IMG/VR virus record: IMGVR_UViG_3300009159_008968
Span: 1 to 64,000 of that record
Strand: one strand, 5' to 3'
Length of the DNA stretch: 64,000 bases
Source: a virus
Position numbers and translations under genes: made by a program. A model generated the notes under the pieces. The model was not told the origin of the DNA, did not search any database, and saw only the letters and a program-made list of their open reading frames with translations. This document shows positions 1 to 64,000 of this stretch, one piece after another (the stretch's first letter is position 1; every line of letters starts with the position of its first letter).

Positions 1-744
1 AACCATTACATAGTCAGCACCTATAGCTAAAGCCTTAATTATATCTGAATATTTTTTCATTCCACCATCTGCTACAATCTTTGCTTCACATTCATGAGAA
101 ATTTTTAATTGATAACATTCTTGTATTAATGAACCCATTGGATATCCAATGGCCGTCTGTTGCGTTGTTAAACAGCCCCCTCCATTGCCCACGCCTAATC
201 TCACAAAACTGCAACCAGCTCTAGACAATTCAACATAAGAATATGGATTAGCGACATTTCCGGCCATTATAATAAGTTTGTCTCCGTATCTATCTTTTGC
301 AATAGATATTGATTTTTTTAAAGTATCAATATGTCCATTTGCAGTATCAATACAAACATTTATTTCTTCGTCATTTTTAAAATGATAATCATTATCAATA
401 AATTTTATAATAAAATCATTTAAAGAATAAGAAACAAAACACATTTTTCCATTAATGTTATATCTATCTGTTTCAATTCCTCTAGGATAGCAAATATTTA
501 TGTTATTAGAAATAAAAAAATCCCTATTTTCTTTTGATACTACTGTGTCCATAGGAGCAGTAATTAATGGCAAATGCTCATAATTTGAATGGCGGTATTC
601 ATGATGATAGGTTATTGAAATTATTGATCTAGAACTAATTTCTGTAGTAATAGCAGGTTCTATTAGAATGTCATCAAAATCAAATTTTGGTTCTGTTGAA
701 TTCTGAATTTTCTTAGTAGAAAATAATTCTTGAGATTTGAGCAT
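1..744 (-). CDS. IMP dehydrogenase / GMP reductase family protein (partial, C-terminus beyond window)
   Basis: Purine nucleotide enzyme of the IMPDH/GMPR TIM-barrel family, acting on IMP or GMP in the cytoplasm. My translation from ATG at 744 gives 248 residues with no stop before base 1. Visible family motifs are LITAPMDTV (about 60-68), IDTANGH (132-138), IMAGNV (159-164), the flexible catalytic loop with GGGCLTT (Cys191) and IVADGGMKKYSDI (223-235), where the ribose-phosphate site lies. Only about 95 residues separate APMDTV from AGNV, so no CBS pair is inserted; this fits GMP reductase or a CBS-less IMPDH. Sequence alone does not decide which reaction is catalysed. It lies at the end of a leftward series. 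A phage copy would adjust the guanine/adenine nucleotide pool during replication. Confidence 0.85.
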   Translation of the reverse strand, partial: MLKSQELFSTKKIQNSTEPKFDFDDILIEPAITTEISSRSIISITYHHEYRHSNYEHLPLITAPMDTVVSKENRDFFISNNINICYPRGIETDRYNINGKMCFVSYSLNDFIIKFIDNDYHFKNDEEINVCIDTANGHIDTLKKSISIAKDRYGDKLIIMAGNVANPYSYVELSRAGCSFVRLGVGNGGGCLTTQQTAIGYPMGSLIQECYQLKISHECEAKIVADGGMKKYSDIIKALAIGADYVMV

Positions 745-809
745 GTTGTTTAGATTATTCGCAAATATAAATTATTAACCGATAGCACATGATTGATTAC
801 ATGTTTTTT

Positions 810-1256
810 TTAGTAGGTATTATCAGCCTCAGCTGACTCATTAATCATTTTAGAATTATACAGTTTACGATAAACTGAATCAAATCTCTTATCCAGAGTT
901 CTTTCCATTTCATCATTATTTCTGTCAATTCTCTGATGAATTTCATCATCTTTTCTTGATAGCCATTCTACCTGTCTACCAAGAACATCATGTTGTTCAT
1001 CAAATTTCCTCCAAATAATTTGGAGTTGCATCTCAATGTCATTTTTGACATTCTTTAAATTATCACCATGATTTAGACTTCGTGATTCAAATTCAGAATA
1101 AATATTTTTGAATTCGTCCTTAAAATCTTTACACAAAATCTCTAGTTCAGAGACCCTATGATTTAACTTTGCAATTGCCCAAACGAGAACGCCTAGACCG
1201 ATTGCAGAAGCAGTAACTGCGACTGTAATCAAAATTGTAGCTAATGTTGTTTCCAT
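810..1256 (-). CDS. Membrane-anchored coiled-coil protein, unknown function
   Basis: A 148-residue protein. Residues about 5-30 form one hydrophobic segment (ATILITVAVTASAIGLGVL), followed by about 110 charged residues with a heptad-like pattern typical of a long coiled coil. The topology is an N-terminal anchor with a soluble helical rod; which side of the membrane the rod lies on cannot be told. It stands alone between an IMPDH-like gene and a terminator serving the next leftward genes. A spanin- or signal-anchor-like role is possible, but no lysis gene is adjacent, so I assign no function. Confidence 0.6.
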   Translation of the reverse strand: METTLATILITVAVTASAIGLGVLVWAIAKLNHRVSELEILCKDFKDEFKNIYSEFESRSLNHGDNLKNVKNDIEMQLQIIWRKFDEQHDVLGRQVEWLSRKDDEIHQRIDRNNDEMERTLDKRFDSVYRKLYNSKMINESAEADNTY

Positions 1257-1350
1257 ATAATTATATTTTTTTTAATTTGTTAAGATTTTATATGTAACCA
1301 ACCATGATGCTTCCGGTTATTATAATATTAAAAAATAATTTTTATAAAAC

Positions 1351-1377
1351 AAAAAAAAATCCGACATTTCTGCCGGA
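1351..1377 (-). terminator. Intrinsic terminator of the thioesterase operon
   Basis: Six-base-pair stem (1360-1365 with 1372-1377) followed, on the minus strand, by nine T residues (1351-1359). One pair is G.U on the minus strand but would be A.C on the plus strand, so it works for leftward transcription, ending the operon whose last gene stops at 1383. Confidence 0.8.
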
Positions 1378-1382
1378 CTATA

Positions 1383-2015
1383 TTAAATATTTGTTTCTGA
1401 TAATTTTTTAACTTTTCTCTTTTTCTTTTTAGTTAAATTTATCAACTCTCCTTTTTTAAAAAATTCTTTTTTATCTGTAAACCCATCTAATTTAACTACA
1501 ATAGGATAATCAATTCTACCTTCCATAATTTCTATAACTTCTCCTTCAATTTCATCATCCCATCCAAAATTAGAAGCAAGAATTGCATCTATTTTAACGT
1601 GATCACCCACCTCAATTATATCTCTACTATTTTCAAATCTAAGCTTTACATGTTTTGAAATAGGTATAGATTTTCCTGTTGTTGGATCTATTCTAATAAA
1701 TGTAACATTAGTACAACAAACTATATTTTCTTCATGGGTATAAGGAGAAAAATTACGTGCTTCTATTTTTATGGTAATCGATTTGTTACCTATAGAAATA
1801 ATTTCACCGTATAGTTTTATTATTTCTCCTACTTTCACTGGTGACTTAAAAACAACTTGTTCCATAGTTCCTGTTACAACGTGAGGGGTATAACATTTTT
1901 CTGTTGCATATGATGCTGCAGCTTGATCAATCCAAGAAAGTATTTCTCCTCCAAAAAGATTACCATTAATACCAATGTTTTTTGTCATACAAATATGACT
2001 ACTTATAAGTTCCAT
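1383..2015 (-). CDS. Hotdog-fold acyl-CoA thioesterase (YciA/BACH-like) with extra C-terminal domain
   Basis: Residues about 1-125 match the acyl-CoA thioesterase hotdog family: GINGNLFGGEILSWIDQAAA (around the active-site helix), VVTGTMEQVVFKSPVKVGE and CCTNVTFIRID as the closing strand. These enzymes hydrolyse acyl-CoA thioesters. The family is usually 120-160 residues; here about 70 more residues follow, beta-rich with a lysine-rich tail (GDHVKIDAILASNFGWDDE to KKKKRKVKKLSE), resembling a small SH3-like barrel. The start overlaps the upstream stop as TAATG, so the gene is translationally coupled to the PcfJ-like gene. Thioesterases are rare in phages and the role is unclear. The fold call is firm; the substrate is unknown. 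Confidence 0.8.
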   Translation of the reverse strand: MELISSHICMTKNIGINGNLFGGEILSWIDQAAASYATEKCYTPHVVTGTMEQVVFKSPVKVGEIIKLYGEIISIGNKSITIKIEARNFSPYTHEENIVCCTNVTFIRIDPTTGKSIPISKHVKLRFENSRDIIEVGDHVKIDAILASNFGWDDEIEGEVIEIMEGRIDYPIVVKLDGFTDKKEFFKKGELINLTKKKKRKVKKLSETNI

Positions 2016-2689
2016 TAATTTATTTTTAATTTTAGTAATTTAAGTAGTTCTTCATCTAATCTTTTATCTTGATCTGGATTAATAGCATACAACGCAAATT
2101 CTGCTATCATATTCATATATTTTGACTTTGGCACTTCATTACATTTACCACGAGTTTGTATCTCTCTTCCAGTTTTATTACAAATTTCTATAGTAACGTG
2201 CGGAATATTATTTTTATCTCTAAGGGATAAAATTAAAATTTCTTTTCGTTTTAATCTGTTTATATATGAAAAACCGCCAACACAATTACCCATCAATTCA
2301 CCCTCAAGAGGCAAATCATCTGGTTTTAATTTCAGAAAAAAATGTTCACTATCAGAACAATTATACACTATTCTAGACTCAACTAAATTTTGTTTTGATA
2401 CGTTTTTAAAATTTTGTTTGAGAGATATATGCCATTCTTCTGATTTGGTCAATGCTTCTTCAAAACCAAATCTTAAAATATCTGGTTTTTCAATTTGAGC
2501 CCAATCAACTATATATCTTACTTTTTCTATGTTTAATATGTTGGGATTTTTTTTTGATTCTTTAGCTAACCAAACATTGTATTTTGAACTTCCGATACCT
2601 TGTGAAATATCAAGTATTTGATATAATAAATCTTCAGATATCTTAAATTTATCAATTAAAAATTTGCTCTTTTTATCAATCGTAGACAT
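2015..2689 (-). CDS. PcfJ-like domain protein
   Basis: A 224-residue protein. The C-terminal half carries the signature of the PcfJ-like family: MGNCVGGFSYINRLKRKE, then LSLRDKNNIPHVTIEI and IQTRGKCNEVP. PcfJ-like proteins occur on conjugative elements and phages, and their biochemical activity is not established. The N-terminal 90 residues are helical and unrecognised. It is the middle gene of a leftward operon: it overlaps the 91-residue upstream gene by 14 nt and its stop overlaps the thioesterase start. A second, larger PcfJ-like protein is encoded at 9832-11700. Confidence 0.65.
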   Translation of the reverse strand: MSTIDKKSKFLIDKFKISEDLLYQILDISQGIGSSKYNVWLAKESKKNPNILNIEKVRYIVDWAQIEKPDILRFGFEEALTKSEEWHISLKQNFKNVSKQNLVESRIVYNCSDSEHFFLKLKPDDLPLEGELMGNCVGGFSYINRLKRKEILILSLRDKNNIPHVTIEICNKTGREIQTRGKCNEVPKSKYMNMIAEFALYAINPDQDKRLDEELLKLLKLKIN

Positions 2690-2951
2690 AAATTGTAATC
2701 TTATAATTTGAATTCCCTATGTCTTCTTTTATATAGGAACCATGGTGAAATTTATCTTCACCAAATTGGATTTTATTTTTTCTATAAGTAATCTTAAACT
2801 CAAAATGGTTAGCATATTCTTGAGATTCTACCATTTTAAAATCTATTATTGTATAACACTTTAATGCAACTCTTAATTTATGTTGAAGTTGTGTCAAAGT
2901 ACGTCTGTCAAACAATTCTTGTTCAACTACATATTCATAAGGTTTAATCAT
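2676..2951 (-). CDS. Conserved-looking small protein, unknown function
   Basis: A 91-residue protein, alpha then beta in character (helix LTQLQHKLRVALKCY, then strands ending KITIYVYD). No family is recognised. It starts 5 nt after the AT-hook gene ends and overlaps the PcfJ-like gene by 14 nt, so it belongs to the same leftward operon driven by the host-type promoter at 3634-3663. Confidence 0.55.
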   Translation of the reverse strand: MIKPYEYVVEQELFDRRTLTQLQHKLRVALKCYTIIDFKMVESQEYANHFEFKITYRKNKIQFGEDKFHHGSYIKEDIGNSNYKITIYVYD

Positions 2952-2955
2952 ATAA

Positions 2956-3594
2956 TTAATTTGTTAACTTTATCTTTCTTGGTCTTCCTCTCTTTTTGTT
3001 ATCAACACTTTCAATATCAACTTGGATTATCGTTTTTTTTTCTGTCTTTACTGATCCTTTAGGACGGCCACGGCCTTTTTTAGATTCAGATGAATCTTTT
3101 TCTTCAGTTTGTACTTTTACAGTTCCTTTAGGGCGACCACGACCTTTTTTAGGTTGTGATGAATCTTCTGTTTCAGTTTTAATTTTTGCAGTACCTTTGG
3201 GGCGACCACGACCTTTTTTTTCAGCTGGCATATCTTCATCTAAATCTTCATCATAAGAGTCCATACCTTTTGGAATTTCAAGAACTTCAAATTCATTAAG
3301 TGCTTCTTCCAAATCATCTTCATCATCTTCTAAGGCAATTTTAGCAGGTTTAGAAATTTTAAAAGTACCAGATTCAAAAAATGATTTATAATAATTTACA
3401 AAATCCGGTTTATCATTTTCTCGATTAACATTGATTATTCTTTTCTTTTCATAAATAAGTATTTGCTTATTTATTTCACTACCATTTTCAGTGTATAAAA
3501 CCTGATTAGGTTTCATGTTGACAATAATTTTTTCACCATTCAATTTGTTTATCGAAAGATTTAAATCTTGCTGAGAAGTGTTTTTGATTTTCAT
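2956..3594 (-). CDS. Four-AT-hook DNA-binding protein
   Basis: A 212-residue protein. Residues 1-60 form a small beta-rich region; residues 85-125 are very acidic. The C-terminal third carries four AT-hooks (GRGRPKG at about 128, 151 and 173, and RGRPRK at about 202) spaced about 23 residues apart by acidic or polar linkers. AT-hooks insert the GRP core into the minor groove of AT tracts, so a nucleoid-like, packaging or transcriptional role on an AT-rich genome is plausible. It is first in a leftward operon and has the best host-type promoter among protein genes here. The family of the N-terminal domain is unknown. Confidence 0.75.
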   Translation of the reverse strand: MKIKNTSQQDLNLSINKLNGEKIIVNMKPNQVLYTENGSEINKQILIYEKKRIINVNRENDKPDFVNYYKSFFESGTFKISKPAKIALEDDEDDLEEALNEFEVLEIPKGMDSYDEDLDEDMPAEKKGRGRPKGTAKIKTETEDSSQPKKGRGRPKGTVKVQTEEKDSSESKKGRGRPKGSVKTEKKTIIQVDIESVDNKKRGRPRKIKLTN

Positions 3595-3633
3595 AGTGTT
3601 TTAATTTATTGATTTTTAATTTTTTAATTATTA

Positions 3634-3663
3634 CAAATATATCTAGGTAAAATCGAAATACAA
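3634..3663 (-). promoter_or_regulatory. Bacteroidetes-type promoter for the AT-hook operon
   Basis: On the minus strand TTG (3663-3661), exactly 19 nt, then TATATTTG (3641-3634). This matches the Bacteroidetes primary-sigma consensus (TTG, 19-21 nt, TAnnTTTG). The gene starts 40 nt downstream. Confidence 0.75.
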
Positions 3664-3720
3664 ATAAAGAATTAAAAAAAATTATTAACCGAATTAATTA
3701 TTTATAACTTATTGATAATC

Positions 3721-3754
3721 AATAAAAAAGCCGAATTATTGTTAATTCGGCTTT
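3721..3754. terminator. Intrinsic terminator downstream of the 505-residue protein gene
   Basis: Perfect stem GCCGAATTA (3730-3738) with TAATTCGGC (3743-3751), flanked by A/T tracts. On the minus strand it is followed by TTTTTT, which ends the gene finishing at 3776 before the AT-hook promoter. Confidence 0.8.
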
Positions 3755-3775
3755 CATAAAAATAGGATTATAAAA

Positions 3776-5293
3776 TTATAAACTATTAGGATTTAGAACA
3801 AATGTCATAGTATTTAAATCTAAAATGTATTTTTTGCTCTCATTTAAAAAATCTTTCTTATAAAATTTATATTGTGTTCCGAAAGAAGAACTTGGCTTCT
3901 CAACAAATACCATTTCTTCAGCTAATTGATTATCGTCATCTGATTGAATCATATCTTTTTCAAAATATTCTACTTCATCAGAAGGTTCAAAACCACCTTT
4001 TCCAAGAGGAGGAACTAAAGGCAAATCATCATAATTTTCAGGATCAATAACTTTTTCTGCTTCTTTTATAGATTCATATAATTTAAAGTTAGAAAGTTTT
4101 GACCATCTTTCTTTTTTATATTCATCAGTTGTTTTCTCTGTAATAAGATATTTTTTGTTGATTCCTTTCTCTTTATTTTCAGATTCTGTAAATATTTTTT
4201 TCTTAGTTAAATCAGGTTTTTTTGATTCATTGTTTATACCAAATTGACCTTCTCCATAACCCCATTTAGCCAATTGTTCAGGAGTAGCATTATGTAATCC
4301 TTGAATAAAGTTTTGTTTCATTCCTTTAGGAATATAACCAGATCCCGGTTCTAATTCAACCGTAGTATAGAAAGATTCGTTCTTTTGAGGAACTACATTG
4401 TAATCTTTATCAACCTTAGGTCTTTTATTCTTTTTAGATGCAAAATAAGGAGTGTCATATCTAAAAGGTCCGGCACTGCTACCAGCAGGTCCACCAGCAG
4501 TTGCTGTTAACTCTTCCACGGTTCCCTGTTCATCCTTGTTTGATTTTTCGTCATCTAAGAACATTTTTCTTTTGCTTTTACCATTTTTTAAATCAACAGT
4601 ATTTGCTTTTTTAATTTTATCTATATTTGGTTCAATTTTATCTTTTCCTTCAGAAATAATTTCTTCTTCATCAGAAAACAATTCTTTGATTGTTAATTTT
4701 TTCATTGTATTAATTTTTTTATTTTCTTCAACGGTAGAAGCTGTACCGGTTTCAGTTTTATCTTGTACTCCTAATCTAGTATTAATTAAGTATTCAATTT
4801 CTTTTTGTGCAATTTCAAAAAATATTTTTTGTAATGTCTTTTTTATTTCAGGCAAACTCTTTGTTTTTAATATAAACTTTTTATGAAATGTATAAGACTG
4901 TCCATTTTTTTCTTTGATACCTCTAAAAACACCAGCTTCTGTTGTTTTATATTGTACCATTAAAGTATCTGCTTCATAAACTGAATTTATATCAGAAGAC
5001 AATCTTTTACTACCATATACAACATATTTTGTAAAAGTAGTCACAGTTTTATTTTGAACCGTTATTGTATACTTACCCTCATTAGCACCAAAACCATAAG
5101 CTCTACCTGAGCCATAAACTCCAGCAGGTTTATCATTTTTTTCAATACCTTTTTCCTCAAAAGCTTTTTCAGTTTGAGCCAATAATTCTTCTCTTATAAT
5201 ATCTACAACACTATGTTCAATATCAAGTTTCTCTTGATATTCTTCACTTCTTTTAACTTCAGCATTCGTAGACAATGATTTATCTTTTGCCAT
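3776..5293 (-). CDS. Putative virion/internal-head protein, possible fusion of two tagged proteins
   Basis: A 505-residue, lysine/glutamate-rich protein of no recognised family. Residues 1-195 form one domain (GVYGSGRAYGFGANEGKYT, then a beta-rich stretch). At residue 197 an internal methionine begins MKKLTIKELFSDEEE, nearly the same as the N-terminus MEKFTIKDIFSGDENENK of the product of 7293-7856, and the DNA upstream of both methionines is alike (A-rich AATAAAAAAAT). The remainder is low-complexity with short conserved patches (FRYDTPYFASKKNKRPKV, LVPPLGKGGFEP). A late-type promoter motif lies 13-26 nt upstream. The gene may be a fusion, or ATG 4705 may be an internal start giving a second product of 309 residues. 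Confidence 0.7.
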   Translation of the reverse strand: MAKDKSLSTNAEVKRSEEYQEKLDIEHSVVDIIREELLAQTEKAFEEKGIEKNDKPAGVYGSGRAYGFGANEGKYTITVQNKTVTTFTKYVVYGSKRLSSDINSVYEADTLMVQYKTTEAGVFRGIKEKNGQSYTFHKKFILKTKSLPEIKKTLQKIFFEIAQKEIEYLINTRLGVQDKTETGTASTVEENKKINTMKKLTIKELFSDEEEIISEGKDKIEPNIDKIKKANTVDLKNGKSKRKMFLDDEKSNKDEQGTVEELTATAGGPAGSSAGPFRYDTPYFASKKNKRPKVDKDYNVVPQKNESFYTTVELEPGSGYIPKGMKQNFIQGLHNATPEQLAKWGYGEGQFGINNESKKPDLTKKKIFTESENKEKGINKKYLITEKTTDEYKKERWSKLSNFKLYESIKEAEKVIDPENYDDLPLVPPLGKGGFEPSDEVEYFEKDMIQSDDDNQLAEEMVFVEKPSSSFGTQYKFYKKDFLNESKKYILDLNTMTFVLNPNSL

Positions 5294-5305
5294 TACTTAA
5301 TATAA

Positions 5306-5319
5306 TTTTAAATAAATAG
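5306..5319 (-). promoter_or_regulatory. Candidate late promoter (CTATTTATTTAAAA)
   Basis: Copy of the recurrent motif, 13-26 nt before the ATG at 5293. Confidence 0.5.
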
Positions 5320-5330
5320 CTTATAAAAAT

Positions 5331-5354
5331 AAAAAAACCCAGAGATCTGGGTTT
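5331..5354 (-). terminator. Intrinsic terminator of the 6.7-5.4 kb operon
   Basis: Perfect palindromic stem AAACCCAGA/TCTGGGTTT at 5335-5354, followed on the minus strand by a T-rich tract. It ends the leftward operon whose last gene stops at 5358. Confidence 0.8.
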
Positions 5355-5357
5355 AAA

Positions 5358-5636
5358 TTATTTAATTAGTCCTTTATTTTTCCAATGAGTCCAGAGGTCT
5401 CTGTTTTCTATTGGAAATCCGGGATTATCAAGATATATTTTTTCTTTATATTGGAAACCTTTAAATTTTTTAATTTTTCTTATTTCACCTGTAAAAAAAC
5501 CATTTTGGTCTTTTACACGATACTCTACTTCCTCAAAAACCTTTTTAGAGTTTAACCAAAATTTATAGTTCCAAATAGCATTTTTAAGATAAAATCTTAA
5601 ATTAGAAAAATACCATTTTTTTTGCATTAAATTCAT
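5358..5636 (-). CDS. Small protein, unknown function
   Basis: A 92-residue basic, aromatic-rich protein (KKWYFSNLRFYLKNAIWNYK near the start). No family is recognised and there is no clear membrane segment. It is the last gene of the leftward operon that begins at 6682, 5 nt after its neighbour, and is followed by a strong terminator. Confidence 0.5.
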   Translation of the reverse strand: MNLMQKKWYFSNLRFYLKNAIWNYKFWLNSKKVFEEVEYRVKDQNGFFTGEIRKIKKFKGFQYKEKIYLDNPGFPIENRDLWTHWKNKGLIK

Positions 5637-5641
5637 TTAGA

Positions 5642-5848
5642 TTAATTAAATGTATAATATAAAGTAGAAAGCAATAGAAATAATACAAAAATAATACCTC
5701 CGATTGCTACAAAACCTAAGATAAATTTATTCATTAGACTTTCAGAGTTATACTCTTCTGATTTTATTAATTGTTTATATTGATAATACAAAAAAATTAA
5801 AAATGTAATATCCACTAAACTATAAATTGTTAATATTATACTAAGCAT
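5642..5848 (-). CDS. Small two-span membrane protein
   Basis: A 68-residue protein with two hydrophobic segments (about 2-22 and 45-65) joined by a charged loop. This fits a small inner-membrane protein. A holin-like role is possible, but it lies far from the endolysin genes and a better holin candidate sits at 14740-15084. It overlaps the upstream gene by 8 nt. Confidence 0.55.
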   Translation of the reverse strand: MLSIILTIYSLVDITFLIFLYYQYKQLIKSEEYNSESLMNKFILGFVAIGGIIFVLFLLLSTLYYTFN

Positions 5849-6128
5849 TTTCGTCTATATTTTTATTTTGATCTTTTTTAAGTTGTTCTTCAAGTAATTC
5901 GGCCAAGCTGTTAACAGAATTTAAATCCATATTATTCTTATTATCACTAATGATAGCCTCAATATTATTAATACAAGAAACTGTCAAAGACATTTCTTTT
6001 ATTAACTCAATTGCTTTTTGTGTATCACCCTGCTGATTACTTCTATTAATAACAATATCAAGCTCAGAAAGAAGAAAATCCCTCTGAGCAAGATAATGTG
6101 AATGGGCTGCTTTTAAAATTTTATTCAT
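5841..6128 (-). CDS. Small helical protein, unknown function
   Basis: A 95-residue, all-helical-looking protein with heptad spacing and an acidic tail. Its ATG overlaps the stop of the upstream gene (TAATG at 6130-6126), so the two are translationally coupled. The coupling suggests it works with the degenerate metallopeptidase-like protein. No family recognised. Confidence 0.55.
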   Translation of the reverse strand: MNKILKAAHSHYLAQRDFLLSELDIVINRSNQQGDTQKAIELIKEMSLTVSCINNIEAIISDNKNNMDLNSVNSLAELLEEQLKKDQNKNIDENA

Positions 6129-6682
6129 TAAATTTGATCTTCTACTGGTTTTTTTGCTTTTTTAGCATTTTTTTCTTTTTCTTTTCTTTCTTCCATTGCA
6201 GAAGCGCAGGAAAGATCAATAACTTCAGAAATTCTCATAACTTTTTCTGCTCCATAAAAATACATGTTAGACACATATTCTTTAGAATCAGGTGCTTTCT
6301 TTTTTAATTTTTCAATCTCTTCACCATCTCCCATATCAACACCGCATAACGCTTTATCTAGTTGAATTATTTTTTGTTCTGGTTCTAATTTAGCCCATAC
6401 ATCATAAAAAATAGTTAAAATAAAATCAAAATCATCATTAACCATTTTTTCAATTTCAGATCTTTTAATTAAATCAAATAGAGAATATCTGCCTCCATCC
6501 TTCTTTGGTTTTGGAGAATAAAGAAATTTAATTCTTTCCGGTAAAACATATTCATTATGTTGATTGTGCTTTACAATGTATTGAGCAATTGCAAGCATTT
6601 CATCGTCTGCATCCATATAAGTTTGCAAATCTTGGATTACTGGTGTAGAGTTTTTTAGGGAATTTAAAAATTGCTGATCCAT
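6128..6682 (-). CDS. Phage metallopeptidase-like protein lacking the zinc motif
   Basis: A 184-residue protein. The segment KPKKDGGRYSLFDLIKRS followed by DDFDFILTIFYDVWAKLEPE and then IIQLDKALCGVDMGD follows the pattern I recall for the putative phage metallopeptidase family, where the last part normally reads LxxHELxHxG. Here both histidines and the glutamate are replaced (LDKALCGV), so the protein should not bind zinc or cleave peptides in the usual way. It may be a non-catalytic derivative used as an adaptor. The C-terminus is a lysine/glutamate coiled tail. It is first in a leftward operon with a possible host-type -7 box (TACATTTG, 6707-6700) 18-25 nt upstream. The family call is from memory and moderate. 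Confidence 0.5.
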   Translation of the reverse strand: MDQQFLNSLKNSTPVIQDLQTYMDADDEMLAIAQYIVKHNQHNEYVLPERIKFLYSPKPKKDGGRYSLFDLIKRSEIEKMVNDDFDFILTIFYDVWAKLEPEQKIIQLDKALCGVDMGDGEEIEKLKKKAPDSKEYVSNMYFYGAEKVMRISEVIDLSCASAMEERKEKEKNAKKAKKPVEDQI

Positions 6683-6761
6683 GTTTATAATTATTTCTAC
6701 AAATGTAATAATTATAAATTATAAAAAAAAATATTCTTTAAAATTTATGTTAAAAAGTTAT

Positions 6762-7292
6762 TTAACAGTCATTAACATCACTTGACTCTCTTAAGCTATT
6801 TTTTATATATGAGAGAGCAGTTCTAGTTCTGGTGTTAGTAGGATCCATCATGTTTTTATGGCCTTTTGGCCTTAAATCCTTACTGCTTTGATTTCTTGAT
6901 TTATGGCTTTCTAGATTATTTTTTACCCAAGTATATCCTGCATCTCCACCCCACAAATTCCACTTTTGAATTAAACCAGAATTATGAATATTTTTTCCAG
7001 CAATTTTTTCTTGTTTTAAATTTTCAATATTATTATCAAAAAAAGCTTTCATTCTTTTTAATTGACCGTGACTCATAGGTTCACCATTCATTATTGAATA
7101 TGCTTTTTTTAATCCTGTTCCTTCTACCTCACCTTTACCAGTTAGTTTATTTTTTGTAACAGCATCAATTGCATTTTTACATGTTTTTTTCATTTGATCA
7201 TTAGGCAAAAAAGATTTGTTACCGTATTGAAATCGGTAATCTTCTTCTAAGATTTCTCTTATTTTTTTACGTAATAAATCAATTGAATCCAT
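6762..7292 (-). CDS. Tagged phage protein with conserved WGGDAGYxWV motif
   Basis: A 176-residue protein. It begins with the recurrent amphipathic tag (DLLRKKIREILEED). Residues 30-130 contain patterns seen in many phage proteins of unknown function: KAYSIMNGEPMSHGQLKRMK, FFDNN, and KWNLWGGDAGYTWVKNNL. The ATG directly abuts the stop of the upstream gene (7293), so the two are coupled. The role is unknown; the tag and neighbours suggest a virion-associated protein. Confidence 0.55.
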   Translation of the reverse strand: MDSIDLLRKKIREILEEDYRFQYGNKSFLPNDQMKKTCKNAIDAVTKNKLTGKGEVEGTGLKKAYSIMNGEPMSHGQLKRMKAFFDNNIENLKQEKIAGKNIHNSGLIQKWNLWGGDAGYTWVKNNLESHKSRNQSSKDLRPKGHKNMMDPTNTRTRTALSYIKNSLRESSDVNDC

Positions 7293-7856
7293 TTAATCTT
7301 TAATCATTTTGAATATCGTTTGTTTTATGTCTAATGGTAATTTAGAATCAAAACCTAAATTATTAAGATTCCAGTTTACTTCATCATAAAAAGACATTTC
7401 TGCTATTGGGGCACCAGAAGTCAAAGTTCTACTAATTGATAACCTTAAGGCTTCATTTGGTTGAAGGTATGTGTAATTTGGATTGTAATTTTTATTAGCA
7501 AGATATAAGTTTGGATTTTCTAAAAAAGTATTAACTGATTTTCCCGGCATATCACCCATAAAATTTGCTACAGTTGTTCCTAATGTAGGATTGTTTAATC
7601 CGGGACCAGAACGTTTTAAACCACCCTGTGGATGAGTTTGAGCTACGTTTGCTTCATCAAGTTTAGCAATCTTTTTAAAACGATTAGTTTCTTTCAACAA
7701 TGCTTCTGAATCAACAGTTTTCTTGTTTTCTTTTAAATAAACTTCTTTTTTTTCATCAAGAGCTTTATTTAAATCAACCATTCTTTGATCCTTTGACGAT
7801 GATTTGTTTTCATTTTCATCACCAGAAAATATATCTTTAATTGTAAATTTTTCCAT
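7293..7856 (-). CDS. Putative internal/virion protein with N-terminal tag
   Basis: I start this at ATG 7856 (187 residues). A longer reading from 7880 uses a TTG inside the end of the upstream gene, and the true N-terminus MEKFTIKDIFSGDENE matches the internal tag of the 505-residue protein at 3776-5293. The body is polar, with RSGPGLNNPTLGTTVANFMG and a more ordered C-terminus (SFYDEVNWNLNNLGFDSKLP). Leftward, 17 nt after the upstream gene and coupled to the downstream one. No known family; a packaged head protein is my inference. Confidence 0.6.
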   Translation of the reverse strand: MEKFTIKDIFSGDENENKSSSKDQRMVDLNKALDEKKEVYLKENKKTVDSEALLKETNRFKKIAKLDEANVAQTHPQGGLKRSGPGLNNPTLGTTVANFMGDMPGKSVNTFLENPNLYLANKNYNPNYTYLQPNEALRLSISRTLTSGAPIAEMSFYDEVNWNLNNLGFDSKLPLDIKQTIFKMIKD

Positions 7857-7873
7857 TTTATTTTTTTTATTTT

Positions 7874-8347
7874 TTACCAAACAACCCCACCATATCCAAG
7901 GGGAGAAATCAACCTCTGATATCTTGAAATAAATTGTCTTTGAGCTTGATCGCCTGATTTATGATTACTATAACCGGGACTCGATCTTATATTTACCGGC
8001 TTATCTTCAAAATCGTTAAAAAGATTATTGTATTCATCCACGATTTCATTTAAATCTTCTATATCTTCAAAAGAATCAACTGGTTTAGCCCCATCTAAAA
8101 ATTTATTTACAAATGCAGCATCACTTGCTTCATCATTTGTTTCTGATTTGTAACATGAATCTGGTACAATTAATTTCATTTGATCTCCACCTATCAAATT
8201 TAAGCCAATAACAACAATTCCTTTCTCTTTATCTCTTACGGGATTGTTAATTGAACCTACAATGTCTGGAGCAAGATAGAAAAAGGGTTCTTCCCCTTCT
8301 CTTAAGAGTTTACTCACAATACTTTTAATATTAAGCTTATTTTTCAT
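7874..8347 (-). CDS. Putative virion protein with N-terminal tag
   Basis: Started at ATG 8347 (157 residues), because the late-type motif occupies 8365-8376 and the longer reading would need a TTG start inside it. The N-terminus KNKLNIKSIVSKLLREGEE is the recurrent tag. Residues 20-75 look like a small beta domain (FFYLAPDIVGSINNPV, GIVVIGLNLIGGDQMKL); the end is basic and contains SPGYSNHKSGDQAQRQFI. Unknown family. First gene of the 8347-6762 leftward operon. Confidence 0.6.
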   Translation of the reverse strand: MKNKLNIKSIVSKLLREGEEPFFYLAPDIVGSINNPVRDKEKGIVVIGLNLIGGDQMKLIVPDSCYKSETNDEASDAAFVNKFLDGAKPVDSFEDIEDLNEIVDEYNNLFNDFEDKPVNIRSSPGYSNHKSGDQAQRQFISRYQRLISPLGYGGVVW

Positions 8348-8364
8348 GAATTGATTTGCTTCTA

Positions 8365-8376
8365 TTTTATAAATAG
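8365..8376 (-). promoter_or_regulatory. Candidate late promoter (CTATTTATAAAA)
   Basis: Motif 18-29 nt before ATG 8347; it also argues for that start over the upstream TTG. Confidence 0.5.
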
Positions 8377-8389
8377 TCAAAAAAACAAA

Positions 8390-8746
8390 TCAATTGATAG
8401 AATTCCAATTTTTTAGTAAACCTTGATTAATATTATAAGAAATTATTTGATTATCTTGATTTATAGCAAAATTTTTCTTAATTTTTGGTAAAAACATTGA
8501 TGTTGAGTCGCAAGACATAGGTACTGGTTTTACCCAAGATTCTCCGGCTTCAAATCTGTGAACTAATTTACAAGGTTCATAAAATTCAATTAAAATTTTA
8601 ATTTTTTGTTTCTGATCGTATTTTGTTAAAACATTCTTCTTATAGTTAAAATTATAAAAGTTTATTATTTTACCACCAGCTGTTTTTTCTACATACTTGT
8701 ATAAAAAACCTTTTTTATCGTACTTAAAAACGTAATTAATTTTCAT
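8390..8746 (-). CDS. Small beta-rich protein, unknown function
   Basis: A 118-residue protein with alternating strands (KINYVFKYDKKGFLYKYVEK; IKILIEFYEPCKLVHRFEAG). No family recognised. It ends 42 nt before the next leftward gene and lies divergent from the sulfotransferase gene at 8846. Confidence 0.5.
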   Translation of the reverse strand: MKINYVFKYDKKGFLYKYVEKTAGGKIINFYNFNYKKNVLTKYDQKQKIKILIEFYEPCKLVHRFEAGESWVKPVPMSCDSTSMFLPKIKKNFAINQDNQIISYNINQGLLKNWNSIN

Positions 8747-8845
8747 TCAATTTTAATTTATACAAATTAAATTAAAACTTATAACAAAATAAACCTTTAT
8801 TATTTAGTATTATTGATTAAATGATATTTTTATAAAAAAATAATT

Positions 8846-9781
8846 ATGAGAGCTATACATTCAGTTGCAGGACTACCAAGAGCAGGAAGTACACTTCTTT
8901 GTCAAATTTTAAATTCAAATCCTAAATTTCATGTAACACCAACTAGTGGTGTTTTAGATATGTTAAAAACTATGAGATCTAATTTTAGTTCTAATATGAC
9001 TTTTAGAGCTCAAAATAGATTAGAAATTTATGAAAATTTTCGTCAAGGATTGAAAGGTTTTTTAGAAGGATATTTTTATGATAGTGAAGTGGTTTTTGAT
9101 AAAAATAGAGCTTGGACAACTAATATGACACTTATAGATAATATTTTAGAAAATAAAAATTCTAAAGTAATATGGTTGTATAGAGACCCTGTTGAAATTG
9201 TTTCTAGTATAGAAGCACAATATCAAAAAACATATCTATTAGAAAATATGGATGAAACTGCTTCTCCGGGAGCATTTATGACTCTAGAGAGAAGAATTAG
9301 TACTTATACTGCACCTGAAGGTTTAATAGGTTTTCCAGTAGAAGGTTTAAAAGATGCCTTAGAAATGGGTTTTGGTGATAGAATTTTATTTATAAAGTAT
9401 TATGATTTAACAAATAACCCAAAAGAAACATTAGCAAGAATTCATGAGTTTGTTGGTGAAGATTATTATGAATATGATTTTAAAAACATAAAACAATCAA
9501 CTTGGGAATTTGATGGGGTGTATAATTATAAATTTCCTCACACCATAAAAGAAGGGGAAATAAAATATAAAAGAGCTGATTTGGAATTAGAACCAAAGTA
9601 TATTGCTGCTATAAACGAAAGATATGCTGCATTAAATAAATTAATTTTTGAAGGTGATCCTTCTGCATTACTTGGAGTTCAGATAGAACAACCTTCACAA
9701 GATAACCAATTCAATCAGCAAAATCAGGATGGTGCAACTGGACTTTTTGAAAAAATGATAATGGATAATGAAAATATTTAA
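8846..9781 (+). CDS. Sulfotransferase family protein
   Basis: A 311-residue protein. The N-terminal loop GLPRAGSTLLC (9-19) is the 5'-phosphosulfate-binding motif of PAPS-dependent sulfotransferases, and VIWLYRDPVEIVSSI (about 111-125) is the matching 3'-phosphate-binding region (RDPxxxxxS). The fold is completed by LFIKYYDLTNNPKETLARIH. The C-terminal 40 residues are a glutamine/asparagine-rich tail. The family moves sulfate from PAPS to sugars, lipids or tyrosines; the acceptor here is unknown, with surface glycans or virion proteins as possibilities. It is a lone rightward gene closed by a shared terminator. Sulfotransferases occur in some marine phages but remain unusual. Confidence 0.8.
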   Translation: MRAIHSVAGLPRAGSTLLCQILNSNPKFHVTPTSGVLDMLKTMRSNFSSNMTFRAQNRLEIYENFRQGLKGFLEGYFYDSEVVFDKNRAWTTNMTLIDNILENKNSKVIWLYRDPVEIVSSIEAQYQKTYLLENMDETASPGAFMTLERRISTYTAPEGLIGFPVEGLKDALEMGFGDRILFIKYYDLTNNPKETLARIHEFVGEDYYEYDFKNIKQSTWEFDGVYNYKFPHTIKEGEIKYKRADLELEPKYIAAINERYAALNKLIFEGDPSALLGVQIEQPSQDNQFNQQNQDGATGLFEKMIMDNENI

Positions 9782-9808
9782 GTTTTAATTATAATTATAT
9801 TAAATAAA

Positions 9809-9830
9809 GAAGGGGCTAAAAAGCCCCTTT
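9809..9830. terminator. Bidirectional intrinsic terminator between convergent genes
   Basis: Seven-pair stem AAGGGGC/GCCCCTT at 9810-9829 with T-rich flanks on both strands. It separates the sulfotransferase gene from the convergent PcfJ-like gene. Confidence 0.85.
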
Positions 9831-9831
9831 T

Positions 9832-11700
9832 CTATTTTTCATTATTTACTCCTAATTTTATACTTGGTAGTTCTTTGTAAGCTATATCATTATCTTCTAA
9901 AAACTTTATAACATCTTTCTTAAGTCTATCTGAACCATAAATATTACAAGGACCTTTAATGCCGACAAACTCCAATCCATACTTACCCAATTCTAACACC
10001 ATCATATACTCATAAAATTCTTCTGATTTTCTTTGATAGTTATTATCGTATACATTAAAAGCTACATATTCACCTAGAGAAACTCTTCTCACATAAGAAG
10101 CAGCACAATTTTTCATTTCTGTTGCTTTAGATACAAGTTTTTCAGGAGTATCTATAACTTTTATTTTGATTGGACCTTTATTGTAATCTTCTAAATATTT
10201 AAATTTATTAGAGAAATCTATATATTTTTGATTTACTTCTTGATCACTCAGGTAGCTTCTATGTTTAACTAAGTCATCATGAAAAACTAAAAGTTTTGAG
10301 TGTTTTTTTATTTTGTAAAAGGTTTTATTAAAATCCCAGTTTAATTCTATCAACATCCTTTGACAGTCGTCATAAATATTAAAATCATATTTTGAGATGT
10401 CTTCAATATTTAATGTTTCCTCTTTAATGGCATCAATAGTTTTACAAAAATCACTTACCAAGTTTGAAAATTGTATAATTCTATCATAATTTACATCTTC
10501 CCTGAATTCAATTATTTTATATAATTCAAAAAGAAAATCTTTCTCATAAATCATACATAATCTTATTAGCTCTTCATAAGAAATGAATCTTAGATATTTA
10601 ATAAGATTTTCATAATCACTAAAATCTTGTATTTTATTGAATATAAAAGGGGAAATAACTCTATCTGCAATTTCATCTCTAACAAAAACTTTATTAGCTA
10701 CTTTAGAAACATTTCCGGAATCATTTTCAAGTCTTTTAATATTAAATTTTATGTAAAATTCTTTTCCTTGTTCATTTACATATTTATAACCAAGTTTATT
10801 TACATCATCTTGATCTAAATTTTTTTGAAGTTCTTTATTTTTAAGATTAATTAAAAAATTAAATATTTTTAACGGAGATGTTGCTCCACTTTTATTCATA
10901 AATTCTATTGTTGGTAATGGACAATTATCCATTAAATCAAATAAAAATTTAGGACCTTTATGTGTTGCTAAAGTTGATAGATTAGGATAGGTAATTACAC
11001 CAAAAAAGCTACAAATTATTTTTTTTATTACATCAATCCCAGAAGTATTTTTAATACTATCTAATAAGTCATTTACTATATTGATATTATCGGCATCAGA
11101 AACATATCTTCCAAGTTTACCAATGAATTCATGAACATAAATAAAATCTTCTGTTATTTCAACTTCTTCTATTCTGCTGAAAAATAATTTTACGGTATCA
11201 ACTATTTCATTCAAATCAACTGGCTCAAAATCTGTATTTGAAAAATCTTTAAAATAAATTTTTTGTTCTTTATTTTTTTTGGATACACTTAAAGCAGAAT
11301 ATTCAGATTCAATTTTTATTTTACCTTTAATTGATTCTGTTGCTTTAAACCTATATTTATAAAGAGCAACATATTTGCTATTCTCTACTAACTGAAATTT
11401 TTCTAAAAATTTTTGTTCTATGTTAAAAATCTTAGAATAATTTTCTACCTTAGAATAGTCTCTATTACATTTTGAACATACTGCTTTAGTTCTTCTTGTT
11501 AACTTGTTAGTGTCTATGAAATCCATTTTCAAATACTCTTCATATGAAACCTCAATTTCAAATTCAGTATCTGGTGCTTTTTCAATTAAATTACCACAAG
11601 CACAATAATATTTGTCCGATCCTACAATATCGGTACATAAACTAGAAAATATATAATTATCTTTTATATTCTCAATTAAAGATTGAACAGTTTTATTCAT
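9832..11700 (-). CDS. Large PcfJ-like protein with N-terminal zinc ribbon
   Basis: A 622-residue protein. The N-terminus carries cysteine pairs (YYCACGNLI and AVCSKCNRDY) forming a likely zinc ribbon. The middle is a long helical region. Near the C-terminus KATEMKNCAASYVRRVSLGE, then MMVLELGKYGLEFVGIKGP, follows the layout of the PcfJ-like core (MxxCVxxY, then substrate-like strands), as in the smaller protein at 2015-2689. PcfJ-like functions are not established. It is a lone leftward gene between two terminators. Confidence 0.6.
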   Translation of the reverse strand: MNKTVQSLIENIKDNYIFSSLCTDIVGSDKYYCACGNLIEKAPDTEFEIEVSYEEYLKMDFIDTNKLTRRTKAVCSKCNRDYSKVENYSKIFNIEQKFLEKFQLVENSKYVALYKYRFKATESIKGKIKIESEYSALSVSKKNKEQKIYFKDFSNTDFEPVDLNEIVDTVKLFFSRIEEVEITEDFIYVHEFIGKLGRYVSDADNINIVNDLLDSIKNTSGIDVIKKIICSFFGVITYPNLSTLATHKGPKFLFDLMDNCPLPTIEFMNKSGATSPLKIFNFLINLKNKELQKNLDQDDVNKLGYKYVNEQGKEFYIKFNIKRLENDSGNVSKVANKVFVRDEIADRVISPFIFNKIQDFSDYENLIKYLRFISYEELIRLCMIYEKDFLFELYKIIEFREDVNYDRIIQFSNLVSDFCKTIDAIKEETLNIEDISKYDFNIYDDCQRMLIELNWDFNKTFYKIKKHSKLLVFHDDLVKHRSYLSDQEVNQKYIDFSNKFKYLEDYNKGPIKIKVIDTPEKLVSKATEMKNCAASYVRRVSLGEYVAFNVYDNNYQRKSEEFYEYMMVLELGKYGLEFVGIKGPCNIYGSDRLKKDVIKFLEDNDIAYKELPSIKLGVNNEK

Positions 11701-11721
11701 AAAGCTAAAATAATAATAAAA

Positions 11722-11752
11722 ATAAAAAATCCGTATATTTCTATACGGATTT
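11722..11752 (-). terminator. Intrinsic terminator of the gene at 11775-12497
   Basis: Ten-pair stem AATCCGTATA/TATACGGATT (11728-11751), followed on the minus strand by a T-rich tract. Confidence 0.8.
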
Positions 11753-11774
11753 TAATTAATTTATTTTAAAATTA

Positions 11775-12497
11775 TTAACCTTTTAATTCTTTTGTTAGTT
11801 TATTTAATTCTTTTTTAAGAATTATTTTCTTAGCTAATTTCTGAGATTCTGATATAATAAGATTTTTTAACTCTTCTTTAGTATAGTTTTCCTTTAATTC
11901 AATACCATGAGCAATTCTCTGATCTGTATCACTCTTAGGAGCTTTTTGTGAAAAATCAGCTTTGTGTTGACCTGCGGTAACAGTAGTTGATTTATCTTCA
12001 GAACCAGCTTTAACAAAAGCCTTAGAACCACCTTTATAATTTTCTTTGTCCATAGTGTTCATTTTATCTTTACCTTTTTCAAGATAAGGTTTAGAAACAT
12101 CTTTTTTAGGACCGTCAGTTTTGGAATCAAAATTAGCTTTAGCTTGACCTGTAGTTACATCATTGCCACCTTTTTTAACACCAGCTTTAACAAAAACTGC
12201 AGTTCTTACATCGTCATCACTAGGTTTTCCAGTTTCTGACATTTTAACTTCTGTAGGAAGAGTATCTCCTTCATAAGGAGCAACTTCAATTCCCGGACCT
12301 TTTTTATATTGGCTTTTTTCTTTAGTTTTCATAACTAAAGCTTGATCCTTATCACTAGGTTTTGCTTCATGACCCATTTTCATTTCATGTGCTTGACCTA
12401 CTTTTTCATATTGTTCAGAAAATTGTTGTTTTAGCTTTAACGCTTCAGTTTGAATGAATTTAACTAATTCTTCTTTAGAAATTTTTTGATTTTTCAT
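11775..12497 (-). CDS. Lysine-rich, double-tagged low-complexity protein
   Basis: A 240-residue, highly charged protein with no recognised domain. The N-terminus (KISKEELVKFIQTEALKLKQ) and a C-terminal segment (YTKEELKNLIISESQKLAKK) are both tag-like amphipathic helices containing KEEL. Between them lie two imperfect copies of a module reading VKAGVKKGGNDVTTGQAKAN and VKAGSEDKSTTVTAGQHKAD, plus other extended lysine-rich segments. Such proteins resemble packaged internal-head proteins of T4-like phages. A late-type motif (CATATTTATTTTT) lies 14-25 nt upstream. The role is inferred only. Confidence 0.55.
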   Translation of the reverse strand: MKNQKISKEELVKFIQTEALKLKQQFSEQYEKVGQAHEMKMGHEAKPSDKDQALVMKTKEKSQYKKGPGIEVAPYEGDTLPTEVKMSETGKPSDDDVRTAVFVKAGVKKGGNDVTTGQAKANFDSKTDGPKKDVSKPYLEKGKDKMNTMDKENYKGGSKAFVKAGSEDKSTTVTAGQHKADFSQKAPKSDTDQRIAHGIELKENYTKEELKNLIISESQKLAKKIILKKELNKLTKELKG

Positions 12498-12542
12498 TTT
12501 TAAGATATTTAAAAATAAATATGTAAAAATTTAAAAATATCG

Positions 12543-13082
12543 TTATCTACAATTGGTCCAATCAAAATTTTTTGTAAAAATTACTTTTATTTTTGGATTT
12601 ATATTCATTTTGGACTCTTGGATTTCCTCTAAATAGCTTTCTGGGGATTTTTTTAAAGGAAAAATTAGCTTTTCCATTTTATGTCCACCCATTATATGTG
12701 CATTAACTATTTTATTGCCCCATCTACATGCTAAAATAAGATTTAATTGAGAAAAAGAAGAATTGGCTAATTTAACCCAATCATTTTTTACAGCAATATC
12801 AAAATGCTTTATGGTATGACACGCATCACACAAGATTATAGTGTTTAACTGATCATAATCTTTTACGAGATCAATATTTGAATCGTATGGTAAAACATGA
12901 ACATTTAATTTAGGATTCAAATTTATTCTACTAAAACCGACTTCTGGTTCCGGATAATTACAGCAAGCACATTTATTTGGTTGAGAATTAATTGTTTTTT
13001 TTCTTAATTCACTCCATTTATCTTTTCCTATAATCTCAACTATCTTCTTTTCAGAAGGAGATATTTCTATGTTTAAATTCAT
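12543..13082 (-). CDS. HNH-like zinc protein of phage type
   Basis: A 179-residue protein. Residues about 30-45 hold CACC within NSQPNKCACCNYPEPE, and about 85-98 hold ILCDACHTIKHFDIA: together a CxxC...CxxCH zinc finger with the preceding NVHVLPYD strand. This arrangement matches HNH-type phage proteins reading HxHExxxYD...LCxxCHxxxH, but the histidine of the first strand is VHVLPYD rather than HAHEEWEYD, so catalysis is uncertain. Leftward, between two genes of unknown function. It may be a homing-type nuclease or a DNA-binding derivative. Confidence 0.6.
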   Translation of the reverse strand: MNLNIEISPSEKKIVEIIGKDKWSELRKKTINSQPNKCACCNYPEPEVGFSRINLNPKLNVHVLPYDSNIDLVKDYDQLNTIILCDACHTIKHFDIAVKNDWVKLANSSFSQLNLILACRWGNKIVNAHIMGGHKMEKLIFPLKKSPESYLEEIQESKMNINPKIKVIFTKNFDWTNCR

Positions 13083-13126
13083 AAGTTTTTAGAGCTGAAA
13101 ACAAAAATAATAAAAAAAATTATAAT

Positions 13127-13681
13127 TTACTTATTCTTGAAACAAAAAATTAGATTATTATTATGTTCCATAAAAAACCAATCTTCTTTTAAAGGGGCTT
13201 TTCTAAAATGTGTATATTTGTAATAAGAAGCTTTTGGAATCCAAGATTCAACATATTTTTGAGCAATATTAAAATTTTTAATATTTTCTTGAAAATCCTT
13301 TTTAGTTATTTTTTTTACAATTTTTTGCTTTTTTAGGCTATAAAAAAAGTCTTTTGGATTCTTTTCATATTTAGGCATTTCAAGAAATTGACCATCTTTG
13401 TCTAGTTCAGAATTATCAAAAAAGAAATCTTTTAAATAATCTCCATGTCTAACCATAATGTCTAACATTATTGGGAAAATTTGTGTTTGATCGATTTTGT
13501 GAGTTTTCCACAAATCATTAAGACATTCTATTTCTTTCTTTAGATCATTATTGTTTTCAATCCCATTTTGAAATTTTTGATCAAATCTTATACTTAATTC
13601 ATGAACATGAACCCTAAACAGTTCCTGACCATTCAATTGATTTGATATAACCAGTATAACCAACTTGGGATCTATCTCCAT
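13127..13681 (-). CDS. Unknown helical protein
   Basis: A 184-residue protein, mostly helical, with no recognised motif. Its C-terminal patch KASYYKYTHFRKAPLKEDWF is aromatic and basic. A late-type motif lies about 15-30 nt upstream, divergent from a similar motif for the rightward gene at 13768. Confidence 0.5.
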   Translation of the reverse strand: MEIDPKLVILVISNQLNGQELFRVHVHELSIRFDQKFQNGIENNNDLKKEIECLNDLWKTHKIDQTQIFPIMLDIMVRHGDYLKDFFFDNSELDKDGQFLEMPKYEKNPKDFFYSLKKQKIVKKITKKDFQENIKNFNIAQKYVESWIPKASYYKYTHFRKAPLKEDWFFMEHNNNLIFCFKNK

Positions 13682-13694
13682 TTAATAAATTTAG

Positions 13695-13710
13695 AATTTA
13701 TAATAAATAT
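13695..13710 (-). promoter_or_regulatory. Candidate late promoter (ATATTTATTATAAATT)
   Basis: Motif 14-29 nt before ATG 13681, divergent with the copy at 13741. Confidence 0.4.
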
Positions 13711-13740
13711 TAGCAAGATTTTGTAAAATAAAATTTTTAA

Positions 13741-13754
13741 TATATTTATTACTA
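13741..13754 (+). promoter_or_regulatory. Candidate late promoter (TATATTTATTACTA)
   Basis: Identical over 14 nt to the motif at 60750-60763 before the giant repeat gene; 14-27 nt before ATG 13768. Confidence 0.5.
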
Positions 13755-13767
13755 AATAATTTGAATC

Positions 13768-14268
13768 ATGAAAATTTCACAAACAGAATTAAAACAAATA
13801 ATAAAAGAAGAAGTTGAAAGATATAAAAAGATAAAACTTCTTGAAAATAAGAAAAAAGCCATTCTTCGTCAACTAAACGAAATGAAAGTTTGTCAAGAGT
13901 GCGGAACTAAATATGAAGAATCTATGGAAGAATCTATGGAAGAAGGTTCTGACAAAATGGTTGACGAAATTCTTAGTAGTCTTTTTGGGAAAAAAGATCC
14001 AGCTGCTAAAAAAGCTGAAATGAAAGCTTTTATTTTAAAACACCCTACTTATAGAGAAGTTCCGGGCGATATTGCTGATAAATTTAAAAAAGATGAAGCG
14101 CACATTTTAGATCAATTAGTTGATTTTTTCACTAAAGAGGGAATTTTGGCCGATAACAAATTATCTGGAATTAAATCATTTGTTTTTGATCCTAAATCTG
14201 ATTCTTTTGTAAACAAAACAAAAACTAGTATGCCTTATGGTCCTTCTTCTGGCAAAGGAGAAATATAA
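13768..14268 (+). CDS. Tagged small protein, putative internal/virion protein
   Basis: A 166-residue protein beginning with a clear tag helix (QTELKQIIKEEVERYKKIK), then CQECGTKYEES, a short duplicated ESMEESMEE stretch, and a helical C-terminal half (ILKHPTYREVPGDIADKFKK, which could be a small winged-helix-like fold). No family is assigned. It is preceded by a late-type motif and followed by a strong terminator. Confidence 0.55.
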   Translation: MKISQTELKQIIKEEVERYKKIKLLENKKKAILRQLNEMKVCQECGTKYEESMEESMEEGSDKMVDEILSSLFGKKDPAAKKAEMKAFILKHPTYREVPGDIADKFKKDEAHILDQLVDFFTKEGILADNKLSGIKSFVFDPKSDSFVNKTKTSMPYGPSSGKGEI

Positions 14269-14288
14269 TAAAATAAATCAATAAAAGT

Positions 14289-14317
14289 AAAGGGGGAAAT
14301 ATTTCCCCCTTTTTTTA
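14289..14317. terminator. Bidirectional intrinsic terminator
   Basis: Eleven-pair stem AAAGGGGGAAA/TTTCCCCCTTT (14289-14312), followed on the plus strand by a T run. It separates the genes at 13768-14268 (+) and 14315-14629 (-). Confidence 0.85.
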
Positions 14318-14629
14318 TCCAGCAATTTTTTTGAAAACATCTTCACCGGTTTGCTCTTGAATTAAAAGCATTCTTAGAAAACTTTGAATTGCATTGTGAA
14401 CTTCAATCATTCCAACTAATTTATTATACCTTCTTACAGATAAGAAACCAACCACAAAAAAAGCAATCGCAACAATAAAGTTCGCTATTACTAAACTATA
14501 AATAAACATTATTACACATATGACAGCAAAATAAAAAATATTATTAGCTTCTTTTAGGTATTTTAAGGCCATTTCCTCTTGTTCAGCAATATCCCTTTTT
14601 AACTCCTCAATATTAATTTTTAATTCCAT
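14315..14629 (-). CDS. Small membrane protein with two spans
   Basis: A 104-residue protein: an N-terminal acidic helix (1-28), two hydrophobic segments (about 31-50 and 52-66) with almost no loop, then an amphipathic C-terminal helix. It lies close to the lysis block and could be a holin, antiholin or membrane accessory protein. No family recognised. Confidence 0.5.
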   Translation of the reverse strand: MELKINIEELKRDIAEQEEMALKYLKEANNIFYFAVICVIMFIYSLVIANFIVAIAFFVVGFLSVRRYNKLVGMIEVHNAIQSFLRMLLIQEQTGEDVFKKIAG

Positions 14630-14683
14630 AGTTTGTTGTTTTTTATAATTTAAACGAAAAAAATCAAATTTTGTTACACAAGT

Positions 14684-14720
14684 GAAAAAACCCCCTAAAA
14701 ATCAATATTTTAGAGGGTTT
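14684..14720 (-). terminator. Intrinsic terminator of the holin-like gene
   Basis: Thirteen-position stem (14688-14700 with 14708-14720). One position pairs as G.U on the minus strand but would be C.A on the plus strand, and a T run follows on the minus strand. It therefore terminates the leftward gene ending at 14740. Confidence 0.85.
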
Positions 14721-14739
14721 TTTATTTTTAAATTTAAAA

Positions 14740-15084
14740 TTACTTAGCGGTGTTCAAAGTATATTCTTTGATAAATACCTGTAAAAAGACGTTAATTGCT
14801 AAAATAATAGTATTAACTGTCATTGCATCAATTAAGCCTGCAGATCCTACTGCTGTTAATAATTGTAATACAATACCTGTAACATTAGTAATCCACATGA
14901 TTTTGGACCATCCATTAGGCAAAGTACCAGAAGGGAAAAACGTTGAAAGTGCCAAAGTTGCCCCCATTGATAAGATACCTAACCATGCTTGAGCTGTGGC
15001 ACCAAACATACCAGAATAAGCACCGATCATTAATACTAATACAGTTAAGATTTGTACTGCTAGAGATTTTTTTTGTGTAATCAT
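14740..15084 (-). CDS. Holin-like membrane protein
   Basis: A 114-residue protein with three or four hydrophobic segments (about 9-27, 31-50, 61-80 and 86-106), a short basic N-terminus and a short polar tail. Size, topology and its place just before the endolysin genes fit a holin, which would form inner-membrane lesions for lysis. It is read opposite to the endolysins. A late-type motif lies 26-36 nt before the ATG. No specific holin family is recognised. Confidence 0.55.
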   Translation of the reverse strand: MITQKKSLAVQILTVLVLMIGAYSGMFGATAQAWLGILSMGATLALSTFFPSGTLPNGWSKIMWITNVTGIVLQLLTAVGSAGLIDAMTVNTIILAINVFLQVFIKEYTLNTAK

Positions 15085-15109
15085 TTTTTTAAGATTTTAA
15101 AGGTTTGAA

Positions 15110-15120
15110 TTTATAAATAG
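15110..15120 (-). promoter_or_regulatory. Candidate late promoter (CTATTTATAAA)
   Basis: Motif 26-36 nt before ATG 15084. Confidence 0.45.
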
Positions 15121-15202
15121 TGCTAAATAAATTTACCTAACCTCTTAAAAAGTTTCTTCACTTTTAATCTTATTTTTTTTCTATTTATAATAAATAAACA
15201 CA

Positions 15203-15217
15203 CTATTTATTATAAAA
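15203..15217 (+). promoter_or_regulatory. Candidate late promoter (CTATTTATTATAAAA)
   Basis: Motif 11-25 nt before ATG 15228; a second copy (CTATTTATAATAAA) lies at 15181-15194. Confidence 0.5.
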
Positions 15218-15227
15218 ATATTGTAAA

Positions 15228-15833
15228 ATGAAACTTAAACAAAGTTTACACGAATGTAATTGTGGTTGCGAAAAATGTCAAACTCCACAAAAAACTGAGG
15301 GGGCACACTATAAAACGAAACTTAAAAAGATAATTGAGAACTCTTATTTAATACATCAAATCATATCTGACTTTTCTGATTTACCAGCATGGATTCAAGA
15401 TAAAATAACAATTGCTGATCATAACATGGGAGCAATTATTGATTATTTAGAAACAGAAATGGAGATGAATTATTCATGGGAAGAAGTTCAACAAAATCCA
15501 AAATTTATTGAAATGACTGATATGAATATGGATGGAATGTTAGAAGAAGCTGATTATAGAGGAAGAAATGTAAAATTAGGAAGACCTTTTAGAACAGCGG
15601 GTGGCCCTAAGAAATTTTCAGTTTATGTAAAAAATAAATCTGGAAATATTGTAAAAGTAAATTTTGGAGATCCTAATATGAGAATTAAAAATGCAGATCC
15701 AAAAAGAGCGAAATCTTTTAGAGCTAGACATAAATGTGATCAAAAGAAAGATCGTACTACTCCGGGGTACTGGAGTTGTAATGTAGGAAGATATAAAGAT
15801 GCCTTGGGTTTAACATCTTCAAGAAATTGGTAA
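15228..15833 (+). CDS. Conserved phage structural-type protein with C-terminal RARHxC domain
   Basis: A 201-residue protein. The N-terminus has a cysteine cluster (CNCGCEKC) and a helix (KTKLKKIIENSYLIHQII) like the recurrent tag. The C-terminal 80 residues (GRNVKLGRPFRTAGGPKKFS, VNFGDPNMRIKNADPKRAKS, FRARHKCD, GYWSCNVGRY) match a basic domain that I recall as common in marine T4-like phages, often near or fused to head proteins. Its exact job is not established. It is preceded by two late-type motifs and followed by the endolysin gene 38 nt later. Confidence 0.65.
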   Translation: MKLKQSLHECNCGCEKCQTPQKTEGAHYKTKLKKIIENSYLIHQIISDFSDLPAWIQDKITIADHNMGAIIDYLETEMEMNYSWEEVQQNPKFIEMTDMNMDGMLEEADYRGRNVKLGRPFRTAGGPKKFSVYVKNKSGNIVKVNFGDPNMRIKNADPKRAKSFRARHKCDQKKDRTTPGYWSCNVGRYKDALGLTSSRNW

Positions 15834-15871
15834 AAAAAAATACTATTTAAATAAAAAATAAAAAAAACAAT

Positions 15872-16468
15872 ATGGATACAAACAAATTAAAAGGAAAAAT
15901 ACCTGATGCGGTATTAGAACAATTACCTACAGTAATGTCAAAATTTGAACTTAACACGCCTTTGCGTCTATCACATTTCTTAGCTCAATGTGCTCATGAA
16001 TCAGGTCATTTTAAAGTTTTACAAGAAAATTTAAATTATTCAGCACAAGGATTACAAGGAGTATTTGGAAAATATTTTCCGGGAAACTTAGAAGAGTCAT
16101 ATGCTAGACAGCCACAAAAAATTGCAAGCAGAGTTTATGCAAGTAGAATGGGTAATGGTGATGAGGCTTCTGGAGATGGATATAAATACAGAGGCAGAGG
16201 AGCAATTCAATTGACAGGGAAAGATAATTATAAAGCATTTTCTGCGGCTATAAACGAAGATTGTGTTGCAAATCCTGATTTAGTTTCTTCTAAATATTCA
16301 TTAGTTTCTGCTGCATGGTTTTTCCATAAAAATGGATTACACAAAATAGCTGATGGTGGTGCTACTGATGCTGTTGTGACTTCTGTAACAAAAAGGGTAA
16401 ACGGTGGAACAAACGGATTAAGTGAAAGGATAAAAGAATTTAAAAGTTTTTATTCATTACTTGCATAA
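15872..16468 (+). CDS. GH19 chitinase-like endolysin
   Basis: A 198-residue single-domain enzyme of the GH19 fold used by phages as an endolysin. CAHESGHF (40-47) holds the catalytic acid Glu43, YKYRGRGAIQLTG (about 107-119) is the substrate-cleft signature, and SAAWFFHKNGL and VTKRVNGGTNG complete the family pattern. It cleaves the glycan backbone of peptidoglycan. There is no signal peptide, so a holin is needed. It is followed 11 nt later by an amidase gene. Length is normal for phage GH19 endolysins. Confidence 0.85.
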   Translation: MDTNKLKGKIPDAVLEQLPTVMSKFELNTPLRLSHFLAQCAHESGHFKVLQENLNYSAQGLQGVFGKYFPGNLEESYARQPQKIASRVYASRMGNGDEASGDGYKYRGRGAIQLTGKDNYKAFSAAINEDCVANPDLVSSKYSLVSAAWFFHKNGLHKIADGGATDAVVTSVTKRVNGGTNGLSERIKEFKSFYSLLA

Positions 16469-16479
16469 AAAAATATAAT

Positions 16480-17157
16480 ATGAACTTATTAAACAAAGAC
16501 ACTGATTTGGCGAAATATGACTTTTCGCCAAGCCAGTATTATCCCGAAGAACATCCTAAAACCCAAATTTATTTACACCATACTGCAGGAAACTCAAATG
16601 GTTTTAATGTATTTAAAGATTGGGAATCAAATCCCGAAAAAATTGCTACTTGTGTAACGATTTGTGGCAAATCATCTAAAAATGAATTTAAAGATGGTCA
16701 AATTGTTCAAGGTTATAGTTCTAAAAAATGGGCTTATCATTTAGGGTTAAAAGAATCAACATTTCATAACTTTAATGTACCTTATAAATCTTTAGATAAA
16801 GTTTCAATTGGAATAGAAGTTTGTAATTGGGGACAATTGACTTATAAAGGTGGAAAATACTATACTTATGTTAATAGTGTTGTTCCTGCCTCAGAAGTCA
16901 TTGAATTATCCACTCCACATAGAGGATATAAATTTTATCATGCTTATACTGATGCACAAATTATATCAGTAGAGAAACTTTTAAGGTATTGGGGAACACT
17001 TTACAACATTCCATTAAAATACAATGCTGATATCTGGGATGTTTGTCCTAGAGCTTTAAAAGGCGAATCAGGTGTTTTCACACACAACAGTGTCCGTTAC
17101 GACAAGGTTGACGTGTCACCACAACCGAAACTTATAGAAATGCTTAAAACATTATGA
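16480..17157 (+). CDS. N-acetylmuramoyl-L-alanine amidase (Amidase_2)
   Basis: A 225-residue zinc amidase that cuts the bond between muramic acid and the stem peptide. LHHTAG (32-37) supplies the first zinc histidine, GIEVCNWG lies in the central strand, and FTHNSVRYDKVDVSP near the C-terminus supplies the second histidine and the aspartate. There is no signal peptide. Its final stretch (YTDAQIISVEKLLRYW, VFTHNS, PQPKLIEMLKTL) is clearly related to the amidase at the C-terminus of the tail hub (46313-51727), so the two arose by duplication. The stop overlaps the next start (ATGA). Confidence 0.88.
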   Translation: MNLLNKDTDLAKYDFSPSQYYPEEHPKTQIYLHHTAGNSNGFNVFKDWESNPEKIATCVTICGKSSKNEFKDGQIVQGYSSKKWAYHLGLKESTFHNFNVPYKSLDKVSIGIEVCNWGQLTYKGGKYYTYVNSVVPASEVIELSTPHRGYKFYHAYTDAQIISVEKLLRYWGTLYNIPLKYNADIWDVCPRALKGESGVFTHNSVRYDKVDVSPQPKLIEMLKTL

Positions 17158-17759
17158 AAAAAATATATTTATTCTTTGCAACTTTATTGTTTGTTTTTTT
17201 TTCTACCTCATTCTCTTATTCTCAAAAAAATTCTATAAAAATTGAGAAAGAAAATTACACTTGCTATTTTGATACAATACTAAAACAACCTTTAGTTGTT
17301 ATGTACAAATTATACAAAGGTGGAGGAGATTGTTCGAGAGCTGGGTTTAGTTTTAAAAATGATTTACCAAATGTTAAAACAGCAACTCAAGCTGATTATG
17401 CTAAATCAGGATATGATAGAGGTCACTTAGCTAATGCTGAAGATTTTGCATATGATTGCAAATTAGATGAACTTACATTCAGATATTATAATTGTTTACC
17501 ACAATCAAAAAATCTAAATAGAGGATTATGGAAACAAAAAGAAGAAGAAACTAGACAACTAAGTCAAATAGATACAATTGTAGTGATTTGTTTCGGAAGA
17601 GATTTCTTTCAAGACAATAAATTAAACGTACCTAGATACTGTGGTAAAGTTGTAAAAGAAAAAAACGGAAAGATTCATTATTGGCTTTTTGATCAAAATG
17701 GAACTTTATTATATCCAGATAAAAATATTTTGAAAGAATATTTAAAATATCTATATTAG
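17154..17759 (+). CDS. Secreted DNA/RNA non-specific endonuclease
   Basis: A 201-residue protein with a Sec signal peptide (MKKIYLFFATLLFVFFSTSF, cleavage near residue 23). The mature part has the ββα-metal nuclease signature YDRGHLANAEDF (87-98, catalytic His91) and the downstream asparagine motif CLPQSKNLNRGLW that binds the metal. The family cuts DNA and RNA without sequence preference. It overlaps the amidase stop by 4 nt, so it is expressed with the lysis genes. Export to the periplasm would spare phage DNA in the cytoplasm; a role in degrading released or incoming DNA is my inference. Confidence 0.85.
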   Translation: MKKIYLFFATLLFVFFSTSFSYSQKNSIKIEKENYTCYFDTILKQPLVVMYKLYKGGGDCSRAGFSFKNDLPNVKTATQADYAKSGYDRGHLANAEDFAYDCKLDELTFRYYNCLPQSKNLNRGLWKQKEEETRQLSQIDTIVVICFGRDFFQDNKLNVPRYCGKVVKEKNGKIHYWLFDQNGTLLYPDKNILKEYLKYLY

Positions 17760-17763
17760 TAAT

Positions 17764-18402
17764 ATGGAGTTATTACCATATGAAGAAGAATTTAATGATA
17801 TTTTTTATTTAAGAACTTTTAATCAGGATACACCAGATCAAGAATTAAAATGGCATTTTGATGATGAGAATAGAAAATTTATTCCAACAAAAGGAGATAA
17901 TTGGAAGATTCAAATTGATGAATCATTGCCAGAGGAATTAATTATAGGAAAAGAATATTTTATTCCTGTTGATGTGTATCACCGAATTATAAAAGGAAAT
18001 GGAGATTTAGAAATTAAGTTATATAAACTTGATTCGATTAAAGGAGAATATCCAAAACATACAAGAACATACTTAGAAGATAAAAGGTTTTCAGATAATT
18101 TTTTGTATCATATAAATAACAATATCAAACTTTATCAAAATATTTTTAGATATGGATCTGATGCTTGGTGTGATATAGTACAAGAAGTAAAAGAACTGTA
18201 TGAGAAAGATCTTATTGAACTTGATGAAGAAGAGATGGAATTAGTAAATAATGATTCCGGAAAAATTGTTTTTATTGATAATCAAAAATACATTCTAAAC
18301 ACACCTTTTAAAAATACAGATAACAATTCAGAACATGAGTTTTTTGTTTATATTTGTGATGACGATAAAACAATAAGAAAAATAAATTTTAATGCAGAAT
18401 AA
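17764..18402 (+). CDS. Cupin-like phage protein
   Basis: A 212-residue protein. Residues about 25-85 (LKWHFDDENRKFIPTKGDNW, then GKEYFIPVDVYHRIIKGNGD) follow a phage pattern with a small cupin-like barrel where an acidic loop precedes IP...YHRxIKG. The second half has NIFRYGSDAWCDIVQEVKEL and IVFIDNQKYILNTPF, also recurrent in phage proteins. The function is unknown. It lies 4 nt after the nuclease gene in the same rightward operon and overlaps the following membrane protein by 11 nt. Confidence 0.5.
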   Translation: MELLPYEEEFNDIFYLRTFNQDTPDQELKWHFDDENRKFIPTKGDNWKIQIDESLPEELIIGKEYFIPVDVYHRIIKGNGDLEIKLYKLDSIKGEYPKHTRTYLEDKRFSDNFLYHINNNIKLYQNIFRYGSDAWCDIVQEVKELYEKDLIELDEEEMELVNNDSGKIVFIDNQKYILNTPFKNTDNNSEHEFFVYICDDDKTIRKINFNAE

Positions 18403-18916
18403 TTTTAAAAATTTAACACTTTCCATTCTATTGATTTTGGTTTGTGTTTCTAGATTAATTCCACATCCTTACAATTTCAGTCCTGTTGCAAGTATATTTA
18501 TAATGGCTCCTTTATTATTTAATAATAAAAGATGGTCTTTGACTGTTTCTTTTATTCCATTAATAATAAGCGATATGTTAATTGGTAAATTTTTATATCA
18601 CTCTGAAAACTTAATTTATGATGGATTTATCTGGGTTTATTTTTCATATTTTTTGATGTGGTTATTCTCTCAAAAAATAGGAAACACAAAAGGTTTTATC
18701 ATAAATAACTTATCAGCATCGTTGATCTTTTTTTTAATTACCAATGCCGGATGTTGGATAAATAACCCAATGTATAGTCAAAATGTTTTTGGTTTATTTG
18801 AAAGTTATATTGCTGGAATTCCTTTTTACTGGAATACTTTAGCAGGAATTTTGTTTTATTCATCAATAGTTTATTTGATGGAAAAAGGCATAAACAAAAT
18901 TTCTTTCTCTAATTAA
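18392..18916 (+). CDS. DUF6580-like integral membrane protein
   Basis: A 174-residue membrane protein with about five spans. The signature RLIPHPYNFSPVASI, IISDMLIG, LITNAGCWINNPMYS and AGIPFYWNTLAG matches the DUF6580 family of Bacteroidetes membrane proteins (RLxPHPxNFxP, SDxxIG, FFxTNxxxW, IPFxxNT). The native role is unknown. Its presence in a phage suggests capture from a host. It is the last gene of the rightward lysis and accessory operon and overlaps the convergent HD gene by 4 nt. Confidence 0.7.
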   Translation: MQNNFKNLTLSILLILVCVSRLIPHPYNFSPVASIFIMAPLLFNNKRWSLTVSFIPLIISDMLIGKFLYHSENLIYDGFIWVYFSYFLMWLFSQKIGNTKGFIINNLSASLIFFLITNAGCWINNPMYSQNVFGLFESYIAGIPFYWNTLAGILFYSSIVYLMEKGINKISFSN

Positions 18917-19434
18917 TGAGAATATTTTTCTGAATGCAGAAGAGAATATAGATATTCAAACATTTCGTGATATTGGCTATTGTAAAGTTGAGATTCAAAT
19001 TCATGAAATTCTTCTTTATATTTTTCAAACATATCACTTGATTGACTTTTTGAATATTCTGCATTAGCAATTCTATCACAAATTTTTACAAAAGTTGCAT
19101 ATGGAACTGCTCTTATTCCTGCATAATATTTATCATTTGCCCTCTCCTTTCTGTTTTTACCTTTTTCATTAGTAAGAGCATAAACAATTTCTGCTACTTC
19201 AATACCTAGTTGTGATTTTACATCATTATATGTAACACGAGTATCTTCAATAAGATCATGAGCCCAACATGAAGCTAAAACTATTTCTTGTTCTGAATTA
19301 GGAATTAAAGAAATAAATTTCTTTGCTATTTCAACAACCATATTTAAATGAAATTCATATGGCAAATCATCGTAGAAATGATTTGTTGATTGATGGCAGT
19401 TTACTGAATAATTTTTAGCGTGATCTTCTAACAT
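18913..19434 (-). CDS. HD hydrolase of the SpoT/MESH1 type
   Basis: A 173-residue protein with the HD-domain ligands of (p)ppGpp hydrolases: a first histidine in YEFHLNMV (His29), AHDLIEDTRVT (His59-Asp60, Glu63-Asp64) and VKICDRIANA (distal Asp). The HDxxED form and compact size are those of MESH1-like enzymes that hydrolyse (p)ppGpp or related nucleotides; I cannot exclude another pyrophosphohydrolase. No synthetase domain is present. The gene is leftward, convergent with the membrane protein gene and downstream of the ncRNA terminator. Degrading host alarmone would keep synthesis running during infection. Confidence 0.75.
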   Translation of the reverse strand: MLEDHAKNYSVNCHQSTNHFYDDLPYEFHLNMVVEIAKKFISLIPNSEQEIVLASCWAHDLIEDTRVTYNDVKSQLGIEVAEIVYALTNEKGKNRKERANDKYYAGIRAVPYATFVKICDRIANAEYSKSQSSDMFEKYKEEFHEFESQLYNSQYHEMFEYLYSLLHSEKYSH

Positions 19435-19486
19435 GTTTTTAATATATAAATCTAAAAGTAAAGATACTAAAAAAATACAAAATTAA

Positions 19487-19515
19487 AAACCCCGAACCTT
19501 TTGGATCCGGGGTTT
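19487..19515 (-). terminator. Terminator of the giant RNA locus
   Basis: GC-rich stem AAACCCCG(..)/CGGGGTTT at 19487-19515, followed on the minus strand by a T-rich tract. It ends leftward transcription of the two tandem RNAs before the HD gene. Confidence 0.8.
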
Positions 19516-20411
19516 AAATTTTTTAATAAAATGGCTGAGATTATACCATTTTGAGGTAGCCTTTGAGATCATTATCCTTTTCGAGGTTCTCTCTTTTATC
19601 CACGGACCTTTCAGTCAACGTATCCACCAGTCTCAGTCTTTAGACTCCTCTCGGAATCTTGACCAACATTCTCGTCAGAGCTGTTCTGCAACCTAGTAAC
19701 ACCAGATAGGATGGCCGTCCCACCACGATGCTTTGAGTCACAAAGTGAAACAGATCTTGCGAACCTGCCTCACACTCAGTTGTCATTGCTGACCTGAGCT
19801 TTAGAGACCTTTTGCTCTTGACGCTAGGAGTCTTGGGCTGTATCTTTAAATTTTTCATTTTTTAAGATGACATAATCCACGAATTTATGAAGGATGTGCT
19901 CCCAGAGTAGCTCTGTTCCTTTTGAGAACAAAATACTACACACCCCTCTGTCAGCTTTGCGGTGCCAACGACCAGATGAAACTAACTCCCACAACTTAAT
20001 TTGTGTTACCAAATTACTTTATAGGTCTTAGCCAACCTTGCTGGTCAAAGCACTTCCCCTTCGCATGAGGTCGCACTTTATAGGTTTCATACATTTCTGC
20101 ATTACGCCTAACTCTGTTATTTCTTTCAATTGGTTGCCCAATTAAATCGTCTAACAGAAAAAACCTTGAGATGTTTCTATTGTACCTCTCGATACTCAAC
20201 TGCACATTCGTTTATGCAATGCTACCTACCGACTTGCCCAGCCATCAATAGCGAACTCTCATTGTTTGGATGTCCTCCCCAACTTCAGGAAGGCGGATCT
20301 TGCGGATGAGTTTTACCCCAAAGGATCATGTGCAAGATTCCTTTTATACTCCGTCACCGGAGCTTATCTTATGGATGCCAAACCACCCAATATTTTTAAT
20401 CAAAGAACGAT
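19516..20411 (-). ncRNA. Giant structured RNA B (about 0.9 kb)
   Basis: No plausible protein gene: the only open frames are 60-72 codons, lack family character and conflict with strand and structure. Base composition is visibly richer in G and C than the flanking genes. Many stems can be read, for example CTCCG-GTGA-CGGAG (GNRA loop) at 20349-20362. The 3' half is homologous to RNA A in the same order: 19801-19824 (22 of 24 identical), 19672-19689 (17 of 18), 19628-19637 (10 of 10) and 19537-19549 (12 of 13). A boxA-like element starts it and an intrinsic terminator ends it. It resembles the giant phage RNAs GOLLD and ROOL in size, tRNA linkage and structure, but I could not match it to either. 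Confidence 0.75.
20400..20411 (-). promoter_or_regulatory. boxA-like element before RNA B
   Basis: ATCGTTCTTTGA on the minus strand, the same 12-mer as at 21351-21362 and 21556-21567. The core GTTCTTTGA is the rRNA antitermination boxA sequence recognised by NusB/NusE. It starts 4 nt after the tRNA-like element, as boxA follows spacer tRNAs in rRNA operons. Confidence 0.6.
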
Positions 20412-20414
20412 TTT

Positions 20415-20486
20415 GTTGACTTTCCGGATTCGAACCGGTTAAACCCACACTCTTCTCGTTGTGGTATTTATTTCGCCATAAGTCAA
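20415..20486 (-). tRNA. tRNA-like element between the two giant RNAs (probably non-decoding)
   Basis: On the minus strand a perfect seven-pair acceptor stem (TTGACTT 20486-20480 with AAGTCAA 20422-20416), position 8-9 AT, a T-arm CCGG-TTCGAAT-CCGG with a canonical T-loop, and total length 72. Against a normal tRNA: the D-loop lacks GG, the fifth T-stem pair is A.A, the anticodon hairpin (CCACA/TGTGG) has a 10-nt loop with no uridine at position 33 and competes with the D-stem, and CCA is not encoded. It is better called tRNA-like; it may direct RNase P/RNase Z processing between RNA A and RNA B. Confidence 0.55.
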
Positions 20487-21375
20487 ATTTAATTTTGATA
20501 GGTTGAGATTACACCATCTCGTGAGGAGACTTTAAGAAGCAGTACGGAATTTCACCTTAACCTCTATATCCACGATTGCTCGTATCCCTCAGTCTCAGTT
20601 AATTTCATCTTACAAGTTTAACCCTATAAAACTTAGTTAACCAATCTTTATCGTCAGAGTTGTTCTGCCTTATCAACCACAATCAAACTCGGAGGAGTTA
20701 AAACATGGAAATTCTTAGTTTTAAGACAAGACAAAGAATGCACCTTTGCACATTCTCCCAGATTAGCATAGTTAGTTACCTAACTTGCTACCGAGAATTA
20801 GAGACCTTTTACTCTTAACGCCATTCAGCATTTATATCGCTTACCATTTTCAGGCTATTCGGCTTATTTATTTGCAAAGCGACAAATACGAATTTATATC
20901 AGATACACTGATGGTAGTGGCTCATTTAAGAATACCACACATCTGATTTGTCAGAATCGATCAAAATCCTGACTGCTATATAAGACACGAATAAGAGTAA
21001 TCCTAAACGACCTTACACAACTGGAATAAAACAAAGTAGTGATTAGCAACTTTATTTTAACTCAAGATATTTCAATCCTGAGCAATCGTAATAGTAATAA
21101 AACGATTTTCCTAGAAGTTCAACTATTGCCATTTCTGACTCAATCCCCTGTTCGCCCAGTTCGGATGTAATAACACAATCAATTAAGATTATGCAGTACG
21201 TTGCTTCCTTGCTTAGATGTCTTGTTTTCACAAGCGAGTACCGTTGTTCATTTTCCGGTATCCCATTTATTCCCCATTGCTGGGGGTTTATCTATCACAG
21301 ATCATGTTACCATGTCTGAAGAGTCTAAGCACTCTTTAATTTCTTATAATTCAAAGAACGATTTCCTTTTAATTG
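20487..21375 (-). ncRNA. Giant structured RNA A (about 0.9 kb)
   Basis: Non-coding region of similar size to RNA B, read leftward from the promoter at 21382-21411 (expected transcript start near 21375). Readable hairpins include CATG-GTAA-CATG (21303-21314) and CCCCA-GCAA-TGGGG (21272-21285), both with GNRA loops. The 3' half shares ordered blocks with RNA B: 20798-20821, 20651-20668, 20590-20599 and 20505-20517, at a spacing of 960-997 nt, so the pair arose by tandem duplication and diverged strongly. I found no 16S or 23S rRNA core motif in it. It ends directly at the tRNA-like element. Confidence 0.75.
21351..21362 (-). promoter_or_regulatory. boxA-like element at the start of RNA A
   Basis: Minus-strand ATCGTTCTTTGA, about 15-25 nt after the expected transcript start from the proximal promoter. 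Confidence 0.6.
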
Positions 21376-21381
21376 GGACTG

Positions 21382-21411
21382 CAAATATAAATGATTTTTT
21401 TTAATTTGCAA
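21382..21411 (-). promoter_or_regulatory. Host-type promoter P1 (proximal) of the giant RNA locus
   Basis: Minus strand TTG (21411-21409), exactly 19 nt, TATATTTG (21389-21382). This is a perfect Bacteroidetes-type promoter. Confidence 0.8.
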
Positions 21412-21469
21412 CAATTGTTAATAACTTTATAATTTTTATTTTCAATTGTTTTTTCCCGTTTTGGAGTTG

Positions 21470-21499
21470 CAAATATAGAAAGGTTTTTTCTAATTCCAA
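21470..21499 (-). promoter_or_regulatory. Host-type promoter P2 of the giant RNA locus
   Basis: Minus strand TTG (21499-21497), 19 nt, TATATTTG (21477-21470). The second of three tandem promoters. Confidence 0.75.
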
Positions 21500-21555
21500 G
21501 AATTGTTAATAACTTTTGTTTTTTGTTAATTACAGTCCTAAACTCCAATGCCGAT

Positions 21556-21567
21556 TCAAAGAACGAT
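21556..21567 (-). promoter_or_regulatory. Upstream boxA-like element after promoter P3
   Basis: Third copy of ATCGTTCTTTGA on the minus strand, about 17-28 nt downstream of the P3 -7 box, at the same relative position as the boxA after P1. Confidence 0.55.
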
Positions 21568-21583
21568 TATCAAATCAACACTG

Positions 21584-21615
21584 CAAATATAAAAACAATT
21601 ATTCTTATATTCCAA
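21584..21615 (-). promoter_or_regulatory. Host-type promoter P3 (distal) of the giant RNA locus
   Basis: Minus strand TTG (21615-21613), 21 nt, TATATTTG (21591-21584). Lies just downstream of the stop (leftward view: upstream region) of the glycosyltransferase gene ending at 21656. Confidence 0.7.
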
Positions 21616-21655
21616 ATGTTTTTTTTAAAAAAATTATAAAATACAGATAATCAAT

Positions 21656-22717
21656 CTAAAAAGTTTGATTCCATTTTTCTAGATCTAATTTATATTCTTC
21701 TATAAAGCAAACCCAGTTTTTTTCACTTTTAAAACTGTAATACCAAAGCTTTATTTTGCTAAGATATTGAAGATTAAACTTTTTGAAAAATAGACCTAAA
21801 GATAACTTATTAATAATTGATTTAGATTCTGTTGGTTCTGCTTTATAAAGATTTGAAACCCATGTTATTTCATCAGACACTATTACTGGTACATTATTAT
21901 TTACAAAATCAGCCGCTACTATATTAAAGGTTTCTGTGAATGAAACTTGTAATCCAATATCCATCTTTCTTACTAAGTTAATAAAGTCTTCGTGAGTTAA
22001 CCAGCTATGTTCTACGAGTTTATGTTTAGGGTTATTAATAAATAGATTTCTTAAATTTTTAAGAACAGGATCTCCGTTGTTTTCTACTCTTGCTACATTT
22101 ACATGAAAATGTAATTCCTTGTTAATAGAATTAGCAAACTCTATTGCAGCAACAGCCTGATATAATTGATTCTTTAAAGGTCTGATTGCACCAAAACATC
22201 CAACACTCAAAATGTTTTTATTTTTATTGTGGTATTCATTTTTTTTATCAAATAAATTTACCGGATAATAATTTGGAAGATATATTGTTTTTTTAGGAAG
22301 AATATTATTAAAGTCTTTGTATGTAGTTTTTGAATTTACAGAAACAAAAACATTTTTAAACTTTTGGTACTCATAAACCCACTCCATTGCTATACCTTCA
22401 TTTGCTATAAAAGGTATTTCACTATGAAGTCGTATAATCCATTTTACATTAGGATGTAATTTTGTTAAAACTTCAAATTTAGATGGAACAACCCATAAAG
22501 CTTCAATTATAACAATATCTGCCTTGTATTTTTTAACTTCTCTATCAATTTCATTATTATCTTTTACTTCTATCAGATGAGAGTTGTAACCATTTTTCTG
22601 TAACATTTTGTTAACAAAAGTTGCAGAATTTAAAAGTCCAGAAGATATAGTTTCAATATCCTTGTGTGAGGTCATTCGTTTTTTTAAGATAAACAGAATG
22701 TTAGGAGAAGAGTGCAT
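21656..22717 (-). CDS. GT4-like glycosyltransferase
   Basis: A 353-residue protein with a two-domain GT-B layout. The N-terminal part has alternating strands (IVIIEALWVVPSKFEVL, WIIRLHSEIPFI); the C-terminal part has the donor-site pattern ILSVGCFGAIRPLKNQLYQA and then the acidic motif SFTETFNIVAADFVNNNVPV with VSDEITW. This fits retaining family-4 glycosyltransferases that use nucleotide sugars. The acceptor is unknown: host surface polysaccharide, phage DNA base or virion protein. It starts at ATG 22717 with a late-type motif 12-23 nt upstream. Directly downstream lie the promoters of the giant RNA locus. Confidence 0.7.
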   Translation of the reverse strand: MHSSPNILFILKKRMTSHKDIETISSGLLNSATFVNKMLQKNGYNSHLIEVKDNNEIDREVKKYKADIVIIEALWVVPSKFEVLTKLHPNVKWIIRLHSEIPFIANEGIAMEWVYEYQKFKNVFVSVNSKTTYKDFNNILPKKTIYLPNYYPVNLFDKKNEYHNKNKNILSVGCFGAIRPLKNQLYQAVAAIEFANSINKELHFHVNVARVENNGDPVLKNLRNLFINNPKHKLVEHSWLTHEDFINLVRKMDIGLQVSFTETFNIVAADFVNNNVPVIVSDEITWVSNLYKAEPTESKSIINKLSLGLFFKKFNLQYLSKIKLWYYSFKSEKNWVCFIEEYKLDLEKWNQTF

Positions 22718-22728
22718 GGAAATTGTTT

Positions 22729-22740
22729 ATTTATAAATAG
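22729..22740 (-). promoter_or_regulatory. Candidate late promoter (CTATTTATAAAT)
   Basis: Motif 12-23 nt before ATG 22717. Confidence 0.45.
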
Positions 22741-22792
22741 ACTTGAAATTGTAATTTCAACACTTTAAAGAAAAGTTTTTTTTAACTTAACA

Positions 22793-24661
22793 TTACTTTT
22801 TCTTCTTATCTAAAATAATTTTTAAAAGATCATCAAAAATTGAAAATTCATTTTTATTTTCAATTACTTCTCCGTCTAATACTTTAGAAATTATTTGTTC
22901 TTTTGCTGTAATCAAATTATCAATATCAACATCAATTGTATTTTGACAAATTAATTTAATAATTTGAATGTTATCAGCTTTTTGTGATGCTCTGTGAATA
23001 CGATCTTCTGCTTGTATTTTACTAGCTGGTTCCCAAGGTAAATCTAGAAACATTAAACAATTTGCTGAAGTCAAAGTCAAACCAACACCTGCTGCACCAA
23101 TTGTTCCTACAAAAACTTTACAATTTTCATCATTCATAAATTTATCTACTGCTTGTTGCTTTTCAATCATATTGTGTTTTCCAGTAAACCATACTGCAAC
23201 ATCTTTAAATTGCTCATAAATAAACTGAGAAGCACTTATAAATTGAGAAAAAACTACTATTTTTTCATCTCCTTCAATTATATTATTTATAAATTCAACT
23301 GAACACTTAGCTTTATGTAATGAAGTAAATTGTTTTAACTTTTGAATTCTTGCAAGATGTGTCATTTTATTGTCATCATCTTTTGATTCGTTTACAAGAC
23401 CATTTTCAATATAATTATATTCTTTTAATACATCAGATTTTAATTCTATTGGTATTGTTGTAAATGTTTTAGGGGGTAAAAATTTTAATATATCTTTTTT
23501 TAATCTCCTCAAAAAGTAAGGAGCAATTCTTTTGTATAATTCTTCTAAATTAGAATACCCATCATAATTCCAATGACCGAATTTATCTTGATGAGCGTTA
23601 CAATATCTAACTCCAAAATTATGTGCATTTGACCATTCCTTAGAATCAATTAAGTTTAATAAGGGAAAAAATTCATAAGGCCGATTTTTTATTGCTGTAC
23701 CGGTCATTAGAATTTTTTTACTTGATTCTTTGAATGCTTTCTTTATTATTTGAGATCTAAATGCTGTAGGATTTTTAATATAATGTGCTTCATCCATAAC
23801 AATTAAATCATAATCGTTTGGATTTAAAACTTCACCATCCTTATCTTGCTTATTAATAAATTGATGTGATTTTGATTTCAAGACTTTGATTCTACCGCAA
23901 TTTGGACATTTATCATATTTTTTAACATCGGTAATACCTTCCCATTTACAATTATAATTTAAACATTTATGAGAGTAGTTGAAATCAAAATATGATTCTA
24001 ATGATTCATAATTTATTATATGAAATAAACTCTCTTCTTTAGTAAATGTTTCAATGTTGTCTTTTTTTCTAGGTTTAAATTTATATATATAACATTTTTC
24101 ATGAGTAAACTTAAGAATTTCTGCTCGCCAGTTTAATTTTAATGATGCAGGGACAATTAGAAGCGTTTTAAAATTGTTTTTTATTGCATAAGCCATTGCG
24201 CTAAAAGATTTACCAACACCCGGCTGATCCCCTAATATTGCGTTCCCACCGCATATTTCAAAGAATTTAACAGCTTGTTTCTGATAAATAAAAGGTTGTA
24301 TTTTAAGAAAATCATAATTGATATCTGTCACATCAATTTCAGTTTCTTTTAATTTAATTGCATCGAATGCTTTCTGGCTATGCTCCAGTAATCGATCCAC
24401 TATTTGGGCTGATTCAGTAGCAGAGATATTATCAAATTCAAATTTTATTCCATTTTCCCTACAAAATTTAATTATTTTAGCTAATCCGGCTTCGTTAGCC
24501 AGTCTATACCAATCTTCTTTAGTTCCATTGTCTGGAAGCAATATACTGTTCATTTTAGTCTGACATTGCTCCTTTGGTATACTTTTTAAAAAATTGAATA
24601 ATAACTCATTATATTTGAATCTTATTTCAAAATTTGATCTTAATTTCTTTATTTCTACCAT
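22793..24661 (-). CDS. SNF2-family helicase/translocase
   Basis: A 622-residue superfamily 2 ATPase. It shows the Q-region YQKQAVKFFE, Walker A GDQPGVGKS (about 144-152), motif Ia LLIVPASLKLNWR, DEAH in VMDEAHYIKNP (about 288), motif III MTGTAIKNRP, and motifs V-VI in GAAGVGLTLTSANCLMFLDL and QAEDRIHRASQK (about 552). This is the SMARCAL1/HepA-like SNF2 group, which remodels or anneals DNA at forks. A four-cysteine zinc insertion (CLNYNCKWEG and CPNCGR) lies just before DEAH. In T4 the comparable fork-remodelling role belongs to UvsW. Lone leftward gene. A -7-like TATCTTTG lies about 30 nt upstream. Confidence 0.88.
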   Translation of the reverse strand: MVEIKKLRSNFEIRFKYNELLFNFLKSIPKEQCQTKMNSILLPDNGTKEDWYRLANEAGLAKIIKFCRENGIKFEFDNISATESAQIVDRLLEHSQKAFDAIKLKETEIDVTDINYDFLKIQPFIYQKQAVKFFEICGGNAILGDQPGVGKSFSAMAYAIKNNFKTLLIVPASLKLNWRAEILKFTHEKCYIYKFKPRKKDNIETFTKEESLFHIINYESLESYFDFNYSHKCLNYNCKWEGITDVKKYDKCPNCGRIKVLKSKSHQFINKQDKDGEVLNPNDYDLIVMDEAHYIKNPTAFRSQIIKKAFKESSKKILMTGTAIKNRPYEFFPLLNLIDSKEWSNAHNFGVRYCNAHQDKFGHWNYDGYSNLEELYKRIAPYFLRRLKKDILKFLPPKTFTTIPIELKSDVLKEYNYIENGLVNESKDDDNKMTHLARIQKLKQFTSLHKAKCSVEFINNIIEGDEKIVVFSQFISASQFIYEQFKDVAVWFTGKHNMIEKQQAVDKFMNDENCKVFVGTIGAAGVGLTLTSANCLMFLDLPWEPASKIQAEDRIHRASQKADNIQIIKLICQNTIDVDIDNLITAKEQIISKVLDGEVIENKNEFSIFDDLLKIILDKKKK

Positions 24662-24709
24662 TTTGATCTAAAAATTAATACTTTAATTTTCAAAGATAAA
24701 AAAAATAAC

Positions 24710-24727
24710 CTATTTATAATTATAAAA
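24710..24727 (+). promoter_or_regulatory. Candidate late promoter (CTATTTATAATTATAAAA)
   Basis: Motif 13-30 nt before ATG 24740. Confidence 0.45.
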
Positions 24728-24739
24728 TTATAAAAAAAA

Positions 24740-25117
24740 ATGAACAAGGTTATACTAGAAAATATAAGCCAAATTATTAAAGAAAAGTTGGCAGTTTTAA
24801 AGGAAGAGGAAATTCCTATGGATTCAGAGGCAACCGCACAAGATAAAAAAACGGAAAGTATTTATGATGCCAAACCCGGAAATACCCTTATTATAGATTT
24901 TGAAAATGTTACCATCAAACTTCAAAGAGTTTATGATGATTTATTTAAAGTAATTGATGCTGCTGAAAGCAAACAATTAAAAAATAATGATTATATTAAG
25001 GTAGAGGGTAATGATTTGTTAGAACAAGGTAAAAAGTTTACTTTCAAAATTTTCAGAGAAGCAAACATTAGATATGAATCAAATCCCATTAAAGATTGGA
25101 GAATAATAAAAAGTTAA
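24740..25117 (+). CDS. Tagged small protein, unknown function
   Basis: A 125-residue protein with a tag-like start (ILENISQIIKEKLAVLKEEE) followed by a polar linker and a compact domain (PGNTLIIDFENVTIKLQRVY, DYIKVEGNDLLEQGKKFTF). The family is not recognised. Preceded by a late-type motif and closed by a shared terminator. Confidence 0.55.
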   Translation: MNKVILENISQIIKEKLAVLKEEEIPMDSEATAQDKKTESIYDAKPGNTLIIDFENVTIKLQRVYDDLFKVIDAAESKQLKNNDYIKVEGNDLLEQGKKFTFKIFREANIRYESNPIKDWRIIKS

Positions 25118-25136
25118 TAAAAATTACAATTAAAAT

Positions 25137-25160
25137 AAAAACCCCGAAATTCGGGGTTTT
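25137..25160. terminator. Bidirectional intrinsic terminator
   Basis: Stem AAAACCCCGAA/TTCGGGGTTTT (25137-25159) with T-rich flanks on both strands, between convergent genes ending at 25117 and 25165. Confidence 0.85.
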
Positions 25161-25164
25161 TTTA

Positions 25165-25599
25165 TTACTTTAATCCAGCTAATCTGGTCATTCGGTCTTT
25201 ACTAAATCTTATTATATTTTCTTTAGACCTACTTTCTTTTAATTGTGCCGGTCTAGATTCTAATTTAGATACGGATTGAGACCATTCTTTGGACCAAGAT
25301 TCATATAAATCAAATATTTTTTTAATTAAATCTCTTGTATCTTCATCTAATTTGAATTTAGAATCAATAAAAGCATCATTCAAAATTGTAAATTTCCATT
25401 TGATATAATCATCACTACCCAAGATAATTTGTCCACTCCACTCAACCTCAATACCGCTTGATCCATTGTAAATTTTAAAGGAAGTACCATTATCTCCGTG
25501 AGTATCAAATTTCACTAAGGGTGAAACATTTTCTTTAAATCTCTTTTCCCAATCTGCAATTTCACTTACTTGGATTTGGGGTCTAACTTCTTCTGCCAC
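25165..25599 (-). CDS. Unknown protein, possibly virion-associated
   Basis: A 144-residue protein with a beta-rich middle (SFKIYNGSSGIEVEWSGQII) and a helical C-terminus ending RFSKDRMTRLAGLK. No family recognised. It follows two small leftward genes with spacings of 3-4 nt and forms an operon starting at 26029. Confidence 0.5.
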   Translation of the reverse strand: MAEEVRPQIQVSEIADWEKRFKENVSPLVKFDTHGDNGTSFKIYNGSSGIEVEWSGQIILGSDDYIKWKFTILNDAFIDSKFKLDEDTRDLIKKIFDLYESWSKEWSQSVSKLESRPAQLKESRSKENIIRFSKDRMTRLAGLK

Positions 25600-25602
25600 T
25601 TT

Positions 25603-25818
25603 TTATAGTTTTTTAGGTTTATTTTTTTCTTCTTTTTCTAATTGCTTTATATCATCTTGGATAAATAATACTTCGTCAATTTCATTTTCGCTTTGTAACG
25701 CAGTTTTATAAGGTTGTTTTTTAACCTGTGGTTTTTCAACAATGGGTTCTTTCATAGGATCTTTCATAACCTTTGAAACTTCGCCATTTATTATATTCAT
25801 TAATTCTTCAAACTTCAT
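25603..25818 (-). CDS. Small tagged protein
   Basis: A 71-residue charged protein with a tag-like helix at the N-terminus (KFEELMNIINGEVSKVMK) and a proline/lysine linker, mostly disordered. Middle gene of a three-gene leftward operon. Confidence 0.45.
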   Translation of the reverse strand: MKFEELMNIINGEVSKVMKDPMKEPIVEKPQVKKQPYKTALQSENEIDEVLFIQDDIKQLEKEEKNKPKKL

Positions 25819-25822
25819 AATG

Positions 25823-26029
25823 TTACAAATTATCGATAAAGAAAGGGGCTTTTTGCCATAAATTATAATAATGTTTTCTCATCAAAACCTTAATAATTTT
25901 TCTAATTTCTTCTTCTTTATCTTTAGTGAATTTTTTTTCCATTTCATCAGCAATAAGGTCTTTGACGTACTTTTTAAGTTCGTCTTTTGTCATATTACCA
26001 ATAGCCTCTGATAAAATTTTTTTCATCAT
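25823..26029 (-). CDS. Small helical tagged protein
   Basis: A 68-residue all-helical protein (TKDELKKYVKDLIADEMEKK, EEIRKIIKVLMRKHYYNLW). The pattern recurs in small phage proteins of unknown function. A late-type motif (CATATTTATA) directly abuts its start; either of two adjacent ATGs (26029 or 26026) may be used. Confidence 0.5.
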   Translation of the reverse strand: MMKKILSEAIGNMTKDELKKYVKDLIADEMEKKFTKDKEEEIRKIIKVLMRKHYYNLWQKAPFFIDNL

Positions 26030-26087
26030 ATATAAATATGAAATAAAATATTTAATTTTGTAATTCGTTTAAATTTTTAAAAAGATA

Positions 26088-26438
26088 ATGGGTATAGTAA
26101 AGTTTTTTAGCTCTTCAAATTTTGATAATAAAACATCTGAAATCAACATACACAAACAAATGTTATCAAATCCTGATCCTAAATTATATAGAATATTAAG
26201 GGAAAAAAGAATAAATAATTTTTTAATCCTTAAGATCAATTACCCACATTCAACTAATTATGAGGGTAATAAGATTCTAGTATTTAAAAATTACACAATT
26301 TTAGACTTAATTCAACAAAAAGAGGGAATTGATCCCCATTTTTCCGATAATGAAAAATTAATTTCTCCTGTTGCAAGATTTAAACCAGATAATGAAGGGT
26401 GGAAGATGGCTGAATTTTTTGTGGAAAACTTTAAATAA
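26088..26438 (+). CDS. Small protein, unknown function
   Basis: A 116-residue protein with no recognised domain. The segment HFSDNEKLISPVARFKPDNE looks ordered and may be a conserved binding motif. It overlaps the convergent gene by 8 nt. Confidence 0.5.
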   Translation: MGIVKFFSSSNFDNKTSEINIHKQMLSNPDPKLYRILREKRINNFLILKINYPHSTNYEGNKILVFKNYTILDLIQQKEGIDPHFSDNEKLISPVARFKPDNEGWKMAEFFVENFK

Positions 26439-26835
26439 TTCCGGCTACTGATTTCATTCTTTTTATTTCCCCTTCCAAGGTAAACTTATTCTCAAGAATT
26501 GATTTTTTATAGTAATCAAAAAAACCATTTAAATCCTTTTTAACTTTTTCTTGGTGTTCTGAAATCATAATTTTTTTAAAATCATGATCTTTGGTTAAAT
26601 TAGAAAAATCATTTAAAAATTTTTCTGTTTGAAAATCTTTTAATCTTATCTTTCCAATTTCTTTATCATCTTTAATGACTTCAAAAATTAAATCTTCTAT
26701 AGATTTACTTGCAGACTCGGAAACAAGATAGTAATTATTAGTTTCAAAATAATCTTTAAATTTGAAACCTATTTCAATATGGGGTTTTTCATTGTCAATC
26801 TCATAATAAACCTTATACTTTACTTCTTGTTGCAT
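26431..26835 (-). CDS. Small protein, unknown function
   Basis: A 134-residue protein: a beta-rich first part (KYKVYYEIDNEKPHIEIGFK) and a helical second part. No family recognised. It ends 8 nt inside the convergent gene and starts 2 nt after its upstream neighbour, so it is coupled to the 255-residue protein. Confidence 0.45.
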   Translation of the reverse strand: MQQEVKYKVYYEIDNEKPHIEIGFKFKDYFETNNYYLVSESASKSIEDLIFEVIKDDKEIGKIRLKDFQTEKFLNDFSNLTKDHDFKKIMISEHQEKVKKDLNGFFDYYKKSILENKFTLEGEIKRMKSVAGII

Positions 26836-26837
26836 TT

Positions 26838-27605
26838 TTATTTTGTTTTTTGTTTAATAGTAACTGGAGTTAATTTATAATACTTATCTCCAATTTTTAT
26901 TACATCCTCTTTTACTCTTTGGAAAGTGTTTTCGTTAAGTTTAGTTTGTTTAGATAAATATTGATCTAAAACTTCTTTTATAGTTTCTTCAGCTATTTTT
27001 TTAGCAACTTGAGAAGAAATCTCATATATTTTACTTTCTATTTCATCAGAACTGATTTGAGGTGTTTCATATTGTGTTTTAAAACCAAAACCACTTGAGT
27101 TTGAAGATGGTTGTGTTGAAACCCCATTAGACATTGCCTTAGCTTGTAATTTTTGTCTAAAATTACTTAAAAAATCAGATCCTGTTGAATCTGTATTAAA
27201 CTCTTCATTAATTCTTTGACCCGAACCCCCTCTTGGAGCAGGTGCTGATGTACTCTCTCCAGAAAAAAGTTTTTCATAAATATCTAAATCCCCACCTGAT
27301 GATTTTACAGGAGAAAAACTCTCTAAAGCTGGAGCTTTAGTTTCTGACGATGGTTGTGTATTATTATTTTTCTTTTTAGGTTCTGGTAATGGTTGAAAGC
27401 CTTTTTTGTCTCCAGCATGCAACATTTCATTAAATTCTGTTTTTTTTGCTCCGTTTTTAATTTCTTGAATTCGTTGTAACATTTTAGGATCCTTAACATT
27501 TATCACTGGTTGATCAAATGCAGGCTTTTCTATAGGTAATGGAATTCCTAAAGATTTAAATCTTTCTTGTTTTTGTTTTATTGATTCGTTTGATTCCATA
27601 ATCAT
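26838..27605 (-). CDS. Unknown polar protein, possibly virion component
   Basis: A 255-residue protein: a charged helical start (SNESIKQKQERFKSLGIPLP), a long serine/proline/glycine-rich middle, then a helical region (VAKKIAEETIKEVLDQYLSK) and a short C-terminal beta hairpin (VIKIGDKYYKLTPVTIK). The disordered middle and ordered ends suggest a structural or scaffold-like role, by analogy only. Start may be at 27605 or the nearby 27599. A late-type motif abuts the first ATG. Confidence 0.5.
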   Translation of the reverse strand: MIMESNESIKQKQERFKSLGIPLPIEKPAFDQPVINVKDPKMLQRIQEIKNGAKKTEFNEMLHAGDKKGFQPLPEPKKKNNNTQPSSETKAPALESFSPVKSSGGDLDIYEKLFSGESTSAPAPRGGSGQRINEEFNTDSTGSDFLSNFRQKLQAKAMSNGVSTQPSSNSSGFGFKTQYETPQISSDEIESKIYEISSQVAKKIAEETIKEVLDQYLSKQTKLNENTFQRVKEDVIKIGDKYYKLTPVTIKQKTK

Positions 27606-27608
27606 TTA

Positions 27609-27619
27609 TATATAAATAG
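27609..27619 (-). promoter_or_regulatory. Candidate late promoter (CTATTTATATA)
   Basis: Motif 4-14 nt before ATG 27605; if ATG 27599 is used the distance is 10-20 nt. Confidence 0.4.
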
Positions 27620-27627
27620 GTGTTAAA

Positions 27628-28065
27628 TTAAAATTCGTCAAAACTTTCTAATTCCTCTTCATCTTCTTCTTCTTCTTCATCATCATCTAAATCGCTACTT
27701 TTTATTTTTTTGAATTTTGAGTTTTGTTCGTTTATTTTATTGTCTTTTATGATCGTAACATTTGATATTATCCAACCAAAACCTATACTAATTTGATCAT
27801 TTTCTAGTAAAAATCTAAATTTTTCTATCTCTGATTTAAGCATTTCAGCTTTAATAGTAAGTATTTTACCAAATCTTCCAAACTTTCTAAATTTTATATC
27901 TCTGCAGATGTTTTCAAACATTATTTCTTTAAAATCAATGTAAGATTTTTGTTCCATTTGCTTATAGCTTACGAAATCACCGTATTGGTACTCAAACTCA
28001 TTTAATGATTCATGAAATTGAATATCAATAAGAATAACTTTAATGTTTGATCTCTCTTTTTTCAT
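27628..28065 (-). CDS. Unknown protein with acidic tail
   Basis: A 145-residue protein. Residues 1-105 appear to form an alpha/beta domain (SNIKVILIDIQFHESLNEFE, ISIGFGWIISNVTIIKDN); the last 35 residues are almost all Asp/Glu/Ser. The acidic tail resembles those of single-strand-binding or nucleic-acid-mimic proteins, but no such fold is visible. Leftward, 6 nt after the upstream gene. Confidence 0.45.
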   Translation of the reverse strand: MKKERSNIKVILIDIQFHESLNEFEYQYGDFVSYKQMEQKSYIDFKEIMFENICRDIKFRKFGRFGKILTIKAEMLKSEIEKFRFLLENDQISIGFGWIISNVTIIKDNKINEQNSKFKKIKSSDLDDDEEEEEDEEELESFDEF

Positions 28066-28071
28066 TTAGGG

Positions 28072-28377
28072 TTATAAAATTTTTATGTTGTTTTCATCAT
28101 ATTTTATTTTAATAACCTGCTGATTTTGTTCATCCCACCAAGCAATATATGTTGGTGATGAATTTTTCCAAGAAATAAAAAGTTTTTCAATCTCTTCAAC
28201 TATGTTCACCATTTTTGTTTTTTCCATTAACTTTTCTTTGGCTGCTATAATTTCAGGATGTTTAGAATCAATTTTTTTTAACTCTTCTTTTAGAGATTTA
28301 TATTCAATTTTCAAATTCTTAAAAATTTCTTCACGGAATTGAATTTGGTTTTTAATTATTTCGTCTCTGGTTTTCAT
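28072..28377 (-). CDS. Coiled-coil protein, unknown function
   Basis: A 101-residue protein with a long coiled coil (residues 5-70) and a short beta-like tail (YIAWWDEQNQQVIKIKYDEN). First of two coupled leftward genes. Family unknown. Confidence 0.5.
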   Translation of the reverse strand: MKTRDEIIKNQIQFREEIFKNLKIEYKSLKEELKKIDSKHPEIIAAKEKLMEKTKMVNIVEEIEKLFISWKNSSPTYIAWWDEQNQQVIKIKYDENNIKIL

Positions 28378-28436
28378 AATAAAATAAGATAATCTAAAAT
28401 AATTAATAAAAAAATAAATTAAATCTTAATTTGTCT

Positions 28437-28450
28437 CTATTTATTATTAG
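28437..28450 (+). promoter_or_regulatory. Candidate late promoter (CTATTTATTATTAG)
   Basis: Motif 6-19 nt before ATG 28456. Confidence 0.45.
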
Positions 28451-28455
28451 ACAAA

Positions 28456-28767
28456 ATGTATTACAACAACTTAAGAAAAGCAATAAGAAAAATTTTAAAT
28501 GAAGAGGCCAATGATCTTCGTGTGGAAAAATGCGTTGAAGTTGGTTTAGACCACTTAAAAAAATACAAAATCAATTTGTCAAATAATTCTGCAGATTTTT
28601 TTCAGAAAAAAAACATAGTAATTACAAATTCAAATCAAGCTGATTATAAATGTTCTAATATAGCAGGATATGTTAAAAGTGAATCAGGTTTTGTTTATGA
28701 ATTTACTGGCGTTGATTGTGATGGATATATTTGGTTAGATCCAAAATCAGTGAAGTTGGCTAGTTAA
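28456..28767 (+). CDS. Tagged small protein, unknown function
   Basis: A 103-residue protein starting with a textbook copy of the tag (NNLRKAIRKILNEEAND). The remainder looks like a small beta domain (NIVITNSNQADYKCSNIAGY, GVDCDGYIWLD). It overlaps the convergent nuclease gene by 4 nt. Likely virion-associated if the tag hypothesis is right. Confidence 0.5.
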   Translation: MYYNNLRKAIRKILNEEANDLRVEKCVEVGLDHLKKYKINLSNNSADFFQKKNIVITNSNQADYKCSNIAGYVKSESGFVYEFTGVDCDGYIWLDPKSVKLAS

Positions 28768-29657
28768 ATTTCTTGGCTTAAGAATTTTTTATATTGATTA
28801 GGGTCTGAATCACACATAGCAAAATTATTTTTATAAGGACAGAAAAAACAATTTCCTGTTTTTTTTTCGAATTTTGCCTTTGGAAAATGATTTTGAATAT
28901 GTATTTTTTCCATTGTTTCAGCTACAACAGTCAAAGAACTTTCTATATCATTTACATCTGAAAAAATTTCAACAGATTGTATTTCTCCATATCCCAATTC
29001 AGGACATTTTTTACTTTTCAATCTATTTAATACAACATATTTACAATCTATCTCATCAAAACTAACACCTTGTTTACGAGCAAAGAAATATTTATACAAC
29101 CTCATTTGGGCCATAAAAGTTATATCTTTTTTCTTTTTTGAAACGTCCCAAGCTTCTCCGGATGTCTTCCAATCTACAATTACATATCTATTGGTTTTTT
29201 TATCTTGTAAAATTAAATCTATAAAACCTTTAAAATGGAAAATTCCATAAATCTTTTCATATAATGGCAATTCAACACCAACTATATTATATTTTTCAAG
29301 AATTTTTTCTGTAGAAAGTGTTTTTATTATATTTTCACCTTGATTGAGATAATTATCTAATTCATTAAAATCTGGACTATTTTTTAAATTATTATGCATT
29401 TCTCTAGAAAAATCCTCTCTAAAATTTAAAACTCTTTCTTGTACTGAACTTTTTTCTTTAATTCCTAATTCAATTGCTTTGTGTATTGAGTTTCCAAATA
29501 TTAAGTGTATTGAAGTTTCTTCTCCTACAAGTTTAAGGTACTTTTCAATTAAATGTCTGTGTCCACAAGATTGATATTTTGAAAATTCGCTAAAAGAGAT
29601 ATGAACTTTTCCTGCACTTTGTTCTATTGAATCTAAATATTGTTGATCTTTATTCAT
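28764..29657 (-). CDS. PD-(D/E)XK nuclease, RecB/Cas4-like, with iron-sulfur cysteines
   Basis: A 297-residue nuclease. The core shows FGNSIHKAIELG (conserved histidine), FKGFIDLILQD (first acidic residue) and YVIVDWKTSGE (D...K catalytic pair), then QMRLYKYFF (motif IV Q/Y). Cysteines at YQSCGHRH and at the C-terminus (NCFFCPYKNNFAMC) can form a [4Fe-4S] cluster as in Cas4 and AddB. The group processes DNA ends. It lies between small virion-like genes and not next to the replication cluster. Length is normal. A role in recombination or host DNA degradation is inferred. Confidence 0.8.
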   Translation of the reverse strand: MNKDQQYLDSIEQSAGKVHISFSEFSKYQSCGHRHLIEKYLKLVGEETSIHLIFGNSIHKAIELGIKEKSSVQERVLNFREDFSREMHNNLKNSPDFNELDNYLNQGENIIKTLSTEKILEKYNIVGVELPLYEKIYGIFHFKGFIDLILQDKKTNRYVIVDWKTSGEAWDVSKKKKDITFMAQMRLYKYFFARKQGVSFDEIDCKYVVLNRLKSKKCPELGYGEIQSVEIFSDVNDIESSLTVVAETMEKIHIQNHFPKAKFEKKTGNCFFCPYKNNFAMCDSDPNQYKKFLSQEI

Positions 29658-29702
29658 CTTTTAAAATTATAAAAAAATAGAAACAAATACAATTATTCTG
29701 GG

Positions 29703-29717
29703 CTATTTATTATAAAA
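29703..29717 (+). promoter_or_regulatory. Candidate late promoter (CTATTTATTATAAAA)
   Basis: Identical over 15 nt to the copy at 15203-15217; 8-22 nt before ATG 29725. Confidence 0.5.
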
Positions 29718-29724
29718 AATTTTA

Positions 29725-30426
29725 ATGTTGTTATCCGAATCATATAAAAACAGGTTAAAGAAATTAGCTGGTATTCTTAACGAGGAGATATATAACTTTA
29801 GTGATGAGGAAAAAACTGCTGCATATAAGGACTTTGACAAAAGAATGCCATTTTCAAAAGATTTAATGGCTAAAGCAATAAGAGAAGGTTGGGAAATCGG
29901 AATAACATTTCAAAGCAACAATGAAAAAAGTAAAATGCCAATAGCTAAAGCTAGAATCATTTATCCTGTTGCTATGGGTTTATCAAAAAAAGGTAATGTA
30001 GTAATTAGGGGTTATCATAAAATTGGGCAATCTGAAAGTGGGGCAGGTAAAGCTCAGAAACAAGGATTAAAGAATTATAGAAGCACAGAAGTAAAAGATG
30101 AATGGAGATTATTTAAAGCATCTGGTATTAAAAATATGTGGTTTACAGGAGATTTTTTTAAATTAGAAAACGTTTCTGGATACAGAGAGATTGGTGATAA
30201 AGGAATGACTGCAGTTGAAATACAAGCAAAAAAATCACAAGTGTCAAAATTCCAAAATGACTATTATAAAAACATTAAAAAATCAACCGAAAAACCACCA
30301 TCAACCGTTGTAGTAAAAAATAAACCATTAGAAAAATTAGCGAGAGAACCAAAAATTTCACAAACTCCTACAAAAATTAAATCTCCTGAACAAACACAAG
30401 GAAATCAAGAACCTCAACAAAAATGA
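29725..30426 (+). CDS. Tagged protein with WYL-like beta domain
   Basis: A 233-residue protein: tag-like start (YKNRLKKLAGILNEEI), then a beta domain KARIIYPVAMGLSKKGNVVI followed by IRGYHKIG and EWRLFKASGIKNMWF, whose layout (strand, IRxxH, WRxFxxxxI) recalls WYL-type ligand or nucleic-acid sensing barrels and related phage proteins. The last 55 residues are a proline/lysine-rich tail. It ends 13 nt inside the convergent YkuK-like gene. Function not known. Confidence 0.5.
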   Translation: MLLSESYKNRLKKLAGILNEEIYNFSDEEKTAAYKDFDKRMPFSKDLMAKAIREGWEIGITFQSNNEKSKMPIAKARIIYPVAMGLSKKGNVVIRGYHKIGQSESGAGKAQKQGLKNYRSTEVKDEWRLFKASGIKNMWFTGDFFKLENVSGYREIGDKGMTAVEIQAKKSQVSKFQNDYYKNIKKSTEKPPSTVVVKNKPLEKLAREPKISQTPTKIKSPEQTQGNQEPQQK

Positions 30427-31031
30427 TCTGCTGCATAACTAGCACCAAATGCTTCTGATTTTATCTTAGCAGTAAGTCCCATTGTATTAAAATAATTCAT
30501 AGCTTCAGTAACTACCAAATTAGATTTGTGGTAACTTTTAGAATTATAATCACAATGAATTTCTAAAGGAATATTATTTTGTTTAAAAAATGCTTTATTA
30601 TTTCTTACAAATTCTGCTGAGATATCTGCTTCTTTTAGCAATCTATATTTGTAATCATATATTTTAGGAAGGTCCATTCTATTTACTAATACATGAACTC
30701 CATTTCGCTCAACTTGCAAACATATAACTGTTACAAACCTTGTAAAAGATAAATGATTTTGTGAGTCAGTTCCTACCAATATTTTAACTGATCTTCCCGA
30801 TAATTCATTTTCTTTTTTAAAATTTAAAATGTAATCATGTAAATTCTCGCTTAGTGAAGTTAGATTTTTTTCTTCACCTGTTATTTTTTTCCATTTAAAA
30901 GAATATCTATCAATATACTTATGATCTCCATTTACAGATACTCCCCAATTTAAAGGGGTGATATCAAAATATATCTGCTCTGATTTTTCTCTAAGATCTT
31001 TATGATAACTTGATTCTTTTTTTTGACGCAT
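30414..31031 (-). CDS. YkuK/DUF458-like RNase H-fold protein
   Basis: A 205-residue protein. ILVGTDSQ (about 104-111), FVTVICLQVER, LLKEADISAEFV, IHCDYNSKSY and the C-terminal IKSEAFGASYAADH follow the YkuK (DUF458) pattern, a ribonuclease-H-like fold whose acidic residues (here Asp in GTDSQ, HCDYN and AADH) could bind metal. The cellular role of YkuK proteins is unclear. Leftward, 5 nt after the HAD gene begins downstream; probably co-transcribed with it. Confidence 0.7.
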   Translation of the reverse strand: MRQKKESSYHKDLREKSEQIYFDITPLNWGVSVNGDHKYIDRYSFKWKKITGEEKNLTSLSENLHDYILNFKKENELSGRSVKILVGTDSQNHLSFTRFVTVICLQVERNGVHVLVNRMDLPKIYDYKYRLLKEADISAEFVRNNKAFFKQNNIPLEIHCDYNSKSYHKSNLVVTEAMNYFNTMGLTAKIKSEAFGASYAADHFC

Positions 31032-31036
31032 AACTT

Positions 31037-31738
31037 TTACATTTTCATTTTATCTTTGATATTTGTAATTAAATGTGGAACGAATTTTACATCAGGAAAT
31101 TTTTCTTTAACTGCACCTTCTGCGTGATAAAGCCAATCAGCCCGATCTTCATAAAAATGAACTTCATCCCACCCATTCATTTCAATTGTTTTTAAAATAA
31201 TATTAGTTTTATAATCTTTAATTGATACAGACCCTTTTTGATATAAAATTAATCCATAGTTAGGTAATTCTAAATTTAATTCTTTAAAAATATCAATAAT
31301 ATAAGGTCTTAGTTCCTCATCTCTCCCAGTGACTATCATTTTTTTATTCGCTTTTTGATAATCTTTTATCACATCAAGATTGAATATTTTACCAAGAGTT
31401 TCAGGACTAGAATGAAAACCCGGGAATGATTTTATAACTAAATTATTATCATGAACATCGAAATATCTTTGAAATTTTTTCTCTTTAAAATATTCTATAA
31501 ATTCTCCGGGAAATGGTTTTCCTGTTTCTTTATTAATAGGTATAACAAAATCTCCTTTTTTTTCAAAAGCTACATTTTTATTCATCTTATCAATGAATAT
31601 AACTTTTAGTTTCTTAAAATAATCTGGAAAATATTTTGCATCATCTATTAAACCATCATTAGAAACACCCACGAAATCTGAAAACTTTGGTGTTTCAAAT
31701 AACGTATCATCCATATCAAATATGTGAATTGTTTTCAT
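31037..31738 (-). CDS. HAD-superfamily phosphatase
   Basis: I start at ATG 31738 (233 residues), not at 31771, because the upstream ATG lies inside the terminator hairpin of the Hsp20 gene. The haloacid-dehalogenase motifs are complete: I IFDMDDTLFE, II MIVTGRDEE, and IV VHFYEDRADW. A lysine in QKGSVSIKDYKT may serve motif III. Substrate unknown; phage members include 5'-nucleotidases and polynucleotide 3'-phosphatases. A motif resembling the late type (TTATTATTTATAC) abuts the start. Confidence 0.75.
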   Translation of the reverse strand: MKTIHIFDMDDTLFETPKFSDFVGVSNDGLIDDAKYFPDYFKKLKVIFIDKMNKNVAFEKKGDFVIPINKETGKPFPGEFIEYFKEKKFQRYFDVHDNNLVIKSFPGFHSSPETLGKIFNLDVIKDYQKANKKMIVTGRDEELRPYIIDIFKELNLELPNYGLILYQKGSVSIKDYKTNIILKTIEMNGWDEVHFYEDRADWLYHAEGAVKEKFPDVKFVPHLITNIKDKMKM

Positions 31739-31753
31739 ATGTATAAATAATAA

Positions 31754-31782
31754 CAAAAAAAGGCGATTCATATAGAATCGCC
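31754..31782 (-). terminator. Intrinsic terminator of the Hsp20 gene
   Basis: Eight-pair stem GGCGATTC/GAATCGCC (31762-31769 with 31775-31782), followed on the minus strand by a T run (31760-31754). It also decides the start of the HAD gene. Confidence 0.85.
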
Positions 31783-31810
31783 CTTTAATGAAAATTTCTG
31801 AATTATTTTT

Positions 31811-32227
31811 TTATTTTATTTGTATTACTTTTTTTGTTTCAGCTTTTTGCATTCTTGGGACTTTAATAGTAAGTACACCATCTTCTAACTTTGAACTAAT
31901 TGAATCCATATCGACATTTGGATTTATTTTGAAATTTCTTGAAAATTCCGTTGCAAAAGAATACTCATTCAAAATATACTTTTCAGTGTTTTTTTCTTCT
32001 TTTTTCCCTTTAACCAGCAAATCATTATTTTCCAATGTTATTTCAATTTCATTTTTGTTGAATCCGGGGACTACTAATTCCAGAACAACATCTTCTTCCA
32101 TTTCTTTGATGTTGGAATAGATTTTTTTACTAATTAAAGTTGTTGGAAATAAATTTTTTTCCAAAGTTGAGTCAAGATCTAATTTCATTAGATCAAATAA
32201 ACTGTAAGGGTTTGTAAGTGTTTTCAT
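31811..32227 (-). CDS. Hsp20 / alpha-crystallin small heat-shock protein
   Basis: A 138-residue protein with the alpha-crystallin domain in residues about 40-135: VVLELVVPGFNKNEIEITLE, NDLLVKGKKEE, FSRNFKINPNVD and the signature LEDGVLTIKVP. The N-terminal arm is short. These ATP-independent chaperones hold unfolding proteins and form oligomers. Phage Hsp20 proteins are known from cyanophages. Here it may protect phage proteins during rapid synthesis or act in assembly. Single-gene leftward unit with its own terminator. Confidence 0.88.
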   Translation of the reverse strand: MKTLTNPYSLFDLMKLDLDSTLEKNLFPTTLISKKIYSNIKEMEEDVVLELVVPGFNKNEIEITLENNDLLVKGKKEEKNTEKYILNEYSFATEFSRNFKINPNVDMDSISSKLEDGVLTIKVPRMQKAETKKVIQIK

Positions 32228-32292
32228 AATTTTTATATTTTTTTTAAATTTAAAACCACTTATTTCAAACCATATACCATTTGTATTTTAAT

Positions 32293-32610
32293 TTATTTTT
32301 CGGTCAATTTTTCTAGGCCGTCAAAAGAATTTGTGATAAAATGTCTTAGATCTATTTTTCCCTCTGACGTTTTGTCAATTTGTTCTCTTTTCTTTCCATT
32401 AAGAGCTCCTCCGGGGTTTTCTAATTGTTCTAAACCGTTTTTCCAATTAGTAAGTCTTTTTTCAAAACCCATCATTAAGTTATCAAAAGATTTTTGAGAA
32501 TATTGTTCTTTAGGAAATTTTGGAAAAACATTTTTATATCCAATTTGTCTTGCACGATTTTTTAAATCGTTAATTTCGTTCTTTAAATTTTCGTTTATTG
32601 AATATTTCAT
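32293..32610 (-). CDS. Small protein, unknown function
   Basis: A 105-residue helical protein beginning with a tag-like helix (INENLKNEINDLKNRARQIG). Its start overlaps the stop of the upstream gene by 4 nt, so both are coupled. No family recognised. Confidence 0.45.
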   Translation of the reverse strand: MKYSINENLKNEINDLKNRARQIGYKNVFPKFPKEQYSQKSFDNLMMGFEKRLTNWKNGLEQLENPGGALNGKKREQIDKTSEGKIDLRHFITNSFDGLEKLTEK

Positions 32611-32918
32611 TTTTCAGTTTTTTTAAAGTTTTTATTTTTTTGCTCAACTTGAGTAGTAATTACATTACAAGAATAAGGATAAACAGAAATTCTATTTTCT
32701 TCAACATTAAATGTTGCATGAATAATATCTAAATCATATTTAAAACCTCTTGTATCTTTTAAATAGCATTTTCCTTCAGCATTTTTCTTGTAAAGAATTT
32801 CCATGATTTTAGATGTTGCCTCATTAAACTCTTCATGAGTATCAAATTCAATGTGAACATAATCCCATTTACCATTTTTTTCTACTGGCTTTCTTTGAAT
32901 TGTTCCTAATATTTCCAT
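32607..32918 (-). CDS. Small protein, unknown function
   Basis: A 103-residue alpha/beta protein (KWDYVHIEFDTHEEFNEATS; HATFNVEENRISVYPYSCNV). No family recognised. It is the first gene of a two-gene leftward operon with a canonical host-type promoter at 32952-32983. Confidence 0.5.
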   Translation of the reverse strand: MEILGTIQRKPVEKNGKWDYVHIEFDTHEEFNEATSKIMEILYKKNAEGKCYLKDTRGFKYDLDIIHATFNVEENRISVYPYSCNVITTQVEQKNKNFKKTEK

Positions 32919-32951
32919 AAAATATTTTTTTGTTTTTTTAATTTACTTAAA

Positions 32952-32983
32952 CAAATATAATAATTATAAAATGATAAAAGCAA
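32952..32983 (-). promoter_or_regulatory. Bacteroidetes-type promoter
   Basis: Minus strand TTG (32983-32981), 21 nt, TATATTTG (32959-32952); 34 nt before ATG 32918. Confidence 0.65.
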
Positions 32984-32991
32984 ATATTTTA

Positions 32992-33420
32992 TTAAAAAAT
33001 TTCATAGTCAAAAACAGGTGTTAAAAAATCGTTTGTTTTATAATCACATTCTAATTTATATCCTAAATAATCAATGTTAAAATCCACAAACCTTACAACA
33101 TTTCCATCTTTATCATAAAAAAAGATTTTTGCAAAATCTATTTTTTTAAAATCATCAATCCAATCATTTATACATAAAGTGCTTTTAATTAATAAATTTT
33201 TTTTATTATTATATTCAACTAATTTAAAACCTTTAATTCTATTAGGGCTTATTTTAATATCTTCACCTTCTAAGTGAACTGAAAATCTATTTTGTAAAAA
33301 AAAATTACTTTCTCCAAGTAAAATTGGATATTCTTTTTCTAATTTGAATTCTTCTAAAGGATTAAAATCATTAATGAATTCAAGTAAAATATTTTTTTTA
33401 TTCCTGAGTCTATTAAACAT
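32992..33420 (-). CDS. Beta-rich protein, unknown function
   Basis: A 142-residue protein with a strongly strand-like second half (KGFKLVEYNNKKNLLIKSTL, VRFVDFNIDYLGYKLECDYK). This could be a small tail or baseplate domain, but no family is recognised. It starts 9 nt after the coiled-coil gene ends, so it is in the same operon. Confidence 0.5.
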   Translation of the reverse strand: MFNRLRNKKNILLEFINDFNPLEEFKLEKEYPILLGESNFFLQNRFSVHLEGEDIKISPNRIKGFKLVEYNNKKNLLIKSTLCINDWIDDFKKIDFAKIFFYDKDGNVVRFVDFNIDYLGYKLECDYKTNDFLTPVFDYEIF

Positions 33421-33429
33421 GAAATAGAA

Positions 33430-34248
33430 TTAAATTCTATCTTTATATTTTAGAATTTTCTGCATTTTTATAGCATCAAGAACTAAACCAGTTCCATTCT
33501 CTAAAACTATGTTCAATTCTTTTGATAGTGCAGCTTCTAAAAATTCAAAACTTAATCTTGTGTTTCCAATTAAAAAACCTCTTTCAGTAAATTTTACTTG
33601 AAAAGGAGCTTTTGTTGATTTATCAAAATTAACAACTAAAGTTTTTTTCTTATTAATTGGTGATTCCTGTTCTTCCATTCTTGCAAATTTTCTTTTAATC
33701 ATAAAACCATATTTGTCCAAATAATCTTCATCTTCTCCTTCCAAAGTTATTTTTGCTTGAGGAGCTGGAACTTTTGCTTGTTGAGCTTTGGCTGCATCTT
33801 CACTAGTTTTTATTGTTTTACCAATCTCAGCTTTCATTTTTTGATCTTCTCTTATTTCATCCTGAATTTGTTTCATTTCTTCATTTTTCAATTTGAGAAA
33901 TTCTTGCTTATCTTTAGCTATATCATTAATAGTATCAACAATTCTATTTCTCTCTTTTTCTAATCTAGCTAATTCTAATCTAATTCTTTTTTGCTCTTCA
34001 GGGCTTTTGGTTACATTATAAGCAGCCTTCTTTTGAGTTATTTGTTCTAAATTATATTTTTGACTTTCTTTTGTTTTTATTTCTAATTCTTTGTCTTGTT
34101 CCTCTCTATTTTTAATAGATTCTTGTGCAACTTTTAAACGATCTTGTTTAGTTTTAATATTATTATCTAAAGTAGACGCATAATTCTTGACAGTGTCAGT
34201 AAAATCTGTTGCTTCATTTATAAAAATTTTAAAAATTTTACTTCTCAT
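33430..34248 (-). CDS. Coiled-coil protein with tag-like start
   Basis: A 272-residue protein: N-terminal RSKIFKIFINEATDF (tag-like), a long coiled coil over residues 25-160, and a C-terminal 85-residue domain (TLVVNFDKSTKAPFQVKFTE, FEFLEAALSKELNIVLENGT). No family recognised. The rod-plus-domain layout suits a scaffold or internal structural protein, by analogy only. A late-type motif lies 23-34 nt upstream. Confidence 0.55.
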   Translation of the reverse strand: MRSKIFKIFINEATDFTDTVKNYASTLDNNIKTKQDRLKVAQESIKNREEQDKELEIKTKESQKYNLEQITQKKAAYNVTKSPEEQKRIRLELARLEKERNRIVDTINDIAKDKQEFLKLKNEEMKQIQDEIREDQKMKAEIGKTIKTSEDAAKAQQAKVPAPQAKITLEGEDEDYLDKYGFMIKRKFARMEEQESPINKKKTLVVNFDKSTKAPFQVKFTERGFLIGNTRLSFEFLEAALSKELNIVLENGTGLVLDAIKMQKILKYKDRI

Positions 34249-34270
34249 TCTTTGAATAATGGTATTTCTA

Positions 34271-34282
34271 AATAATAAATAG
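34271..34282 (-). promoter_or_regulatory. Candidate late promoter (CTATTTATTATT)
   Basis: Motif 23-34 nt before ATG 34248. Confidence 0.45.
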
Positions 34283-34293
34283 TATAAAAAATA

Positions 34294-34313
34294 AAACCAC
34301 CCGAAGGTGGTTT
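34294..34313 (-). terminator. Intrinsic terminator before the coiled-coil gene
   Basis: Eight-pair stem AAACCACC/GGTGGTTT with a 4-nt loop, followed on the minus strand by TTTTATTTTTT. It ends the leftward transcript containing 34336-34518. Confidence 0.8.
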
Positions 34314-34335
34314 CATTTTAGTTAACTTTTAAAAA

Positions 34336-34518
34336 TTATTGCCCCATTAAATTATTCATATATTCCCTAAACTTCTCTTCTTTTTTAATTTTTTCCATTC
34401 TAATTGCTTCTTTTTTGTCAAGTTTTTTAAGATGGGCAACTTTTTTTCTTTTCTGTCTTTTTTCTCCTAGTTTTTTAGCTCTTTCTGAGGCGTTTTTGTC
34501 TTTTTTAGGCTTTTTCAT
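34336..34518 (-). CDS. Small lysine-rich protein
   Basis: A 60-residue protein, about half lysine and glutamate, predicted as one long basic helix. It could bind nucleic acid or be packaged with DNA; no family. It lies between the 544-residue protein gene and a terminator on the same strand. Confidence 0.45.
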   Translation of the reverse strand: MKKPKKDKNASERAKKLGEKRQKRKKVAHLKKLDKKEAIRMEKIKKEEKFREYMNNLMGQ

Positions 34519-34574
34519 AGTAAATTAAATTTACAAGAAAAATAATTAATTTAAATCAAAAACCGAATAGTAAA

Positions 34575-36209
34575 TTATCTTCTATTAATTTCATTTCTTG
34601 CTTCAGCAGCTTTTTCGTATTCCTCATTTTCAATTGCCCAAGCTAAATATGTATTTAATTCATCAATTGACATATCAGGTAATTTTTTAGAAACTAATTT
34701 TTCAGGAACACCAGTTTCAGTTTTCTTTCCTAAGATATCATCCAAAGCACTACTAACAAGATCACCTATCTTATTCATATCAGGTTCTCCAGCTATATCT
34801 TCCGGTTCCGGCATTTCATCATTTTGATTTCTATAATCTTCAATTTCTTTTTCAAGTTCATCAACCATTTTTTCTAGTTTTTGGATAGCTGTAGCTCCAT
34901 CATTTACCACTTCATCCATAAGTTGCAAGAAATCATCAGGTGCTAACATTCCAATTTTATTCAAAAGATAAGATACTATTGAGTAATCATTATTTCTTTC
35001 TTTTACTATATAATCAATACAATCATGTAAATATTTCCAAAGACGTGGACCAATTAATTTCATCCATTGTTCTTCTTCATATTTATCTGCTTGAGAAATT
35101 ACGTATTTACTCATTTCCTCACCATGTTCTTGAGCGATATCCTCAATACTTTGTAAGAAAAGTAACTCAACAGCAATTTTTGCAGTTTCATGTAAAAGAA
35201 TTAAAAATAATTTTGCTTGTGCTTTTCCTTCTCCTGATTCTTTATCAATTTCACATTTACCCCAATTTTGTCTTCCTGCTACTGGCATTTCTATTTTCCA
35301 TAGTTGAAATTCCACATTAGGCATGAATTTTTCATACAATGGATACAATCTATCATCAATAGCATCTAATGATGCCTTAACTCCGTCAAATAGCTTATGA
35401 GCTCTATAACCAGAACCCATCATCAGAGCATTTTGAATTTTTCTTTTATCAATGTATTTTTTTGCTAATTCTTTTTCTTCATCTGTTAATTCAGCTTCAA
35501 CAGCTTCAATTGGATTTTCATCATCCCCATCCATTTCAATATTTTCATCTGGAGTTAATCGTGCAACAATCATTTCTTTTACCTCATCAGGTAAACCAAA
35601 ATTTCTTGCTACAGTTTCAATTGCTAATTCTTCTAATTGTCTTTTATGACGAGATTCAATAGTCATAATAGATTGCAAAGAAGTATAAATAGCTTGCATA
35701 CTTAAATCACCAGCATCAACTAACGTATTGACAATTGAATTAAATTCTTCACTTCCAAGTTTTTCAAGTGTAGATTTATTCATTTGTTTTTTCTGTAAGA
35801 ATTCAATATCACTGAAAGGTGATGGTCCTTGACCTTCAATTCCACTTTTAAAGCTTGATGCAGGTTCTCCGTATCTTGGATTATCAATGTCCATAGGTGG
35901 TGCTTCTTTTAATAATTGACGAAATCTTATTCTTTCGTCATTTTCTTTTAAAAATTTTTTAATTTCATTAACACCATTTCCTTTTACAACTACCTCTTGA
36001 CCTTTATCTTCAGCCTTTGGATTAGGACGTGTATTAGGTCCCGGTTTAGGTATTTTTAAAGGATTAGGCTTTTTATCTGGGGTTGTTTTCGGAGGAGTTT
36101 TTACAGGAGCTGTTTCAGTATCACCTTCATTTTTCATTTTTTTCAAATGATTTTTGACTGCTTTCAAAACAATCTCTTTTAATTCGTGGTATTTAATTTT
36201 CTTTGACAT
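34575..36209 (-). CDS. Large tagged protein, putative structural/internal protein
   Basis: A 544-residue protein. Residues 1-25 are a tag helix (KIKYHELKEIVLKAVKNHLK), residues 30-75 a proline/lysine linker, and residues 95-470 a large helical region with LFLILLHETAKIAVELLFLQ as its most hydrophobic helix. The last 35 residues (MSIDELNTYLAWAIENEEYE, KAAEARNEI) look like a UVR motif, a two-helix protein-interaction module known from UvrB/UvrC. No enzymatic motif is seen; HETAK is not a zinc-protease motif. A late-type motif (ATATTTATTAAAAA) lies 13-26 nt upstream. A virion or scaffold role is inferred from tag, promoter and size. Confidence 0.55.
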   Translation of the reverse strand: MSKKIKYHELKEIVLKAVKNHLKKMKNEGDTETAPVKTPPKTTPDKKPNPLKIPKPGPNTRPNPKAEDKGQEVVVKGNGVNEIKKFLKENDERIRFRQLLKEAPPMDIDNPRYGEPASSFKSGIEGQGPSPFSDIEFLQKKQMNKSTLEKLGSEEFNSIVNTLVDAGDLSMQAIYTSLQSIMTIESRHKRQLEELAIETVARNFGLPDEVKEMIVARLTPDENIEMDGDDENPIEAVEAELTDEEKELAKKYIDKRKIQNALMMGSGYRAHKLFDGVKASLDAIDDRLYPLYEKFMPNVEFQLWKIEMPVAGRQNWGKCEIDKESGEGKAQAKLFLILLHETAKIAVELLFLQSIEDIAQEHGEEMSKYVISQADKYEEEQWMKLIGPRLWKYLHDCIDYIVKERNNDYSIVSYLLNKIGMLAPDDFLQLMDEVVNDGATAIQKLEKMVDELEKEIEDYRNQNDEMPEPEDIAGEPDMNKIGDLVSSALDDILGKKTETGVPEKLVSKKLPDMSIDELNTYLAWAIENEEYEKAAEARNEINRR

Positions 36210-36258
36210 TGTAAATTTACATTTTTAATAAATATAAAACAAAATTATTTAAAATAAA

Positions 36259-36282
36259 AAAAACCCACATTTCTGCGGGTTT
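36259..36282 (-). terminator. Intrinsic terminator of the ribonucleotide reductase gene
   Basis: Eight-position stem (36261-36268 with 36275-36282). One position is G.U on the minus strand and A.C on the plus strand; a long T run follows on the minus strand. Confidence 0.85.
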
Positions 36283-36302
36283 TTTAAATTATAATTATTC
36301 AA

Positions 36303-39300
36303 TTATCCACACTTGCTTAAACCGCATTTCGGACAACTTAAACAACCTTCAGTGTATTGTAAAGCACAATCTGGATCATTATTGACACATTTTGAATTTC
36401 TTGCTTTAGTACCATCTTTAATATATTTTTTAATAGTACGGATAATTCCATTTTTCCAAGTATCCAATCTTTCTTCGTCAAGATTTAATTTTTCTACCAT
36501 CTCTACAACATATTCCAATGGCATACCATGACGTAAAATACCAGAAATCATTTTTGCATAATTGTGATAGGTAACTTCAAATGCATTTGAAAGACCTTCA
36601 ACGACCATAACATCATCTGACTTTGGATTTATAATAAAATCATATCTTGATGCTTCTTCTAATTTTAATCTTCTAATTTGACCATTTTCAACATTTTTTG
36701 GAATTCTAAATGCATCTTCCAAACCAGTAAATATTTCATATGGTCTTCCATCTAATAAACCAACAAACGCAATCCATCTTTCACCTTTGTTCATAAATCT
36801 ATGAACTTGAGCATCTAAAAACTTAGGACGTTTTGGTGCGTGATTATCTTCAAATATTTTTTTCTTTTCTTCTTCTTTCTTAGTTTCTTCTGAAATCAAT
36901 ACACCACTTCTTGAACCGTCACGATATACTGTAATTCCTTTACAGCCGCTTCTCCAACCTGTTTCATAAACTTTACCAACGATTTCTTCAGTAATTTCAT
37001 TTGGAAGGTTTACGGTAACTGAAATACTATGATCAACATGTTTTTGAATTCTTCCTTGCATTTCTACTTTCTTCACCCAATTAACATCATTGGAAGTAGC
37101 TTTGTGATATGGGGATCCTTCAATTAAGTTTTTTATTTCAGTTTCGTTAAGATTTTCTATTTGAGCTTTATCATAACCTTTAGCTTTCAAATAATCAATA
37201 AATTTATGGTGAAACACCGGATAATTCTGCCAACTATCTCCAACTTGATCAACGAAATCAACTCTTGCATCTTTATCATTAGGATTAATTTTTCTTCTTC
37301 TCATATATGATATTAAGAATGCAGGTTCAATTCCAGAAGTTGTTTGAGTCATAATAGAAACAGATCCTGTAGGAGCAATCGTCAAAAGAGCAATGTTTCT
37401 TCTTCCGTACTTCATCATATCAGCATAAAGTTCCATATCTTCTTCTTTAATTCTATTGATAAAAGGATTATTTCCTTCTTTAATTGAAGCGTAAATTGGG
37501 AATGATCCTCTTTCTTTAGCTAAATTTACTGAAGAACGATAAGCTGATAATTTTAATTGTTTATGAACTTCTTCAGTAATATCATTTGCCTTATCTGTAC
37601 CATAAGTAATTCCTAAAGCTGCAACCATATCACCTTCTGCAGTTACACCAAGACCAGTTCTTCTACCTTGTGTACATTTGTGTTTAATGTTTGTCCAAAG
37701 ATTTTTTTCAGTTAATTTTAAAAATTCATCTTCTGGATCAGAATCAATTTTCTCTAAAATTCTATCAACTTTTTCAATCTCAAGATCAATTAAATCATCC
37801 ATTAATCGTTGGGCTATAACTGCATGTTTCTTAAATAAATCCCAATTGAAATAAGCATTTTCAGTAAATGGGTTTTCTACATAAGAATATAAATTTAAAC
37901 ATAATAAACGACAAGAGTCATCAGCACAAAGAGTGATTTCGCCACAATTTTTTACAGTAATTCCAGCAGAAACGATGTATTTATTATCATCGAATTTTGT
38001 AATTATATCATAATTGTGATTATCGTCTACTGTGATATTATAAACATCTTCATAACCATAAAATTCAACCGATTCTACTTTGTGATTTGTGGCTACTTGA
38101 TTTTTAAAATTATTCCAAGTTTTAAACCTGAATTCATTCTGAATAAATTGTGGTAAACTATGTTCTTTAGCATGTTTAAGCCATAATTTATAAGTTAATT
38201 TTCCGTTTTTTTCAAATATTTTTTCACCCTCTTTTAATAACTCCTCGTTGGTAACATTTAAATATCGTCCGTTTTCAGCACCATTATGAGTTGCAAATTT
38301 TAATTTCCACTCGTTAGACATTTTATAATATGGGTTATTTTTCCCTATCATTTTTTCTCTATGAATTAAATTATGATCCTCATGTAATAAAACTTCTAAA
38401 TTTTCATATCGGTCGTCTTTTGAATCAAAATTTTTATGATGAATTGCATATTTTTTTGAATCAACAACATTGTTTGATATGAATTCGTGTACAATTCTAT
38501 ATTGTCTTCTATTTCTAAATGCTCCACCAGACATTTTGGCTCCAACTGATGAAATTTGTCTATAACCATTTGATTCAAATGAATAAAAAGGATTCAATGA
38601 ATCACCTTTTTTTAGATCTTTTAATTCAACATATTTTAAATTTTTCGTCAAAATTTTGTGATCAGGAGTCGCTATTAATTCACTTCCATCATCTAAAACT
38701 AGTTTCCAAACTTCAGTTTTATTTTTAGTTAATCTTGGATTTCTACCCCATTTTATTTCTCTTTGACCCGTTTTTGAATTTACAGAGTACACTGGAACAT
38801 CTTTACCTTCTTCAGCAAGCTGTTTTATTGTGACTGCATTTCTTCCGTCAGCAACTGCAATTAAAGTATTTCCAACGATACATGGATTCGTTGAAATAGT
38901 TTTGAAACCTAAATCTGCGTAGCAATCAGGAATAGATTCACGAATGATCGTATCCCAAAATAAAATTCCCGGTTCAGCACGTTGCCAAGCATTGTGTACA
39001 ATCTTTTTCCATAAATTAGTTGCATTAACTTCTTTTGTGAAAGTTGGATTATTGCTATCAACAGGAAATTTTGCAGTAAATGGAGTTTCAGATAATGCTG
39101 ATTCCATAAATGAATCACTAATTCTTACTGATACGTTTGCACCAGTAACTTTTGTTGGATCCATTTTAGCATCAATAAAATCTTCCGCATCAGGATGAAC
39201 AATAGAGAATGATTCCATTAAAGCACCTCTTCTTCCATCTTGAGCGACTTCTCTAGTAGAGTTAGAAAATCTTTCCATATAAGGAACAACACCAGTACTT

Positions 39301-39812
39301 GTCAAAGCACTATTTTTTACAGCAGTTCCCTTTGGACGAATAAATGATAAATCAAGACCTACGCCAGCTCTTCTTTTTTGTAACTGTACTAATTCTTGGT
39401 CTAATTTTAAGATACCACCATAAGAGTCACCTTCATTAGAATTACCAATTACAAAACAATTTGAAATTGATACATATTGAAAATTATTTCCAATACCTGC
39501 CATTGGACTACCTTGGGGAACTATGTATTTAAATCTTTTAATTAAATCAAAGATTTCTTCTTCTCCTAATCCATTTTCATAGTTGGCTTCAATTCTCGCA
39601 AATTCTTTTGCAATTCTTTTATGCATATCATTTGGAGTTAATTCATAAATATTACCCATACTATCCTTCAAGGCATATTTATTAATCCAAACTTGAGCTG
39701 CTAATTCATCTCCTTCAAAATATTCTAAACAAGCTTTGAATACTTCATCTCTAGAGTAAATTTTTAAATTTTCATCCATTTTTTCTTCTTTTTTTTCGAT
39801 TTGTAATTCCAT
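36303..39812 (-). CDS. nrdJ: Class II (B12-dependent) ribonucleotide reductase with intein
   Basis: A 1169-residue precursor; removing a 312-residue intein (311-622) leaves 857 residues, a normal NrdJ length. The enzyme reduces ribonucleotides to deoxyribonucleotides using adenosylcobalamin. Seen: ATP-cone-free N-terminus, VPQGSPMAGIGNN, SISNCFVIGNS, KRRAGVGLDLSFIRP, active-site loop STNP/CGEI split by the intein, IALLTIAPTGSVSIMTQTTS (PTGS phosphate loop), GITVYRDGSRSG and the C-terminal cysteine tail (CLSCPKCGLSKCG). LDGRPYEIFTG near residue 1020 fits the class II C-terminal region rather than NrdA. It depends on host or environmental B12. Isolated leftward gene beside the replication cluster. 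Confidence 0.9.
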   Translation of the reverse strand: MELQIEKKEEKMDENLKIYSRDEVFKACLEYFEGDELAAQVWINKYALKDSMGNIYELTPNDMHKRIAKEFARIEANYENGLGEEEIFDLIKRFKYIVPQGSPMAGIGNNFQYVSISNCFVIGNSNEGDSYGGILKLDQELVQLQKRRAGVGLDLSFIRPKGTAVKNSALTSTGVVPYMERFSNSTREVAQDGRRGALMESFSIVHPDAEDFIDAKMDPTKVTGANVSVRISDSFMESALSETPFTAKFPVDSNNPTFTKEVNATNLWKKIVHNAWQRAEPGILFWDTIIRESIPDCYADLGFKTISTNPCIVGNTLIAVADGRNAVTIKQLAEEGKDVPVYSVNSKTGQREIKWGRNPRLTKNKTEVWKLVLDDGSELIATPDHKILTKNLKYVELKDLKKGDSLNPFYSFESNGYRQISSVGAKMSGGAFRNRRQYRIVHEFISNNVVDSKKYAIHHKNFDSKDDRYENLEVLLHEDHNLIHREKMIGKNNPYYKMSNEWKLKFATHNGAENGRYLNVTNEELLKEGEKIFEKNGKLTYKLWLKHAKEHSLPQFIQNEFRFKTWNNFKNQVATNHKVESVEFYGYEDVYNITVDDNHNYDIITKFDDNKYIVSAGITVKNCGEITLCADDSCRLLCLNLYSYVENPFTENAYFNWDLFKKHAVIAQRLMDDLIDLEIEKVDRILEKIDSDPEDEFLKLTEKNLWTNIKHKCTQGRRTGLGVTAEGDMVAALGITYGTDKANDITEEVHKQLKLSAYRSSVNLAKERGSFPIYASIKEGNNPFINRIKEEDMELYADMMKYGRRNIALLTIAPTGSVSIMTQTTSGIEPAFLISYMRRRKINPNDKDARVDFVDQVGDSWQNYPVFHHKFIDYLKAKGYDKAQIENLNETEIKNLIEGSPYHKATSNDVNWVKKVEMQGRIQKHVDHSISVTVNLPNEITEEIVGKVYETGWRSGCKGITVYRDGSRSGVLISEETKKEEEKKKIFEDNHAPKRPKFLDAQVHRFMNKGERWIAFVGLLDGRPYEIFTGLEDAFRIPKNVENGQIRRLKLEEASRYDFIINPKSDDVMVVEGLSNAFEVTYHNYAKMISGILRHGMPLEYVVEMVEKLNLDEERLDTWKNGIIRTIKKYIKDGTKARNSKCVNNDPDCALQYTEGCLSCPKCGLSKCG
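37947..38882 (-). other. Intein with HNH homing endonuclease inside ribonucleotide reductase
   Basis: Residues 311-622 of the precursor. Block A CIVGNTLIAVADG begins with Cys1, block B has TPDH (382-385), and block F reads VYNITVDDNHNYDII before the end ITVKN, followed by Cys623 as the +1 nucleophile. The penultimate residue is Lys instead of the usual His. A His-Me finger endonuclease (AIHHKNFDSKDDRYENLEVL, then HEDHNLIH) occupies residues about 455-485. The insertion sits exactly in the conserved STNPCGE active-site loop. Confidence 0.88.
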
Positions 39813-39852
39813 ATTTTTTGTTATTTTTTTATATTTTTCTTTTTGTTTTAGA

Positions 39853-39882
39853 CAAAAAAAACATCATTTTTTTTATGATGTT
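39853..39882 (-). terminator. Possible intrinsic terminator of the helicase operon
   Basis: Eight-pair AT-rich stem AACATCAT/ATGATGTT (39860-39867 with 39875-39882), followed on the minus strand by seven T residues. It lies 145 nt after the helicase stop. Confidence 0.6.
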
Positions 39883-40026
39883 TTTACGTAACTAATTGAT
39901 TATAAATGACTTATATTTATTTGGTTTAAAAAAAAATAAAACTTTTTTCTTTTACATAAATAATAAAAAATTAAAAAAAATTATAAATTATTAAAAACTT
40001 TTTTGTCGTTGAAAATGAGTTGGTTA

Positions 40027-41436
40027 CTACTCCTCAAAATCTTCTGCAGATAATTGTGAACTTATACTTTGAATTGCTTGTTGTTCAATCATTGCAACGT
40101 GAGGTGCAATATTTTCAAGTCCATGAGAAGGTTGTCCAGTTCTATCAATTTCAATGAAAACTTTAGAAGTATCAAATAGTAATGGTAATTCAAAACCATC
40201 ATTACCATTTCTATTTTTCAATACTATTAATTGTGCTTTTTTCTCTCTTTTATTTTCATCGGTTCTAGCCAAACCTAATATAACATCTGCCGTTTGAGCT
40301 TTTCCTAAACTTTCTGAAATAACACTTAAATCAAATCTAGCTGAATTGATGGCAGAACGTCCCGCCTGAGAGGCTGTCCAAATGGGAATATCTAACTCCA
40401 TAGATAAAGCTCTTAAAGTTTCATAGATTTGAGTTAAACTATGTCTTTTTTCTGCATAAGTTGATGTAGGCTTCATGATATCAGCATAATCAACAAATAT
40501 TTCATCTGGTCGAAATCCGTCCCTTTCTAATATTTTAATATGATTTCTTACTGTATTAACAGTTGCAGAACCTGTTGGAAATTCTTTAATAAATAAATTT
40601 CCTCCCATTTTCTTTAACTCTTCAATTCTTTCACGAATAGCATCAGGGTTATCTAAAACATTTTTTAATTGAATATCATTTAAACAAGCATCAAAACGAT
40701 TTCCAATTACACGTTCAGCTAATTCCAAGCTATAGTAAACAACATTTTTTCCAAGCAGAAGCGCAGTAGATGCAAACTTTACCAACATCATTGATTTACC
40801 GCCACCTGTTGGAGATAAAATTACTCCTAATTCTCCACCTGATAACCCTCCACCAATTTGTTCATCTAATAAATCTAAACAAGGAACTGGTTTACGATGT
40901 TGTCGTACTAATCTTTTTTCAAGATCTTCGATATAATTGTGTCCACTATCTTTTATTTCTCCAAGCTTAATAGAGTCAGTAATTATTTTTTGTATTAATT
41001 CATAATCACCTTTCTCCCAACTTTCTGCTGCTTCTAATAAACCTTTTTTAAGTGATTGTTTTCTACAGAAATCAATTGAAATGTCTTTGACAAATTGTTT
41101 ATCAGTAACATTTAAATCTTTTAAAATATGTAGTAAATCAATAAGGCGTTCTTTTAAAACAGAATCCGATTCTTTTTCATTAATCAGATTAGTTATTGTA
41201 TTATACTCAGGAATTAGATTGTACTTACCGTAATAATCAACTATGTACTTGAGAATTATTTTTGTAAGAATTGAATCAAAATAATCCGGTTTTAAAATTT
41301 CTAATATTTGTTCTGAGAATTTCTCATCTTCTATAATAAGTTTTATTAGCTTTATTTGAAAATTTTCATCTAATAATACGTTGTTATCTTTTATGTTTAT
41401 TATAGTAGATTTAATCTCGTTAGAGTTATTTTCCAT
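40027..41436 (-). CDS. DnaB-like replicative helicase (T4 gp41-like)
   Basis: A 469-residue hexameric helicase. The RecA-like C-terminal domain shows Walker A SPTGGGKSMML (about 207), EIFVDYADIM (Walker B region), WTASQAGRSA (H3-type glutamine) and KKAQLIVLKNRNGNDGFELP with the arginine-finger region. The N-terminal 170 residues are helical, matching the primase-interacting domain. It should unwind DNA 5' to 3' on the lagging strand. It ends the replication operon (43871-40027) with recombinase, exonuclease and a small protein. No primase gene is seen in this window. Confidence 0.9.
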   Translation of the reverse strand: MENNSNEIKSTIINIKDNNVLLDENFQIKLIKLIIEDEKFSEQILEILKPDYFDSILTKIILKYIVDYYGKYNLIPEYNTITNLINEKESDSVLKERLIDLLHILKDLNVTDKQFVKDISIDFCRKQSLKKGLLEAAESWEKGDYELIQKIITDSIKLGEIKDSGHNYIEDLEKRLVRQHRKPVPCLDLLDEQIGGGLSGGELGVILSPTGGGKSMMLVKFASTALLLGKNVVYYSLELAERVIGNRFDACLNDIQLKNVLDNPDAIRERIEELKKMGGNLFIKEFPTGSATVNTVRNHIKILERDGFRPDEIFVDYADIMKPTSTYAEKRHSLTQIYETLRALSMELDIPIWTASQAGRSAINSARFDLSVISESLGKAQTADVILGLARTDENKREKKAQLIVLKNRNGNDGFELPLLFDTSKVFIEIDRTGQPSHGLENIAPHVAMIEQQAIQSISSQLSAEDFEE

Positions 41437-41454
41437 GCTGTAAAATTATAATTT

Positions 41455-41739
41455 TTATTTTTCATTTTCAAAGTTCTTCCACAATTTATTTACTTGCTCT
41501 TCTTTGTTTTTGTTTTGAATTTCTTTTTCTTTTTCAGCATATATTTCTAAAACCTTTTTTTTAAGATCAGTCATTAAAAAATAAGTTCTAGTTTCAATTA
41601 ATGTTTTAGGATCATACTTATCAGCGGGAAAATCAAGTTCTTCAATAACTTTTCCATTAAGACTTAAAGTTAAAGTAAAATAATTTTTTTTACCGGCTTC
41701 TCTTAATTTTTGGAGAAGTTCTTTTTCATTTGATTCCAT
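41455..41739 (-). CDS. Small protein in the replication operon
   Basis: A 94-residue protein, alpha/beta then a long charged helix (LKKKVLEIYAEKEKEIQNKN). It lies between helicase and exonuclease genes with spacings of 6 and 18 nt, where T4-like phages may encode helicase loaders or small accessory proteins; similarity to a loader cannot be claimed. Confidence 0.5.
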   Translation of the reverse strand: MESNEKELLQKLREAGKKNYFTLTLSLNGKVIEELDFPADKYDPKTLIETRTYFLMTDLKKKVLEIYAEKEKEIQNKNKEEQVNKLWKNFENEK

Positions 41740-41745
41740 AACACA

Positions 41746-42777
41746 TTAACTATTTAAAACTTTTTTACTATACTCTTTTTCTTTTGTAACTAATCTATAA
41801 AAAGGCTTGAAGAATGATTCCATATCATTATTATAAACAAGTTTTGTATACCCATCTTTAATCATCATTTTCATTGCATTGTTTATACTTCTATCATTAA
41901 AATTATCATTAGTATATATGATACAATTTTTTAACTCTTCTATCTCACTTAAAGATTCTTCAGGCAAAAAAGGTTCTTTTAAATTCATAAGTTTTTTATT
42001 TCTCTCAAAAATTCTTCTGGAGCCAATTATTTTTTCAAGTGTTTTTAATTTTTTTGTTTTATAAAGTTCAACACTCTCTGAAATTACTCTATCAATATCA
42101 TATTCCTCATCTACGAACTTTGGAAAGAATTTTAATATTGTTTTTAAAGCTATACCTTCAATACCAGTAATATTATCAGAATCATCACCTTCAAAACATT
42201 TAAGCAGTAAAACGTTTTTTATATCATATCCAAATAATTCTTTAAAATTATGGATAGTAATTAATTTTTTATCAGATGGTCTTAATACTGAAACATTTTC
42301 ATTGATTAATTGGTAAAAATCTTGATCTGAACTATATATTACTACTTGTTCATTTTCATCTAAATATTGAACATATCCAGCAATTAAATCATCAGCTTCA
42401 ATAAAATCAACTTCAAGCTGGCGAATAAATAACTCTTCAAGATAATTTTTGACTTTTATTTTTTGATTTAATATACTGTATTTTCTTTGTTCTTCATACT
42501 TGTATATGTTATCGCTCATATGTTGTGAACTATGTAACCATGATTTATCTCTGTTGCCTTTATAGGATGGATAGATTTCCTTTCTTGATTTACCGGAAGC
42601 TTCTCCATCCCACATTACGACAACTCTATCTGGGAAAACATAATTCACAACAGAACGTAAACTATCAAGAAAACCAAAAGACCCTCCACAATGTTCACCT
42701 TTCAATGAAAACATTTCATTGAGCTTCATGAAATTTCTTTTCAGATTCCAATTCCCATCTACAATCAATGTCTTCAT
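41746..42777 (-). CDS. 5'-3' exonuclease of the FEN family
   Basis: A 343-residue FEN-type nuclease, comparable to T4 RNase H and the 5'-nuclease domain of Pol I. Seen: N-terminal LIVDGNWNL, RVVVMWDGEASGKSRKEIYP and YKGNRD, the acidic cluster VDFIEADDLIAGYV, SSDQDFYQL, and the helix-hairpin-helix GDDSDNITGIEGIALKT. It removes RNA primers and flaps in replication. Its ATG overlaps the recombinase stop (TAATG), showing translational coupling. All metal-binding acids appear present. Confidence 0.9.
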   Translation of the reverse strand: MKTLIVDGNWNLKRNFMKLNEMFSLKGEHCGGSFGFLDSLRSVVNYVFPDRVVVMWDGEASGKSRKEIYPSYKGNRDKSWLHSSQHMSDNIYKYEEQRKYSILNQKIKVKNYLEELFIRQLEVDFIEADDLIAGYVQYLDENEQVVIYSSDQDFYQLINENVSVLRPSDKKLITIHNFKELFGYDIKNVLLLKCFEGDDSDNITGIEGIALKTILKFFPKFVDEEYDIDRVISESVELYKTKKLKTLEKIIGSRRIFERNKKLMNLKEPFLPEESLSEIEELKNCIIYTNDNFNDRSINNAMKMMIKDGYTKLVYNNDMESFFKPFYRLVTKEKEYSKKVLNS

Positions 42778-43871
42778 TATTCATCTGCTGTAACTTGATC
42801 CCAAAATTTGTCAAAATTCAAATCCCAATCATCTTTATATTTCTTTTTGTATTCATCAATAGCTTTTTTATCATCCATAATGAAACCGTGATCAGTACAA
42901 ACAATTTTACCTTTTGAAGTTACGTTTGTAATATGGTTTTTATCAACTACTAATGCAGATTTAATTGCAAATCCTACCTCATTACCATCTTTAACCGCTG
43001 TTACTTTAGAGGATCTTGACATTACACCACCCATTCTAAATACTAAAGTTGCAGCAAGATAAATTCCATCGCCACCACTATGTACTAAAGATGGTTGAGA
43101 TTGGCCCGGAGAACTTTGCGGATATGCACCACTTACAAAAAAAGCTGTTGCATTATAAGGAAAATCCTGCTTTTGGGTTGCTGTTATTCTATGCCACATA
43201 TATCTGTGGATTTTTTCTCTTAATAATTTAGCAGTTTCCATCATCGCTCTTCCTTTGCCTTCTTCGTTTGATAAATATTCTGCTCTTGATGGAGTTGAAC
43301 CAACACTATCCCAAAGGAAAACTATATCTTGTGGTAATTCTCCACTTTCTTGATAATCGAGCATTTCCTTCATGAAATCAATTCCTTCCTCAATATATTC
43401 TATTCCATCCTTCAAAATACAATTCTCTAGATCTAATCCCATTGTGGCTGCACGTTCTTTTGAGAATTTATTTTCTGTTATAATAAGAACAGGTAAAATC
43501 CCATTTTGTTGAGCACTTACTGCTAACTCAACTAACATAGTTGTTTTACCAACGTCACTTCGTCCAAACACCATTGAAATATGACCTTCTGGTATTCCCG
43601 GAAGATGTGTAGTTTCTTGAAATGCTGGTGACATCGGAATCCATGAAACAGGTTTTTTTGGAACCTCTTCATGTTTTATGTTTTTCTTAAAATCAGCTAA
43701 TGAAAATTGTTTTTTCTCTTTTACTACAATTTTCTTTTTAGGTTTTTCTTTTGGAGCTTCAGAATCAAATTGAGCTTCTAATTCTTCCTGTGTTAATTCA
43801 TCATCACTACGAGTACCGGTAAAATTCGCTAATGAAATATCATCGTTGTCTTCGGTTTTTTTCTTTGCCAT
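42777..43871 (-). CDS. UvsX/RecA-like recombinase
   Basis: A 364-residue recombinase of the RecA superfamily. Walker A GRSDVGKT (about 102-109), strand IVFLWDSVGSTPS (Walker B), the L1-region KGRAMMETAKLL and L2-region QSSPGQSQPSLVHSGGDGIY. The first 85 residues are acidic/lysine-rich linkers. It forms filaments on single-stranded DNA and drives strand exchange, as T4 UvsX does in recombination-dependent replication. The neighbours (FEN exonuclease, helicase, polymerase) support this. UvsX homology is by pattern; some phages carry a closer RecA. Confidence 0.88.
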   Translation of the reverse strand: MAKKKTEDNDDISLANFTGTRSDDELTQEELEAQFDSEAPKEKPKKKIVVKEKKQFSLADFKKNIKHEEVPKKPVSWIPMSPAFQETTHLPGIPEGHISMVFGRSDVGKTTMLVELAVSAQQNGILPVLIITENKFSKERAATMGLDLENCILKDGIEYIEEGIDFMKEMLDYQESGELPQDIVFLWDSVGSTPSRAEYLSNEEGKGRAMMETAKLLREKIHRYMWHRITATQKQDFPYNATAFFVSGAYPQSSPGQSQPSLVHSGGDGIYLAATLVFRMGGVMSRSSKVTAVKDGNEVGFAIKSALVVDKNHITNVTSKGKIVCTDHGFIMDDKKAIDEYKKKYKDDWDLNFDKFWDQVTADE

Positions 43872-43882
43872 TTTATTTTATT

Positions 43883-44251
43883 TTAATTATTAAAAAATAT
43901 ATTTTCTTCTTCGTCCAAGTATTTATCCTTTACAGTATCGTACTCCTTTAATTCATCTATAATGTTTTCAGCATATTCATTATCTATTGGAGCCATATCA
44001 TACTTGTTTTCCTGAATATATTCTTTCATTTCCTCTAAAGTCATTCCTTCTAATTCAGGATGTGTTTCTGCGCTAATAAAAATTGGACCCTTGCTCATAT
44101 AGTGAACGTATGATTCTTCTAACCAAACTTCAACAACAGGTTTTTCTTCTTTTTTAGTAACCTTTGCTTTTACTGTAGTTTTTTTTGCAGTTTTCTTCGC
44201 AGTTTTCTTCGCAGTTTTCTTTGCGGGAGTTTTTTTAGTTTTTGTAGCCAT
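43883..44251 (-). CDS. Small protein with histone H1-like lysine/alanine repeats
   Basis: A 122-residue protein. Residues 1-35 are a run of KKTAK-type repeats (KTAKKTAKKTAKKT), as in bacterial histone H1-like tails. The remainder is an acidic alpha/beta domain (VEVWLEESYVHYMSKGPIFI, LEEMKEYIQENKYDMAP). It is located in the replication operon directly before uvsX-like. DNA or RNA binding by the tail is inferred. The 12-nt tandem repeat in the gene makes copy number prone to slippage. Confidence 0.6.
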   Translation of the reverse strand: MATKTKKTPAKKTAKKTAKKTAKKTTVKAKVTKKEEKPVVEVWLEESYVHYMSKGPIFISAETHPELEGMTLEEMKEYIQENKYDMAPIDNEYAENIIDELKEYDTVKDKYLDEEENIFFNN

Positions 44252-44268
44252 GATTTTAATATTTTATA

Positions 44269-44595
44269 TTATTCGCTCATTTCAGGATTGTAAGGTTTCC
44301 AGTCATATTTTTTAGATTCCTTATCTCTACGTAAATAAAAAGTATTAGGATCTTCTTGTGTTTGACCAAATACTAAACTTGCTTTACATTTATAACATTT
44401 GATTTCAAGATATTTATATTTATTTTGAGCTAATCTTGCATTCAAATGAATGTTGTCACTTTCACACACTCCGCATTCTTCAATATCTCCAAAAGATAAT
44501 TTTTGAGCTTCCATTTGACACTCATAAGGATTTTTACCTTCAACCATAAAAGTAACAACCTCTTTTCCAATTTTTTTCTTAACAACTAATTGCAT
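44269..44595 (-). CDS. Zinc-ribbon protein in the replication cluster
   Basis: A 108-residue protein. CGVCESDNIHLNARLAQNKY, followed by LEIKCYKCKASLVFGQT, gives a CxxC...CxxC zinc ribbon of a kind common beside phage recombination genes. An N-terminal helix precedes it. It likely binds single-stranded DNA or the recombination machinery; unproven. Confidence 0.65.
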   Translation of the reverse strand: MQLVVKKKIGKEVVTFMVEGKNPYECQMEAQKLSFGDIEECGVCESDNIHLNARLAQNKYKYLEIKCYKCKASLVFGQTQEDPNTFYLRRDKESKKYDWKPYNPEMSE

Positions 44596-44651
44596 TTATT
44601 ATAATTTTTTAAAATGTTAGATATTAAAAGTAATACATATAAATGAAAAAA

Positions 44652-46274
44652 TCAATTTATAGAATCAATTTCTTCTTCAATATTTTGTTCAGTACATTCC
44701 ATTAAATTTTTTCCTGTAATGTATTGAATATCAAAATTATATTTCCCATTTTTTTCCAGAATATTTCTAATATTTTCTAATAAATACATTTCTTCCGGAT
44801 GGATATCAAAAACAAAAGAATCAAATACCTGATACATAAATTGACTTTTTTTATCACTTAAGAGTTCTTTTATTTTAAAAAGTTTATCAACAACCATATC
44901 TGCTGCTATTGATTGGACATAGTTATTATAAGCAGCCCATTCTTTATTTGGATAAACTATTGTATTATAAGGATTTATAATAAATCCTTTTTCTTTAAAA
45001 TTTTCGGATAATTTTTTTGAATTATCAATTATAGGTTTGAGAAATTCTTTTATCTTATCAATTAATTTTATACTTAATTTATTTTCTTGTAAAATTGATT
45101 TGAGTTTATCATTTCCAACACCATATATTATAGCGTGATTTATTTGTTTTCCAATTTTTCGTTGTTCTGGAGTAATATCAGGCTTACCAAAAATTATTTT
45201 AGATGTTTCTAAGTGAAGATCACTATTTTTTAATTTTTCAATAAAACTCTCATCCTTAGTTAAATAAACTGAAAGTTTGGTTTCAAAAGAAACATAATCG
45301 AAAATTGCTATTTGGCCTTTATTAAATCCTGAAACGATTTCATTTCTTAATTCGCTGTTTTTTGGTAAAAGTTGTGGGTTAAATCTTTTATCAACACAAT
45401 TAATCCTTCCAGTAATAGTTCTTTTATTTGAATATTTTAAAATTAATTTCTTTCCGTTAGAAAAATTTATTATTTTATTTGAAAGCCAATTAGTTATTTG
45501 ATCTTTTTTATTAAATCTACTTAAAATATCTTTATTCTTTGCTATATCACAATTAAGTACATCATAAAATTTGTTCATTAGAAATACAAAATATTTCTCA
45601 TTAATTGGATAAGGAGAAAATTTATGCAAACTGGATTCAGTCAAAATAAAATTACTGCACATCCAACAAATGTTTTCTAATGTTTGAATTTCAAATTCAT
45701 TTAGATTTGAATAGTATGTAAAATTATCATAATTAAAAAAAACTAAATTGTATTTTTTTATGATATTTTTTAAGAAATCTTTTTTATTTAAAAAAGTATA
45801 ATCAATTGAATTTAAGTTAATACCACAAAATGATTTATCATTGAAAACATATAGAATATCATTTGATGATAAAAAACAAAAATTGATTTTATTAGAAAAT
45901 ATTTTTTCTAAATTATCATTTATGTCACCATCTAAAACACAATCAAAAGTTTTATAATTTTGGGGAAGATATTCTTTTAAAGATTTATTAAGAAATTTTT
46001 TTAAATCTTTTTCATTTATTTCCAAATCTTCCTCCGGAGAGAAAGTCCAATACAAATTTTTCCTTATTCTTTTTTGAGAGATTTTAACCTTATCAAAATT
46101 ATTTTTTACAAAACTCCAGCCAATTATTATTGTTGGTATTGCAAAATCTTCATTTAAATTAAAATCTTTATATGTGTTTATTCCAACGCAATAATTATCA
46201 TATTCAAAAGAATATGAGTTTATATTTGACTCAGACGTAAAAATTTGACAAAAATTAGTTTTTATAACTTTCAT
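44652..46274 (-). CDS. Family A DNA polymerase, short form without recognisable exonuclease
   Basis: A 540-residue polymerase. Motif A is FDYVSFETKLSVYL (about 325), motif B/O-helix RKIGKQINHAIIYGVG (about 370), with K, R and YG preserved, and motif C VFDSFVFDIHPEE (about 484) with FDS in place of the usual HDE. Motif A reads DYVSFETK where Pol I has DYSQIELR. The first 200 residues show no DEDD exonuclease motif. T4 itself uses a family B enzyme, so this fits distant relatives, with RM378 having a comparable separate polymerase. A -7-like TACATTTG (46287-46280) lies 6 nt before the ATG, so the mRNA could be nearly leaderless. Confidence 0.85.
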   Translation of the reverse strand: MKVIKTNFCQIFTSESNINSYSFEYDNYCVGINTYKDFNLNEDFAIPTIIIGWSFVKNNFDKVKISQKRIRKNLYWTFSPEEDLEINEKDLKKFLNKSLKEYLPQNYKTFDCVLDGDINDNLEKIFSNKINFCFLSSNDILYVFNDKSFCGINLNSIDYTFLNKKDFLKNIIKKYNLVFFNYDNFTYYSNLNEFEIQTLENICWMCSNFILTESSLHKFSPYPINEKYFVFLMNKFYDVLNCDIAKNKDILSRFNKKDQITNWLSNKIINFSNGKKLILKYSNKRTITGRINCVDKRFNPQLLPKNSELRNEIVSGFNKGQIAIFDYVSFETKLSVYLTKDESFIEKLKNSDLHLETSKIIFGKPDITPEQRKIGKQINHAIIYGVGNDKLKSILQENKLSIKLIDKIKEFLKPIIDNSKKLSENFKEKGFIINPYNTIVYPNKEWAAYNNYVQSIAADMVVDKLFKIKELLSDKKSQFMYQVFDSFVFDIHPEEMYLLENIRNILEKNGKYNFDIQYITGKNLMECTEQNIEEEIDSIN

Positions 46275-46312
46275 TCCTACAAATGTAAGAAAAAAAAATT
46301 ATAATTTTATAA

Positions 46313-49300
46313 TTAACCTTCGTTCATTCCTAATCTTTTTAACATTGCGACCAATTTAGGCGTTGGAGCAGAATCAGTATGAGTACCACCATTAGAAGAC
46401 CAGTGAGTGAAAATACCATAATTGGCTGAATTGCCTTTTCCATATTTAGGTACTCTTGGTGTACTTCCCGGTGCTGGTTTTCCATCAACAGCTCTAAATG
46501 TAAACGACCAAAGATTTTGACCTTGTATAGCCTGTTGTATTTTTGGATACCTTGTAAACAATTCTCTTATTAATTTTTCTAATGCTACAATTTGAGCATC
46601 AGTATATTCTTGATAATATTGATAACCTAACCAATTAAATCCTAAATTAACATTAGGAGGCATGATTGAACCCATAAATTTTTGACCATCATAATGGAAT
46701 CTTCCTCCAGCAGGGCTATAAAAAATAGGATTTCCATTATCACCATTACCTTTATCTGGCCTAGGTTCCATTTTTCCTAAATTACACATTTCAATTCCTA
46801 TTCCATGGTCATTCCAACTATTACCGTGAACAGAATAGATATCCTCTGGTATACCAGCTGCAGTTTTTCCTTGCCAATCTATTGCGTAATGAATACCTCC
46901 TGTTTTAAATGGACCTCCACAACTTCCTACGTGGTCAACTGTATCTACTGCATTCCTACCATATCCAGCAGTGAAATGTAAAGTTATAGAACGAACTTCT
47001 CTCTTGAAAAATTGTTTCTCTTTACCAGTGTGTATCCATATAAAACTATTTCCTCTTTTAACCGATGTACATGTATTGTCTGCATTTCGTTGTCCTTCTT
47101 CGTTGGGCGGTGCTAAACTAGTAGTTGCATTTGAATTAAATGGAACAGAAGGGGCAACAGCACCCTCAGGATATAATGTATCTAAAATTGTATAAACTCT
47201 AGTTCTATGTACTTTTTGATAATCGTCTCCAGCATTAACTTTTTTTGCTTCTTTTTCAATTGCTCTAATTAATTCTTCTTTTGGCTTATCAAGAGGAGCC
47301 ATATATTGGTATTTAGAAGATTTTGCATGAGTATATATTGCAAAACCTTGTATTGCTCCAGATGTAAATAAATCGTCCCAATCAGCATTAGAAGATTTTG
47401 TTAATATCACTTCTTTGTTTCCATTGTATGGACTTGCTTTCCAATTACCTTGATATTTTCTTACAATAGAATCAGTTCCAATGTATGTTAAAATAAACTC
47501 TACAAATTTTTCGTATTGACTTCTCCAAGTACTTTGAATGAATCCTCTGCCAGCAAATTTATAAAAGTCTGCTTCACTAATAAAAGTAGAACTTGTAGTT
47601 GCTGCATCTTGAACATTTGCAAATAAAGATTTTGGAAAAGTTGTTCCTTTCCAAGCTGCATCATTAGATTTGGCAACTTTAGGATCGGTACCAAATTTAA
47701 GACCTTTGAATGCATCAATATAATTTGGATTATTAAATAATTCTCCTGCAGTTTTATTTGGAGCTTTATTATAAGAAGCTTTGCTACGAGCATCTTTACC
47801 ATTAGTAGCTGGTAACGCATAAGCATCAAACGCATATGCTATTCCGGGATGTTCAGCATTACTTAAAGAATTCATTCCTTCGTGCTTACTTTGATAACTA
47901 CCTCCAGTTTCTTCATAAATAATAGCATTAAGTGCAACAAATTCTAAGAAATTGCACCCTGATGTTCCATAATCAGGCCAAACTATAGGTATAAGAAAAT
48001 CCCAAACACTCTTAAAATTAGCTGCATTTATTTTAGCATTACATAAAGGTTTTTTATTTCCAGCTAATTCAGCATTGAACCAAGTGGCAAAATCATTATA
48101 TTTATTTTTGGTGAATTCTTTTATAATCGGATTTATATCGTCTGTTTTTGTTATTTTTTTATTTTTTATTTTTTGTAAAAATGTATAATTTAAATCACCA
48201 CCAAAACCAAGATTTTCTGTTCCGCCTCCACCACCAACAGATCCACCGCCATCATAACTTTTTAAACTTGTTCTTGTAATTGGCATTACAGCAGCAAAAT
48301 TTTCACCACCACCATACTTCATTTTAACTGCATCAATGGTAGTTTCCATGTTGTTAGGAGTAATTTTATGTTGAACTTCTGTTATCCAATATAAACCAGT
48401 AAAAATAGGAAGACCTTCAACTGCTATTAATTGTGTTGGATACAACTGAGCATTACCAATTAAATCTAAAGATATTTTATAACTTCTTCCTTGCATTACT
48501 GCTAACATAGAACAATCAAAACTTTTTCTTTTATTTTGATTTTGAGGATTTGCAATATCACTTGTTGCTTGTATACTTTCAGATGTTACTTTATTGTCAT
48601 CTGTTCCAGCCTTAATTGATTTTACGATTACATTATTAGGATCGCCATATCGTAAACCTAAAATAGGTTGATCTATTTTATTTAATTGATCAAAGAAAGT
48701 ATCGTCTGGATAAATTGATTCATTACTATTATTTTTTAATAATCTATTTTCTGGTGTAGGGGCCCAAATAATTGATAAAGCGTTTTTACCAGCACCATAA
48801 TCTAATCCATTTGTTGGCAAAAAAATATCACGCAGGTCATCAGTTATTCCACCGGGAATAGGTTGTAATAAAAAATTATTCGTAGTGCAAATATTTTGCA
48901 TCATATTAAGAGTCGATGTCTGAGAATTATTTTCTAATAATGAATCTGTATTAATAATAGCATCTTTAATATCTATACCAGCAGTAACTTGATTTGCTAA
49001 TGGAAATTGAAAATTCAAATAGAAAAAAGAATTTTTGTCAGTTGATCTGTATGCATTTTCTAAAGCTGTTCTTAAATTCATCGATCTAGAGTTTGTACCA
49101 GCAGGCAAGCTCCCATTTCCTTCTAAATCATTAATATTTGCTAAAGCAATCCATGCTTGACAAATATGATGAAATTGTGTATAAACAGCGTTAATTTCAG
49201 CTTGATCATATGTGTAAGGTTGTGGCCCTGTAACTTCTGTTGTGGCTATGTCTGTAAATGCTCCGCCTCCGCCAAAAGCAGAAGCTGTTTGTGCATCTTG

Positions 49301-51727
49301 TACTTTTTTCTTTTTTACTTCTGAATCTGTTAAACTTAAATATGTTTTATTAGGATCTAATATAGCGCCACAAAAAAAGTATAAATAAGATCTAGTTAAT
49401 GTATTGTCTAAATCTATAACATATGAACTAGCATTTTTCATTGTTTTACCATCCAATAATCTAAAAATAAAATCATTAGGTTTTGGTGCTGAACCTTGTG
49501 CTCCACCACTTTTAGAATGTTGAACAAACATTTGTTGTGGTGTAAAATAAACTGAAGTATAAATTCCATTTGCATCAGGATTACCTAATAAATTATAATA
49601 ATCAATGAAAACAGATTTATTTTTATCATCAGTTTTAATCAAATCTGTTGCTCTAAACATTTGATAAAATGCTGAACTTGTAGTTCCAGTAATTGGAACT
49701 TTAGGATCTCCCATAGAAGGATCAAAAGTAGCTGTATCGGCTAACTTTTCACTAATTAAACTTTGGGCAGCTTGGACAGGATTACCATCCTTGGGAGAAG
49801 CATACACTATTATGTCGTTACCATCACCTAAAAGATTATTATTAAATAGATTATTTGTATTGGGTCCACCTAGAGTAGTAGCGACATCTTTAAGACTTTT
49901 AGGATTATGATATAAAATATCATTGTTATAAGTATATACAGATTTAAGAGTTGATGCGTCTTTGTTATAAAATTGAGCTGTTTCAGGAGCTTTAGGGAAT
50001 TTTCCAAAATATCCAGCTAAATAATTTTTAAGTGTTAAGTTTGCACTTGTAGTATAATTAAATTTTTGCGGGGATTTAAAAGCACCTGTGCCATCCCAAC
50101 TTTCTCTTATTACCTTACAAAATCTTGTTAAAGTTTCTTTTTCATTTCCCTTTAATTGATTCACTAATTCTTTGACATTTTCTAATTCAGAATCAATATA
50201 AAATTGAGCAGGTGATCCACTAATATCAGCAACAGAACCACCAAATCCAGAACCTAACAATCCTGCTCTTTGAATTAAATTAACAATTATAGAATCAGCG
50301 GTTGCAAAGTATGGTGAATTATCTCTAAATGTTTCAGCGTTTCCAATTTTTTTACTAAAAGTTCCGGGTGTAGCACCTTGAGTTGGATCTGCACTTTCAG
50401 TACCTTCTTTTTTGGCTTGAACTTCATCAATTACTTTATTAGCTTCTTGATTACCAATATAAAATGCTTTAACAAATTCCTTAACTTTTGCTATTTCTTG
50501 TGTATCAGCTCCATTCCATGGAATTTGTTCTCCAAGTGTAGTTGCTTCAGCATTTGGGTTTTTATTTTCAAACAAAGGATAATAGTTGCCAAATATTTCA
50601 TTATTTGTTAGCCTACTACTATCACTATTAAATCCTGCAAGACCACCTTCTAAAATATATCCGAGAATATAAGCACAATCACCAGCCAATCTTGTCATTA
50701 CATTGCCTATTGATTGGGTATCTAAAACTTTATTTTCTACACTAGAATAAGCTTGTGTTTTTGATAGATCTTGTACTATTTTTAAATTTTCATTTAGTAT
50801 TTTTTTTACATTTGCTTCTTGAATTTGTACAGAATCTATTGTTGTAGAAGCACTTAATTTTTTAAAGTCATCATTAAGATTTATTTGCGTTGTTGAATTT
50901 ATGCTTAAAAAAATTGATTTACCATAAACTTCTAATTGATTATCTGCTATTTTATTGAGTAATTCGCCTTTTGGGTTTTTTGTATTAATATTAAATGATA
51001 TTGATTTAAAATTTTTTCCAATTAAATCACTATCTCCGAGAATTGGATCTAATTTTAATGTTCCATCTCGAAAAGCAGTACCAATTGCATTATAGTTTCC
51101 AGAAAATGTTTGTAATTGTGAAATTAATGGGCCATATTTATCTGTAGCTTGTTGAATTTGAATGTTTATATCAAAACCAACTTTTGCTATTTCAATAATA
51201 GAACTATCAGATCCGTTTGTAGTATCGCCATTAATTTTTTTTAATTCTTTTACAGCAAACAAAAATTGATATGGTATATCATTAAGAAAACCAAAAACAT
51301 TAGGAACAAATTCTGCTTTAATTTCATAACTTCCGTCTGTTGGTACAAAAGTTGTTTTTACGGATTTAACTTGTAATAAAAAACTTACAGGTTTTCCAAG
51401 GTATCCTTTAACATATAATCTAAATTTTGGATATGGTAATTGAAATAATACTTTATAATTAAATTCTGATTCTTGATCATTAAAAATTAAATTTCCATAT
51501 AAATCTTTAAATGTTATACTTACTACAGGCTGTAAGTTTGGCTTTATATCTATATCAATACTAGTAATACCAAATCCTAAATTACTTTGAAATGGACCTA
51601 TTCTATAAGAATCAAGACCAGTCATATTAATAGGTTTACCTCCTCCAATAGGAGTTGCTTCTAGATAGAAATCCAGTGTTAAATCTTGTGGTCTAATTTC
51701 ACTATCTTTAGTATGAATTACTGCCAT
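46313..51727 (-). CDS. Giant tail hub protein with GH19-like and amidase domains
   Basis: An 1804-residue protein of the cell-puncturing baseplate. Residues about 1-170 form a beta-rich hub-like start (YRIGPFQSNLGFGITSIDID, VSITFKDLYGNL). After a glycine-rich linker (about 1156-1172) comes a GH19/lysozyme-like region (NAIIYEETGGSYQSKHEGMN, about 1272; YKFAGRGFIQSTWR, about 1392). The C-terminal 230 residues are an Amidase_2 domain (ITLHFTAGYG, GIGIEMCNLG, FTHWSSNGGTHTDSAP). Both domains resemble the free lysis enzymes at 15872 and 16480. It would cut both glycan and peptide bonds as the tail enters. It starts 2 nt after the LysM-like gene. Confidence 0.85.
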   Translation of the reverse strand: MAVIHTKDSEIRPQDLTLDFYLEATPIGGGKPINMTGLDSYRIGPFQSNLGFGITSIDIDIKPNLQPVVSITFKDLYGNLIFNDQESEFNYKVLFQLPYPKFRLYVKGYLGKPVSFLLQVKSVKTTFVPTDGSYEIKAEFVPNVFGFLNDIPYQFLFAVKELKKINGDTTNGSDSSIIEIAKVGFDINIQIQQATDKYGPLISQLQTFSGNYNAIGTAFRDGTLKLDPILGDSDLIGKNFKSISFNINTKNPKGELLNKIADNQLEVYGKSIFLSINSTTQINLNDDFKKLSASTTIDSVQIQEANVKKILNENLKIVQDLSKTQAYSSVENKVLDTQSIGNVMTRLAGDCAYILGYILEGGLAGFNSDSSRLTNNEIFGNYYPLFENKNPNAEATTLGEQIPWNGADTQEIAKVKEFVKAFYIGNQEANKVIDEVQAKKEGTESADPTQGATPGTFSKKIGNAETFRDNSPYFATADSIIVNLIQRAGLLGSGFGGSVADISGSPAQFYIDSELENVKELVNQLKGNEKETLTRFCKVIRESWDGTGAFKSPQKFNYTTSANLTLKNYLAGYFGKFPKAPETAQFYNKDASTLKSVYTYNNDILYHNPKSLKDVATTLGGPNTNNLFNNNLLGDGNDIIVYASPKDGNPVQAAQSLISEKLADTATFDPSMGDPKVPITGTTSSAFYQMFRATDLIKTDDKNKSVFIDYYNLLGNPDANGIYTSVYFTPQQMFVQHSKSGGAQGSAPKPNDFIFRLLDGKTMKNASSYVIDLDNTLTRSYLYFFCGAILDPNKTYLSLTDSEVKKKKVQDAQTASAFGGGGAFTDIATTEVTGPQPYTYDQAEINAVYTQFHHICQAWIALANINDLEGNGSLPAGTNSRSMNLRTALENAYRSTDKNSFFYLNFQFPLANQVTAGIDIKDAIINTDSLLENNSQTSTLNMMQNICTTNNFLLQPIPGGITDDLRDIFLPTNGLDYGAGKNALSIIWAPTPENRLLKNNSNESIYPDDTFFDQLNKIDQPILGLRYGDPNNVIVKSIKAGTDDNKVTSESIQATSDIANPQNQNKRKSFDCSMLAVMQGRSYKISLDLIGNAQLYPTQLIAVEGLPIFTGLYWITEVQHKITPNNMETTIDAVKMKYGGGENFAAVMPITRTSLKSYDGGGSVGGGGGTENLGFGGDLNYTFLQKIKNKKITKTDDINPIIKEFTKNKYNDFATWFNAELAGNKKPLCNAKINAANFKSVWDFLIPIVWPDYGTSGCNFLEFVALNAIIYEETGGSYQSKHEGMNSLSNAEHPGIAYAFDAYALPATNGKDARSKASYNKAPNKTAGELFNNPNYIDAFKGLKFGTDPKVAKSNDAAWKGTTFPKSLFANVQDAATTSSTFISEADFYKFAGRGFIQSTWRSQYEKFVEFILTYIGTDSIVRKYQGNWKASPYNGNKEVILTKSSNADWDDLFTSGAIQGFAIYTHAKSSKYQYMAPLDKPKEELIRAIEKEAKKVNAGDDYQKVHRTRVYTILDTLYPEGAVAPSVPFNSNATTSLAPPNEEGQRNADNTCTSVKRGNSFIWIHTGKEKQFFKREVRSITLHFTAGYGRNAVDTVDHVGSCGGPFKTGGIHYAIDWQGKTAAGIPEDIYSVHGNSWNDHGIGIEMCNLGKMEPRPDKGNGDNGNPIFYSPAGGRFHYDGQKFMGSIMPPNVNLGFNWLGYQYYQEYTDAQIVALEKLIRELFTRYPKIQQAIQGQNLWSFTFRAVDGKPAPGSTPRVPKYGKGNSANYGIFTHWSSNGGTHTDSAPTPKLVAMLKRLGMNEG

Positions 51728-51729
51728 TT

Positions 51730-52032
51730 TTAATTATAGTTACTACTAAGTATTTTTGAATTAAATTCAGATAAAACATCTGATATCGGATTAGGAACTC
51801 TTATTACTGCGCCAGAGGGTATATTAAATTCCATATAATATTGTGGGTTGGCTAACAATATTAACCAATACAAAGTATCATCACCATAAGCATCTGCGGC
51901 TATTCTATCAAGTCTAGTTTTGTTTGGATTGTATGTAACAAAAATATCAGTAGATCTATTACTAATTTTTATCTTAGGAAGAGATCTCATCTCTCCATTA
52001 AATTTTAACTTTGCATATCTTGAAACTGGCAT
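51730..52032 (-). CDS. LysM-like baseplate protein (gp53 / tail protein X type)
   Basis: A 100-residue protein. RLDRIAADAYGDDTLYWLIL, then ANPQYYMEFNIPSGAVIRVP, is the LysM-like pattern of baseplate proteins (T4 gp53 and tail protein X), which links hub and wedge. The N-terminus is short and basic. It sits between the giant repeat protein and the hub gene with very short spacings (2 and 39 nt), a typical baseplate order. Confidence 0.75.
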   Translation of the reverse strand: MPVSRYAKLKFNGEMRSLPKIKISNRSTDIFVTYNPNKTRLDRIAADAYGDDTLYWLILLANPQYYMEFNIPSGAVIRVPNPISDVLSEFNSKILSSNYN

Positions 52033-52071
52033 TTTTCTAAATTATTTTTTTTATTTTTAAAGTAAATATTA

Positions 52072-55000
52072 TTATTTTCCAAATAGACCAAACGAACTGA
52101 ATCCCTGTGCGGGTTGAAGTCCTGTTATTAATGTTCCTGAAGATGGTGTTGGTTCACCTGTAACCGGTTCATTTGGTTTTATGTCATTATCTTTTTTAAG
52201 TGTATCATCAGGATTATCTTGTGTTTTTGCTAGTATTCCAAAGAATCCGTCAGTATCACTTGCTAATGGTGGAGCAATGTCAGGATTAATACTAGCCCCA
52301 TATTTACCAAGTATTTTAAAACCAAGCGTAACGGCAACCATAAGAGGTTGTACTCCGTCTGTAACTAACCCATCTTCTTCTCCAAAGCTATCTAATGTCC
52401 AAGTCCCTTCTTTATAATCATAATCAACACTATCAAATAACACATAGTGATCAATCCAATCCCCTAATTTCATTTTACATATTGGAGGAGTTATGAAATT
52501 GAATCCGGATCTAGCACTAGGGTTTTTAGCAGGTTTAGTTAATTTTTCAATAAATTTTACTCTATTTCTAAAATCCACTTTTGAACCGGAGAAAAATGCT
52601 GGTTGAAATAATAGATTCTTTTTCATATTAGCAAGTCTATCAGCTGTTTTAGATAAAGATGAAACAACATCACCATATCTATCATCTGGAACTGTACCAG
52701 TATTTAATAAATCTGCATAAACATTATTAAATCCTTTTCTTTGTTCTGTATATATATTTTCTTCAGTTTTATTTATTAGTTCAGCTTGTTTAGCTTCTAA
52801 AGCTAATTTTTCATTGTTTAAATCTTCTATTTTTTGTGTTAAATCACTAGTTTCTCCGTTTACTGGGTTATTTAATTTTTTATTATAAACATCAAGTTGT
52901 TCATTTAATTTTATAATTTGTTCTTTAGTTGATTTTATTTCAGCTCCTAATTGGTTATCTATAGAAACACCGTTAATTTGATCTTTTGATATTGTTGTTT
53001 CTGTAAAATTATCATTAAATGTTTCTTGATACGTTGTGTATAAATTCCAATTTACACCCATATCAACTTTTTGTGCATAATCTGTTAATATGAAAAATGA
53101 AATTGTTCCCTTTCTACTGCCTTTTGAGTAAGTGTACAATGCTTCTGGTCTACCAAGGAAAAATTGTTCATTCCAATCTGCTTGAGAATTATGAGAGAAT
53201 TTTTCAATATATGGAGGAAAAAACATTTTTTTAACATCAGAAGAAGTGTCTGGTATTGCAAGATTTTCAATTGAGAATATTAAATTTTTTGAAGAGGTTG
53301 CACCTTTGTAAGGGTTTACAATAGTATATCTTTGTTTTGCTCTTTTAGGGGCTCCAAATGCATCATAACCTATGACAAATTCTCTGCTTTTTTGAGATTG
53401 GTAATTTTGATTTAATAAAGAATTACCTCCATTTCTTATAGTGTTTATGATATTACTAACTCCACGTCTATGTCTTCTAAAGTCAACCTCAATTTGTTGA
53501 GTAGGATTTGTTTGAGCCATCATTGACTGACTTGTGCCCAATTCAGTAGAAGGTGTTCCATCTAAACCAATTTCTGGTTTTAAAATTAATTCAGCATGAT
53601 TACCAAGATATAATCCTTTATTAGCATTTATAACTTGAGCAGGTACCGAATTTGTAGCCTCTTTATCTCCTTTTACACGATTCGCAAGATAATTAGGAAT
53701 ATACTGTCCCGGACCTAATCCCTTTGCAGTATAGAAAGATGCTCCAATATCACCAAATCGTCTTCCATGAAGACCCATGACATTCATTTCTAACTGTCTT
53801 TGTTGAGCAAGAGCCACCCATTCGCCATTACCTTTTACATTTTGATTAAATGAAGGTCCCATTAAGTTCCAATGTGGAAAATCAGTATCAGGACTTTGGA
53901 GAGTTGCTATAAATTGATTTTTTAATTTATTTAAAGCTCTTATTATTGCTCCATTAATATCTAAATTAGAAACTCCTAAGAAAACACTTGTTCCACCAAT
54001 AAACACATTAACACCGAGATCAAATCCATCTGGATCATTTTTTGCTAACAATGATTCTCTTATTGGCTGTGCTTCTAAATCTAAGCTTACAAATTGTGGT
54101 TGATTAGAACTTAATAAATTATCTCTTTGTGGTTGTGCTAAAGCATCTAAATTTATTTGATTAATTTGATTACTAGATAATAAATTAGTTCTAAATGGAG
54201 CAACTAAATTATCTAAATCAATTATTGATGGGATGTTATTTGCTAATAAAGCATTTCTTTCAGAATTAGCAAGTGCATCTAAATCAATATTTGAAGGTAC
54301 ATTGCTTGACAACAATGTTGTTCTTATTGGAGCAGCTACAGCGTCCAAATCCAAAAACTGTGCTTGATTAAATGCTAATAAATTATTTCTTGGACTTACA
54401 GATTCTATATCTAAATCTATGTTACTAGGAACATTCTTTACTAATAAATTAGTTCTTGGATTAACAGCCTCTGCATCTAAATCAACAAACTGAGGTTGAT
54501 TTATTGCTAACAAATTAGATCTAATGCCAGCTGCTTCTGCATCTAAATCAACTAATAAAGTGTTAACATTTTTAGCTAATAAAGATAATCTTTCTTGTTG
54601 TGCTTGAGAATCTAAATTTACTAATAGAGTATTAACATTTTTAGCTAATAATAAAGATCTCTCTTGTTGTGCTTGAGCATCTAAATCTACTAATAATGTA
54701 TTAACATTAAATCCAAATAAATTTAAGCGTACAGATGTTGCTAAACTATCTAGATTTATTGTTGATGGTACATTAGCTGATATTAAATCATTTCTATAAC
54801 TCGCTGAAAGTTGATCTAAGTCAAATAACCTTATAACATTAGATCCTACTAATTTTTCTCGAATAGGCTGAGCTGTTGCATCTAAATCATTTACTAATAT
54901 TTTAGAATTTGCAACTAAAAGATTTTTTCTTAGTGGCTCAGAGAATTTATCAAGACTAATAAATTGAGGAACATTAAATGATAATAAATTTTCCCTTGCA

Positions 55001-58000
55001 GCGTTAGCTGTTTTTTCAAGATCTTGTGTTATAATAGAATTGTTTTTAGCTAAAATTTCTTCTCTATTTCGAGAAGCTATTTTATCCAAATCAATGTTTT
55101 TTATATTTTGATTACTAGTTAATGCATTTAATCTTGGTTGAGCTGATATGTTATCTAAGCTTATAAATTGAGGTTGATTAAAACCTAAAAGATTGTTTCT
55201 GGAATTCAAAGCTATTCCTTCAATATCAATTTTACTCGCAACATTTTTTTGTAAAATGTCTTTTCTATTAGAAGCAGCGATAGCATCTAAATCAATTGCT
55301 AGTATTTGAGTGTTTCTTGTTAATAGATCTTTTCTATATGGTTCTGCTGCTTTATCTAAATCAGGAAATTGAGGTATATTTTTAACAATTAATGATCTTC
55401 TTAATGTTTCTGCATTTCCATCTAAATCAATAAGAGTTGGAATATTTTTACTTAAAATATTAATTCTTTGCTCACTTGCAGTAGCATCTAAATCTATTTG
55501 TTTTATATTGTTTCTAGAAATAGCATTTACTCTAATTGGTAAAGCAATAGCATCAAGATCCACAAACTGAACTTGATTAAATGAAACTAAATTATTTCTG
55601 ATTGCCTGTGCTTGTGCATCTAAATCAAAAAGTTTAGTTTCGTTTTTACCTAATAAGTTGGTTCTTTCAATTTCTGCTAATTTATCTAAATCAATAACTC
55701 CATAAATATTTTTACTAACCAAGTTATTTCTAACTACAGTTGCAGTCTTATCAAGGTCAATTAATGTTGTTTGATTCTTCGATAACAAATCTTGTCTTTG
55801 ACTTACTGACAATGTATCTAAATCAATAAATTGAGCTCTATTAAATGCTAATAAATTATTTCTTAAACTTACAGAATCTTTATCTAAATCAACAAGGCTA
55901 ATCTGATTGAATTTTAATAATGCTACTCTGTTTGGAGCAGACAAATCATCAAGATTAAGTGATTTTTCTATGTTTTTCCCAATAAGAGTTTCTCTTATAG
56001 TTTGTGCTTGAAGATCTAAATCGAAAAATTTATACTCATTACTTTTAAGTAATAATTTTCTATATTGTTCAGACAAAGAATCTAGATTAATTCTTGCTTC
56101 TTCATTTTTGCTTAATAAATTATTTCTTTGATCATTTGAAATATTATCAAGATCAATAATTTTTGTTTCATTTTTACTTAAAGAAACAGTTCTTATTTCT
56201 AAACCTAATTTATCAAGATCAATTAATTTTCCGGAGTTTGCAGTAAGTAATTTATATCTTATTGTATTTGCTTGATTGTCTAAATCAAAATATTTTATTT
56301 GATTTTTAGAAACAAGATTACTTCTTATTTTTGTGGCCTGAGAATCAAGATTTATTGGAGTTCCTTCGTTTTTATTAACTAGAGTTTTTCTAATTTCAGA
56401 AGCTTGAGTATCTAATAAATCATTTTTTTCAGTATAATTATTTTTACTTAGTAATTTTTCTCTTTGAGTAATTGATGCTTTTTCAATATCAATAGTATTG
56501 GTTAAATTTTTACCAATAAGATTATTTCTTATTAACTGAGCTTCAAATTCAAGATCAACTATTTTACTTCTATTTTTACTTAAAAGATTAGTTCTAGTAA
56601 TTAAAACAAGTTCATCAGTTTGTACTGAAGTAGAATTTTCGTGATTAGCTTTTAATAAATTATCTCTATAAAAACGTGCTAGTTTATCAAGATCAGCAAC
56701 ATTGACAATATTTTTTGTTATCAATCCTTGTCTGATTGTATATGCTTTATCATCTAAATTTATCGCTTCAAAATTAACATTCTTAGATAAAGCATTTGTT
56801 CGTGCCTTTAAAGATATTAACTCTAGATTGGCTTCTACAATTTCATTTTTAGCTAATAGATTCCTTCTGATTTCTAATGCATTAGTATCTAGAGTAGTAT
56901 CAATAATTTTTTTGATATTACTATTTTTAACCAATAAATTAGTTCTTGTGTTTCTTGCAATTATTTCTAATTCATCACTTAAATTTTCATTATTTTTTGC
57001 TAATAAATTTTTTCTAGGATTAGCAGCAATATCTTCTAATATCCTATTAAAGGTGTCATCATAAGTATTTTTACTCAACAGTTGATTACGATATGTAACA
57101 CCAACAGAATCTAAATCTATTAACTTATTTAAATTTTTAGTAATTAATCTAGTTCTTTCAGGTAACGCAACATCATCAAGATTTAAATCACCAAAATTCT
57201 GATTTTTTGCAAGTAAAGGTAATCTTACTGTTTCAGAAAGATTATCTAAAGCACCATTAGCTTCTGTATAATAATTTTTACTTAAGAGATTTGCCCTTTG
57301 ATTAATCGAAAGAATATCAATATCAATTAAATTAGAAACATTTTTAGAAATTAAATTATTTCTTAAACGTTCTGATTCAGTATCAAGACCCTTAAAGTTT
57401 GATTGATTCTTGGCTAAAAGTTCTTTTCTGTAATTTTCAGATTCTAAATCCTTATTGACTACATCTAAATACTGATTTGATTTTAATAAATTTAATCTTT
57501 GTATTTCAGCTTGTTCATCAAGATTTATTAAATTAGTTTGATTTTTTGCTAATAAATTATTTCTATATACTTGTATTTCTTTTTCAAGTTCTAGTTGATT
57601 AACTATTTGATTAGAACTTAAAAGATTATTTCTTATTTCCTGAGCAGCTTTATCTAAATCAACAACTTTGTTTTGATTTTTAGTTAATAGATTTGCTCTT
57701 TGATTAATTGATAACGTATCAATATTTATAAGATTACTAACATTTTTAGATATAAGTTTATTTCTAGTTGTTTCCGCTTCACTATCTAAATCAACAGTTT
57801 TATTTTGGTTTTTTGCTAGTAAATTATTTCTAAATACATTTGTCTGATCTTCTAATTCAGATTCATCAATTATTTGATTAGATTTTAATAAATTATTTCT
57901 TTGTATTTCCGCTTGTTTATCTAAGTCAAATAGTTTTATTGAATTTTTTGCAACAAGTGTTAACCTTTGATTAATTGCTAATTTTTCAAGATCTACCGGT

Positions 58001-60738
58001 TCGTTTTGATTTTTATTTAATAAGTTGTTTCTGAAATCTAGTGCAAAATCATCCAGATCAATAATATTGGTTTGATTCTTTGCTAATAAATTTTTTCTTA
58101 TTAATTGTACATCTCTCTCAATTTCTAATTGATTTAATATTTGATTGGAACTTAAAAGATTGTTTCTAATTTCTTGAGCAGCTTTATCTAAATCAACTGT
58201 CTTAGTTTGATTTCTAACAAGTAAATTTTGTCTAATTGAATTATAATCAAGCCCTAATTCATTAATTATCTGATTTGATTTTAATAAATTATTTCTTGTG
58301 TCTACAGCCAGTTCATCTAAATCAATAATCTTAGTTTGGTTCTTTGCTAAAATACTAAGCCTGTAATTATCTGTATTTCTTTCTAAATCTGCTTCAGTCG
58401 CTACTTGATTAGATTTTAACAAATTATTTCTTTGCGTTTCCGCTTGTTTATCTAAGTCAAATAACTGTATTGAATTTTTTGCTACTAGGGTTAATCTTTG
58501 GTTAATTGCTAGTTGCTCAAGATTTACTGGTTCATTTTGATTTTTATTTAATAAATCATTTCTAAAGTTTACAGCAAATTGATCAAGATCAACTATTGTA
58601 GTTTGATTTCTAGCTAATAAATTTTTTCTTATACCATCAACATCATCTAAATTTGTTACTAATCCGACAATTTGATTATATTTTAAAATATTAGCTCTTT
58701 GAGTTTCTGCTAATTTATCTAAATCAAATTCTTTTATTTGATTTTTTGTTAATAAATTAAATCTTTGATTAATTGAAAGAATGTCAATGTTTATAAGATT
58801 ACTAACATTTTTAGAAATCAATCTATTTCTACTAGTTTCAGCCTCACTATCTAGATCAACAGATTTGGTTTGGTTTTTAGCCAAAATACCTAATCTTATT
58901 AAATCATAATTAACTTTATTCTCACTAACAATTTCATTCTTACTTAATAAATTATTTCTATTAGCTTCTGCTAATTTATCAAGGTCAAATAAATTATAAA
59001 CATTTTTAACTACAAGAGTTGATCTAACTTTTCCAGCAACTTCATCAAGAGAAAATTCTTCAATTTGATTTTTATTTAAAGAAGCCAATCTTATTTCACT
59101 AGATAATGCATCTAAATCAAAAAGTTGATTTTGATTCCTTGCTAATAAATTTTTTCTAACATCATCAAAATTCTTATCTTGTGGATCTATAATTTGATTT
59201 TTAGCAACTAATGTTGTCCTGATTCTATTAGCAACAACCTCAAGATTTTCTTTATTTAAATTTTCATTTTTAGCTAATAAATTAAGTCTTTGATTTATTG
59301 AAGTTTCGTCTAATATATTATTTGGACCACCTTCAAAAGTGTTTTTTGATAATAATGTATCTCTTATATCTTTTGCTAGAGCATCAACATCAAAAATATT
59401 TTTTAAATTTTTACTTAAAATTTTAAATCTAGCTTCAGTAGCTGTTTTTTCTAAATTATTTTCAGTAGTGTTCTCGTTTTTAGCAAGAGAATTATTACGA
59501 AATAATTCAGATTGCTTATCTAATAGACCATTTGATTCTGTATATATATTTCTTTTTAATAAATTAGATCTTTGATTAATTGATAAAAGATCAATGTTTA
59601 TTAAGTTAGAAAGATTCTTAGAAAGTAATTGGTTTCTTAATTCTTCAGTATTTTTTTCTAAATCTGCCGGAGGAACACTGTTTCTAGCTAACAAATTAAG
59701 TCTATATTGATCTTGCTTTGCTACCTCCTGTTCAACAGTAGAAGAAACTTGATTTGATTTTAATAGATTGTTTCTGTTACTTTCAGATAATTTATCTAAA
59801 TCAATTGTATTATAAATGTTTTTACTTAAAAGAGATAATCTTAGAGATGAATAATCTGTTGGATTTTTACCATTTAAAGAATTTTTACTTAAACTGGAAT
59901 TCCTTATATCTTCAGATAGTTTATCTAAATCTATTTCTCTTATTTCATTTTTAGCTAATAAACTATTTCTAACCACCACAAAATCGTTATCCATAACATT
60001 CTGAATAACTTGGTTTTTATTTAATAGTGTATTTCTTATTTCTTCTGAAGATTTATCAATATCATAAACTCCAAATTGAGAGTTTTTAGCTAATAAATTA
60101 TTTCTTTGATCATTTGATAAACTATCTAAAATTTGAGTATTGTTTTCAAATGTATTTTTCGCCAATAATCCACTTCTTATTTTTTCTGCAGCAATTTCTA
60201 CATCTACTAATGTGTTTAAATTTTTACTTAATAAATTAAACCTAGTAACATTAGCAGTTCTTTCAACACTATCTGGATTTACTATTTCATTTTTAGGTAA
60301 TAGATTTTGTCTGGCTAATGTAGCAGTTCTGTCTACTTTACCATATAATTGAGATTCATTTTTTGCTAATAAAGATAATCTAGTTTTTTCTGATAATTCC
60401 TCAAGATCTTGATTAGAATTTAATAAAATATTTTTTGAAATAAGATTTTCTCTAATTGTTTTTGATATTTCTTCTGTATCAGAAATATTTTGAACGTTTT
60501 TAGATAATAAAAGTGTTCTTAAATATTGAGAATTTTCATCTAAATTAGCAACAATTGATTGATTTTTGGCCAATAGATCCTTTCTTACCTTATAGGCATC
60601 ATATATATTTTTTGGAAAAGGGACATTTTTACTCAGTAACTGTTGTCTTACCGAATCTGTATATCCACCAAAAAACTCTTCAAATTTAGTCCTTTGCCTA
60701 CGTTCTTCTTCTGACTCAAAAGGAAAATCTTCAATCAT
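52072..60738 (-). CDS. Giant 22-residue-repeat protein with baseplate-like C-terminal region
   Basis: A 2888-residue protein. After 31 residues come 98 tandem repeats (residues 32-2227), mean 22.4 residues; by hand count every unit ends in arginine and carries LxxN (NLLxKN, then DLDxxA, then R), and a 99th decays at ESLLAKNDPDGF. The remaining 660 residues are globular, with GLHGRRFGDIGASFY, WNEQFFLGRPEALYTYSKGS and IEKFSHNSQADW, a pattern I recall from phage baseplate and tail-tube proteins. The repeats look helical and amphipathic. The place, after the tape-measure gene and before LysM-like and hub genes, suggests a ruler, tail-core or fibre role. No known family matches the repeats. Confidence 0.75.
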   Translation of the reverse strand: MIEDFPFESEEERRQRTKFEEFFGGYTDSVRQQLLSKNVPFPKNIYDAYKVRKDLLAKNQSIVANLDENSQYLRTLLLSKNVQNISDTEEISKTIRENLISKNILLNSNQDLEELSEKTRLSLLAKNESQLYGKVDRTATLARQNLLPKNEIVNPDSVERTANVTRFNLLSKNLNTLVDVEIAAEKIRSGLLAKNTFENNTQILDSLSNDQRNNLLAKNSQFGVYDIDKSSEEIRNTLLNKNQVIQNVMDNDFVVVRNSLLAKNEIREIDLDKLSEDIRNSSLSKNSLNGKNPTDYSSLRLSLLSKNIYNTIDLDKLSESNRNNLLKSNQVSSTVEQEVAKQDQYRLNLLARNSVPPADLEKNTEELRNQLLSKNLSNLINIDLLSINQRSNLLKRNIYTESNGLLDKQSELFRNNSLAKNENTTENNLEKTATEARFKILSKNLKNIFDVDALAKDIRDTLLSKNTFEGGPNNILDETSINQRLNLLAKNENLNKENLEVVANRIRTTLVAKNQIIDPQDKNFDDVRKNLLARNQNQLFDLDALSSEIRLASLNKNQIEEFSLDEVAGKVRSTLVVKNVYNLFDLDKLAEANRNNLLSKNEIVSENKVNYDLIRLGILAKNQTKSVDLDSEAETSRNRLISKNVSNLINIDILSINQRFNLLTKNQIKEFDLDKLAETQRANILKYNQIVGLVTNLDDVDGIRKNLLARNQTTIVDLDQFAVNFRNDLLNKNQNEPVNLEQLAINQRLTLVAKNSIQLFDLDKQAETQRNNLLKSNQVATEADLERNTDNYRLSILAKNQTKIIDLDELAVDTRNNLLKSNQIINELGLDYNSIRQNLLVRNQTKTVDLDKAAQEIRNNLLSSNQILNQLEIERDVQLIRKNLLAKNQTNIIDLDDFALDFRNNLLNKNQNEPVDLEKLAINQRLTLVAKNSIKLFDLDKQAEIQRNNLLKSNQIIDESELEDQTNVFRNNLLAKNQNKTVDLDSEAETTRNKLISKNVSNLINIDTLSINQRANLLTKNQNKVVDLDKAAQEIRNNLLSSNQIVNQLELEKEIQVYRNNLLAKNQTNLINLDEQAEIQRLNLLKSNQYLDVVNKDLESENYRKELLAKNQSNFKGLDTESERLRNNLISKNVSNLIDIDILSINQRANLLSKNYYTEANGALDNLSETVRLPLLAKNQNFGDLNLDDVALPERTRLITKNLNKLIDLDSVGVTYRNQLLSKNTYDDTFNRILEDIAANPRKNLLAKNNENLSDELEIIARNTRTNLLVKNSNIKKIIDTTLDTNALEIRRNLLAKNEIVEANLELISLKARTNALSKNVNFEAINLDDKAYTIRQGLITKNIVNVADLDKLARFYRDNLLKANHENSTSVQTDELVLITRTNLLSKNRSKIVDLEFEAQLIRNNLIGKNLTNTIDIEKASITQREKLLSKNNYTEKNDLLDTQASEIRKTLVNKNEGTPINLDSQATKIRSNLVSKNQIKYFDLDNQANTIRYKLLTANSGKLIDLDKLGLEIRTVSLSKNETKIIDLDNISNDQRNNLLSKNEEARINLDSLSEQYRKLLLKSNEYKFFDLDLQAQTIRETLIGKNIEKSLNLDDLSAPNRVALLKFNQISLVDLDKDSVSLRNNLLAFNRAQFIDLDTLSVSQRQDLLSKNQTTLIDLDKTATVVRNNLVSKNIYGVIDLDKLAEIERTNLLGKNETKLFDLDAQAQAIRNNLVSFNQVQFVDLDAIALPIRVNAISRNNIKQIDLDATASEQRINILSKNIPTLIDLDGNAETLRRSLIVKNIPQFPDLDKAAEPYRKDLLTRNTQILAIDLDAIAASNRKDILQKNVASKIDIEGIALNSRNNLLGFNQPQFISLDNISAQPRLNALTSNQNIKNIDLDKIASRNREEILAKNNSIITQDLEKTANAARENLLSFNVPQFISLDKFSEPLRKNLLVANSKILVNDLDATAQPIREKLVGSNVIRLFDLDQLSASYRNDLISANVPSTINLDSLATSVRLNLFGFNVNTLLVDLDAQAQQERSLLLAKNVNTLLVNLDSQAQQERLSLLAKNVNTLLVDLDAEAAGIRSNLLAINQPQFVDLDAEAVNPRTNLLVKNVPSNIDLDIESVSPRNNLLAFNQAQFLDLDAVAAPIRTTLLSSNVPSNIDLDALANSERNALLANNIPSIIDLDNLVAPFRTNLLSSNQINQINLDALAQPQRDNLLSSNQPQFVSLDLEAQPIRESLLAKNDPDGFDLGVNVFIGGTSVFLGVSNLDINGAIIRALNKLKNQFIATLQSPDTDFPHWNLMGPSFNQNVKGNGEWVALAQQRQLEMNVMGLHGRRFGDIGASFYTAKGLGPGQYIPNYLANRVKGDKEATNSVPAQVINANKGLYLGNHAELILKPEIGLDGTPSTELGTSQSMMAQTNPTQQIEVDFRRHRRGVSNIINTIRNGGNSLLNQNYQSQKSREFVIGYDAFGAPKRAKQRYTIVNPYKGATSSKNLIFSIENLAIPDTSSDVKKMFFPPYIEKFSHNSQADWNEQFFLGRPEALYTYSKGSRKGTISFFILTDYAQKVDMGVNWNLYTTYQETFNDNFTETTISKDQINGVSIDNQLGAEIKSTKEQIIKLNEQLDVYNKKLNNPVNGETSDLTQKIEDLNNEKLALEAKQAELINKTEENIYTEQRKGFNNVYADLLNTGTVPDDRYGDVVSSLSKTADRLANMKKNLLFQPAFFSGSKVDFRNRVKFIEKLTKPAKNPSARSGFNFITPPICKMKLGDWIDHYVLFDSVDYDYKEGTWTLDSFGEEDGLVTDGVQPLMVAVTLGFKILGKYGASINPDIAPPLASDTDGFFGILAKTQDNPDDTLKKDNDIKPNEPVTGEPTPSSGTLITGLQPAQGFSSFGLFGK
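54058..60645 (-). repeat. Ninety-eight tandem 66-nt coding repeats
   Basis: Coding repeat of about 66 nt (21-26 codons), 98 full units by hand count. Units diverge at DNA level, so the array is old but homogenised in protein sequence. Confidence 0.9.
57560..58632 (-). repeat. Eight-unit higher-order duplication inside the 22-residue array
   Basis: Units 31-35, 37 and 38 align with units 39-43, 45 and 46, for example DLLNKNQNEPVNLEQLAINQ with NLLNKNQNEPVDLEKLAINQ. Units 27-28 match 43-44, sixteen units away. Confidence 0.8.
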
Positions 60739-60749
60739 TAATTATAGTT

Positions 60750-60763
60750 TAGTAATAAATATA
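60750..60763 (-). promoter_or_regulatory. Candidate late promoter (TATATTTATTACTA)
   Basis: Motif 12-25 nt before ATG 60738, identical to the copy at 13741-13754. Confidence 0.5.
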
Positions 60764-60797
60764 AACTATAAAAAAAAACTGAATAAATAATGTAAAA

Positions 60798-63700
60798 TTA
60801 AGTTCTATTATAATTAGCTTCAACAATTAATTGTTGTAACTGTCTACCGTTCAATTTCAAATCAATTTGAATAGGTTTAATTTGTACAACTTGAACACCT
60901 CCACCAGAATTACCGCCACCTACATTATTTGCGCCAGTTCTTCCTGCAACATTTTCAGTTCTATTAACTGTAGGTTGTGCTATTGCACTTTGCTTTAATC
61001 TATTAGTTTGATCTGTTATAACTGGTTTTGGTGCATTTGCTACAGTTTTTAATCTTTCACTTTCTTTTGAGTAATTTGACATAGATTGTGTAGAAAGTGC
61101 AAAATTTGATGATAATCCTGTTAAAGATCTTCCTAGAACCCCAAATGTAGCAGCCATAGCTAGAATTCCCGGAGCTGCTAAAAGTCCTTTAAATCCAAAA
61201 TTTATAAGCGTACTAAGCAATCCATTAAGCGTTGGAAGAGCAGTTCCTATAATTGTCCATGGAATGCTTGCAAATGTTACAAAACCTATACTAGCTTTTT
61301 GTAATGATCTTCCTAATGTTGCTAAAGCCAAACTTGCTGAAAACAATAATGGAGCAACTAAACCTATTGATGAAAACTTTAATAAAGTAGGAGTCAAGCC
61401 ACCTAAAATTGGAGCAGATATCGCTAAACCTTTCAAATCTAACCTAGACACTGCAGCTAATGATCTAAAAATTCTAGATACACCAGCAGCAGCAATAATT
61501 GCAGGAACTATAAATGGAGTTATTACTGACCACAATGTAATTGCAGTTAACATATTTTTACCACTAGCACTTAAAGTTTCAGCTAATCCCACTATTGGTT
61601 TTGAATCAATAATAGCTATACTCAAAAGAATTCTGCTTAATTTTCTTAAACCATAAGCAGTTAATATTGCAGGAGCTATTGCAAATGTAATTGTAGCAAA
61701 CTTTAATAAAGATTTTAAAATAGGAGTTGATGTTGAACTTAGAGAAGTACTTATACTAGATAAATTTTTAACTTGAATTTGTTGAACCGAACTAAGTATT
61801 TTTGAAAGTTTAACTAGTGATTTTGCCGCTATAATAGCTGGTAAAATTGCTAAATTTATAGAACTTAATTTGATTAATCCTTTAAATATTTGACCTGATT
61901 CTTTATTTATTACACTTCCAATACTAGATAAACCCTTAGAAAGAGTAACTGGTATTTGATTTATTATTTTAGATAAAACAACTAATAATTTTGCTGCTAT
62001 AATAGCTGGTAATAACAAAATATTAGAAGATCCCAATTTAATTACACCTTTAAAAACATTTGAAGCATTTGAATTTAATACAGTTCCAATACTAGCTAAA
62101 TTTTTACTGTTTATTGGTAAAATTTGATTTATTAATTTTGAAATAGTAACTAAACCTTTTGCTGCAATAATAGCGGGTATAATAAATATAGATGCAAAAC
62201 CAATCTTTCTTACACCAGATGATAACGAACTTCCTGATGACGTTAAGCTCGTTCCTATATTAGTCAAAGTTTTTGAGTTTATAGGTGAAATATTTTTTAA
62301 TATATTACTTACTGTTGCTATTCCTTTTGCAGCTATAATAGCTGGTAATATAAACAATCCAGCTGTGGATAATTTCAATAAACCTTTTGTTATTGGACCA
62401 CTAACTGAATTAAGTGTATTTCCTACATTAGATAATAATTTGAAATTTACATCAGATGTAGATTTCAATAATTTTGTAATTAGAACCAATGAGGTTGCTG
62501 CAGTTATAGCCGGTATTGCAAATGTTCCTGCTAATCCTAGTTTTAATAAACCTTTAGCTATCGGACCACTTGCTGAATTGATGGCAGTTCCTATAGTCAC
62601 CAATTTAACCAAATTAATTGGTGAAGCTAAATTTAATAATTTGGTAATTGTAACCAATCCTATGGAACCAGCTATCGCTGGAACAGTTAAAATACTTATT
62701 CCAGAGAATTTCATTAATCCCATAAATAATTTACCAGCTGAACTAGAAAGTGCTGAACCTAATTTTATTAATTTTTCACCACTAACTAAACTTACTCTGC
62801 TTAAGAATGTAGATATTTTCATTACACCTGCAGACGCTGCAATTGCTGGTAAAACAAATAAAGAAATACCACTGAATTTAATTAATCCTTTAAGAATTGA
62901 TCCGGCTGTACTGTTTAACACAAAACCTATATTAAACATTTTTTTGAAATCTATACTTGTAGTTTTAGATAACAATTTAGTTACTACAATTAATCCTGTA
63001 GATGCAATTATTGCAGGTAATGTAAACACTCCAACTAGTGCTAATTTTGCTAATCCTTTTGCTATGGGACCACTTGTATTATTTAATGTCAAACCAATAT
63101 TTGACATTTTTTTCATATCTAAATTTGAAGATAAATTTAATAATCTTGTTACTACTACTAAACTTGCTGCAGCAGCAACTGCTGGTATAGCAACAAAACC
63201 TACTAATGCTAATTTAGCTAAACCTTTAGCAATAGCACCACTGGTACTATTTAAAGTAAAACCAATATTTGACAATTTTTTATAACTTAAATCAGAAGAT
63301 GTATTTAAAAATTTGGTAACAACAGAAATACTTTTAGCAGCTGCTATTGCCGGAATAGCAACTAAACTAACTAAAGATAATTTTGCTAAACCTTTAGCTA
63401 TAGGACCTGCAGTATTATTCAATGTAAAACCAATGTTTGACATTTTTCTATAACTAATATAGGAAGATTTATTTAATAATGTAGTTACTACAGCTAAACT
63501 AGCTGTTGCTGCAATTGCTGGTATTGCGTAGAATCCTACCAGTGCTAATTTTGCTAAACCTTTTGCAATTCTTCCACTAGTGCTTGATAATGTATAAGCT
63601 ATGTTAGACATTTTTTTGAAATCTAGTGGTATAGCACTTTTTAGAATATTAGTTATTTTGACTAAACCTAATGCAGCTGCAATTGCTGGAATAATAACTA

Positions 63701-64000
63701 GACCCATCGAAGCTAAAGCTCCAAATGACTTTTTCAACATTGGAGTAGTCATTGAAAGAGATAAAGCTATATTAGTAAGTTTATTAACATCAATCGGTGT
63801 AGTAGAAGCAAAATATTTTGTAATTTGATTTATACCTCTAGCAACTCCGATTGCAGGTAGAATTGTAAATGCAGAACCAGCTAATTTACCAAGAGAAAAA
63901 AAGAATGGTTTTGAAACATTTGAAAGTGTATCAGATAGCGTGATTAATGCTTTTTCTTTAATTGTAGAAACTGTTGCTAAGTATTTTGATATTTGATTTA
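60798..64000 (-). CDS. Tape-measure-like protein of 56-residue hydrophobic repeats (partial, N-terminus beyond window)
   Basis: The frame is open to the window edge, so the ATG at 63752 is internal; at least 1067 residues are encoded here. At least 15 copies of a 56-residue unit are visible, each with a polar helix (KKMSNIGFTLNNTAGPIAKG) and a hydrophobic helix around IPAIAAA. The repeats decay near residue 800 of the visible part. The C-terminus is a glycine-rich linker followed by QVVQIKPIQIDLKLNGRQLQ, typical of tape-measure ends. Tape measures set tail length and leave the tail with the DNA; the membrane-like helices fit pore formation. The next genes are tail proteins. Confidence 0.8.
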   Translation of the reverse strand, partial: NQISKYLATVSTIKEKALITLSDTLSNVSKPFFFSLGKLAGSAFTILPAIGVARGINQITKYFASTTPIDVNKLTNIALSLSMTTPMLKKSFGALASMGLVIIPAIAAALGLVKITNILKSAIPLDFKKMSNIAYTLSSTSGRIAKGLAKLALVGFYAIPAIAATASLAVVTTLLNKSSYISYRKMSNIGFTLNNTAGPIAKGLAKLSLVSLVAIPAIAAAKSISVVTKFLNTSSDLSYKKLSNIGFTLNSTSGAIAKGLAKLALVGFVAIPAVAAAASLVVVTRLLNLSSNLDMKKMSNIGLTLNNTSGPIAKGLAKLALVGVFTLPAIIASTGLIVVTKLLSKTTSIDFKKMFNIGFVLNSTAGSILKGLIKFSGISLFVLPAIAASAGVMKISTFLSRVSLVSGEKLIKLGSALSSSAGKLFMGLMKFSGISILTVPAIAGSIGLVTITKLLNLASPINLVKLVTIGTAINSASGPIAKGLLKLGLAGTFAIPAITAATSLVLITKLLKSTSDVNFKLLSNVGNTLNSVSGPITKGLLKLSTAGLFILPAIIAAKGIATVSNILKNISPINSKTLTNIGTSLTSSGSSLSSGVRKIGFASIFIIPAIIAAKGLVTISKLINQILPINSKNLASIGTVLNSNASNVFKGVIKLGSSNILLLPAIIAAKLLVVLSKIINQIPVTLSKGLSSIGSVINKESGQIFKGLIKLSSINLAILPAIIAAKSLVKLSKILSSVQQIQVKNLSSISTSLSSTSTPILKSLLKFATITFAIAPAILTAYGLRKLSRILLSIAIIDSKPIVGLAETLSASGKNMLTAITLWSVITPFIVPAIIAAAGVSRIFRSLAAVSRLDLKGLAISAPILGGLTPTLLKFSSIGLVAPLLFSASLALATLGRSLQKASIGFVTFASIPWTIIGTALPTLNGLLSTLINFGFKGLLAAPGILAMAATFGVLGRSLTGLSSNFALSTQSMSNYSKESERLKTVANAPKPVITDQTNRLKQSAIAQPTVNRTENVAGRTGANNVGGGNSGGGVQVVQIKPIQIDLKLNGRQLQQLIVEANYNRT
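61500..64000 (-). repeat. Tandem 168-nt coding repeats in the tape-measure-like gene
   Basis: Period of exactly 56 codons where counted (for example KKMSNIAYTL to RKMSNIGFTL to KKLSNIGFTL). About 15 units are visible and the array continues past the window edge. Confidence 0.85.

Follow-up and report, generated by a model that had tools for sequence, protein, structure and literature searches.

Two diverged GOLLD RNAs encoded in tandem by a phage and arranged like a bacterial rRNA operon

Positions 19,487 to 21,620 of the viral record IMGVR_UViG_3300009159_008968, studied here as a stretch of 64,000 nucleotides (positions 1 to 64,000 of the record, referred to as the window), raise the question of which large RNAs a phage encodes twice in a row, and what their rRNA-operon-like layout may mean. 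A first-pass annotation, made from the letters alone, had described the region as richer in G+C than its surroundings, lacking credible protein genes, carrying three GNRA-capped hairpins, and consisting of diverged tandem copies. These observations were reproduced: the GC content is 0.35–0.42 compared to approximately 0.25–0.29 around the region, and blocks shared by the two units (A and B) recur at offsets of 997, 979, 962, and 968 nt with 86–90% identity. All three hairpins (20349–20362, 21272–21285, and 21303–21314) are present. In a related phage, described below, the hairpin at 21272–21285 reads CCCG-GCAA-CGGG instead of CCCCA-GCAA-TGGGG, and the loop of the hairpin at 21303–21314 reads GCAA instead of GTAA, the GNRA type being retained in both cases. 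The minus-strand open reading frames are not conserved as proteins, since two out of three gain stop codons in the relative, while the frame at 20014–20205, which is open there too, has 8/4/8 changes at the three codon positions, as opposed to 28/16/142 in the neighboring glycosyltransferase gene serving as control. Translated frames in the region were ruled out by the stop codons of the relative together with this codon-position pattern.

Comparison with the Rfam models identified both units as GOLLD. At the curated threshold, the sole match in the whole window was the 3' domain of unit B (RF02032; 178.2 bits versus a cut-off of 150, E 1.9e-48), and at a permissive threshold, the 3' domain of unit A matched RF02032 over the full model with 69.2 bits, i.e., below the cut-off of 150 (E 2.8e-17). 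The match of unit B likewise spans the full model. GOLLD measures about 800 nt, its 5' domain being the less conserved part; that of unit B could be aligned with the GOLLD 5' domains of five other loci (L223, L231, L233, L261, and L282). For the 5' domain of unit A, the alignment to other GOLLD 5' domains was partial and the profile match weak; it shares with them the GATAAAC-hairpin-AATAAA motif. The annotation had left the choice between a divergent RNA of the GOLLD/ROOL kind and a new class: membership of GOLLD held, and a new RNA class was ruled out because both units match RF02032. The models for ROOL, OLE, group I/II introns, and rRNA, which the annotation had named in its proposed checks, gave no match in 19487–21620, which rules out an rRNA or intron identity. 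GOLLD itself is already known as a giant RNA that builds hollow RNA cages. Its solved cage is a 14-mer and a homo-oligomer, as determined by cryo-EM (PMC12286853), whereas the window encodes two diverged tandem copies, each preceded by boxA; tandem copies are not mentioned in the cryo-EM paper.

The elements of the locus are compiled in Table 1. The boxA-like sequence ATCGTTCTTTGA was found at 20400–20411, 21351–21362, and 21556–21567, in each case on the minus strand, and none of the shuffled sequences reached three occurrences. The leader contains three promoters of the Bacteroidota type (TTG-N18-22-TAnnTTTGC; shuffle mean 0.0015), with boxA following the first and the third of them. From boxA to the GOLLD 3' end, the distance amounts to 860 nt for unit A and 877 nt for unit B. 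The only other terminator-like site on the minus strand (20758–20733) lies within GOLLD A and overlaps a GOLLD helix. The order proposed by the first-pass annotation, namely promoters, boxA, RNA A, tRNA-like element, boxA, RNA B, and terminator, stood.

Table 1. Elements of the tandem GOLLD locus in the window, listed in minus-strand order.
Element	Position	Strand	Remarks
Promoter P1, TTG-N22-TATATTTGC (Bacteroidota type)	21583..21615	-	-7 region retained in the relative (L012)
boxA 1 (GTTCTTTGA), downstream of P1	21556..21564	-	Conserved in the relative
Promoter P2, TTG-N20-TATATTTGC	21469..21499	-	
Promoter P3, TTG-N19-22-TATATTTGC	21381..21414	-	
boxA 2, directly 5' of GOLLD A	21351..21359	-	
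GOLLD A 5' domain, strongly diverged	20948..21348	-	Compensatory changes
GOLLD A 3' domain	20500..20947	-	RF02032 match, compensatory changes
tRNA-like element between the copies	20416..20486	-	7-bp acceptor TTGACTT/AAGTCAA, T-arm-like TTCGAAT loop
boxA 3, directly 5' of GOLLD B	20400..20408	-	
GOLLD B 5' domain	19949..20399	-	Alignment with phage GOLLDs, compensatory pairs
GOLLD B 3' domain	19532..19948	-	RF02032
Intrinsic terminator	19487..19515	-	Strong; 12-bp stem and T run

The spacer was accepted as a tRNA by neither ARAGORN nor the Rfam tRNA model, so that a real tRNA between the units was ruled out by two programs. A related tRNA-like fold with a canonical-looking D-loop was found at the corresponding place in the relative. 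Since no program calls a tRNA and the covariation is weak (3 double changes versus 1.35 expected, p = 0.12), a role of the spacer in processing is a guess. The odds are about even that it represents the relic of a phage tRNA having no present role, with A and B either being cut by an ordinary RNase or remaining one fused RNA. Phage GOLLDs are often accompanied by tRNAs, either adjacent or internal (PMC12286853; L276 and L319), and the spacer, besides going unrecognized as a tRNA, is the fastest-changing part of the locus, with 66% identity between window and relative; on the other hand, the predicted folds of both phages still include helices resembling an acceptor and a T arm, albeit with this weak covariation.

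To what extent both copies are maintained can be judged from the relative, which was recovered from two separate metagenomes (records of 222 kb and 79 kb, differing at 5 positions over 12.5 kb) and is approximately 85% identical to the window at the DNA level. It carries the same GOLLD pair (176.7 and 86.5 bits against RF02032), flanked by glycosyltransferase and HD-phosphohydrolase genes as in the window, and the tandem order is conserved, as are the positions of boxA and the promoters of GOLLD A. For the covariation analysis suggested in the first-pass annotation, substitutions between window and relative were mapped onto the minimum-free-energy structure predicted for each part, and randomly moved substitutions served as control. 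Double changes that keep a base pair numbered 11 in the 3' domain of unit A (2.1 expected; none of 2000 permutations reached 11), 6 in its 5' domain (1.65 expected), 12 in the 5' domain of unit B (0.95 expected), and 2 in its 3' domain (0.16 expected), whereas the glycosyltransferase gene, representing the coding control, showed 1 versus 3.6 expected. Compensatory changes thus far exceed the permutations in A and B and not in the coding control; therefore, both GOLLD copies are under selection for structure. This result bears on the possibility that unit A is a decaying duplicate, unit B being the only working GOLLD and the tandem order a passing accident. Unit A indeed scores only 69 bits, its 3' domain changes faster than that of B (82.5% versus 94.7% identity between window and relative), and tandem GOLLD pairs are rare. 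However, its base pairs are kept by the compensatory changes described, and it has retained promoters and a boxA of its own in the relative, so that decay of unit A appears quite improbable.

The rarity of the arrangement was evaluated by searching RF02032 over the whole virus records reached by a GOLLD DNA pattern or by the neighboring genes. Approximately 80 other GOLLD-bearing virus records contained one copy each, and two copies were found only in the window phage and its relative, with the reservation that a very low-scoring diverged second copy, or one located past a contig end, could escape these counts. A pattern joining the GOLLD end to boxA retrieved, as a further tandem of the window type, only the known relative, besides 8 other records without GOLLD. 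The nucleotide search of isolated phage genomes gave no match, and the contig fragments reached via DnaB (one close, 14 at 27–58% identity) contained no GOLLD. TPP riboswitches (L304, L307, L308, and L312) were also hit by the GOLLD DNA pattern, as chance matches on their reverse strand, which calls for caution when searching by pattern.

A separate tandem pair of GOLLDs (184.8 and 159.9 bits) was detected on L319, a contig of 372 kb assigned to a Crocinitomicaceae MAG. Each copy contains a tRNA, a further one separates the copies, and the 10-kb stretch around the pair encodes 21 tRNAs. Judging from the translations, the contig presumably encodes ParC/ParE-, RNase R-, and RecJ-like proteins, for which reason it may be misbinned in that MAG; it may represent a giant phage or a misbinned megaplasmid. 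Both loci have two GOLLD copies with a tRNA, or in the window a tRNA-like element, between them, but L319 differs by the tRNA in the linker of each copy, by its tRNA array, and by the absence of boxA at the GOLLD pair. The L319 tandem appears to be an independent duplication.

The boxA leader is not special to the window but recurs generally at the GOLLD loci of this group of phages. Among 39 non-redundant GOLLD loci, GTTCTTTGA or GTTCTTTAA was located at the 5' edge in 21, at a distance of 787–912 nt from the 3' end, compared to a mean of 0.11 and a maximum of 1 in dinucleotide shuffles and to 0, 0, 0, 2, and 0 in five control stretches. The remaining 18 lacked both sequences at the expected place, one of them having CGCTCTTTAAG instead, and the abundant ncRNA region of phage ICP1 contained no boxA. 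Given these loci and L319, GOLLD in general can do without boxA. The loci L263 and L265 were found to carry CGCTCTTTAAG, an E. coli-like boxA, approximately 900 nt from the 3' end, which suggests that the boxA type of the phage follows that of the host.

Leaders of the group also share features upstream of boxA. The Bacteroidota-type -7 element TAnnTTTG occurs within 75 nt upstream of boxA, mostly at 30–48 nt, in 35 out of 40 distinct leaders. Within the interval between promoter and boxA, most GOLLD leaders of the group contain a boxB-like hairpin of 6 bp (e.g., ATCGGA-aacg-TCCGAT, TCAGGA-aaag-TCCTGA, and GTTCTC-aacg-GAGAAC). Across twelve distinct leader hairpins, each of the six pairs shows at least one two-sided change, as counted on hand-registered 16-mers, MAFFT having misaligned one hairpin. 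No such hairpin was found 5' of boxA at either copy in the window, nor in the relative.

The same boxA sequences are found in bacterial rRNA leaders: GTTCTTTGA or GTTCTTTAA was present upstream of the 16S rRNA gene in 11 of the 15 sampled Bacteroidota genomes with a full leader. GTTCTTTGA is also similar to the boxA of other phyla. A host from the Bacteroidota is suggested only by the types of promoter and boxA, and the assignment is best regarded as putative.

The combination of promoter and boxA was not confined to GOLLD. In 34 phage records, it occurred 75 times, compared to 16 times for the reversed pattern. Sixteen stretches with non-GOLLD or doubled sites were inspected, forming a non-random sample because they were picked for their promoter-like appearance. 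Sites leading into tRNA arrays were found in L398, L401, L402, L405, L407, L408, L409, L410, and L411, and in L404 (535–942, record G083), a tmRNA gene follows straight after promoter and boxA, adjoining the GOLLD of that phage in opposite orientation. The leaders in L399, L400, L403, L406, and L412 precede protein genes or unknown transcripts, the genes following boxA in L399 and L400 being apparent protein genes, and in L413, promoter and boxA form a second promoter before a GOLLD. Within the boxA-led tRNA array of L407, positions 76–137 match the freshwater-1 RNA family. Of the five copies of GTTCTTTGA found in the 135 kb of the window phage itself, three belong to the GOLLD locus and another falls within a gene. 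The fifth (record position 104851–104859) lies directly between a promoter and a tRNA-Leu/Met/Arg cluster and is kept in the relative (G004:194209). On account of its presence at tRNA arrays, at the tmRNA gene, and at the phage's own tRNA cluster, the element is a class-wide marker of stable-RNA operons.

These occurrences also bear on another explanation, according to which GTTCTTTGA would be a structural part of GOLLD or a promoter-proximal DNA element unrelated to antitermination, the likeness to rRNA operons being coincidental. The near-fixed distance of the element to the GOLLD 3' end would be in line with this. However, tRNA arrays and a tmRNA gene without GOLLD sequence begin with this element too, it is present in 16S rRNA leaders, and it persists where an upstream tRNA (L234 and L260) or, in unit B, the tRNA-like spacer takes the place of the promoter. 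We therefore consider a purely structural or DNA-level role decidedly unlikely, and the best reading is that rRNA-type antitermination of the host drives stable-RNA operons of these phages.

The resemblance of the locus to a bacterial rRNA operon is well supported. In rrn operons, boxB and boxA follow the promoter and recur before the 23S rRNA gene (PMC10250234). The antitermination factors are recruited there by boxA, which is both required and sufficient for this step; their complex increases processivity and, according to a proposal, assists the folding of RNA (PMC10250234). Shared with this operon is the order of promoter, boxA, long structured RNA, tRNA or tRNA-like spacer, boxA, and second RNA. 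Most of the group's GOLLD leaders show the hairpin-then-boxA succession of rRNA leaders, but the window's own leader is without a clear boxB. The RNAs are rRNA in one case and GOLLD in the other, and neither boxC nor a leader-trailer helix is among the elements identified. A second parallel is provided by CRISPR arrays, for which a boxA placed ahead of the array increases the expression of that long untranslated RNA approximately tenfold (Stringer et al., cited in PMC7862264). A host Nus-type boxA carries the polymerase through long untranslated RNA there as well, with the difference that CRISPR RNA is cellular, whereas the window contains a phage stable-RNA operon. The logic of both systems fits GOLLD, a structured RNA of 800 nt that is needed in bulk, the solved cage comprising 14 chains (PMC12286853). 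The nut sites of phage lambda likewise are part of phage transcription units using boxA and host Nus factors. Lambda antitermination requires the phage protein N, and its nut sites have boxA followed by boxB; the order in the GOLLD leaders is rrn-like, unlike lambda.

Taken together, we infer, with a probability of about three in four, that a phage with a putative Bacteroidota host expresses two diverged functional GOLLDs from one operon built on the plan of the host rRNA operon. Transcription would start at strong host promoters and proceed through the boxA leader, GOLLD A, the tRNA-like spacer, boxA, and GOLLD B to the terminator. The NusB/S10 antitermination complex of the host would assemble on boxA of the growing transcript, so that RNA polymerase could traverse an untranslated and highly structured stretch of approximately 2 kb without being stopped by Rho; the complex may also aid long-range folding of GOLLD during transcription. 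High expression of the units and their protection from termination, as supposed in the first-pass annotation, would be consistent with this model. The spacer may help to cut the precursor into two RNAs, and GOLLD A and B, once separate, would assemble into RNA cages. A more far-reaching version, in which host rRNA antitermination controls the stable-RNA operons of phages (GOLLD, tRNA arrays, and tmRNA) as a class and the paralogous GOLLDs of this clade form a hetero-oligomeric cage, is unlikely on present evidence.

Within the open-access literature, no paper treating both GOLLD and boxA was found, nor any description of tandem, diverged, and apparently co-transcribed GOLLDs or of phage operons for GOLLD, tRNA, and tmRNA that start with an rRNA-type leader of the host. 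That GOLLD has its leader in common with tRNA arrays and tmRNA suggests that it is handled by phages as an rRNA-like stable RNA. It offers a direct handle on the production of so long a structured RNA and suggests tests tying GOLLD to the translation machinery, while the natural pair of diverged GOLLDs represents a test case for RNA cages composed of two different subunits.
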